From positions 1-28,494 of the IMG/VR virus record IMGVR_UViG_3300032334_001461: DNA of 28,494 bases. One strand, written 5' to 3'. The DNA is from a virus. Shown piece by piece: positions 1 through 28,494 of this stretch (within the stretch, counting starts at the first letter, position 1; each line of letters starts with the position of its first letter). The notes beneath the pieces were generated by a model. The model made no database searches. It was given only the letters and a program-made list of their open reading frames with translations, and was not told the origin of the DNA. A program made the position numbers and the translations under genes.

Positions 1-625
1 AATCAGCTAACACAAAAGCAGGCACACCCGCCAACACACTCTCAGTGGCAGCGATGCTGTTGAAAGTGACCACAGCATGGATGTCAGTCAATGCTGATTG
101 CAAATCATTGGCTACCCTGACTTGTCGATTAGGGTCGCGTGAGCGTGTGACTATTTCACGGTCTGTGTGCTGCTTGATAGTTGCTACCGTTTCCTGTGTC
201 CATTGCTCAAGGTCAATACCATAAAAAACACAAGGCTTTTCGTCGGGCAATGCCAACAGTATCCGGCTGCCATGCTGTCGTCGTGGCATGCCAATATCAT
301 GTTGTTGCCAACGATCAGCTGGCCTAGTGATAACACGATCGTGCTGTAAGTTATTGGGCACTATCCTATGCCACTGTTTCCAACCATGTGGATTTTTAGG
401 ATTGGGCCGATTGCCAACGTATCCTGAATCCATGTAATAAAACGTTCTCTGATCAGTCCAACAGCGTTTGATTATCTTGTGTTTCATTATACCGCGTATG
501 ACCACGGGCTCTGTGCTATCTTGGTAGTTCCATGTTTCTAACTCAGTGGGTGCAGAGCCACAACCACGAGCAAACATTTCAATGTATTCGTCGTTGTTTT
601 TCTTGTTGAGGAATATCCAGTTCAT
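1..625 (-). CDS. Capsule/GT-B-like protein of unknown function, partial (C-terminus outside window)
   Basis: This reading frame is open from its ATG at 625 to the window edge, giving about 208 residues. The start overlaps the stop of the upstream minus-strand gene as ATGA, so the two are translationally coupled. Near the end a segment reading DIHAVVTFNSIAATESVLAGVPAFVLAD resembles the sugar-nucleotide-binding end of capsule-synthesis or GT-B proteins (a conserved Ser/Glu followed by a GVP turn); only the general resemblance is claimed. It shares layout with the protein at 1436-2281: a GxxxNRxNP-type segment, then a QHTDRE/D segment, then HAVV.xNS. This suggests divergent paralogues. A role in modifying a glycan is inferred from the neighbouring glycosyltransferase-like genes. 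No catalytic residue can be assigned. Confidence 0.7.
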   Translation of the reverse strand, partial: MNWIFLNKKNNDEYIEMFARGCGSAPTELETWNYQDSTEPVVIRGIMKHKIIKRCWTDQRTFYYMDSGYVGNRPNPKNPHGWKQWHRIVPNNLQHDRVITRPADRWQQHDIGMPRRQHGSRILLALPDEKPCVFYGIDLEQWTQETVATIKQHTDREIVTRSRDPNRQVRVANDLQSALTDIHAVVTFNSIAATESVLAGVPAFVLAD

Positions 626-1422
626 TGCCAGTAAGATTCTGTGCGCGGCACTTTGAGATCACTAGCAGGACTGCGTCCTGTGTTTTTGCGTTTGCCTTTG
701 AGATGATCTAGATATGCGCCCCAGGCTGAGTTGATCAATGGATGTCCTTCGCCTGTGATAAGATGACCACTCCAATCTATCTGTATAGGAGATATCTTGT
801 GCCGCACCGCATCAAACACAAAACTGTCATGCCATTCATCCAAAGTAAAAATACCTTGTTCAGCATCATCGTACATGCGTTGGAATTCAGTAAGGAACTG
901 TTGTATGTTTGTGGCACCCAAGTTCATTGAATACAGACCACATTCTGAAAACTTACCACGTCTACCTAGGAAACCGAGTTCAGAGTCTTCAGGACAGAGA
1001 CGTTGTAAATCAGCTATAGTTACACGACTATGGCATACAGTATCACCATCCATCCATATCAAGATATCTGCATTGGTGTTTTGGGCACAATGGAATATGC
1101 TGTAGACCTTGTGTGCGAATCGTACTGCGTCCCATTTGAACCCTTTGCCAGCATCACGCCTAAGACTACGCACCGGATCCTGACTCACATCTCCGTTGGC
1201 CTTGGGAACACCCTGCCATCGTTGTTTAAATGCAACAAGATCTGTGCATACCGAAATATCACGCACTGTGAGATTGGGTGCTGTTTCAGTCACAGCGCAG
1301 TTCTCAGCATATACCACAAGATCTACTTCTGCAGGCCATTGGGCTAGGAAAGTCTGAATCATGCGCTGGCCGTATTGTTTATAGCCTGACTGGTTAAAGG
1401 TGGTAACTACAGAGTATTTCAT
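622..1422 (-). CDS. GT-A-fold glycosyltransferase-like protein
   Basis: A 266-residue protein. It has the hallmarks of a GT-A sugar transferase: an N-terminal beta strand (MKYSVVTTFN) and a metal-binding DxD-type motif, WMDGDTVC, with Asp125 and Asp127. A later His/Asp-rich stretch (DEWHDSFVF) fits such enzymes. The C-terminus (GHPLINSAWGAYLDHLKGKRK) is typical of phage sugar-transferase-like proteins, a resemblance judged by eye. I chose the ATG at 1422 rather than the longer frame from 1449 because the extra nine residues would overlap the divergent gene and the TAAATA box. That box lies 7 nt upstream of 1422 and suggests late expression with little or no leader. The acceptor is unknown; phage DNA, virion glycan or host LPS are all possible. 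Confidence 0.75.
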   Translation of the reverse strand: MKYSVVTTFNQSGYKQYGQRMIQTFLAQWPAEVDLVVYAENCAVTETAPNLTVRDISVCTDLVAFKQRWQGVPKANGDVSQDPVRSLRRDAGKGFKWDAVRFAHKVYSIFHCAQNTNADILIWMDGDTVCHSRVTIADLQRLCPEDSELGFLGRRGKFSECGLYSMNLGATNIQQFLTEFQRMYDDAEQGIFTLDEWHDSFVFDAVRHKISPIQIDWSGHLITGEGHPLINSAWGAYLDHLKGKRKNTGRSPASDLKVPRTESYWQ

Positions 1423-1429
1423 AGTGAGA

Positions 1430-1437
1430 TATTTAGT
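1430..1437 (-). promoter_or_regulatory. Putative late promoter (ACTAAATA) for the 622-1422 gene
   Basis: On the minus strand the box ACTAAATA ends 7 nt before the ATG at 1422. It matches the T4 late-promoter core (TATAAATA) in its last six bases and resembles eight other boxes in this window. Transcription would begin close to the start codon, so the mRNA may be leaderless. Confidence 0.5.
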
Positions 1438-2281
1438 GATCAATAACATAGCCTATTTTCCTTCTCAATGTGCCCAAAACAGTCGTCCCGTGATGGCTGC
1501 TGTGCTGGACTATTTTCAGAGCAGCGGTATACAGACACAAGAAAACAGTCAAGATTCGGATGCAGCATTGATCTGGTCAGTGCTGTGGTCTGGCCGCATG
1601 GCACTAAATCGCCAAGTATATGAGCATTATCGCGCTCAGAACAAGCCCGTGATAGTGCTGGAGATAGGTGCGCTGTATCGTGGCCAGACCTGGAAAGTGG
1701 CTGTGAACAACATCACACGCGATGGCTACTATGGACACGAACAAGATCTAGATTGGGATAGGCCCAAGAAACTGAGGATCAGCAAAGCCATAAAGTTTGA
1801 TGGCGACTCCAGTGTGGTCATCGCTGCTCAACATGATCGCAGCCTGCAAGTGGCTGGTCTGAACAATATGACTGATTGGGTCAAGCACAAGATACAACAG
1901 GTGCGTCAGCACACTGACCGCGATATCAAAGTGCGACCACATCCACGTTGCAGATTGGACCTAGCTCAACTACCTAGAGACATTGTGATCGAACAACCAA
2001 AGCCTATGGCCAATACCTATGACAGCTTTGATATGCGGTTTGATTATCATGCTGTAGTAAACCATAACTCTGGTCCCGGTGTGCAAGCTGCCATCGCGGG
2101 TTGTAGACCCATAGTGCATGAGTCCAGTTTGGCGGCACCGGTGGGCATCAGTTTAGCGGATATCGAAAAACCATATGATCGTGATCTTGACACTTGGTTA
2201 GTGCAAATCTGCCACACAGAATACACCCTGGAAGAACTACACGCAGGCACGTGGCTCAAAAGAATACAATCTGCACTGTAA
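1436..2281 (+). CDS. Capsule/GT-B-like protein of unknown function
   Basis: A 281-residue protein read from a GTG at 1436; no in-frame ATG lies near, and the frame open from 1400 would run into the divergent gene. Features seen are an N-terminal strand (NNIAYFP), a segment VIVLEIGALYRG, a VRPHPR motif (the xHP element is seen in CDP-glycerol transferase and KpsS/LipB-like proteins), and a C-terminal NHNSGPGVQAAIAGCRPIVHE segment. The last is the usual shape of a nucleotide-sugar site in GT-B-like proteins. It parallels the protein at 1-625 segment by segment. The start is only 14 bp from that of the divergent glycosyltransferase gene. Function is inferred from family-like motifs and neighbourhood, so the call stays general. 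Confidence 0.65.
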   Translation: MINNIAYFPSQCAQNSRPVMAAVLDYFQSSGIQTQENSQDSDAALIWSVLWSGRMALNRQVYEHYRAQNKPVIVLEIGALYRGQTWKVAVNNITRDGYYGHEQDLDWDRPKKLRISKAIKFDGDSSVVIAAQHDRSLQVAGLNNMTDWVKHKIQQVRQHTDRDIKVRPHPRCRLDLAQLPRDIVIEQPKPMANTYDSFDMRFDYHAVVNHNSGPGVQAAIAGCRPIVHESSLAAPVGISLADIEKPYDRDLDTWLVQICHTEYTLEELHAGTWLKRIQSAL

Positions 2282-2286
2282 GCATC

Positions 2287-2294
2287 AGTAAATA
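2287..2294 (+). promoter_or_regulatory. Putative late promoter (AGTAAATA)
   Basis: The box lies in the 17 bp gap between two genes, and its TAAATA core ends 4 nt before the ATG at 2299. With T4-type initiation a few bases downstream, the transcript would start at or just inside the start codon. No Shine-Dalgarno sequence is visible. Confidence 0.4.
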
Positions 2295-2298
2295 TACA

Positions 2299-2937
2299 AT
2301 GACTATTGATTGGCAAACACACTATCGCGATAACTGGGCCCATAAACTAAACATCAACTTCACTGCCAACCGTGGCCGGGTGATTGACGGCATGTACAAC
2401 AGAGCCATGGGATTTGATCTCATGTTCATGTTGATGTTGAAACATCGCAGCAAAGATTTTGATATCATTGAGACTGGTACCACGAGGACTCCTGACAACT
2501 GGACAGATGGCCAAAGCGCCTTCTTGTTCACCAAGTTCGTGGATTGGCATGGCGGTCGTGTGCGATCAGTAGACATAGATCCTGAAGCATGTGCAGCAGC
2601 AAAATCTCTCATAGCCAGTGAAAAGTTTTCTGTGGACTGTTCGGACAGCGTGGTTTGGCTAAAGCAGCAAACAGATCTTGCCGCAGTGGATCTATTTTAT
2701 CTGGATTCCTGGGATGTAGTATGGGAGGATGATGTGCCCAGCGCAGAACATCATCTCAAAGAGTTCTTGGTCATAGAACCATATCTCAAGCCCGGGGCTG
2801 TGGTCGTGGTTGATGATAACACACGCTGGTGCCACAATCAGCAGCGCACAGGCAAAGGCCGTCGAGTGTTTGAATACTTGGAAGCTAAAAATCATCTTCC
2901 CATATACGATCAATATCAAATAGTGTGGCAGTTCTAA
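2299..2937 (+). CDS. Class I SAM-dependent methyltransferase-like protein
   Basis: A 212-residue protein with the order of motifs expected in small O-methyltransferases of the CmcI/macrocin type. These are IIETGTTR (residues 56-63, glycine-poor motif I), a following DGQSAF helix, VRSVDIDPEAC (88-98, the acidic end of beta 2), VDLFYLDSWD (130-139, motif II) and PGAVVVVDDN (165-174). Motif I lacks the usual GxGxG but matches the ExG start seen in this subgroup. It sits between capsule-like and glycosyltransferase genes, so methylation of a sugar is the likely job, which is an inference. Upstream lies only a TAAATA box and no ribosome-binding site. Its stop codon directly abuts the next ATG. Confidence 0.65.
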   Translation: MTIDWQTHYRDNWAHKLNINFTANRGRVIDGMYNRAMGFDLMFMLMLKHRSKDFDIIETGTTRTPDNWTDGQSAFLFTKFVDWHGGRVRSVDIDPEACAAAKSLIASEKFSVDCSDSVVWLKQQTDLAAVDLFYLDSWDVVWEDDVPSAEHHLKEFLVIEPYLKPGAVVVVDDNTRWCHNQQRTGKGRRVFEYLEAKNHLPIYDQYQIVWQF

Positions 2938-3678
2938 ATGTCTAAAAAAAACAGATTAGTCACTGACCGTCAGCGCCATTGTGCCTGTTTGATACACGGC
3001 GATGGATATGATTGGCGGTATGTGGATAATCTCCACAGCATGATCCGACGGCACATCGATGGCGAACTCAAACTGCATGTGTTTACTGAACATGATCGCA
3101 GCGTGCCACCACACATGATCAAACACAATCTAACAGAATGGCCAGGCATCAAAGGACCAAAGAAAAGTTGGTGGTACAAGATGCAGTTATTCAATCCCGA
3201 GCACTATCACGGAGACTTGCTGTACTTTGATCTTGATGTGGTCATAATGCAGAATATCAGTTGGATGTTCCAGTTAAGCACAGAAAAGTTCTGGGCCATC
3301 AAGGATTTCCGATATCTGCAGAAGGATTCCTACAACTCCATCAACAGCAGCGTGATGTGGTGGAACACCGATCGCTATGCTTGGGTATGGGACAAGTTCA
3401 ACGCTGGCAACATAGAACAGACCATACGGCAGTATCCTGGAGATCAGGATTATCTCAACGCTACCATTGACTACAACGAACGCAGATACATGGAAGCAAA
3501 GTATTTCCAAAGCTATCGTTGGCAAGTGCTGGATGGTGGATACGACTTCCGACGCCGCCGTGCCAATCTGCCAGACACAGGTGCTGAAATCGCCGGCGAC
3601 ACCTCAGTGATCGTTTTCCACGGACAGCCCAAACCCCACGAAGTTCGCGACCCCAAAATACGAAATCTTTGGTGCTAG
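2938..3678 (+). CDS. Glycosyltransferase-like protein with DxD motif
   Basis: A 246-residue protein with a GT-A/GT8-like layout. The N-terminus (HCACLIHGDGYD) leads to LHVFTEHD, and the DxD metal site is in GDLLYFDLDVVIM (Asp98-Asp100). A PGDQDYLNATI segment (GDQD as in GT8-like proteins) and a C-terminal VIVFHGQPKPHE follow, where the His may also bind metal. These motifs are seen in the sequence; the sugar donor and acceptor cannot be told. The ATG follows the stop of the methyltransferase-like gene with no gap, so the two are probably made together. It ends the sugar cluster; 8 bp later the first early-promoter cassette begins. Confidence 0.7.
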   Translation: MSKKNRLVTDRQRHCACLIHGDGYDWRYVDNLHSMIRRHIDGELKLHVFTEHDRSVPPHMIKHNLTEWPGIKGPKKSWWYKMQLFNPEHYHGDLLYFDLDVVIMQNISWMFQLSTEKFWAIKDFRYLQKDSYNSINSSVMWWNTDRYAWVWDKFNAGNIEQTIRQYPGDQDYLNATIDYNERRYMEAKYFQSYRWQVLDGGYDFRRRRANLPDTGAEIAGDTSVIVFHGQPKPHEVRDPKIRNLWC

Positions 3679-3683
3679 ATTCC

Positions 3684-3740
3684 GGTTGACCAGAAATAGC
3701 CATTTTGCTACAATATGGACTTACAGTAAAACAACAGGAG
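3684..3740 (+). promoter_or_regulatory. Early-promoter cassette 1 (TTGACC-17-TACAAT)
   Basis: The -35 TTGACC is at 3686-3691, the spacer is 17 bp, and the -10 TACAAT is at 3709-3714. The block shares the spacer end CCATTTTGCTA and the downstream TTACAGTAAA...CAACAGGAG with cassettes 2 and 3. A strong AGGAG ribosome site precedes the ATG at 3747. Confidence 0.85.
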
Positions 3741-3746
3741 AAGCGC

Positions 3747-3965
3747 ATGGGCTACAAGGTACTGGCAGACCGCTTTGAAATGGACGACATGCGCCAGAAA
3801 TATGGCCCGCGCCCGGGCTTGGAAGGCCCGTTCAACTTCTCAGGGCAGGTGCTGTATTATGACCCCAAAGAGGGCTCTTACTATGACCCGCGCACGGATT
3901 TCTATGTGAGCCGCGACGAAATGGACGCTATTAACCAGCGTCTTTTCCAGAAACTTGCAGGTTGA
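3747..3965 (+). CDS. Small early protein of unknown function (72 aa)
   Basis: I do not recognise this protein. It is 72 residues and acidic/aromatic, with a Tyr-Asp-Pro repeat in the middle (YYDPKEGSYYDPRTDFY) and no membrane segment or signal peptide. The ATG at 3747 is chosen because an AGGAG site lies 7 nt upstream, placed by the promoter cassette. Its stop TGA (3963-3965) is embedded in the -35 box of the next cassette. Being the first of three small genes, each with its own strong sigma70 promoter, it is most likely an immediate-early host-takeover protein; this is inference from position. The coding sequence looks slightly richer in G+C than the sugar cluster before it. Confidence 0.75.
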   Translation: MGYKVLADRFEMDDMRQKYGPRPGLEGPFNFSGQVLYYDPKEGSYYDPRTDFYVSRDEMDAINQRLFQKLAG

Positions 3966-4016
3966 CCAGAAATGGCCATTTCGCTATAATATTGACTTAC
4001 AGTAAACGAACAGGAG
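3960..4016 (+). promoter_or_regulatory. Early-promoter cassette 2 (TTGACC-17-TATAAT) with perfect palindrome
   Basis: The -35 TTGACC is at 3962-3967 and the -10 TATAAT at 3985-3990, with a 17 bp spacer. The spacer contains a perfect 14 bp palindrome, GAAATGGCCATTTC, at 3969-3982, a plausible operator for a dimeric regulator. The TGA stop of the upstream gene lies inside the -35 box. Confidence 0.9.
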
Positions 4017-4021
4017 CCGAA

Positions 4022-4267
4022 ATGATCAAAATCAAACGCCTTAAGAATAGTCAGAAAATGCGCATCATTATCAGCGGCATTGGCATCTATACCACAGCCA
4101 AGCAGATCCGTTGGGGCTTGTTCGGATTCTCCAACCAAGTGGCAGCGTCGCAAAAGGCCCTGGACGCCCTGGAGGGCATGCGCAGCGGCATTGGCGCAGC
4201 AGAACAATGTGCCACAGGGCTCTGCGGCACCTGGGAAGGGCTGCAAATCCAGCTAGATATGCTGTAA
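4022..4267 (+). CDS. Small early protein of unknown function (81 aa)
   Basis: Not recognised. It has 81 residues: a very basic N-terminus (MIKIKRLKNSQKMR), a short hydrophobic run (IIISGIGIY), then an Ala/Gly/Gln-rich helical half with two Cys (CATGLC). The basic start might bind nucleic acid, but there is no known domain. The ATG at 4022 is supported by AGGAG 5 nt upstream, positioned exactly as in the neighbouring cassettes; the frame upstream of it would read through the promoter. It belongs to the run of single-gene early cassettes before the AAA+ ATPase gene. An early takeover role is inferred from that position only. Confidence 0.72.
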   Translation: MIKIKRLKNSQKMRIIISGIGIYTTAKQIRWGLFGFSNQVAASQKALDALEGMRSGIGAAEQCATGLCGTWEGLQIQLDML

Positions 4268-4286
4268 AATCAATGACTTACAAGGT

Positions 4287-4344
4287 GGTTGACCGGTATT
4301 GGCCATTTTGCTATAATATTGACATACAGTAAACGAACAGGAGC
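4287..4344 (+). promoter_or_regulatory. Early-promoter cassette 3 (TTGACC-17-TATAAT)
   Basis: The -35 TTGACC is at 4289-4294 and the -10 TATAAT at 4312-4317, with a 17 bp spacer. The spacer keeps the TTGGCCATTTTGC half of the cassette 2 palindrome. The downstream block ACAGTAAACGAACAGGAGC is shared with cassette 2 and supplies the ribosome site for the ATG at 4350. Confidence 0.9.
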
Positions 4345-4349
4345 AGACG

Positions 4350-4562
4350 ATGAGTTGGATACGAGACGGTGAGCATGTGGCGGGCAAGTACATGGACCAA
4401 CTCATTGAGGGCGTGGTGATTGAGAGCCGCGTCAAGTATGGCGGCAAGGTCCAGCTCACGGTGCTGCTGGACAAGCCTATCCAGCTGCGGTGGCGCCCAG
4501 TGGGCGAGCCCCGTAACATCGTGTTAGTGGACACTGACCAAGTGGTCACAGTTCCAGGTTGA
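4350..4562 (+). CDS. Small early protein, probably all-beta (70 aa)
   Basis: A 70-residue protein with alternating hydrophobic strands: EGVVIESRVKYGG, KVQLTVLLDKPIQL, RNIVLVDTDQVVTV. These suggest a small beta-barrel. Short proteins of this shape (an RVKYGGKxQxTVxLDxPI core) occur as unknowns in T4-like phages, as far as I recall; no function is known to me. The ATG has AGGAG 7 nt upstream. It ends in Gly-stop (GGT TGA), and that TGA forms part of the -35 box of the next promoter at 4559-4564, exactly as for the gene at 3747-3965. It is expected to be expressed early. Confidence 0.75.
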   Translation: MSWIRDGEHVAGKYMDQLIEGVVIESRVKYGGKVQLTVLLDKPIQLRWRPVGEPRNIVLVDTDQVVTVPG

Positions 4563-4621
4563 CCTGAAATCTCATTTACTCTATAATAGCGGTATAGTAA
4601 GAAAACGGGGCAATAGACCCC
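4557..4621 (+). promoter_or_regulatory. Early promoter 4 (TTGACC-17-TATAAT) with leader hairpin
   Basis: The -35 TTGACC is at 4559-4564 and the -10 TATAAT at 4582-4587, with a 17 bp spacer. This copy has drifted: only GAAAT and CATTT of the palindrome remain. The leader carries a short hairpin, GGGG (4607-4610) and CCCC (4618-4621) with a 7 nt loop, before the TAGGAG ribosome site for the ATG at 4641. Confidence 0.85.
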
Positions 4622-4640
4622 AAACTTTAGGAGCCAATAA

Positions 4641-5672
4641 ATGAGCGCAATCCGAATCATACGCGGTGAGTATCGTAATAAATCTGTCGCCAACAAAGAG
4701 TTTACTCTAGTCAGCGGCTTCCAAACAGGAACCCGTGGTAACTTCGTTACCGTAAAAAACAACGGCACCTTCCCTAACTGCCCCGATGCCATCCGCATCC
4801 GTGTGAACAATATCAGCGATATCGAATTCTTGTCAGGAGATGCTGTGATAGATAACACCGTGACCTTCAGTGCCAAATCCGAACCCGTGGTCCATGAGAC
4901 CGACGAAGAGGCCATCACCCGCATCCGTGAGCGCTTCGACATCCTGACGGAAATGACCAAGGCCTGTATCAGCGGTGACATCCGTGCAATGATCGTCAGC
5001 GGTCCTCCGGGTGTGGGCAAGAGCCACGGTGTGGAGCATGAAATCGAAAAAGTGCATATGATGCAGATGCTGGGTAACAAGCGCCTCCGTGCAGAGGTAG
5101 TCAAGGGCAGTGCCACCCCCATCGGCCTGTATCAAACCCTGTACAAGTATTCGGACCCGAACTGCATCATCGTGTTTGATGACTGTGACAGCATCCTGTT
5201 GGATGACGTGAGCCTGAACTTGCTCAAGGGTGCCTTGGACTCAGGCAAGAAGCGCAAGATCAGCTGGTTGTCAGAGTCGAGTGCTCTGCGCCGCGAAGGG
5301 ATTCCGGACAGCTTCGAGTTTAAAGGTTCGGTAATCTTTATCACCAACCTCAAGTTTGATGGCATGAAGAGCCAGAAGCTGCGCGATCACTTGGATGCAC
5401 TGCAAAGCCGCTGCCACTATCTGGACCTTACCCTGGACACCATGCGTGACAAGATCCTGCGCATTAAGCAGATTGCCAAGGACGGTGTGCTGTTCGCAGA
5501 CTACGAGTTTGAAGAATACGTCCAGGACGAGATCGTTGACTTTATGCAAACCAACCAAACCCGGTTGCGTGAGATGAGCCTGCGTATGGCGCTGAAGATT
5601 GCGGACCTGCGCAAGAGCTTCCCGGGCAACTGGAAGCGCATGAGCGAGACCACTTGCATGAAGCAAGCCTAA
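4641..5672 (+). CDS. AAA+ ATPase
   Basis: A 343-residue protein with a clear P-loop ATPase core. Walker A GPPGVGKS is at 121-128, Walker B CIIVFDDCD at 175-183, and a sensor-1-like strand VIFITN ends at Asn236. An Arg pair near LRDHLDALQSR could be the arginine finger. The first 80 residues lack similarity I recognise; the C-terminal 70 residues are helical, as in AAA+ lids. T4-like and other large phages carry single-domain AAA+ proteins like this of unknown role. Candidates are chaperone-type remodelling or host-takeover factors. It has its own strong promoter and leader hairpin, a TAGGAG site, and a double terminator just after the stop, so it is a self-contained early transcription unit. 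Confidence 0.85.
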   Translation: MSAIRIIRGEYRNKSVANKEFTLVSGFQTGTRGNFVTVKNNGTFPNCPDAIRIRVNNISDIEFLSGDAVIDNTVTFSAKSEPVVHETDEEAITRIRERFDILTEMTKACISGDIRAMIVSGPPGVGKSHGVEHEIEKVHMMQMLGNKRLRAEVVKGSATPIGLYQTLYKYSDPNCIIVFDDCDSILLDDVSLNLLKGALDSGKKRKISWLSESSALRREGIPDSFEFKGSVIFITNLKFDGMKSQKLRDHLDALQSRCHYLDLTLDTMRDKILRIKQIAKDGVLFADYEFEEYVQDEIVDFMQTNQTRLREMSLRMALKIADLRKSFPGNWKRMSETTCMKQA

Positions 5673-5681
5673 CACAGTTTA

Positions 5682-5742
5682 CCCCGGGTTTGGTTGGCTC
5701 CGGCCCGGGGCTTTTAGCAGGCACTTCGGTGCCTGTTTTTTT
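5682..5742 (+). terminator. Tandem intrinsic terminator
   Basis: Two hairpins lie in series. CCCCGGG (5682-5688) pairs with CCCGGGG (5704-5710), followed by CTTTT. Then CAGGCAC (5718-5724) pairs with GTGCCTG (5729-5735) around a TTCG tetraloop, followed by seven T (5736-5742). The second is a textbook rho-independent terminator. Its T run touches the -35 box of the next promoter. Confidence 0.92.
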
Positions 5743-5769
5743 GACTTGCGTGTCTGGATATTGTATACT
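5741..5769 (+). promoter_or_regulatory. Sigma70 promoter (TTGACT-17-TATACT), predicted leaderless
   Basis: The -35 TTGACT is at 5741-5746, the spacer is 17 bp, and the -10 TATACT is at 5764-5769. The ATG at 5776 starts 6 nt after the -10, where transcription itself is expected to start. No ribosome site fits between them. Confidence 0.85.
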
Positions 5770-5775
5770 ATATGC

Positions 5776-6666
5776 ATGACACAAAAATATCTGCACATCC
5801 TCTTAGGTGCAGACTCCTACCCTTTGGATTTTGCTGTAGCTGACAATGTACTGGGACGTCTTTGGCTTGAGCGCATGGCAGCACGAGACCCTTACCCCTT
5901 GGACCATCCGAAACGTTTCTACGGGTTTGATGATCCGGCCACTGAACGCAATCGTGCCCAGACATGGATCCGGCACTGCTGCAAAACCATCAATGACTAT
6001 GAGCCTATAATCCAACGGGAGTTTGAATATACCCAGGATTGTCTTAACTATCTGCACCACATCTTTGAACAGTATCATGGCCTATTGGATCAACAGCAAC
6101 ATGAGTTCTGGCAGGCAGCACCCGAACCAGTGCGTAAGGCCTTGGCGGAGTTGAACCTGGCTGTGCATGCCTGCGAAACGGCTATGCGATCACAAGATCC
6201 ACGTTTTGTATGCACTTGGTTTGGACTGCCTAAGACACGCACCTTGGACTATGCTACCATAGCAGATTGTATAACCTGTACTCCGGCCTGGGGGTCGGTG
6301 TGTTTGAACTATGTGGAGATAGGCAAGACTCTGGAAGACCTCGCCCACGACGGAGATAACTACATAGGTGAGGCGGCGTTCCAACCATTCCTGCACTATT
6401 CAGCAGACTTTGTGGTGCGTATGTTCGAAGAAGATCATTGGACTGTGGGAGCCCGCATTTCACAGATGGAAGATTACTATCAACACCACCGGGACTATTT
6501 CCAACGCCAGGGATGGGACTTTACTGCGGAACTAATGCCATATCGTTTTCCTGTGGCACAGTTGATTGAAACTATTTCCAGAGCACAGCTCATGCAACAC
6601 ATACAACAACGACAGCACATAACCCGAGTTTACATAGATGAAACGATGCACCATAGTCATACGTGA
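5776..6666 (+). CDS. Conserved phage protein of unknown function (296 aa)
   Basis: A 296-residue soluble, mostly helical protein rich in His, Trp and Tyr. The most distinctive stretch is WGSVCLNYVEIGKTLEDLAHDGDNYIGEAAFQPFLHYSADF (about 185-225). I associate it with unknown proteins of T4-like and other aquatic phages; this is recollection, not a search. Several His/Asp/Glu residues there could bind metal, but no known motif is met. The ATG at 5776 was preferred over 5746 because the latter lies in the promoter. The start is predicted to coincide with the mRNA start. It overlaps uvsW by 29 bp, so the two genes are probably cotranscribed. Confidence 0.75.
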   Translation: MTQKYLHILLGADSYPLDFAVADNVLGRLWLERMAARDPYPLDHPKRFYGFDDPATERNRAQTWIRHCCKTINDYEPIIQREFEYTQDCLNYLHHIFEQYHGLLDQQQHEFWQAAPEPVRKALAELNLAVHACETAMRSQDPRFVCTWFGLPKTRTLDYATIADCITCTPAWGSVCLNYVEIGKTLEDLAHDGDNYIGEAAFQPFLHYSADFVVRMFEEDHWTVGARISQMEDYYQHHRDYFQRQGWDFTAELMPYRFPVAQLIETISRAQLMQHIQQRQHITRVYIDETMHHSHT

Positions 6667-8107
6667 TGAAGTCAACATCAAAGTAGAAGGCTTGGACCTA
6701 GACACCCGACGTGCCTTGGTCAAGCAGTTCAAATACGATGTGCCTTATGCCCGCTACCTGCCGGCTGTGCGCCTAGGTCGTTGGGACGGCAAGGTCAGCT
6801 TCTTCCAGTTAGGTGGCAGCACCTACACCAACTTGCTGCCTGAGATCTTGCCCACGCTGGAAAAGTTTGATTGGGACATAGAGCTGGATGACCAGCGGGA
6901 CTACACTACCACGTTCGCATTTGACCAAGTCACTGAAAGCACATTCTCGCACAAGACCTGGCCCAAGGGACACCCCATAGAAGGGCAACCCATCATGCTG
7001 CGCGATTATCAGGTGGAGATCATCAACAACTTCCTGGCCAGCCCACAATGCATACAAGAAGTGGCCACTGGCGCAGGCAAGACTATCATGACTGCGGCCT
7101 TGAGTGCCAGTGTGGAGCCTTATGGACGCAGCATCGTGATAGTACCTAACAAGAGCTTGGTCACACAAACTGAGAAAGACTACATCAACCTTGGACTAGA
7201 TGTAGGTGTGTACTTTGGTGACAGGAAAGACATTGGCAAAACACATACCATCTGCACCTGGCAGAGTTTGAATGTGTTGTTAAAGAACACCAAGAGCGGT
7301 GTGGGTGAAGCTACCATACAAGACTTCATCGAAGGTGTGGTATGCGTGATGGTGGACGAGGTACACATGGCCAAAGCAGATGCGCTCAAGACTCTGCTGA
7401 CCAGTGTGATGGCGCAAGTGCCAATCCGCTGGGGCTTGACCGGCACCATACCCAAAGAAAAGTTTGAAAGCCAAGCCCTGCTGGTAAGCCTGGGTCCAGT
7501 GATCAGCAAGCTATCAGCCAGCGAGCTACAAAGTCAGGGCGTGTTGGCACAGTGCCATGTGAATATCGTACAACTACAAGACCATGTGGAATACTCAAAC
7601 TACCAAAGCGAGCTCAAGTATTTGTTGGAAGAATCAGGACGTTTGGATGCAATGGCCGAACTGGTACAGCATGTGAACGAAACCGGTAACACATTGGTAC
7701 TGGTAGATAGGGTAGCAGCAGGACAAGCCTTGGTTGAAAGACTGGGTGATCGGGCAGTGTTCGTATCAGGTGCTACCAAAGCCAAAGACAGACAGGATGA
7801 ATATGACGAAGTGGCAGAAGCAACAGGCAAGATTATTGTGGCCACTTATGGCGTGGCCGCTGTTGGTATTAATATCCCCCGTATTTTTAATCTGGTTCTC
7901 ATTGAGCCTGGCAAGAGTTTTGTTCGAGTCATCCAAAGCATCGGAAGAGGCATCCGCAAAGCTGAAGACAAAGACCATGTGCAGATCTGGGATGTGACCA
8001 GCACCTGCAAGTTTGCCAAACGCCACTTGACCAAACGCAAACAGTTTTACAAAGAAGCCAACTATCCATTCAGCCAGGAGAAGTTGGAATGGATGAAAAT
8101 AAAATAG
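6638..8107 (+). CDS. uvsW: UvsW-type superfamily 2 DNA/RNA helicase
   Basis: A 489-residue protein close to the size of T4 UvsW. The N-terminal substrate-binding part (1-110) is followed by an RDYQ motif (122-125), Walker A ATGAGKT (143-149), the DEVH box (240-243) and a motif III GLTGT. The C-terminal half has IVATYGVAAVGINIPR and motif VI QSIGRGIRKA. In T4, UvsW remodels branched DNA, removes R-loops and drives the switch from origin- to recombination-dependent replication; the same role is inferred here. The ATG lies 29 bp inside the upstream gene and fits the T4 protein's N-terminal KxVIRDExNIKV pattern. The stop TAG (8105-8107) lies 1 nt before the next promoter's -35. Confidence 0.93.
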   Translation: MKRCTIVIRDEVNIKVEGLDLDTRRALVKQFKYDVPYARYLPAVRLGRWDGKVSFFQLGGSTYTNLLPEILPTLEKFDWDIELDDQRDYTTTFAFDQVTESTFSHKTWPKGHPIEGQPIMLRDYQVEIINNFLASPQCIQEVATGAGKTIMTAALSASVEPYGRSIVIVPNKSLVTQTEKDYINLGLDVGVYFGDRKDIGKTHTICTWQSLNVLLKNTKSGVGEATIQDFIEGVVCVMVDEVHMAKADALKTLLTSVMAQVPIRWGLTGTIPKEKFESQALLVSLGPVISKLSASELQSQGVLAQCHVNIVQLQDHVEYSNYQSELKYLLEESGRLDAMAELVQHVNETGNTLVLVDRVAAGQALVERLGDRAVFVSGATKAKDRQDEYDEVAEATGKIIVATYGVAAVGINIPRIFNLVLIEPGKSFVRVIQSIGRGIRKAEDKDHVQIWDVTSTCKFAKRHLTKRKQFYKEANYPFSQEKLEWMKIK

Positions 8108-8108
8108 G

Positions 8109-8137
8109 TTGACTTTCAGACCCTAGACCTGTACACT
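8109..8137 (+). promoter_or_regulatory. Sigma70 promoter (TTGACT-17-TACACT), predicted leaderless
   Basis: The -35 TTGACT is at 8109-8114, the spacer is 17 bp, and the -10 TACACT is at 8132-8137. The ATG at 8144 begins exactly 6 nt after the -10, the same spacing as at 5776, 10363 and 12416. Confidence 0.75.
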
Positions 8138-8143
8138 ACAAAC

Positions 8144-8644
8144 ATGCGAATACTCACACTTGACAATGTTACATACGACCTAGATCACTTGCCTGATGAA
8201 GTTGAAGACATGCGGTTTTCTATATTAGACAACTCAAATCCAGCAGATCCTGACTATCATTTCATCCCATTGATCTTCTTGGAGAGCTTCAACAGTCCAG
8301 CCTTGGTGCTCAGGATAGGCGCAGACACTGTGCGCATGCCCATGGATTGGCAGATCTTGATAGGTGAACCTGATGTGGGTGACCTAGAAGTATTGCCCTT
8401 GACCAGCATCAATGATCGTGGGTTCAAAGTTTTTCAGTTCAATCCGTTGACCAGTTTCAGACCCAGTTTCCCCGACATTGAAATCTTGGATGTGTATCAC
8501 GAAGTCAGTTGGTATGCGCCCAAACTAAAGAATGGCCAGCTGCTGGCAGTGCCATTGACCGAAGGTGACGATCCAGAATGCGTGTATTTCGTCAAAGACA
8601 TCAGCCGCAACTGTGAGATAGTGGACTACAACAAGGCATGGTAG
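8144..8644 (+). CDS. Conserved T4-like phage protein of unknown function (166 aa)
   Basis: A 166-residue protein, probably all-beta. The segments FIPLIFLESFNSPALVLRIG, VRMPMDWQILIGE, LEVLPLTSINDRGFKVFQFNP and EVSWYAPKLKNGQLLAVPL match, from memory, a widely conserved unknown of T4-like cyanophages. There it also lies near replication genes. No catalytic motif, signal peptide or membrane segment is present. The start is fixed by the promoter 6 nt before it; no Shine-Dalgarno sequence is seen. A single base separates its stop from the next ATG, so it heads an operon running through the gp62-like gene. A replication or recombination accessory role is possible but only inferred from context. Confidence 0.8.
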   Translation: MRILTLDNVTYDLDHLPDEVEDMRFSILDNSNPADPDYHFIPLIFLESFNSPALVLRIGADTVRMPMDWQILIGEPDVGDLEVLPLTSINDRGFKVFQFNPLTSFRPSFPDIEILDVYHEVSWYAPKLKNGQLLAVPLTEGDDPECVYFVKDISRNCEIVDYNKAW

Positions 8645-8645
8645 C

Positions 8646-8888
8646 ATGGGTCAACTCACCCCGGGTGCAACTCTTATCTATGAAAGCTATGACGGCGTGA
8701 TATATGCGAGGGAAGAAGGCAGCACACAAAGGCACGTGGTGGGTCTGACCTTGGAAGCACAACAGCGTCGCGAAGGTCTGTTGGAAAATGAACTCTGGTA
8801 CAAGATACGCCAAGAAGCCAACACCAATCCCACTTTACATGATGCCCTGGAACATGCTAAAATGATCTACTACTTGAGCCGACGATGA
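8646..8888 (+). CDS. Small conserved phage protein of unknown function (80 aa)
   Basis: An 80-residue protein with a short beta part (GATLIYESYDGVIYAREEGS) followed by a helical half with basic and acidic runs. The opening LTPGATxIYESxDG.xYAR is, as I recall, shared with small unknown proteins of T4-like phages from diverse bacteria. No domain is recognised. It starts one base after the stop of the upstream gene and its own stop overlaps the next start as ATGA. Translation is therefore coupled on both sides with the 166 aa protein and the gp62-like subunit. Confidence 0.75.
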   Translation: MGQLTPGATLIYESYDGVIYAREEGSTQRHVVGLTLEAQQRREGLLENELWYKIRQEANTNPTLHDALEHAKMIYYLSRR

Positions 8889-9328
8889 CAGACCCACTTA
8901 ACATCAGCAATGAAATGGCACAGTTTGATCGTAAGAACCGCGAGTTCTATGACAGCCTCACAGATGAACAAAAGAAAAAGTTCAGTCCTTACTTGATGAT
9001 ACGTTGGGGCAGTAGCGTACAAGGCAGCAGAGATCTACAGGAGTTCTATGTGATCGCTACCAACGAACGATTGAATCAACATTTCTTTGATATCAGTCGC
9101 CACCCCAAACTACAATGGTTACTGGCCACCACAGTGAGTCCAGGCATGGGCACACAACGACATCAATGGATCGCGCCCCGGAAGAAAGAACCTGGCGCCA
9201 GCGGTATCCGCAAACAGCTATCTGGATTGTTCCCACATCTCAAAGATGACGAAATAGAAGTATTGGCCAAGATCACAACTAAAAAAGAGTTAGATGACTA
9301 CATCAGAGATCACGGTCACAGCAAGTAA
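8885..9328 (+). CDS. 62: Sliding-clamp loader small subunit, gp62-like
   Basis: A 147-residue protein. The segments NERLNQHFFDISRHPKLQWLLATTVSPGMGTQRHQWI and KKEPGASGIRKQLSGLFPHLKDDEIEVLAKI resemble the short gp62 of T4-like phages outside the coliphages: a conserved region of variable-loop plus helix, ending in an Leu-rich helical tail. In T4, gp62 with four gp44 subunits loads the gp45 clamp onto primed DNA. T4 gp62 is larger (187 residues), so this is a reduced version. It lacks ATPase motifs, as expected for this subunit. The clamp gene 45 and the large subunit gene 44 are not in the window, so the assignment rests on sequence resemblance from memory. Confidence 0.6.
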   Translation: MTDPLNISNEMAQFDRKNREFYDSLTDEQKKKFSPYLMIRWGSSVQGSRDLQEFYVIATNERLNQHFFDISRHPKLQWLLATTVSPGMGTQRHQWIAPRKKEPGASGIRKQLSGLFPHLKDDEIEVLAKITTKKELDDYIRDHGHSK

Positions 9329-9998
9329 GTACGCCTGTCAATACTGTCGCAAGGAGTTCGCAAAAGAAACCAGCTTGGCAGTACATGTGTGCGAAGCCAA
9401 ACGCCGTAGACAAGAGCGTAGCGAACGAGGCGTGGAACTTGGTTTCCAAGCCTATCTGCGTTTCTATGAAACCACGCAAGGCAGCGCACGACTCAAGACC
9501 TTTGATGACTTTGCTGACAGCCCATACTACAAGGCCTTCGTGAAGTTTGGTCGGTATTGTGTGGCCACTCGCAGTGTGAATCCCAAACAGTTCCTTGAAT
9601 GGCTGTTAAAAAACAACAAAAAGATTGATCGTTGGGCCAGTGATCAACTGTACACAGAATATCTCATACAGTATCTACAGGTAGAGAATGTAGCGGACGC
9701 TCTTGGTCGTGCTGTGGAATACGGCATAGATTGGGCCGAAAAGAATCAAAGCCAGCCACAGGATTGTTTGCGATTTGGTAACACCAATGTTATGTGTTAT
9801 GCCGTGACCACAGGCAGGATATCACCCTGGGTGATCTATAACTGTGAGTCTGGACAGAAGTTTTTGAGTGAGCTCACAGCAGATCAGATATCCATGATAT
9901 GGCCTTACATTGATTCGGACATATGGCAGAAGAAGTTCCGAGACTATGTTGCGGATCAAGAGTATTCCAAAGAAATACTTAAACAAGCAGGATGGTGA
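9294..9998 (+). CDS. C2H2 zinc-finger protein of unknown function (234 aa)
   Basis: A 234-residue protein with an N-terminal zinc-finger-like motif. It reads CQYCRKEFAKETSLAVHVC at residues 15-33: Cys-x2-Cys, then a helix with His and a final Cys, i.e. C2HC rather than a strict C2H2. A basic stretch KRRRQERSER follows. The rest is helical and contains DDFADSPYYKAFVKFGRYC and TGRISPWVIYNCESGQKFL. I recall similar zinc-finger unknowns in T4-like phages of alphaproteobacteria and cyanobacteria. DNA binding is likely from the finger and the basic patch; a regulator or replication factor is inferred. The ATG at 9294 lies 35 bp inside the gp62-like gene and is the only start before the finger. Confidence 0.8.
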   Translation: MTTSEITVTASKYACQYCRKEFAKETSLAVHVCEAKRRRQERSERGVELGFQAYLRFYETTQGSARLKTFDDFADSPYYKAFVKFGRYCVATRSVNPKQFLEWLLKNNKKIDRWASDQLYTEYLIQYLQVENVADALGRAVEYGIDWAEKNQSQPQDCLRFGNTNVMCYAVTTGRISPWVIYNCESGQKFLSELTADQISMIWPYIDSDIWQKKFRDYVADQEYSKEILKQAGW

Positions 9999-10366
9999 TG
10001 GAACAGTTGATGTTATTGCTGTTGGTTTTGCTACAAGCCAAACACTGGTATGTTGATTTTGTAGATCAGAGCCTGGAAGAGATAGAGAAGAAAGCCGTCT
10101 ACGGTCACTGGCGTGGCATCATGCACAGTTTCAAACACAGTATCGGCACCATGTTATGCGTGGGTTGTGTGTTGGGTCCTTTGTATTGGCCACTTAGTGT
10201 GATGCTGGGTGTGCTGGATGGGGTGATACACTACCACGTGGATTGGATCAAGATGAACTGTGCTGCCCGCAGCTACGAAGAGTCTGGATTCTGGGCACAT
10301 TTTGGGTTGGATCAAATGGCACATCAGTTGACTTATCTCTTTCTGGTGTTTATAATCACACTATGA
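9998..10366 (+). CDS. DUF3307-like integral membrane protein
   Basis: A 122-residue membrane protein. Signs of DUF3307 are an opening hydrophobic helix leading to KHWYVDFVDQ (the H-x3-DF-x2-Q pattern), HSFKHSIGT, a central pair of membrane segments (MLCVGCVLGPLYWPL, VMLGVLDGVIHYHVDWIK) and a final DQMAHQLTYLFLVFII helix. The spaced His and Asp residues in membrane helices look like a metal-binding or catalytic set, but the family's function is unknown. The ATG at 9998 overlaps the previous stop as TGATG; an in-frame ATG two codons earlier is possible. Its last 40 bases contain a sigma70 promoter for the next gene, and its stop overlaps that gene's start as ATGA. Confidence 0.7.
   Translation: MEQLMLLLLVLLQAKHWYVDFVDQSLEEIEKKAVYGHWRGIMHSFKHSIGTMLCVGCVLGPLYWPLSVMLGVLDGVIHYHVDWIKMNCAARSYEESGFWAHFGLDQMAHQLTYLFLVFIITL
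10328..10356 (+). promoter_or_regulatory. Sigma70 promoter inside the membrane-protein gene (TTGACT-17-TATAAT), predicted leaderless
   Basis: The -35 TTGACT is at 10328-10333, the spacer is 17 bp, and the -10 TATAAT is at 10351-10356. The ATG at 10363 follows after exactly 6 nt (CACACT). The whole promoter lies within the coding region of the upstream DUF3307-like gene. Confidence 0.75.
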
Positions 10367-10941
10367 GCGCAGATATTGACATTGATGTACCCGATAGAAC
10401 AGCGGTACTACAACTGATACAGCACACGGCTGCAATGCAACTGCATCAAGGTCAACCCCGACGTCACAACTCGGGCATCTACATCACACAAATCCCACAA
10501 GACATCGTCAACGGTTGTGCGGCCATAGACTATGAAGCAGCAGAAACACGTGGCTACTTCAAGATAGATCTGTTGAACATGGGTGTATATAATCTAATCA
10601 AGTCACCGGAGCACTATGCTGAAGTATTGGCTGTAGAGCCACCTTGGTCGAGACTGTGGGAGGATTCTGCTTGGGCTAGCCAACTAGTGCATGTGGGTAA
10701 CTACACAGCATTGTTGGCCAGTATGAAGCCAGACAGCATACCCAGGATGGCAGCATTTATCAGTGTGATTCGTCCAGGCAAAGCACACCTGCAGAATCGT
10801 CCTTGGACAGAAGTGTTTGAATCAGTATGGGATGGGGACGAGAGCCGGGGATATATGTTTAAAAAGAGTCATGCTATCAGTTATGCAGCCTTGGTGGCGC
10901 TGCACATGAACTTGACTAGTCAAGCCGCCGAACCAGAGTAA
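10363..10941 (+). CDS. DnaE/PolC-related fragment, function unknown
   Basis: A 192-residue protein. Two stretches look like pieces of the bacterial replicative polymerase DnaE. IPRMAAFISVIRPGK resembles the finger-domain LAALRPG motif, and GYMFKKSHAISYAALVALHMNL resembles the FNKSHAxAYAxxxYxxAxLK motif that ends the fingers. The polymerase active-site aspartates (PDxD type) are absent and the protein is far too short, so it cannot polymerise DNA. T4-like cyanophages carry a comparable unknown, as I recall. A role in binding DNA or the host polymerase is possible and is speculation. Its own promoter lies in the upstream gene. The last 26 bp overlap the end of the convergent minus-strand gene. 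Confidence 0.65.
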   Translation: MSADIDIDVPDRTAVLQLIQHTAAMQLHQGQPRRHNSGIYITQIPQDIVNGCAAIDYEAAETRGYFKIDLLNMGVYNLIKSPEHYAEVLAVEPPWSRLWEDSAWASQLVHVGNYTALLASMKPDSIPRMAAFISVIRPGKAHLQNRPWTEVFESVWDGDESRGYMFKKSHAISYAALVALHMNLTSQAAEPE

Positions 10942-11293
10942 TACTCTTGCGTTTGCTTTTCCTGCGGGCTATGTCCATCAAGCTACAAGCGGGACCGTGT
11001 AGGATTTCAAGATCTTTGTTGCTGAAAGTGCGTAGGGTTATGCGGAACTTGTCCCACTCCCCGCGCAGGAATATGTTTATGGGTATGCTGCGATTGCTTT
11101 CCCACCACCAAACAGCAGCAAGTTCCAAAAACTCCAGCTTTTCCTCTTGTGTGATGATACTGCCAAAGTCATAAATGGTAGTTACTGCATCATCTTTGTT
11201 TTGCACCACGCCCACGTATTCTTCGTTGGCGTAGATGCACAAGGTTATAAAGGGGTACTTGTCAGCGAGTTTTTGAAAGATATCATTGCCCAT
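10916..11293 (-). CDS. Conserved T4-like phage protein of unknown function (125 aa)
   Basis: A 125-residue alpha/beta protein, the only minus-strand gene outside the sugar cluster. The stretch YVGVVQNKDDAVTTIYDFGSI, the run LAAVWWWESNRSIPINIFLRGEWDKF and the later LEILHGPACSLMD match, from memory, a very well conserved unknown of T4-like cyanophages. A basic C-terminus (ARRKSKRKSITLVRR) may bind nucleic acid. It is divergent from the structural gene at 11314, the two starts being 20 bp apart. Its end overlaps the convergent plus-strand gene by 26 bp, so antisense effects between the two transcripts are possible. No clear promoter could be assigned to it. Confidence 0.82.
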   Translation of the reverse strand: MGNDIFQKLADKYPFITLCIYANEEYVGVVQNKDDAVTTIYDFGSIITQEEKLEFLELAAVWWWESNRSIPINIFLRGEWDKFRITLRTFSNKDLEILHGPACSLMDIARRKSKRKSITLVRRLD

Positions 11294-11298
11294 AAATA
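11291..11298 (+). promoter_or_regulatory. Putative late promoter (CATAAATA)
   Basis: Seven of eight bases match the T4 late box TATAAATA. It is followed after 15 nt by the ATG at 11314 with a GAGG ribosome site in between. The box overlaps the first codon of the divergent minus-strand gene. Confidence 0.7.
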
Positions 11299-11313
11299 TT
11301 AACGAGGATTCCT

Positions 11314-12384
11314 ATGTATTCAACCACCGTTTACTTATACCAACAGATAACCAAAGTTTTGTTAGTTGACACCAGTGGTGGATACTTTACAGCGAGGTAC
11401 GATTCAGTGTATGCAAAAACTCTAACCGTGAACAAGGGCGTGGACAACGTGCTATTGTTCGAATTCATAAACCAAGAAGAGAAGCCTGTGAACATCACCG
11501 GAAGCACCTTTGTGTTCCGCTTGATGAATCAAACAGGTGATCAACTGCTGCTGGAAAAACCCATGGTCACCTTGAGTGCTACCCTGGGCAGGGTCAAGGT
11601 GGTTCTGGATATTGAAGACACCATCAACTTTGTGGCACAGCCCGGCAGCTACAGCATACAGCGCACCGCAGGTGATTATGTGCAAGCCGCTTATGTGGAT
11701 GCCAACTCCGGAGCCCGTGCAGATTGCAACATAGTAGACAGCATATTGCCCACCTTTGTGCCTAGCGAAATGCTGACCATTCCTACCATATACGGCAAGG
11801 CACAGCAACTGGTTCCTGGACCTACCAACTGGCCTGACTGGGCTTTGTATCCACAGCCCGTGAATACCACACAGCTCACAGAGTTCTTCTCCAGCCAGAT
11901 TCCCACCAATGGACAGGCATTGACCACTGTGAAGATGGACCTGGATCACTTCACAGGCACTATCAAGTTCCAGGCTGCTGAAAACTATGAGTCAGTTTGG
12001 TATGATGTCACAGCCAGCTACACATACCTCAATGAGACCAGCACCCAATATTTCAATGTGGTAGGTTTCTATCCTTTGATCCGGGCAGCATTCAACAATA
12101 GCCAAGGTTTTGGAGCGCAGGCCACAGCCGTGGTCACAGATGGAGTGATCACTGCCATCAACGTCACCAACGCTGGACAGGGTTATGTGGCACCACCCAA
12201 GGTGCAGATATTGGGTGATGGTGCAGGCGCAGAAGCCATAGTCACAAGTGTGGGCAATGGCCAGATTGGCGCCATTGAAGTGATCAATGGTGGATCGGGT
12301 TACTTGCCATTGCAGTACCAAGGCACAGTATGTGCCCAGGTCCTGATCTCTACAGGTTACATAACTAATCTCCAATATCGTTGA
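11314..12384 (+). CDS. Virion structural protein with glycine-rich repeats
   Basis: A 356-residue beta-rich protein. The N-terminal part (about 30-145) has strands and the phrase NVLLFEFINQEEKPVNITGSTFVFRL. That is reminiscent of BppU-type baseplate domains, which accept polymer-like linkers; the resemblance is by eye. Near the C-terminus lie two copies of a repeat (about 272-302 and 309-336) of the type GxIxAIxVxNxGxGY, typical of phage tail-fibre and neck proteins. The late promoter and the GAGG site just upstream fit a virion protein. Which particle part it belongs to cannot be told. Its stop TGA (12382-12384) lies inside the -35 box of the primase promoter. Confidence 0.75.
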   Translation: MYSTTVYLYQQITKVLLVDTSGGYFTARYDSVYAKTLTVNKGVDNVLLFEFINQEEKPVNITGSTFVFRLMNQTGDQLLLEKPMVTLSATLGRVKVVLDIEDTINFVAQPGSYSIQRTAGDYVQAAYVDANSGARADCNIVDSILPTFVPSEMLTIPTIYGKAQQLVPGPTNWPDWALYPQPVNTTQLTEFFSSQIPTNGQALTTVKMDLDHFTGTIKFQAAENYESVWYDVTASYTYLNETSTQYFNVVGFYPLIRAAFNNSQGFGAQATAVVTDGVITAINVTNAGQGYVAPPKVQILGDGAGAEAIVTSVGNGQIGAIEVINGGSGYLPLQYQGTVCAQVLISTGYITNLQYR

Positions 12385-12409
12385 TCCAGTCTGGCATCTA
12401 TGCTATAAT
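12381..12409 (+). promoter_or_regulatory. Sigma70 promoter of primase (TTGATC-17-TATAAT), predicted leaderless
   Basis: The -35 TTGATC is at 12381-12386, the spacer is 17 bp, and the -10 TATAAT is at 12404-12409. The ATG at 12416 begins 6 nt after the -10. The stop codon of the upstream structural gene forms part of the -35 box. This lets an early or middle gene be read independently of the late gene before it. Confidence 0.82.
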
Positions 12410-12415
12410 AACTAG

Positions 12416-13378
12416 ATGCTAAATATCCTGAGTTACTTGCCGGCCCGACGCAAACAGACACCTTCTGGTTGGATCAGTTTCAACTGCGCCGTGTGCCAAG
12501 AAAAACGCAGTCGTGGCGGCATCAAGGTCTCAGACCAGGGCTGGAGCTTTCACTGTTTCAACTGCGGCTACACAGCCAGTTTCATCCTAGGTCGTAATCT
12601 CAGCATCAAAGCGCGACAGCTATTGAAACATTTCAATGTGCCCGAGCGTGATATTGAGATGCTGAATCTGGAAAGCCTCAAGCATCGCAGCATACATGGC
12701 CTGCTGGAAGACCGGCAGCGGGTGTGGAATCAACTGGCTGCTATCACATTCGAAGAAAGAGATTTGCCACCCCACGCATCGTTGTTGGTGGACGAGAAAC
12801 CATACAGGGGGTATGTGCGCAGCAGAGCAGTGCCAGATGATTACCCCATAATGATACAGACAGAAAATGACAATGTGCATTGGACCAGGCCGCATGTGGT
12901 GATACCATTCACCTATGACAACAGCATAGTGGGTTACACCTGTAGATTCCTGGACAATCGTATACCCAAATATATCAGCGACACCCAGCCGGGCTATGTG
13001 TTTGGCACAGATCTTCAACACGCTGATTGGACGCAGGCCATAGTGGTTGAAGGCATATTTGATGCACTCAGTATCAGCGGCTTGGCTGTGATGCACAATA
13101 GTATCAATGACGCACAGGTCAGGCTCATACGCAGCTTGGGCAAAGAGATCACAGTGGTGCCCGATCAAGACTTGGCTGGCCTGGACTTGGTAGATCGTGC
13201 TGTGGAACTGGGCTGGGCAGTAAGCATGCCCAACTGGCCTGCGGATATCAAAGACGTGAATGATGCTGTGATACGCTGGGGTCGGTTAACGACCTTGCTA
13301 ACTATATTCGAAGCCAGAGAAACCAGCAGGATCAAGATAGAACTACGGAGAAAGCAACTTGTTAAAAGACTACGATAG
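12416..13378 (+). CDS. 61: DNA primase, gp61-like (DnaG/TOPRIM type)
   Basis: A 320-residue primase close to the size of T4 gp61 (342 residues). An N-terminal zinc ribbon has Cys24-x2-Cys27 and Cys47-x2-Cys50. The TOPRIM core follows: the VVEGIFDALS motif with the catalytic Glu212, and PDQDLAG with Asp250 and Asp252, after a VVIPFTYDNSIVGYTCRF strand set. Primase makes the RNA primers for the lagging strand together with gp41 helicase, whose gene lies just downstream. The reading frame ends KQLVKRLR. If the inserted SGNH gene is removed, this frame would continue one residue further into the old gp41 junction, so the native C-terminus has probably been trimmed by one residue. Confidence 0.9.
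   Translation: MLNILSYLPARRKQTPSGWISFNCAVCQEKRSRGGIKVSDQGWSFHCFNCGYTASFILGRNLSIKARQLLKHFNVPERDIEMLNLESLKHRSIHGLLEDRQRVWNQLAAITFEERDLPPHASLLVDEKPYRGYVRSRAVPDDYPIMIQTENDNVHWTRPHVVIPFTYDNSIVGYTCRFLDNRIPKYISDTQPGYVFGTDLQHADWTQAIVVEGIFDALSISGLAVMHNSINDAQVRLIRSLGKEITVVPDQDLAGLDLVDRAVELGWAVSMPNWPADIKDVNDAVIRWGRLTTLLTIFEARETSRIKIELRRKQLVKRLR
13359..13374 (+). repeat. Left copy of 16 bp direct repeat flanking the SGNH gene
   Basis: TTGTTAAAAGACTACG is identical to 14066-14081; the bases on either side differ. This copy encodes the end of primase in one frame and the TTG start plus first residues (LKDY) of the SGNH-like gene in another. Confidence 0.95.
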
Positions 13379-14072
13379 GCTTTGGGTTTTTGGCGATAGC
13401 TATAGTACACCAAATATTTGTGTTACTCCACGAGAAAGTTTTTGGGGATTGACTGCTGCTGCATTGGATGTCGATACTGTGATTAACTGTAGCAGACCTA
13501 AAATAAGTTTTGATAGTGTGTGTCAAATGTTAGTAGGTGAACAGCAAAGATACAACTTTGGTCAAGACTTTTTTATTATTGGTTTGCCACCACTAGAAAG
13601 AATTACCATATTTGACGACTACAGAGACACAGCACTGGTAAGTTCTATATTTGATACAAAAACGTGGCAAACAGTAACTGTCAATGTTGCAAGTCATCAC
13701 GGATTGATAAATTTGCAGTACAAGGAACTTGATCGATTGTCGGTGTTGATTAGTGATCGTAGTTGGATAGAAACTCAAGTTTTGCGACAGATATTTTTAA
13801 TCACTCAGTGGTTAGATTCCTGTAACGCTAACTACATCATTGTAAATCTCAGTAAAAATTTAAATGCGAACAATCGCTGGGGACCAAGTCAATACATATT
13901 AGACTATTGCTTGAATCACAACAGATGTAAATTGTTTGACGGCTCTATGTATGATGTCAACTTGAATATCAACAAGCCAAGCGATTACAATGAATTTGGA
14001 TGGCATGGGCACCACGGACCTGCTGGCAACAAACATTTTTTTGAAACAAGCGTAAAGGACAAACTTTGTTAA
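13359..14072 (+). CDS. Inserted SGNH/GDSL hydrolase-like gene
   Basis: A 237-residue protein with an N-terminal LWVFGDSYS block: the GDS motif of SGNH hydrolases, Ser14 the likely nucleophile. A C-terminal WHGHHGPAGNKHFFE block resembles block V, where His is the base, though the usual DxxH spacing is not exact. The Gly and Asn blocks are hard to place. Such enzymes often remove acetyl groups or cleave esters on sugars. The gene is markedly AT-rich compared with primase and helicase on either side. It starts with TTG in a 16 bp repeat (20 bp overlap with primase), and its TAA stop lies in the second copy (7 bp overlap with the helicase). It looks recently inserted; no mobility gene is present. 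Confidence 0.75.
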   Translation: MLKDYDRLWVFGDSYSTPNICVTPRESFWGLTAAALDVDTVINCSRPKISFDSVCQMLVGEQQRYNFGQDFFIIGLPPLERITIFDDYRDTALVSSIFDTKTWQTVTVNVASHHGLINLQYKELDRLSVLISDRSWIETQVLRQIFLITQWLDSCNANYIIVNLSKNLNANNRWGPSQYILDYCLNHNRCKLFDGSMYDVNLNINKPSDYNEFGWHGHHGPAGNKHFFETSVKDKLC

Positions 14073-14081
14073 AAGACTACG
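14066..14081 (+). repeat. Right copy of 16 bp direct repeat flanking the SGNH gene
   Basis: This copy is identical to 13359-13374. It provides the TTG start and first five codons of the gp41 helicase and, in another frame, the TAA stop (14070-14072) of the SGNH-like gene. Confidence 0.95.
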
Positions 14082-15463
14082 GACTTGATGTCCAGCGATT
14101 ATTCCTAGAAATGATGTTGGAGGACGCACAGAGCTATGTGCGTGTGCAGAACATCTACAATCCAGAAAACTTTGATCGCAGCCTGAGATCAGCAGCTGAG
14201 TTCATCAAAGAGCACTCAGACAAACACAAGACCATGCCCGACAGGACGCAGATTTCTGCGGTCACGGGTATCAAGCTAGACTCTGTACCGGACTTGAACG
14301 AAGGTCACTTTGAATGGTTCATGACCGAGTTTGAATCATTCACCAAGCGCCAAGAACTAGAGCGTGCCATCCTCAAAGCAGCAGACATGCTGGAGAAGGG
14401 TGACTTTGATCCCGTGGAGAAACTGATCAAGGATGCGGTGCAGATCAGCTTGACCAAGGACATGGGCACAGACTATTGGGCCGATCCCAAGGCTCGTATC
14501 AACAAATACTTCAACTCAGGTGGACAAGTCAGCACAGGTTGGCCACAAATGGATCGATTGCTGTATGGTGGCTTCAGCAGGGGCGAGCTCAATATCTTTG
14601 CCGGTGGATCGGGCTCAGGCAAATCACTTGTGATGATGAACATAGCCCTGAACTGGTTGCAGCAGGGACTCAGTGGTGTGTATATCACGCTGGAACTTAG
14701 TGAAGAACTCACCAGCTTGAGAACAGATGCCATGCTCACCAACATGAGCACCAAGGACATTCGCAAGGACATTGATACCACAGAGCTTAAGGTCCGGATG
14801 GTGGCCAAGAAGTCCGGACAGTACAGGGTCAAGGGATTACCCGCACAGAGCAACATCAATGATATCCGCAGCTATTTGAAAGAAGTGCAGATACAGACTG
14901 GCATACGAGTGGACTTTGTGATGGTGGATTACTTGGACTTGTTGATGCCCGTGAGCGCTAAAGTCAGCCCCAACGACTTGTTTGTGAAGGACAAGTATGT
15001 GAGTGAAGAACTGCGCAACTTGGCCAAGGAACTGGGTATATTGATGGTCACAGCAAGCCAGTTAAACAGATCGGCGGTGGAAGAGATTGAGTTTGACCAC
15101 AGCCACATATCGGGTGGTATTAGTAAGATTAACACAGCGGATAATGTGTTTGGTATCTTTACCAGCAGGGCCATGAAAGAGCGGGGCAAGTATCAGATCC
15201 AGTGTATGAAAAGTCGTAGTTCAACAGGTGTGGGACAAAAGATCGACTTGGAATACAATATTGAGACCATGCGCATCACAGATGCTGGTGGCGACGATAA
15301 TGATCTTATGAGTAGAAAGCCCGGGCCCAACATCATGGACAGTATCAAAGCTCGTAGCCAGATAAAGCCTGTGGAGGACAATTTGGTTGACACGCCAAAG
15401 ATCTCAGCAGATGTGCAGAGCAACAAGCTCAAACAGTTATTGGGCCAAATCAAAGCGTCATGA
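14066..15463 (+). CDS. 41: Replicative DNA helicase, gp41-like (DnaB family)
   Basis: A 465-residue helicase of the DnaB/gp41 kind (T4 gp41 has 475). The N-terminal helical domain (1-130) is followed by a RecA-like motor: GGFSRGELNIFAG leading into Walker A GGSGSGKS (180-187), a glutamate-bearing YITLELSEE, Walker B VDFVMVDYLD (282-291), and the SQLNRSAVEE segment with the sensor residues. It forms the hexamer that unwinds DNA at the phage fork and binds gp61 primase. The start is TTG at 14066, within the direct repeat; no better start lies nearby. A weak or absent Shine-Dalgarno sequence suggests coupling to the upstream gene, which the insertion has preserved. Confidence 0.93.
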   Translation: MLKDYGLDVQRLFLEMMLEDAQSYVRVQNIYNPENFDRSLRSAAEFIKEHSDKHKTMPDRTQISAVTGIKLDSVPDLNEGHFEWFMTEFESFTKRQELERAILKAADMLEKGDFDPVEKLIKDAVQISLTKDMGTDYWADPKARINKYFNSGGQVSTGWPQMDRLLYGGFSRGELNIFAGGSGSGKSLVMMNIALNWLQQGLSGVYITLELSEELTSLRTDAMLTNMSTKDIRKDIDTTELKVRMVAKKSGQYRVKGLPAQSNINDIRSYLKEVQIQTGIRVDFVMVDYLDLLMPVSAKVSPNDLFVKDKYVSEELRNLAKELGILMVTASQLNRSAVEEIEFDHSHISGGISKINTADNVFGIFTSRAMKERGKYQIQCMKSRSSTGVGQKIDLEYNIETMRITDAGGDDNDLMSRKPGPNIMDSIKARSQIKPVEDNLVDTPKISADVQSNKLKQLLGQIKAS

Positions 15464-16554
15464 CCAACATGTATTGTTCAGAAATACATGGTGGATTGCA
15501 TCTCGTGTTCCCGCCAAATTCCCACTCGCCGCTGGTACAACATTGTTGCTTAAGAAATGATCTATGGCCAGCTCAAAAGGAAGGTAACTTTTGGCATGAT
15601 CCAAAGTTCCAACCATTGAGGCTTAAACAACATTGGGATCCGGGATGCTTACAATGTAAACGAATAGAGGACTCTGGTAATCAAAGTTTGAGAACTGGTA
15701 TGAATGAAGGACTCGAAATATATCCTTATACCAATCTGTCAGGACCTGCTAGGATAGATCTCATGTTTGATAAAAGTTGTAATCTTGCCTGTAGGACTTG
15801 TGGCACACACAGTAGCACTTTTTGGCAAAAGTATTTACAACAACCAGTCGTGCCAAGCCAGGACAAACAACAGGTAATCTCAGCACTACAGCGATTGGAT
15901 CTTTCCAATCTGCGTATGTTGGTATTCTGCGGTGGAGAAACATTACTAGGACAAGAATATTGGGATGTGGCTGAATGGCTGGGAGATAACGTGCCCAACG
16001 CCAAACAGCAGTTGACCTTGTGTTTCCAGACCAATGGCACACAGCCCATACATGCTCGCAACCACCATATCATTGACAAGTTTTTCTTGGTCAAGCTTCA
16101 TTTCAGTCTAGATGGTGTAGGCTCAAAGTTTGAATACCTGCGCTGGCCAGCTTCGTGGTCGCAGGTCACAGACAACATATTGAACATCCGGAGCACTGTG
16201 CCCTCTAATGTGATGTTCCTGGTAGAGGAAACTGTATCCATATTCAACCTGGCAAGTCTTGATGAGTTGGACACTTGGATCAAACAAAACTTCACTACCA
16301 ATCGCGAGGGTGATTTGGTGAATCACACAAGACACATGGCCAAGGGTATTTTCGCATTAGATAACTGTAGCCAGGAGTATGTGGATTGGGCTGCTGATCA
16401 ACCTGTCAAGAACTTCATAAGCAAACAATGGAAAGAGTCACCAACAGAAATCACAGCCATGCTCAACGAGATAATCCAGCACGATCGCCAGCGCAATCAG
16501 CAGTTTTCTTTGGTGTTTCCTAAACTAGCTGAGTTCTATGCTAGATTTTTATAA
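15460..16554 (+). CDS. Radical SAM protein, twitch-domain type
   Basis: A 364-residue protein. The radical SAM motif Cys107-x3-Cys111-x2-Cys114 (KSCNLACRTCG) binds a 4Fe-4S cluster that cleaves SAM. VFCGGETLL is the GGE motif for SAM, and CFQTNGTQ plus LHFSLDGVG follow as the later barrel strands. An upstream HCCLRND...PGCLQCKRIEDSG region (Cys29, 30, 63, 66) is typical of the twitch-type proteins found in phages, as I recall. The substrate is unknown; peptide or nucleotide modification are both possible. It overlaps gp41 as ATGA. Its need for an Fe-S cluster links it functionally with the iscU and iscA genes in this window, which is an inference. Confidence 0.85.
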   Translation: MTNMYCSEIHGGLHLVFPPNSHSPLVQHCCLRNDLWPAQKEGNFWHDPKFQPLRLKQHWDPGCLQCKRIEDSGNQSLRTGMNEGLEIYPYTNLSGPARIDLMFDKSCNLACRTCGTHSSTFWQKYLQQPVVPSQDKQQVISALQRLDLSNLRMLVFCGGETLLGQEYWDVAEWLGDNVPNAKQQLTLCFQTNGTQPIHARNHHIIDKFFLVKLHFSLDGVGSKFEYLRWPASWSQVTDNILNIRSTVPSNVMFLVEETVSIFNLASLDELDTWIKQNFTTNREGDLVNHTRHMAKGIFALDNCSQEYVDWAADQPVKNFISKQWKESPTEITAMLNEIIQHDRQRNQQFSLVFPKLAEFYARFL

Positions 16555-16626
16555 AAATTTATAGGCCAATGGAATATTTTAACTTGTACCAGTGCTGATC
16601 GAATGCCAACTTGGTAACGAGATTTT

Positions 16627-16634
16627 AATAAATA
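16627..16634 (+). promoter_or_regulatory. Putative late promoter (AATAAATA)
   Basis: Seven of eight bases match TATAAATA. An AAAGG ribosome site and the ATG at 16655 follow within 21 nt. It sits in the gap after the radical SAM gene and would drive the late genes up to 19612. Confidence 0.6.
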
Positions 16635-16654
16635 AAGCAAAGGTCCTTGAGCCC

Positions 16655-16903
16655 ATGCAAAAACGCACCCGTAGTATATTGGAAGAACTGGATGATCTGT
16701 ACATTGAGCGTGATCGCCGCCTGTTGATTGAAAATCGCGCGGCCAACATCATAGCCAATGCCATCAGACTACTGGAACAGATTGACACTGAATTCCCACC
16801 AGAACAGGCTGAAAATCTCACCCGTAAACTACTGAATGCTATCCGCACCCGGGACTCGGGCAAGTTTTCTAGATCAGTGAGAAGAACCAATGCAGATTCA
16901 TGA
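16655..16903 (+). CDS. Small conserved phage protein, coiled-coil-like (82 aa)
   Basis: An 82-residue, highly charged helical protein. The opening MQKRTRSILEELDDLYIERD, the middle NRAANIIANAIRLLEQI and the end TRDSGKFSRS fit a family of small unknowns in T4-like cyanophages, as I recall. No domain is known to me. I chose the ATG at 16655 instead of an upstream GTG at 16592 because the late-promoter box lies between them and an AAAGG site precedes 16655. Its end overlaps the following gene by 14 bp. The late promoter and the virion-type neighbours suggest a structural or assembly role, which is inference. Confidence 0.75.
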   Translation: MQKRTRSILEELDDLYIERDRRLLIENRAANIIANAIRLLEQIDTEFPPEQAENLTRKLLNAIRTRDSGKFSRSVRRTNADS

Positions 16904-17690
16904 AATCACACGCCGTCGCACAGACGAGGGCATAGTCAGTGGCATACAAGCTGTAGGTCGTGGCATTAAACAGGCTGGAGCTATTGCTGGTGGTGTGGCC
17001 AACTATGCCGCCAACGCCACATTAGACGCTGCTGGAATCGGTGGCAAGTTTGACACTACTACTGCCGCACCAGGACAAGCACAAGATGTAGCTGCTAAAC
17101 TCAGCGCACCACTAATCGATTCCACCGCCAAAGATGTGGCCAAAAGATGGCAACAAACCGAAGCAAGCCTGGCTGCTGAAATCGGGACCACGGATCCCAA
17201 CTCTGGCGAATGGCAAAAAGTAAATGGTAAAAAAGAAGAAGCTCTGGATCAAATTATCAATCAGTCTCTATTGCGGCAACAACTAGCTGGTGGCTATCAA
17301 TCATTGCCCCAGGCAGTGCAAAATGTGCCCCAACTCACTGGCCCCGCAGCAGAACTGGTAAAGGCCATTGATCAAGCCAAAGCCAAAATCATGGCCAACA
17401 ATGGCAAGGCCAACATGCAAGACAGTTTTAAAGAAATAGTCAAGTCAGCATTTCAAGCCACCACTTATATGCAAAGCATGAAATCAAAAAGCCGCGCTGG
17501 CCTAACTCAGACCCAATCTAACGTGGCCAATCAGCTACAAAGTGAAGTAGGATTGAGTCGTAGCGAAGCCGAAGATGTAGCTGCTTCTATAGCCACTATA
17601 CGTCCAGACAAAGTACAAAAATTCAATCGGATAGTGGCACAAATAGCCGCAGCCAATGATCCCAGTAACTTGGCCAAGGCAGCAGAATGA
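16890..17690 (+). CDS. Probable late/virion-associated protein, unknown (266 aa)
   Basis: A 266-residue Ala/Gln-rich helical protein. The opening MQIHEITRRRTDEG has the MxIxEI form seen at the N-termini of several neighbouring T4-like late proteins. A small-residue stretch AGAIAGGVANYAANATLDAAGIGG could insert in or cross a membrane and resembles parts of ejected or internal proteins. The remainder is soluble helices, including a TQTQSNVANQLQSEVGLSRSEAEDVAASI segment. No enzyme motif is present. The ATG overlaps the preceding gene by 14 bp, and the stop overlaps the next start as ATGA. Assignment to the virion is inferred from the operon and composition only. Confidence 0.65.
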   Translation: MQIHEITRRRTDEGIVSGIQAVGRGIKQAGAIAGGVANYAANATLDAAGIGGKFDTTTAAPGQAQDVAAKLSAPLIDSTAKDVAKRWQQTEASLAAEIGTTDPNSGEWQKVNGKKEEALDQIINQSLLRQQLAGGYQSLPQAVQNVPQLTGPAAELVKAIDQAKAKIMANNGKANMQDSFKEIVKSAFQATTYMQSMKSKSRAGLTQTQSNVANQLQSEVGLSRSEAEDVAASIATIRPDKVQKFNRIVAQIAAANDPSNLAKAAE

Positions 17691-19612
17691 TGCAACTACT
17701 AGAAGGTGGTAACGTATTCAAGGATGCCAATGGTCAACCTGTGACACAGCGCATTCCTAGAGAACAGATCCCATCCACTGTGGCCTGGTTAGAAAAGCTC
17801 ACAGGCATTGACTTGACTTTAGAAAAAGACATAGACAAGATACCTGTGAAGTGGTTGGGCAGCACCGGCAAGAAGCCCGACTCCGGAGACATGGACCTGG
17901 CAGTAGACTCCAATGAGATCTCTAAACCTGCGCTCAAAGGCATGCTGGACGCATGGGCTGTGAAAAACAAACAAGACCCCAAAGACTGGGTACGCATGAG
18001 CGGCGAAGCTGTGCATTTTAAAACACCCATCGAAGGTAATCCCAAAAAAGGCTATGTGCAAACTGACTTCATGTTCATGCCTGACCTTAACTGGGGTATA
18101 TTCTGGTTAGGTGGCGGCGCTGGATCAGCCTACAAAGGTGTACACCGTAACGTGCTGATGAGCAGCATAGCCAAATCACTGGGACTCAAAGCCTCCAACA
18201 AAGGTATCATCAGTCGCCAGACTGAAAAACCAGTGACCATGGATCCAGATCAGGCCGCACAGTATCTGTTGGGTCCCAACTATGATCGCAAGAATCTCAA
18301 GAGCGTGGAAAGCATCTATGATGCGTTGGCCATGGATCCCGATCGTGAAGCCAAGCTGGCTGACTTCCGTGAATACCTGGCACGTGAAGGACTGCAAGAA
18401 CCCGGTCCCATCAAAGAAAGTGATGCAGGATTCCTAGCACGCCTGCGTGACCGTATCGTAAACCAGGGCATGACTGCCTTGATTGAAACTGAAAAGACCA
18501 ACCCATATCAGATCTACGAAGCCGAAGCAGCAGGTGTGGGCGGGCGTGCCAAGGGCATTGAACACTTGGAAGATCTCATATTCCGCAAAGGCTCACGTGG
18601 CGCACAAGAGGCACTGGAAATAGTCAAGCACTCAGCAGAAAGTCCTACCAAAGCAGTCACAGTGAAGTGGGATGGCAAGCCTGCTGTGGTATTTGGGCGC
18701 AAACCAGACACTGGTGAGTTTGTGCTCACAGACGGTTCAGGCTTTGAAGCCAAGGGCTACGATGGTCTGGCCACATCACCTCAAATGATGGCGCAGATAC
18801 AAGGCGGTCGTTCGGGACAGCGCAGCGAACTCATACAGTTATATGCTACCCTGTGGCCCATGCTGGAAGCTGCTGTGCCTTCTAACTTCCGTGGCTATGT
18901 CAAAGGCGATTTGCTGTACATGGATACACCATCCTTGGAGTCTGGCAACTATGTGTTCAAGCCCAACACAGTACAGTATCGCATCCCGGCCAAGAGCGCC
19001 CTGGGACAGAGAATAGGCAACAGTCAAGTGGGTGTGGCCATGCACAGCATGTATGCTGACCAAGGTGAGCACCGCCAGCCCTTGAGCCGTGTGAAGTTCA
19101 ATGATGTACCAGGTTTGTTGTTGATTGAGCCCATTGGAGGCAAAGAAATCACTCCTGATCCTGCACAGCTCAAACAGATCCGAGGCCTGCTGAGTAGCCA
19201 AGGTCGTAACATTGATACACTGTTTAACCCTGCAGAACTGCGGGCACAACAAATCACAGATTTGGCCAAACTATGTGTGGACTACATCAACTATCGTATT
19301 CCCAGTGGTAACTTTGATAACTTGCTGGGAGGATTTGGTGACTGGTTACAGACCAAGGTCAGCCCCAGGAAGTTTGCCAACATTGTGGAATACTTGAAGA
19401 GCCCTGCCAGCAACACAGAAGCATTAGCAGCGGCGTTTACTATATTCTTGTTGCTGCATGATTTGAAGCTGGATATCTTGCGCCAACTGGATTTGAAGGA
19501 TCCTGGACATGAAGGTTGGGTAATGGCCACGCCTGCAGGCTATGCTAAAGCGGTGAATCGCTTCGACTTTACAGCACGAAATCGTGCCCAAAATAATCCA
19601 CCAGCAGGCTGA
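17687..19612 (+). CDS. Two-domain protein: nucleotidyltransferase-like plus ligase-like KWDG domain (DUF6267-like)
   Basis: A 641-residue protein. The N-terminal domain shows a Pol-beta-type nucleotidyltransferase pattern: WLGSTGKK (Gly58-Ser59), SGDMDLAVD with Asp68 and Asp70, and a later YVQTDFMF with Asp127. That gives the metal-binding triad in the expected order. The C-terminal half has VTVKWDGKPAVVFGR (Lys327, Asp329, Gly330), which resembles the KxDG nucleotide-binding motif I of ATP-dependent DNA/RNA ligases, then YVKGDLLYMD and LLLIEPIGG. Proteins with this C-terminal half are, as I recall, called DUF6267 in T4-like phages and have no known function. Late-region position and overlap with the preceding gene suggest packaging or a virion role, but the motifs suggest an enzyme. 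Confidence 0.75.
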   Translation: MMQLLEGGNVFKDANGQPVTQRIPREQIPSTVAWLEKLTGIDLTLEKDIDKIPVKWLGSTGKKPDSGDMDLAVDSNEISKPALKGMLDAWAVKNKQDPKDWVRMSGEAVHFKTPIEGNPKKGYVQTDFMFMPDLNWGIFWLGGGAGSAYKGVHRNVLMSSIAKSLGLKASNKGIISRQTEKPVTMDPDQAAQYLLGPNYDRKNLKSVESIYDALAMDPDREAKLADFREYLAREGLQEPGPIKESDAGFLARLRDRIVNQGMTALIETEKTNPYQIYEAEAAGVGGRAKGIEHLEDLIFRKGSRGAQEALEIVKHSAESPTKAVTVKWDGKPAVVFGRKPDTGEFVLTDGSGFEAKGYDGLATSPQMMAQIQGGRSGQRSELIQLYATLWPMLEAAVPSNFRGYVKGDLLYMDTPSLESGNYVFKPNTVQYRIPAKSALGQRIGNSQVGVAMHSMYADQGEHRQPLSRVKFNDVPGLLLIEPIGGKEITPDPAQLKQIRGLLSSQGRNIDTLFNPAELRAQQITDLAKLCVDYINYRIPSGNFDNLLGGFGDWLQTKVSPRKFANIVEYLKSPASNTEALAAAFTIFLLLHDLKLDILRQLDLKDPGHEGWVMATPAGYAKAVNRFDFTARNRAQNNPPAG

Positions 19613-19626
19613 TTTTTTGCCAAAAG

Positions 19627-19634
19627 ACTAAATA
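19627..19634 (+). promoter_or_regulatory. Putative late promoter (ACTAAATA)
   Basis: The box lies in the 65 bp gap before the ATG at 19678. A long leader follows, with an AAAGGAA ribosome site 7 nt before the ATG. The arrangement, with a strong ribosome site and a terminator behind the gene, fits high expression of one protein. Confidence 0.65.
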
Positions 19635-19677
19635 AGAGTAGGGTCAAAGCACCCATAAACTTTAAAGGAAATTTACC

Positions 19678-20079
19678 ATGGCATATTACGCACCAGTAAA
19701 CGGCGATACACAACCAGTATTCGCCTTAGACACACAAAACGGTCCAGTTGCACCTTCAACCTCATTGGCAGGTGCTCCAGTTCAGCCACAAGGCCCCAAG
19801 CTAGACTTCTTCCGCCTTGTTGCTAACACCAGCGTCAACGGTGAAGGCGGCGTGCAAGAGTACGTTGCTAACGTGATGCAAGCAATCCAGCAAACTTCTA
19901 CAGTTGCTATGTACCAAGTTGACGGTGTTGCGATTTCAGTCGCTACCTACCCAACTGGTGCTTTTGCTAACACCACTACCAACACTTCTTCAGCTGTGAT
20001 GTTGGCTGCTGCTAACATTACCTATACCGGCTTCCAGCTGGATAGCTGCACCAGCGTTGGATTCAAGCTAACAACCTAA
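19678..20079 (+). CDS. Probable abundant virion structural protein (133 aa)
   Basis: A 133-residue beta-rich protein. The opening MAYYAPVNGDTQPVFALDTQNGP and the phrase PVQPQGPKLDFF, then QEYVANVMQAIQQTSTVAMYQVDG, match small structural proteins I recall from T4-like aquatic phages. A Ser/Thr/Asn-rich C-terminal half follows. Its codons are unlike its neighbours: it favours GTT, GCT, ACT and TCT in the manner of strongly expressed genes. It has its own late promoter, a strong AAAGGAA site and a rho-independent terminator 26 bp after the stop. A head-decoration or tail component is likely; the exact place is unknown. Confidence 0.75.
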   Translation: MAYYAPVNGDTQPVFALDTQNGPVAPSTSLAGAPVQPQGPKLDFFRLVANTSVNGEGGVQEYVANVMQAIQQTSTVAMYQVDGVAISVATYPTGAFANTTTNTSSAVMLAAANITYTGFQLDSCTSVGFKLTT

Positions 20080-20105
20080 TCCAAGGTTAAGTGTAACAAC
20101 ACAAA

Positions 20106-20133
20106 CCCCGGAACTAAAAACTCCGGGGTTTTT
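20106..20133 (+). terminator. Rho-independent terminator
   Basis: CCCCGGA (20106-20112) pairs with TCCGGGG (20122-20128) around a 9 nt A-rich loop, followed by five T. It lies directly after the abundant structural protein gene and 9 bp before the next late box. Confidence 0.93.
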
Positions 20134-20140
20134 CTTTGCC

Positions 20141-20148
20141 GTTAAATA
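20141..20148 (+). promoter_or_regulatory. Putative late promoter (GTTAAATA), predicted leaderless
   Basis: The box follows the terminator by 7 bp and its TAAATA core ends 6 nt before the ATG at 20155. There is no room for a ribosome site, so the mRNA may start at the initiation codon. Confidence 0.55.
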
Positions 20149-20154
20149 CTGCCA

Positions 20155-20577
20155 ATGAAGATACAAGGACAAACCCTGTTTGATTGCAGTCCCACAGGAA
20201 TCACAGGAAACTTTAGGACCAGCCAGATACCCTTTGAAGATCGGGTGGGTCAAACCATAAACAACATAGAGGACTGGAATCATTCCAGGAATCAACAAAG
20301 GAACTGGGAAACCTTGCAGCAAATGATCAGTCTGCGAGCACAGCCGGTGATCACCCAACTGCCAACTTTGACTAACAATCAATGGCAGTTCGAGTTTGAA
20401 GTAGAAACGCCAGGGGTGTATTCTGCCACAGGTGATGTTGACAACCTGGATGGATTGCTGAATGAATGTGCAGGCATACCCATGGTCACAAAGTTAAATG
20501 AAAAACAACAGGTAGAACCATGCTTGGTGGTATCGGGACCCAAGCAAAACTTATGGTTCAAAACCATAAATAAATGA
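20155..20577 (+). CDS. Conserved T4-like phage protein of unknown function (140 aa)
   Basis: A 140-residue protein. The stretch GQTINNIEDWNHSRNQQRNWETLQQMISLRAQP is the strongest signature. I recall it in unknown proteins of T4-like cyanophages, with the same order of a beta start (MKIQGQTLFDCSPTGITG), this helix and a C-terminal WQFEFEVE strand. No enzymatic motif, signal peptide or membrane segment is seen. It lies between a terminator and a CATAAATA box and so appears to be a single-gene late unit. Its stop codon is embedded in the next late promoter region. The ATG at 20155 is set by the promoter spacing. Confidence 0.8.
   Translation: MKIQGQTLFDCSPTGITGNFRTSQIPFEDRVGQTINNIEDWNHSRNQQRNWETLQQMISLRAQPVITQLPTLTNNQWQFEFEVETPGVYSATGDVDNLDGLLNECAGIPMVTKLNEKQQVEPCLVVSGPKQNLWFKTINK
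20565..20572 (+). promoter_or_regulatory. Putative late promoter (CATAAATA)
   Basis: Seven of eight bases match TATAAATA. The box lies in the last codons of the upstream gene, 17 nt before the ATG at 20590, with GGGAG as the ribosome site. Confidence 0.7.
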
Positions 20578-20589
20578 CTGGGAGAGCCA

Positions 20590-20850
20590 ATGGATACCAC
20601 AGATATCGAAAAGAAGAGTCTTGAAGCGCACGTTGAACTGTGTGCTGAACGCTATCGCATGCTAGAGCTCAAGATAGAGAATGTGGATACCAAGATGATT
20701 AGTCAAGCCACTGTGATACAGGAAATACACGATCTAGTGCATGAACTAGCTGAAAAGCGCAACACACAGATCATAAACTGGGGTATTGGTATCATAGCAT
20801 CATTGGTAGGAGCAGTGGCTTGGTTTGCCACACACTATTTTAAATCATGA
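20590..20850 (+). CDS. Small coiled-coil protein with C-terminal membrane anchor (86 aa)
   Basis: An 86-residue protein. The opening half is a charged amphipathic helix (KKSLEAHVELCAERYRMLELKIENVDTK), likely coiled coil. It is followed by a single membrane segment near the end (IINWGIGIIASLVGAVAWFATHYF). Such tail-anchored small proteins with the phrase SLEAHVELCAERY recur in T4-like aquatic phages, as I recall, with no known function. An i-spanin or holin-like role is conceivable from topology alone, but there is no partner gene with a lipobox. It has a CATAAATA late box and a GGGAG ribosome site. Its stop overlaps the next start as ATGA. Confidence 0.78.
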   Translation: MDTTDIEKKSLEAHVELCAERYRMLELKIENVDTKMISQATVIQEIHDLVHELAEKRNTQIINWGIGIIASLVGAVAWFATHYFKS

Positions 20851-21326
20851 CCCGAGATCAAAAAGTACAACGCTGGACCGAGCGTGAAGCTCGCCGTAGT
20901 CTCCACACCATGATCATTGACGATGAAAAGGGTGGATATGTGGCATTTGGAAGATATCAACTCAAACCCACTTTGCATCAAGTTGAAGTAACTGTGAACA
21001 ATGATAGTTCTGTCAGTGTGTTCAGCAACAAGCGCACAGCCATCAGCTGGTGCGTAGCTGACAACTACAAACAGTATGGATTGGCCAAGATTATAAAAAC
21101 GTTAGACCACAAAAAACAGGCTCTGTCGGCAGATATAAACTACAATAAGCAAATGGCCCATAAAGGAAAGAATCACGAATTCCAAGAACTGGTGATAACC
21201 AAGTTAGAATCTAAGGTTGGGCACTATTCGTTGGTGGACCGTGAACTTGAAAAATGCCTAAATCTGGCTAAATATATACAACTAAAAGGATTCCAAAATG
21301 AAACTGCAAGAACTAGCGGCCGCTAA
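20847..21326 (+). CDS. Conserved T4-like phage protein of unknown function (159 aa)
   Basis: A 159-residue protein. It has a very basic/acidic helix at the start (RDQKVQRWTEREARRSLHTM), then a beta region that includes YVAFGRYQLKP, VSVFSNKRTAISWCVADNYKQYGLA, and a long C-terminal helix. The phrase KRTAISWCVADxxxxYxLA is the most distinctive, and I recall it in unknown proteins of T4-like cyanophages next to a small membrane-anchored protein, as here. No catalytic motif was found. It overlaps its upstream neighbour as ATGA, and its last 29 bp overlap the next gene, whose late box (21267-21274) lies within it. The two flanking genes are late, so this one is probably late too. Confidence 0.75.
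   Translation: MTRDQKVQRWTEREARRSLHTMIIDDEKGGYVAFGRYQLKPTLHQVEVTVNNDSSVSVFSNKRTAISWCVADNYKQYGLAKIIKTLDHKKQALSADINYNKQMAHKGKNHEFQELVITKLESKVGHYSLVDRELEKCLNLAKYIQLKGFQNETARTSGR
21267..21274 (+). promoter_or_regulatory. Putative late promoter (GCTAAATA)
   Basis: The box lies inside the end of the upstream gene and is followed after 23 nt by the ATG at 21298. An AAAGGA ribosome site stands 9 nt before that ATG. Confidence 0.65.
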
Positions 21327-22152
21327 GCCAACCCGACAAATATCCAAAGTATTTGAAAGCTACTTTGGCTCAGAGATCAAACTGGATCGCATTCCGGCGC
21401 GCCAAGCCAAGGCTATGTTGAATCGCGTGCGTGGAATCCTGGGCGAGACTCGCCGCCAGCCATCTTTCCATCAAAGCGAAAAGAATCCTAGTTATCTCAA
21501 GCTATTGATGATGGAACAAGCATTGGCTGCCAGACTCAAAGAAACCACACCAGCAATGCCTGCTGCACCTGCTGCCCCTGGCGCTCCTGCTGCACCTGCC
21601 GGAATCAAAGATCCTAAGTTAGAAGCCGCATTGAAAAAATCTGCTGCTGGTCAATCATTGAATCCCGAAGAGCAGAAGCTGGTAGCTGGCGCTGCAATGA
21701 TGCAAGCCGAAAGCCGCCTGCGCCGTGTGATGAGTAGACTCAACGAAAGCGAAGTGCAACAAGCACAAGTGGTGTTGGCTGCACAAGACATGGTTGACAA
21801 GATGCAGAGCATGTTGGAAGATGCTAGCGAGATGCAGTTCAAAGAACTGCCAGCCCTGGTTGACTCAATCAAGAATCAAGTTGGTATTGATCAAGCACAA
21901 CAGTTCAACACCGATGCCACAGCAGCACTCACAGGCCTAGTACAAAATCTACAAGGTGCCAAGGCACAGTTGGATCAAGCATTAGGTGTGGTCACTGGTC
22001 AAACACCACCACCTGACGCAGGCATGGCCAATGTGGGTATGGCCGCTCCTGCTCCTGAGATGGCTGGCGAAATGCCAGCACCTGAGATGGCACCTCCTTC
22101 GGAAGAGCCTGCAGAAGTACCTGCTGCTGCTCTCGGCCGCGCCAAGCGATAA
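21298..22152 (+). CDS. Probable head/scaffold-type late protein, Pro/Ala-rich (284 aa)
   Basis: A 284-residue protein. The N-terminal 75 residues hold KVFESYFGSEIKLDRIPARQAKAMLNRVRGIL and KNPSYLKLLMMEQAL, conserved in unknown late proteins of T4-like phages as I recall. Next comes a Pro/Ala-rich hinge (PAMPAAPAAPGAPAAPAG), then a long helical region that is rich in Gln, Met and Glu (about 115-240). A second Pro/Ala/Glu-rich tail follows. This composition, with flexible linkers and an elongated helical middle, resembles scaffold or internal head proteins, but no direct match is claimed. The late box and AAAGGA site support strong late expression. The stop overlaps the next ATG as TAATG. Confidence 0.7.
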   Translation: MKLQELAAAKPTRQISKVFESYFGSEIKLDRIPARQAKAMLNRVRGILGETRRQPSFHQSEKNPSYLKLLMMEQALAARLKETTPAMPAAPAAPGAPAAPAGIKDPKLEAALKKSAAGQSLNPEEQKLVAGAAMMQAESRLRRVMSRLNESEVQQAQVVLAAQDMVDKMQSMLEDASEMQFKELPALVDSIKNQVGIDQAQQFNTDATAALTGLVQNLQGAKAQLDQALGVVTGQTPPPDAGMANVGMAAPAPEMAGEMPAPEMAPPSEEPAEVPAAALGRAKR

Positions 22153-22502
22153 TGCGAATCACGGAAGTAGATCAAAAAGAACCAGGCGCAGACCCAAAGA
22201 AACTTTTGGGTCTCGTCAACTTCCTAGTTGGTCGCGCCGAAGATACCAATAGCCAAAAACAAATCAGTCAGGATGCATTCATCAAACTAGCCCAGAGTTT
22301 AGGTATCTTTGTGACCAAACAGACCCTGGGCGATATCGTGAGTCAGCCTCCTTTAAGTGGTGTTTTGGAACCCCTAGATCCAAACTCCGGAATGGTCACA
22401 TTCAAAGGCGCAGACATTGGTCCTACCAAAATGAGCGTGCCACAAGCCCAACAAACAGTTGATCGTATGGCCAAATCGGCTATGAAGCGAGGTATGAAGT
22501 AA
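22152..22502 (+). CDS. Conserved T4-like phage protein of unknown function (116 aa)
   Basis: A 116-residue protein beginning MRITEVDQK, the MxIxEx start shared by its late neighbours. The middle LVNFLVGRAEDTNSQKQISQDAFIKLAQSLGI is helical, followed by a short turn VSQPPLSGVLEPLDPNSGMVTFKG with a beta strand. I recall the pattern of an FLxxRAxDTxA helix plus a PPL turn from unknown proteins of T4-like phages. A structural or assembly role is inferred from the coupling to the upstream Pro/Ala-rich protein, whose stop overlaps its start. It ends the late run; a sigma70 promoter follows 12 bp after its stop. Confidence 0.78.
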   Translation: MRITEVDQKEPGADPKKLLGLVNFLVGRAEDTNSQKQISQDAFIKLAQSLGIFVTKQTLGDIVSQPPLSGVLEPLDPNSGMVTFKGADIGPTKMSVPQAQQTVDRMAKSAMKRGMK

Positions 22503-22513
22503 GTACTGATCAT

Positions 22514-22542
22514 TGACTTTTGGTTTTACATAAAGTATAATG
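22514..22542 (+). promoter_or_regulatory. Sigma70 promoter of the iscU-iscA operon (TTGACT-17-TATAAT)
   Basis: The -35 TTGACT is at 22514-22519, the spacer is 17 bp, and the -10 TATAAT is at 22537-22542. Transcription would start near 22549, giving a short leader with GAGAGG before the ATG at 22561. No terminator is visible before 24540, so it can serve the whole Fe-S module. Confidence 0.88.
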
Positions 22543-22560
22543 CACTGTGAGAGGTATAGA

Positions 22561-22746
22561 ATGAAACACTGGAAAGCATACATAAAGACCACAGAGTCTG
22601 GCCAACTGCGCCAGTATACCACTGTGGTTGATGCTGAAAACGAGTTCCAAGCTACAAATAAATTCAAACAAAAATACGGTCCGGACTGTCTAATAGGATG
22701 GATAAGAGAGGTACAACTAGATGGCTTACAGTCAGCAGGTTATTGA
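22561..22746 (+). CDS. Small unknown protein leading the Fe-S operon (61 aa)
   Basis: A 61-residue alpha/beta protein: MKHWKAYIKTTESGQLRQYTTVVDAENEFQATNKFKQKYG and so on. It is a two-strand plus helix form of the kind seen in many tiny phage proteins that bind nucleic acid or ribosomal parts. No domain is recognised. The start is the ATG at 22561 with GAGAGG 6 nt before it; an in-frame ATG at 22540 lies inside the -10 box and can be ruled out. The last 26 bp overlap iscU, which has a matching GAGAGG site. Expression should be early or middle, with iscU. Confidence 0.72.
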   Translation: MKHWKAYIKTTESGQLRQYTTVVDAENEFQATNKFKQKYGPDCLIGWIREVQLDGLQSAGY

Positions 22747-23107
22747 TCATTATGAGAACCCACGCAATGTGGGTAGTTTTGCCAAAGACGATGTAGACGT
22801 TGGCACAGGTATGGTAGGAGCACCTGCTTGTGGTGACGTGATGAAACTGCAAATCAAGGTGGACGAACATGGCATTATCAAGGACGCTCGCTTCAAGACG
22901 TATGGCTGCGGCTCGGCGATCGCAAGTAGCAGCCTGGTTACTGAATGGATCAAGGGAAAGACACTTGCAGAAGCTGGAACAATTAAAAATACAGCGATCG
23001 CACAAGAGCTGGCGCTTCCTCCCGTAAAGATCCATTGCAGCATCCTAGCTGAAGATGCTATCAAAGCTGCCATCAAAGACTATCAAGACAAACATGGCCA
23101 AACTTAG
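22721..23107 (+). CDS. iscU: Fe-S cluster scaffold IscU
   Basis: A 128-residue protein, the same length as E. coli IscU, and from memory a large majority of positions match proteobacterial IscU. All key residues are present: Cys37, Asp39, Cys63 and Cys106 for the cluster, and the LPPVK motif (99-103) that is bound by the HscA/HscB chaperones. It receives sulfur from the IscS desulfurase, which must come from the host. The high conservation of such host-specific contacts suggests gain from a gamma- or betaproteobacterium, perhaps recently. The ATG has GAGAGG 11 nt upstream. Fe-S assembly genes have been reported in aquatic viromes, but an intact IscU is unusual in a phage. Confidence 0.95.
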   Translation: MAYSQQVIDHYENPRNVGSFAKDDVDVGTGMVGAPACGDVMKLQIKVDEHGIIKDARFKTYGCGSAIASSSLVTEWIKGKTLAEAGTIKNTAIAQELALPPVKIHCSILAEDAIKAAIKDYQDKHGQT

Positions 23108-23489
23108 ACACATAGCCATCAGCTGTCAGGATCCCTGGGCCACAGCAGAGTTCTATATGCAGGCCTTTGACATGAAGAAGGTAGGCGAAACACACAGCAC
23201 CCTAGCTGACGGTGTTTACTTGAGTGACGGTGTGATCAACATGGCCTTGCTTAAATACAAAAACGACGAGATGGCTGGTCCACGAGGCAAAGACTATGAA
23301 GGTCTGCATCACTTAGGATTTTGGGTAGATGATATCCATGCTGCAAAAAACCGAGTAGAACAATCCGGCGCCACCTGGTTTATGGGAGAAGTAGCAGATG
23401 ACACCACATTCTATGAAGTCAAATATCATACTCCAGACGGTACGATGTTTGATATCACCCAGAATGGTTGGGGTGGTGCTGTTAAGTAG
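23094..23489 (+). CDS. VOC-fold (glyoxalase-like) protein
   Basis: A 131-residue single-domain VOC protein: LRHIAISCQDPWATAEFYMQAFDMKKVG, then EGLHHLGFWVDDIHAAKNRV, and DGTMFDITQNGW near the end. The metal ligands would be His6 and His73. The final position, usually Glu in glyoxalases, is Asp120. The family includes glyoxalase I, epimerases and bleomycin-type resistance proteins, so the reaction cannot be told. I chose the ATG at 23094 because the remaining frame upstream is inside iscU and the beta strand LRHIAI must begin the fold. It overlaps iscU by 14 bp and the next gene by 26 bp. It belongs to the Fe-S operon and may be host-derived. Confidence 0.85.
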   Translation: MAKLRHIAISCQDPWATAEFYMQAFDMKKVGETHSTLADGVYLSDGVINMALLKYKNDEMAGPRGKDYEGLHHLGFWVDDIHAAKNRVEQSGATWFMGEVADDTTFYEVKYHTPDGTMFDITQNGWGGAVK

Positions 23490-23703
23490 TCTAGCACTGG
23501 CATCTGCACAAACCAAAGAAGTCCAATACGGCATGACACCCGTCAAGCCAATCGTGTATTACAAATGGCGCTGTGTTAGTTCCAAACCTGCTAATCTGTC
23601 AGACCCCTGCACCATGTGTACTCGATCTGTTTGTACCCGTTGGGTTAAGGAAATACTCACAACCGAAGAAGTGCGACAACTTATGAAAGAACGTAAGAAA
23701 TGA
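23464..23703 (+). CDS. Small exported cysteine-containing protein (79 aa)
   Basis: A 79-residue protein with a signal peptide: MVGVVLLSSLALASA with a predicted cut after Ala15 (ASA^QT). It lacks a lipobox. The mature part has four Cys (CVSSKPANLSDPCTMCTRSVC), which could form two disulfides or bind metal. The C-terminus is charged (EEVRQLMKERKK). I do not recognise it. The start ATG at 23464 is preferred over 23398 because a signal peptide begins just there; no clear Shine-Dalgarno sequence is seen, but it overlaps the VOC gene and may be coupled. A periplasmic protein is odd between Fe-S and VOC genes. The signal peptide lacks a strongly basic start, a weak point. Confidence 0.6.
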   Translation: MVGVVLLSSLALASAQTKEVQYGMTPVKPIVYYKWRCVSSKPANLSDPCTMCTRSVCTRWVKEILTTEEVRQLMKERKK

Positions 23704-24233
23704 TACCACAACTCACACATGTAGGACTGTTCACCAAAGATATAGAAGTACTGGAAAAGTTCTACACCACAGTTCTAGGACTCATGGTCACAGACCGTGG
23801 ACTATTAGCCCGCATGAACAACACACCCATAGTGTTCCTAAGTGGCAGTGCAGACAGCCATCATCAACTGGTGCTAGCCGTTGGGGACTCTCCCACAGTG
23901 ATGCAGCAACTCAGTTTCAAAGTCAGCACCTTGGACGAACTGCGCACCATGGCCAACCGAGCATCAGATTATGGTGTAGAAGGATTCCGTCCTTGGGATC
24001 ATGGCAACGCATGGAGCGTGTACTTCTTTGATCCGCAAGGAAACTTGGTAGAAGTATACATGGACACCATATTCCATGTTGCCCAACCGCATGGTCGTAT
24101 GTTGGATCTCAGTTTGACAGATCAAGAGATATTGAACAATACCTTCAACGCCATCAAGGATGACCCTACCTTTGGTTACATGGAAGATTGGCAAGCACGG
24201 ATCAAGCAGAAACTATATGATAACTCTAACTGA
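23700..24233 (+). CDS. VOC-fold protein, dioxygenase/glyoxalase-like, possibly degenerate metal site
   Basis: A 177-residue VOC protein with the usual pattern: LTHVGLFTKDIEVLEKFYTTVLGL, a HHQLVLAV strand, and SVYFFDPQGNLVEVYMDT. Expected metal ligands His7 and Glu118 are present. Where GHIA-type motifs carry the second His, this protein has QQLSFKV, so Gln70 replaces it, unless His54, His55 or His101 serves instead. The C-terminal extension (KDDPTFGYMEDWQARIKQKL) is like bacterial VOC dioxygenase-type proteins, as I recall. The substrate is unknown. It overlaps the exported-protein gene as ATGA and iscA by 17 bp. A part in the Fe-S module is suggested only by position. Confidence 0.85.
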   Translation: MIPQLTHVGLFTKDIEVLEKFYTTVLGLMVTDRGLLARMNNTPIVFLSGSADSHHQLVLAVGDSPTVMQQLSFKVSTLDELRTMANRASDYGVEGFRPWDHGNAWSVYFFDPQGNLVEVYMDTIFHVAQPHGRMLDLSLTDQEILNNTFNAIKDDPTFGYMEDWQARIKQKLYDNSN

Positions 24234-24540
24234 ACGAGCAGCAGAAAAGGTACGTCAGAATTTAACCAAACGTGGTAGAGGTTTGGGTATACGCCTGGGT
24301 GTGAAAACCACAGGTTGCTCTGGACTAGCTTATGTGTTAGAATACGTAGATGCAGTGGACACATTGCAACCCATGGCGTTCGATAATCATGGTGTCACGG
24401 TGTATGTTGACAACAAAGACATGGCATATCTTGATGGCATGATCTTGGATTGGAAGCGTGAGGGCTTGCAAGAAGGTTTTGATTTTATCAACCCCAATGA
24501 ATCGGCCCGCTGCGGCTGTGGAGAGAGTTTTAAAATTTGA
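24217..24540 (+). CDS. iscA: A-type Fe-S carrier IscA (HesB family)
   Basis: A 107-residue protein, the length of E. coli IscA. It carries the three family cysteines: Cys35 in KTTGCSGLAYVLEYV, and Cys99 and Cys101 in RCGCGESFKI. The opening ITLTERAAEKV and the GLQEGFDFINPNES stretch are also family features. A-type carriers take Fe-S clusters from scaffolds such as IscU to apo-enzymes. I chose the ATG at 24217 because it restores the normal length; the frame continues upstream to 24160, but only within the VOC gene. The stop overlaps the next start (TTGA). With iscU at 22721 it forms half of an Isc pathway and would use the host's IscS and chaperones. Confidence 0.95.
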   Translation: MITLTERAAEKVRQNLTKRGRGLGIRLGVKTTGCSGLAYVLEYVDAVDTLQPMAFDNHGVTVYVDNKDMAYLDGMILDWKREGLQEGFDFINPNESARCGCGESFKI

Positions 24541-24959
24541 AGATCAAATTCCAAAAGTTATACATGGATTGGGCACACAGAGCTGCCCAACTTAGTCATG
24601 CCCGCAGACTCAACGTGGGTGCTGTAATAGTCAAAGACGACACAGTTATCAGCTATGGTTACAATGGCATGCCCGCAGGTTGGGACAATAACTGCGAACA
24701 CATTTTACAAGATGGAACTTTAAAAACCAACCCAGAGGTATTACATGCTGAATCAAATGCTATTGCAAAATTGGCGAAGTCTAACAACAGTGGTCTTGGG
24801 GCTGACTTATTTGTTACTCACAGTCCTTGTCTCGAGTGTGCCAAACTCATTTATCAGTCAGGTATTAGTCGTGTATTTTATAGTGAAGACTATAGAGATG
24901 ATGCGGGACTCCAGTTCCTATACAAGTCAGGACTTATAGTGGAAAAACTAGATGTATAA
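24537..24959 (+). CDS. cd: dCMP deaminase
   Basis: A 140-residue zinc-dependent deaminase: MDWAHRAAQLSHARRLNVGAVIV, SYGYNGMP, the catalytic HAESNAI (His70, Glu72) and PCLECA (Cys98, Cys101). It converts dCMP to dUMP, feeding dTMP synthesis in phage nucleotide metabolism. T4 Cd has 193 residues with additional allosteric parts, so this is a short version. The start is a TTG at 24537 overlapping the stop of iscA; the first strand fits well with it and no ATG is near enough. Location before nrdA and a nuclease fits a nucleotide-metabolism cluster. Confidence 0.92.
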   Translation: MKIKFQKLYMDWAHRAAQLSHARRLNVGAVIVKDDTVISYGYNGMPAGWDNNCEHILQDGTLKTNPEVLHAESNAIAKLAKSNNSGLGADLFVTHSPCLECAKLIYQSGISRVFYSEDYRDDAGLQFLYKSGLIVEKLDV

Positions 24960-25668
24960 TCCACGTCACGATTACCAACCCATACCACGTGTGACCATTG
25001 ACGGCAAACGATTCTATGCCACACCCGACGGTAACAAACTACCAAGCGTGACCACGATCCTGGACCGTACCAAAAGCGAAGAAAGCAAGAAAGCTCTTAA
25101 TCAATGGCGGGCTAGAGTGGGCGCAGAAAAAGCACAGCAGATCACTACCGAAGCTGCTAACCGCGGTACCAGGATGCACACCTACTTGGAACGCTACATC
25201 AAAGAAGGCGCTATTCCCGAACGTGGTAGTAATCCTTTCTCATGGCCCAGCCATTTGATGGCCAATACCATCGTAGAGCACGGACTTAAAAACGTAAGCG
25301 AGTTTTGGGGTATTGAAGTTCCGCTGTATTTTCCAAAGGTCTATGCAGGAACCACAGATGGCGCGGGCATACACCTCAATGCGGAAAGCATCCTGGACTA
25401 TAAACAGACCAACAAGCCCAAACGGCGTGAGTGGATCGACGATTACTTTACGCAGCTTTGCGCCTATGCAGAAGCACACAATGAAGTGTATGGCACTCGG
25501 ATACGCAAGGGCGTGGTGCTGATGTGTGTCAAGCCCGATCTTGATGCCGATCACAATATCATTGGTGAGCCTAAGTATCAAGAATTCGTGCTAGAGGGCG
25601 CAGAATTTGACAAATATCGGGACTTGTGGTGGCGGCGTGTTGAACAGTTTTATCTGCTAAATACGTGA
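24952..25668 (+). CDS. PD-(D/E)XK exonuclease (RecB/MGME1-like)
   Basis: A 238-residue protein with the order of RecB-like nuclease motifs: RGTRMHTYLE (GxxxH, His76), FWGIEVPLYF (Glu122 region), VYAGTTDGAG (Asp136), ESILDYKQTNK (Asp149 and Lys151, the D-x-K core) and a following QLCAYAEAHNEVYG. Such enzymes degrade DNA ends. In T4-like cyanophages relatives are annotated as exonucleases, as I recall. Only two Cys are present, so it lacks the Fe-S cluster seen in AddB/Cas4-type relatives. It overlaps the dCMP deaminase gene by 8 bp. A role in host DNA breakdown or recombination is inferred. A late box lies in its last codons for the next gene. Confidence 0.85.
   Translation: MYNPRHDYQPIPRVTIDGKRFYATPDGNKLPSVTTILDRTKSEESKKALNQWRARVGAEKAQQITTEAANRGTRMHTYLERYIKEGAIPERGSNPFSWPSHLMANTIVEHGLKNVSEFWGIEVPLYFPKVYAGTTDGAGIHLNAESILDYKQTNKPKRREWIDDYFTQLCAYAEAHNEVYGTRIRKGVVLMCVKPDLDADHNIIGEPKYQEFVLEGAEFDKYRDLWWRRVEQFYLLNT
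25656..25663 (+). promoter_or_regulatory. Putative late promoter (GCTAAATA)
   Basis: The box overlaps the end of the exonuclease gene. An AAGGA ribosome site (25679-25683) and the TTG start at 25692 follow. The same 8 bases stand at 21267-21274. Confidence 0.68.
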
Positions 25669-25691
25669 TCTAAAGCACAAGGAATACTAAA

Positions 25692-27404
25692 TTGGCCATC
25701 GTACAAATCTCACGCATTACCCAGCGCAAAGGGTTAGAGGAAGATCTTCCACAGCCATTGGCCCCTGCTGAACTTGGATGGGCAGTGGACGCTAGGCGTT
25801 TATACATTGGTCCAGGTACCTTAGCCGAAGGCGCTCCTGATGAGCGTAACAATGTGGAAATACTCACAGAATATTCTGATCTGCTGGGACCAAACACCAC
25901 ATACACCTATCAAGGTGCAGCAGCAGGTTACACAGTACAAACAGGTCCCAGCGGCGGCAGTCCTGTCAGTCAAAGTCTGCAGAGTAGACTAGACAGCTAT
26001 GCCATAGTCACCGACTTTGGTGCCACCGGAGACGGAGTCACCGATGATACCGCTGCTATCAATCGTGCATTGTATCAACTATTTTGCGTCCAGAACAATG
26101 TACAGATACGCAGGAGTTTGTTTTTCCCTGCTGGAAACTATCGCATCACCGACTCAATCAAAGTACCACCTTTCTGCTTGTTGTATGGAGAAGGTCCTGA
26201 CAGTTCAATATTAAACTTCTCTGTGGCTGTATGGACCAGCACTGTGGCTTATGAATCAGGTACGTTGGTGAAGAATGGTGCCACCTACTACAGATCCAAT
26301 GGCACAGTGCCAGTGGGCACATTAATAACCGACACTGTGTATTGGACAGTGAGTGCCTTGCCAGACTATGTGGTACAAACTGCCAACAGCGCACAACAAA
26401 CTGGTGCCAACATACCATTGGCCACGGAACCACAAAGCATTGAGATCCTTAACATGAAGATCCAGACCGGTGAGATCATGGATGGTTTGTTGATACAAGA
26501 TGCGCATGATTGTGCTATCACCAATGTGAACATACAAGGACCATTGACCACTGCTGATCTAGACACTGCTGCTGATGACATTGCAGCCGTGCGTTGGGCT
26601 AGCACCGCAGGATTGGTATGTAATCACATCACGCTTAATAACTGCAAGTTCTCTGGTTTCACTTATGGTACCAACACTGATCAACAGCTCCAGAGTTGCA
26701 CCATATCAAATTCTAAGTTTGACACTCTCTATCAGGGCGTATACCTCGGAGGAGCATCTCCAGTAAATGGTGGTGCTACCGGTACGCGCCTCGTTAACAA
26801 CATATTTGATAATATCTATGTGCAAGGTATTGTATTTGACAATGTGAGCCTGAACAACACCAATGACAATATTTTTTATGATGTAGGTAATCATTTCCTT
26901 GGTACTACTTACCCTGCCAGTGCTGTTATTGACATCAATACTGAAAATAATGTATGCCTTGGAGACATGTTCCAACGTACCAATGCCTACTCTGGTACCT
27001 ATCCCAGGATCGACTTACACAGCACCGCCAGTATCGCCACAGAAAATGGCGAGCAGATACAGATGGGTACCTACTATAGGCAAGCCGGAACTTCAACCAC
27101 ACTGGTCAACAACACCGCAGCGGCTGCAACCATAACCACCTTAGATGCCACCGTGGTGAGAGCTGTGCGCATTGATTATACCATCACCCGCCTTACTACA
27201 ACACGCACTGGATACTTTACCATAGTGGCCAGTACAGATGGCACAGGCGGAAACTTAGTGTATAACGATGAAGGTTATCAAAATACATCCACCGGAGTCA
27301 CACTAACTGCCACTGAAACAGGCAGTGTGGTTTCTTGGAAGTACACCACTACCAACACAGGTAGTGATGCTACCTTATACTATTCCGTCACACTCTTGGC
27401 CTGA
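25692..27404 (+). CDS. Tail spike/fibre with pectate-lyase-type beta-helix
   Basis: A 570-residue protein. An N-terminal attachment domain (1-60) has ELGWAVDARRLYIGPGTLAEGAP, a hub pattern seen in fibre and spike proteins. The central domain begins VTDFGATGDGVTDDTAAINRAL (106-127), the usual start of the pectate-lyase/right-handed beta-helix fold, with LFFPAGNYRITDSIKVPP and many N/T/S-rich turns (about 230-450). A beta-sandwich-like end follows. Such spikes bind and often cut host surface sugars. No lyase active site can be fixed. The start is TTG at 25692 with AAGGA in place; a late box precedes it. It stands between nucleotide-metabolism genes, which fits receptor-binding genes exchanged between phages. 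Confidence 0.88.
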   Translation: MAIVQISRITQRKGLEEDLPQPLAPAELGWAVDARRLYIGPGTLAEGAPDERNNVEILTEYSDLLGPNTTYTYQGAAAGYTVQTGPSGGSPVSQSLQSRLDSYAIVTDFGATGDGVTDDTAAINRALYQLFCVQNNVQIRRSLFFPAGNYRITDSIKVPPFCLLYGEGPDSSILNFSVAVWTSTVAYESGTLVKNGATYYRSNGTVPVGTLITDTVYWTVSALPDYVVQTANSAQQTGANIPLATEPQSIEILNMKIQTGEIMDGLLIQDAHDCAITNVNIQGPLTTADLDTAADDIAAVRWASTAGLVCNHITLNNCKFSGFTYGTNTDQQLQSCTISNSKFDTLYQGVYLGGASPVNGGATGTRLVNNIFDNIYVQGIVFDNVSLNNTNDNIFYDVGNHFLGTTYPASAVIDINTENNVCLGDMFQRTNAYSGTYPRIDLHSTASIATENGEQIQMGTYYRQAGTSTTLVNNTAAAATITTLDATVVRAVRIDYTITRLTTTRTGYFTIVASTDGTGGNLVYNDEGYQNTSTGVTLTATETGSVVSWKYTTTNTGSDATLYYSVTLLA

Positions 27405-27829
27405 TGTGGGCTCATACGTTTGACACCAGATTAGCCAGTTGGAATCAACTCAGGCTCGAAGCTGGTAATCTCCCCAAGGCACAATGTTTGGAAGCTATCA
27501 ACTGCTGGTGGTTTGATACTCCTTGGCGACCATATTATTTGCACTGGGATGATCGTGCTACATGGCCAGATCCCTGGCAGTTATTGGATGAGAATCTATT
27601 CTGCGGGCTTGCAAGAGGGCTGGGAATACTGTATACTATAGCTCTTATGGATCGTGAAGATATACAAGATGCAGAGCTTGTAGACACCAACAACGACAAT
27701 TTAGTCCTGGTGAGTCAAAAGAAATATATACTGAATTGGGATAGAGACCAGTTGTTAAATATCAACCTAAGCTCGTTCCAAGTCCGACATAGCATCAGCC
27801 AAGAACAAATAAAAACTCAAATAAAGTAG
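27404..27829 (+). CDS. Conserved T4-like phage protein of unknown function (141 aa)
   Basis: A 141-residue protein rich in Trp: the stretch WWFDTPWRPYYLHWDDRATWPDPWQLLDENLFCGLARGLGILYTIALM, and a later LVLVSQKKYILNWD. I recall the WPDPWQLL...FCxxARxLGxLYTI pattern from unknown proteins of T4-like phages. The fold is probably alpha/beta and soluble. No function is known to me. The start overlaps the stop of the tail-spike gene (TGATG), so it is likely cotranscribed late. A link to the spike, such as a chaperone or tail assembly factor, is possible from position only. Six bases separate its stop from the nrdA start. Confidence 0.8.
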   Translation: MWAHTFDTRLASWNQLRLEAGNLPKAQCLEAINCWWFDTPWRPYYLHWDDRATWPDPWQLLDENLFCGLARGLGILYTIALMDREDIQDAELVDTNNDNLVLVSQKKYILNWDRDQLLNINLSSFQVRHSISQEQIKTQIK

Positions 27830-27835
27830 CGAAAA

Positions 27836-28494
27836 ATGAAAAACATAACAGTTGTCAAGCGCAGCGGTCGAAAAGAATCTCTCGCCTTAGAAAAGTGGCA
27901 GACCCAGATAGCCAAAGTTTGCAGTGGTATCGCAGATGTGAGCCAAAGCATGATAGAAATACGCACCCAGCTACATTTCTACGACGGCATCACTACCAAA
28001 GAAATCGATGGCATCACCCTGCGGGCCATCGTGGACTTGATCGATGTGGAACAGAATCCTGACACAGGACATACCAACTATCAGTTTGTGGCAGGCAAAC
28101 AGCGACTGAGCATGTTGCGCAAAGATGTATACGGTAGCTATGATCCCCCACGCCTGTACGAGATCGTGAAGCGCAATGTGGAAGTTGGACTATACACTCC
28201 TGACTTGCTGACCTGGTACACGGAAGAAGAATGGAATCGCATGGATGAAATGATCGACCATGCGCGAGATGAAAGCTACAGCTATGCTGCTGTAGAGCAG
28301 TTGATTGAAAAATATCTGGTGCGTAATCGTAGCACAGGACAGATTTATGAAACGCCACAGGTGCGTTACATGATCGCAGCGGCCACAGTGTTCCACAGCG
28401 AAGAACCTGCTACAGCTCGTATGCGTTACATAAAGGAATACTACAATGCTGCTAGTGATGGTTTGTTTACTCTTGCTACTCCTGTTCTCGCTGG
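27836..28494 (+). CDS. nrdA: Ribonucleotide reductase large subunit NrdA, partial (N-terminal 219 residues)
   Basis: The frame is open from the ATG at 27836 to the window edge. It opens with an ATP-cone: ITVVKRSGRKESLALEKWQTQI and the following helices. Then come HTNYQFVAGKQRLSMLRKDVYG and VRNRSTGQIYETPQVRYMIAAATVFH, both typical of class Ia NrdA, and LFTLATPVLAG at the end, the conserved start of the substrate barrel (TPxLAG). The enzyme makes deoxynucleotides for phage replication together with NrdB, not in this window. The ATP-cone suggests allosteric control of overall activity. No clear promoter or Shine-Dalgarno sequence is seen in the 6 bp gap; an AAAGTAGCGA stretch is weak. Confidence 0.93.
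   Translation, partial: MKNITVVKRSGRKESLALEKWQTQIAKVCSGIADVSQSMIEIRTQLHFYDGITTKEIDGITLRAIVDLIDVEQNPDTGHTNYQFVAGKQRLSMLRKDVYGSYDPPRLYEIVKRNVEVGLYTPDLLTWYTEEEWNRMDEMIDHARDESYSYAAVEQLIEKYLVRNRSTGQIYETPQVRYMIAAATVFHSEEPATARMRYIKEYYNAASDGLFTLATPVLA

Follow-up and report, generated by a model that had tools for sequence, protein, structure and literature searches.

A doubled gene overlap flanks variable genes at the primase/helicase junction of uncultured lake-water phages

Introduction

It has long been asked how tailed phages can add genes among closely packed essential ones and do no harm. Phage morons are single A+T-rich genes that lie between core genes and carry their own promoter and terminator, and integron gene cassettes are promoterless single genes that can be stacked in tandem at one site. 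In the hyperplastic regions of T4-like phages, variable genes are found between core genes (PMC2984593, PMC2993671), and these variable junctions typically lack the sequence signature of known mobile elements (PMC2993671). For lambdoid phages, short conserved boundary sequences at module junctions are cited in the comparison of Cluster I mycobacteriophages (PMC3029335). In that comparison, gene 68 of mycobacteriophage Island3 is bounded by a direct repeat of about 50-60 bp at two 3' ends, Brujita, which lacks gene 68, has a single copy of the repeat, and one event is described.

Here we describe the junction between the gp61-type primase gene and the gp41-type helicase gene in a group of uncultured lake-water phages. 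Dozens of relatives show this one junction, variously empty, with a single unit, with a swapped unit or with two. What is new is that an overlap of essential genes forms the repeat, that it supplies start codons, that unrelated genes reuse it and that they are stacked. A literature search found no earlier description of such a case where primase and helicase overlap. The window referred to below is the whole stretch of DNA analysed, 28,494 nucleotides of IMG/VR record IMGVR_UViG_3300032334_001461.

Results

The 16-mer TTGTTAAAAGACTACG occurs in the window as two exact copies at 13359-13374 and 14066-14081, spaced by 707 bp, with a 237-codon open reading frame between them, as a preliminary description of this DNA had reported. 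There is no third copy in the window with up to two mismatches allowed (chance expectation, 0.01 matches), and no comparable repeat surrounds any other single gene of the window. All features of the locus are on the + strand. A promoter-like site found by consensus scan just 5' of primase (TTGATC-17-TATAAT, 12381..12409) probably drives a primase-insert-helicase operon. The gp61-type DNA primase with its Toprim domain (12416..13378; phrog_47, 3e-33; Pfam Toprim_2 above cut-off) has its last codons in the left repeat copy (13359..13374), which lies at a homologous position in relatives. This copy contains the primase codons CTT-GTT-AAA-AGA-CTA-CG, read as LVKRL(R), and in another frame the TTG start of the insert, read as MLKDY; the primase stop TAG (13376-13378) is just beyond the repeat. 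The 3' end of the inserted gene (13359..14072) includes a stretch (14051..14065) with a Shine-Dalgarno-like AAAGGA that, judged from the letters, may serve gp41 when the junction is occupied, a role that TAAGGA in the primase tail may play in empty relatives. The right copy (14066..14081) contains the gp41 start TTG at 14066 (MLKDY) and the insert stop TAA at 14070-14072. The frames thus agree with the earlier proposal that the left copy completes primase and starts the insert, and that the right copy ends the insert and starts gp41, a DnaB-like replicative helicase (14066..15463; phrog_19, 4e-70; Pfam DnaB_C). The proposed collapse of one unit also holds, as it leaves a primase that ends in QLVKRLRT, a tail found in eight empty relatives.

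A radical SAM gene (15460..16554, + strand; Pfam Radical_SAM below cut-off; phrog_14086) follows gp41 and lies in a second, adjacent variable slot between the helicase and the next core gene, the small gene D1. Across 81 loci, the first gene in this slot is the radical SAM gene D2 in 27 and a member of another radical-SAM-like family (D5) in 10, D1 follows directly in 16, and the rest vary; many genes in this slot begin with a short start/stop overlap. Elsewhere in the window, three 61-nt copies (3684-3744, 3960-4020 and 4287-4347), 85-90% alike, lie before short open reading frames. Each consists of a TTGACC-17-TATAAT-like promoter and an AGGAG ribosome site, with a fourth similar promoter at 4559, and they are possibly a repeated regulatory module. 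At the left end (622-3678) there is a run of overlapping genes that resemble glycosyltransferase and methyltransferase genes.

The insert had been described as A+T-rich, and its composition is foreign to its neighbours: its G+C is 0.374 and its GC3 0.35, compared with G+C of 0.506 and 0.485 and GC3 of 0.58 and 0.62 for its two neighbours. Only 0.5% of the 690-bp windows in this DNA have a G+C as low. It is, as in morons, a gene of deviant composition between core genes that are adjacent in relatives. The best promoter candidates on the + strand of the insert match at only 9 of 12 positions, and no + strand terminator was found in it. In the absence of a convincing promoter or terminator, expression of the insert by translational coupling is plausible.

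At gathering level the insert protein has no match in Pfam or PHROG, and it has no meaningful sequence match to solved structures. In a Foldseek search, its AlphaFold2 model (mean pLDDT 78) resembles TesA (probability 0.96, E 0.045, TM 0.49/0.61) and, with E about 1e-6, proteins of phages that bear the name SGNH_hydrolase, suggesting an SGNH/GDSL-like fold. Among 18 sequences of the insert family, Ser14 is invariant, and the GDS motif (residues 12-14, block I near the N-terminus) is present in all but one. The GHHG motif (residues 217-220, with H218 and H219) and D209 are invariant in the family, and the exact DxxH spacing is absent. The cassette protein is probably an SGNH-type esterase. Searches for relatives of this family (SGNH-A) in cellular genomes and in cultured phages found none. 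In viral contigs that reach far enough to judge its position, SGNH-A was found only at the primase/gp41 junction.

Loci from relatives were gathered by the helicase alone (80 loci) and, separately, by the insert. They come from short-peptide pattern searches and many are fragments; near-copies were counted and identical junctions merged. Among the helicase-selected loci, 73 of 80 could be scored, with 43 empty, 14 containing SGNH-A and 16 containing other genes. The group has 38 distinct empty junctions, and in every one primase overlaps gp41 by 23 nt and a single copy of the 16-mer is present; two of these copies are identical to the 16-mer of the window. Their primase tails are QLVKRIRT (12), QLVKRLRT (8), ALVKRIRT (7) and variants of these. 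Relatives without the SGNH gene had been expected to show the collapsed form, with primase directly overlapping gp41, and every single-copy junction resembles it; nearly all SGNH carriers keep recognisable flanking repeats. A search of viral contigs with an exact pattern for near-identical relatives of the window's left junction found none. In the outgroup Pseudomonas phage PA5oct (48% helicase identity), primase, helicase and D1 are adjacent without a cassette, and therefore the ancestor was likely empty.

On the helicase tree (98 rows, careful search), the junction switches between empty and occupied about 24 times (bootstrap 23-25), and well-supported branches force at least 15 of these changes. 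The 78 distinct occupied junctions, including the window, contain 13 insert families as defined by mutual BLAST. As judged by these comparisons, the primase/gp41 junction appears to be a recurrent cassette slot and not the site of a single insertion event, and cassette losses probably occur as well.

Eight families, F1 (SGNH-A), F2, F4 (radical SAM), F5, F6, F7, F10 and F11, have members that start at offset +0, at precisely the TTG that lies within the end of primase, and with first codons derived from the site (LLK.Y-like). Their motifs suggest that F1, F6 and F11 could be distant relatives of the SGNH type; no kinship beyond this possible link was detectable among the eight. Members of F2 begin with L(L/S)K(N/K)YNK(K/R)VILF in first position and with MYKHQVILF as a later gene, and members of F10 in second position likewise begin differently. 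Exceptions are F3, part of F5, and F12, which start 3-92 nt further downstream, and seven loci (L005, L021, L022, L045, L052, L062 and L137) with a poor left copy or a start further downstream. We also considered that inserts are recruited ad hoc from elsewhere in the genome. With short peptide patterns and limited search depth, SGNH-A was at this junction wherever its position could be judged, as were the relatives of F2 and F4 that were found, and this origin was rejected. Separately, we note a weak match (1.7e-5) of the insert of L072 (129-665) to phrog_2297 (DNA endonuclease), the only nuclease-like label among the inserts.

Three loci (L090, L095 and L163) contain two SGNH-A units in tandem, with the repeat at each start and a spacing of 707 or 704 bp. 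Identity between tandem partners is only 48-51%, and the two types joined in L163 are those that occur singly in L024 (82%) and L023 (78%). These arrays are therefore combinations and not fresh duplications. L024 and L090 differ in their cassettes but have helicases that are 98.8% identical, and the two sequences become alike again a few codons into gp41 at most. The last cassettes of L090 (2775-3584) and L023 (3529-4335) read through the gp41 start and end in HAKR(I/L)RT, the out-of-frame ending that is also seen in primase at empty junctions. A different SGNH-like insert, in L054 (2711-3415), has a C-terminus of its own, RKNLVKRLRS, that copies the tail of primase and thereby extends the doubled stretch at that locus.

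The synonymous divergence (dS) between the window and L086 is 0.58 for the insert, 2.02 for primase and 2.68 for helicase (near saturation). The insert is likewise less diverged than its flanks in L071, L074, L079 and L081. Fourfold divergence confirms this contrast in seven relatives, with 0.21-0.35 for inserts and 0.55-0.67 for helicase (46 carriers). Since the dS of the insert is far below the 2.0-2.7 of its flanks, the comparison indicates that the insert of the window moved laterally. Against L086, the left step in identity is at the 16-mer and the right step is about 100 bp inside gp41.

The 16-mer is the core genes' own overlap: it contains the end of primase and the codons with which gp41 begins, its start codon included, and a Shine-Dalgarno-like stretch lies immediately before it. 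Across relatives, this short conserved sequence is found at both edges of the module and is degenerate in part of the junctions. The exact repeat of the preliminary description stands for the window and fails as a general rule, since the copies are identical in only 3 of the 78 occupied junctions (the window, L130 and L149); most differ by 2-5 mismatches, and some by up to 10. By comparison, when the right copy is matched to other positions in the preceding 700 bp, the best hit has 4-8 mismatches. The two copies of one genome do not resemble each other significantly more than copies taken from different genomes do (permutation p 0.13). The similarity persists because the left copy is held by primase and the newcomer, and the right copy by gp41. 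As the copies are under coding selection and are not homogenised, their exactness is no proof of recent insertion. Recent gene conversion between the two copies of the window was considered and dropped, given the two other exact pairs and the permutation result.

Discussion

Empty and occupied states, repeated changes between them, lateral movement, a common start of several families and tandem units can be read directly from these loci. Our main reading, with a probability of roughly 80%, is that the junction is a cassette slot, and that recombination between related phages brings in units of overlap plus gene, removes them, exchanges them and stacks them. When the junction is empty, primase at its 3' end and gp41 at its 5' end would share one dual-coded stretch that includes the gp41 start and the ribosome-binding region, and in the occupied state this stretch would lie on both sides of the extra gene. 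The left copy would complete primase and donate a start codon and the first five or so codons to the newcomer; the right copy would restore the gp41 start and terminate the newcomer. A unit of one overlap copy and a gene body could then move through the flanking core genes and through the short overlap itself, and selection would keep the overlap-doubled products because only those leave both essential genes intact. We infer the recombination route, and also its agent, presumably the phage's own recombination system.

More tentatively, the overlap may be a seam for cassette capture that needs no integrase, its initiation module (ribosome site, TTG and five codons) doubling as a recombination site. 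If so, an incoming frame in register would receive a start codon at once with both essential genes intact, and the general recombination of the phage could add units, swap them and stack them in the manner of integron cassettes. The left step of the window, the edge between L024 and L090 and the tandem seams speak for exchange at the 16-mer, and the lack of homogenisation speaks against it.

Four points count against the slot model: there is no positive sign of recent exchange from repeat to repeat (p 0.13), the seven loci named above have a poor left copy or a start further downstream, the right identity step of the window is inside gp41 and not at the repeat, and recombination through primase and helicase alone could spread existing cassettes without the 16-mer. 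The likeliest alternative, to which we give somewhat less than even odds, is that the repeat is idle in movement and cassettes spread only by homologous recombination through primase and helicase. Each copy is indeed constrained by coding, as both neighbours need the overlap, and copies are not homogenised within genomes; mosaic steps lie inside primase and helicase in L038 and L048, and the right step of the window is about 100 bp inside gp41. However, an idle repeat gives no account of how the overlap came to be doubled when unrelated genes first entered, why tandem units are joined exactly at the repeat, or why the edge between L024 and L090 is at the gp41 start.

It is less likely that the occupied state is ancestral and that empty junctions are independent deletions between overlap copies. 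Short direct repeats are well known to give rise to deletions, in this case with an exactly functional product, and SGNH-A is common across the group, with no other locus found for it. Yet PA5oct has no cassette at the junction, many different genes occupy the same place, and the insert of the window is younger than its flanks.

We consider it very improbable that a homing endonuclease, transposon or other mobile element inserted the gene and left the 16-mer as a target-site duplication. The site and the repeat length are fixed in the window, and T4-type phages have many free-standing homing endonucleases, but what is repeated is the overlap of the host genes themselves, gene-specific codons included, and a scan of 11 insert proteins found no HNH, GIY-YIG, LAGLIDADG, transposase or integrase family, the weak PHROG label in L072 being the one nuclease-like hit. 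None of these families was found in the insert of the window, itself a fragment of the phage genome, in line with the earlier statement that it contains no endonuclease or transposase. Finally, an assembly or chance artefact, conceivable for a single metagenomic contig, is ruled out by the relatives, as dozens of independent contigs have the same gene at the same site with a similar repeat, and by the 0.01 16-mer matches expected by chance.

Returning to the slot model, its signature is the gene overlap itself, and therefore gain, loss and start-codon capture are directly testable. We suggest searching elsewhere for overlapping pairs of core genes whose overlap is doubled around a variable gene.

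Among known systems, this locus shares with T4-like hyperplastic regions the variable genes between T4-type core genes, and it differs in that the junction carries a clear signature. As in morons, a single A+T-rich gene lies between core genes that are adjacent in relatives; unlike morons, the insert lacks a convincing promoter and terminator and seems to rely on the operon and on translation signals that overlap. Like integron cassettes, promoterless single genes are stacked in tandem at one site, but no integrase family was found in the insert, nor was an attC-like structure found, and the seam is ordinary coding sequence. The closest precedents are phage boundary sequences and the insertion of Island3 gene 68. 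With the lambdoid boundary sequences the locus shares a short common sequence at a gene border where modules differ, whereas here this sequence is dual-coded and doubled, and occupancy ranges over empty, one or two units. With Island3 and Brujita it shares an extra gene that is present or absent in close relatives and a short repeat that codes for a neighbour's end; here, in contrast, the repeat is the overlap of two essential replication genes and gives start codons, and it serves many unrelated genes in turn as well as tandem units.
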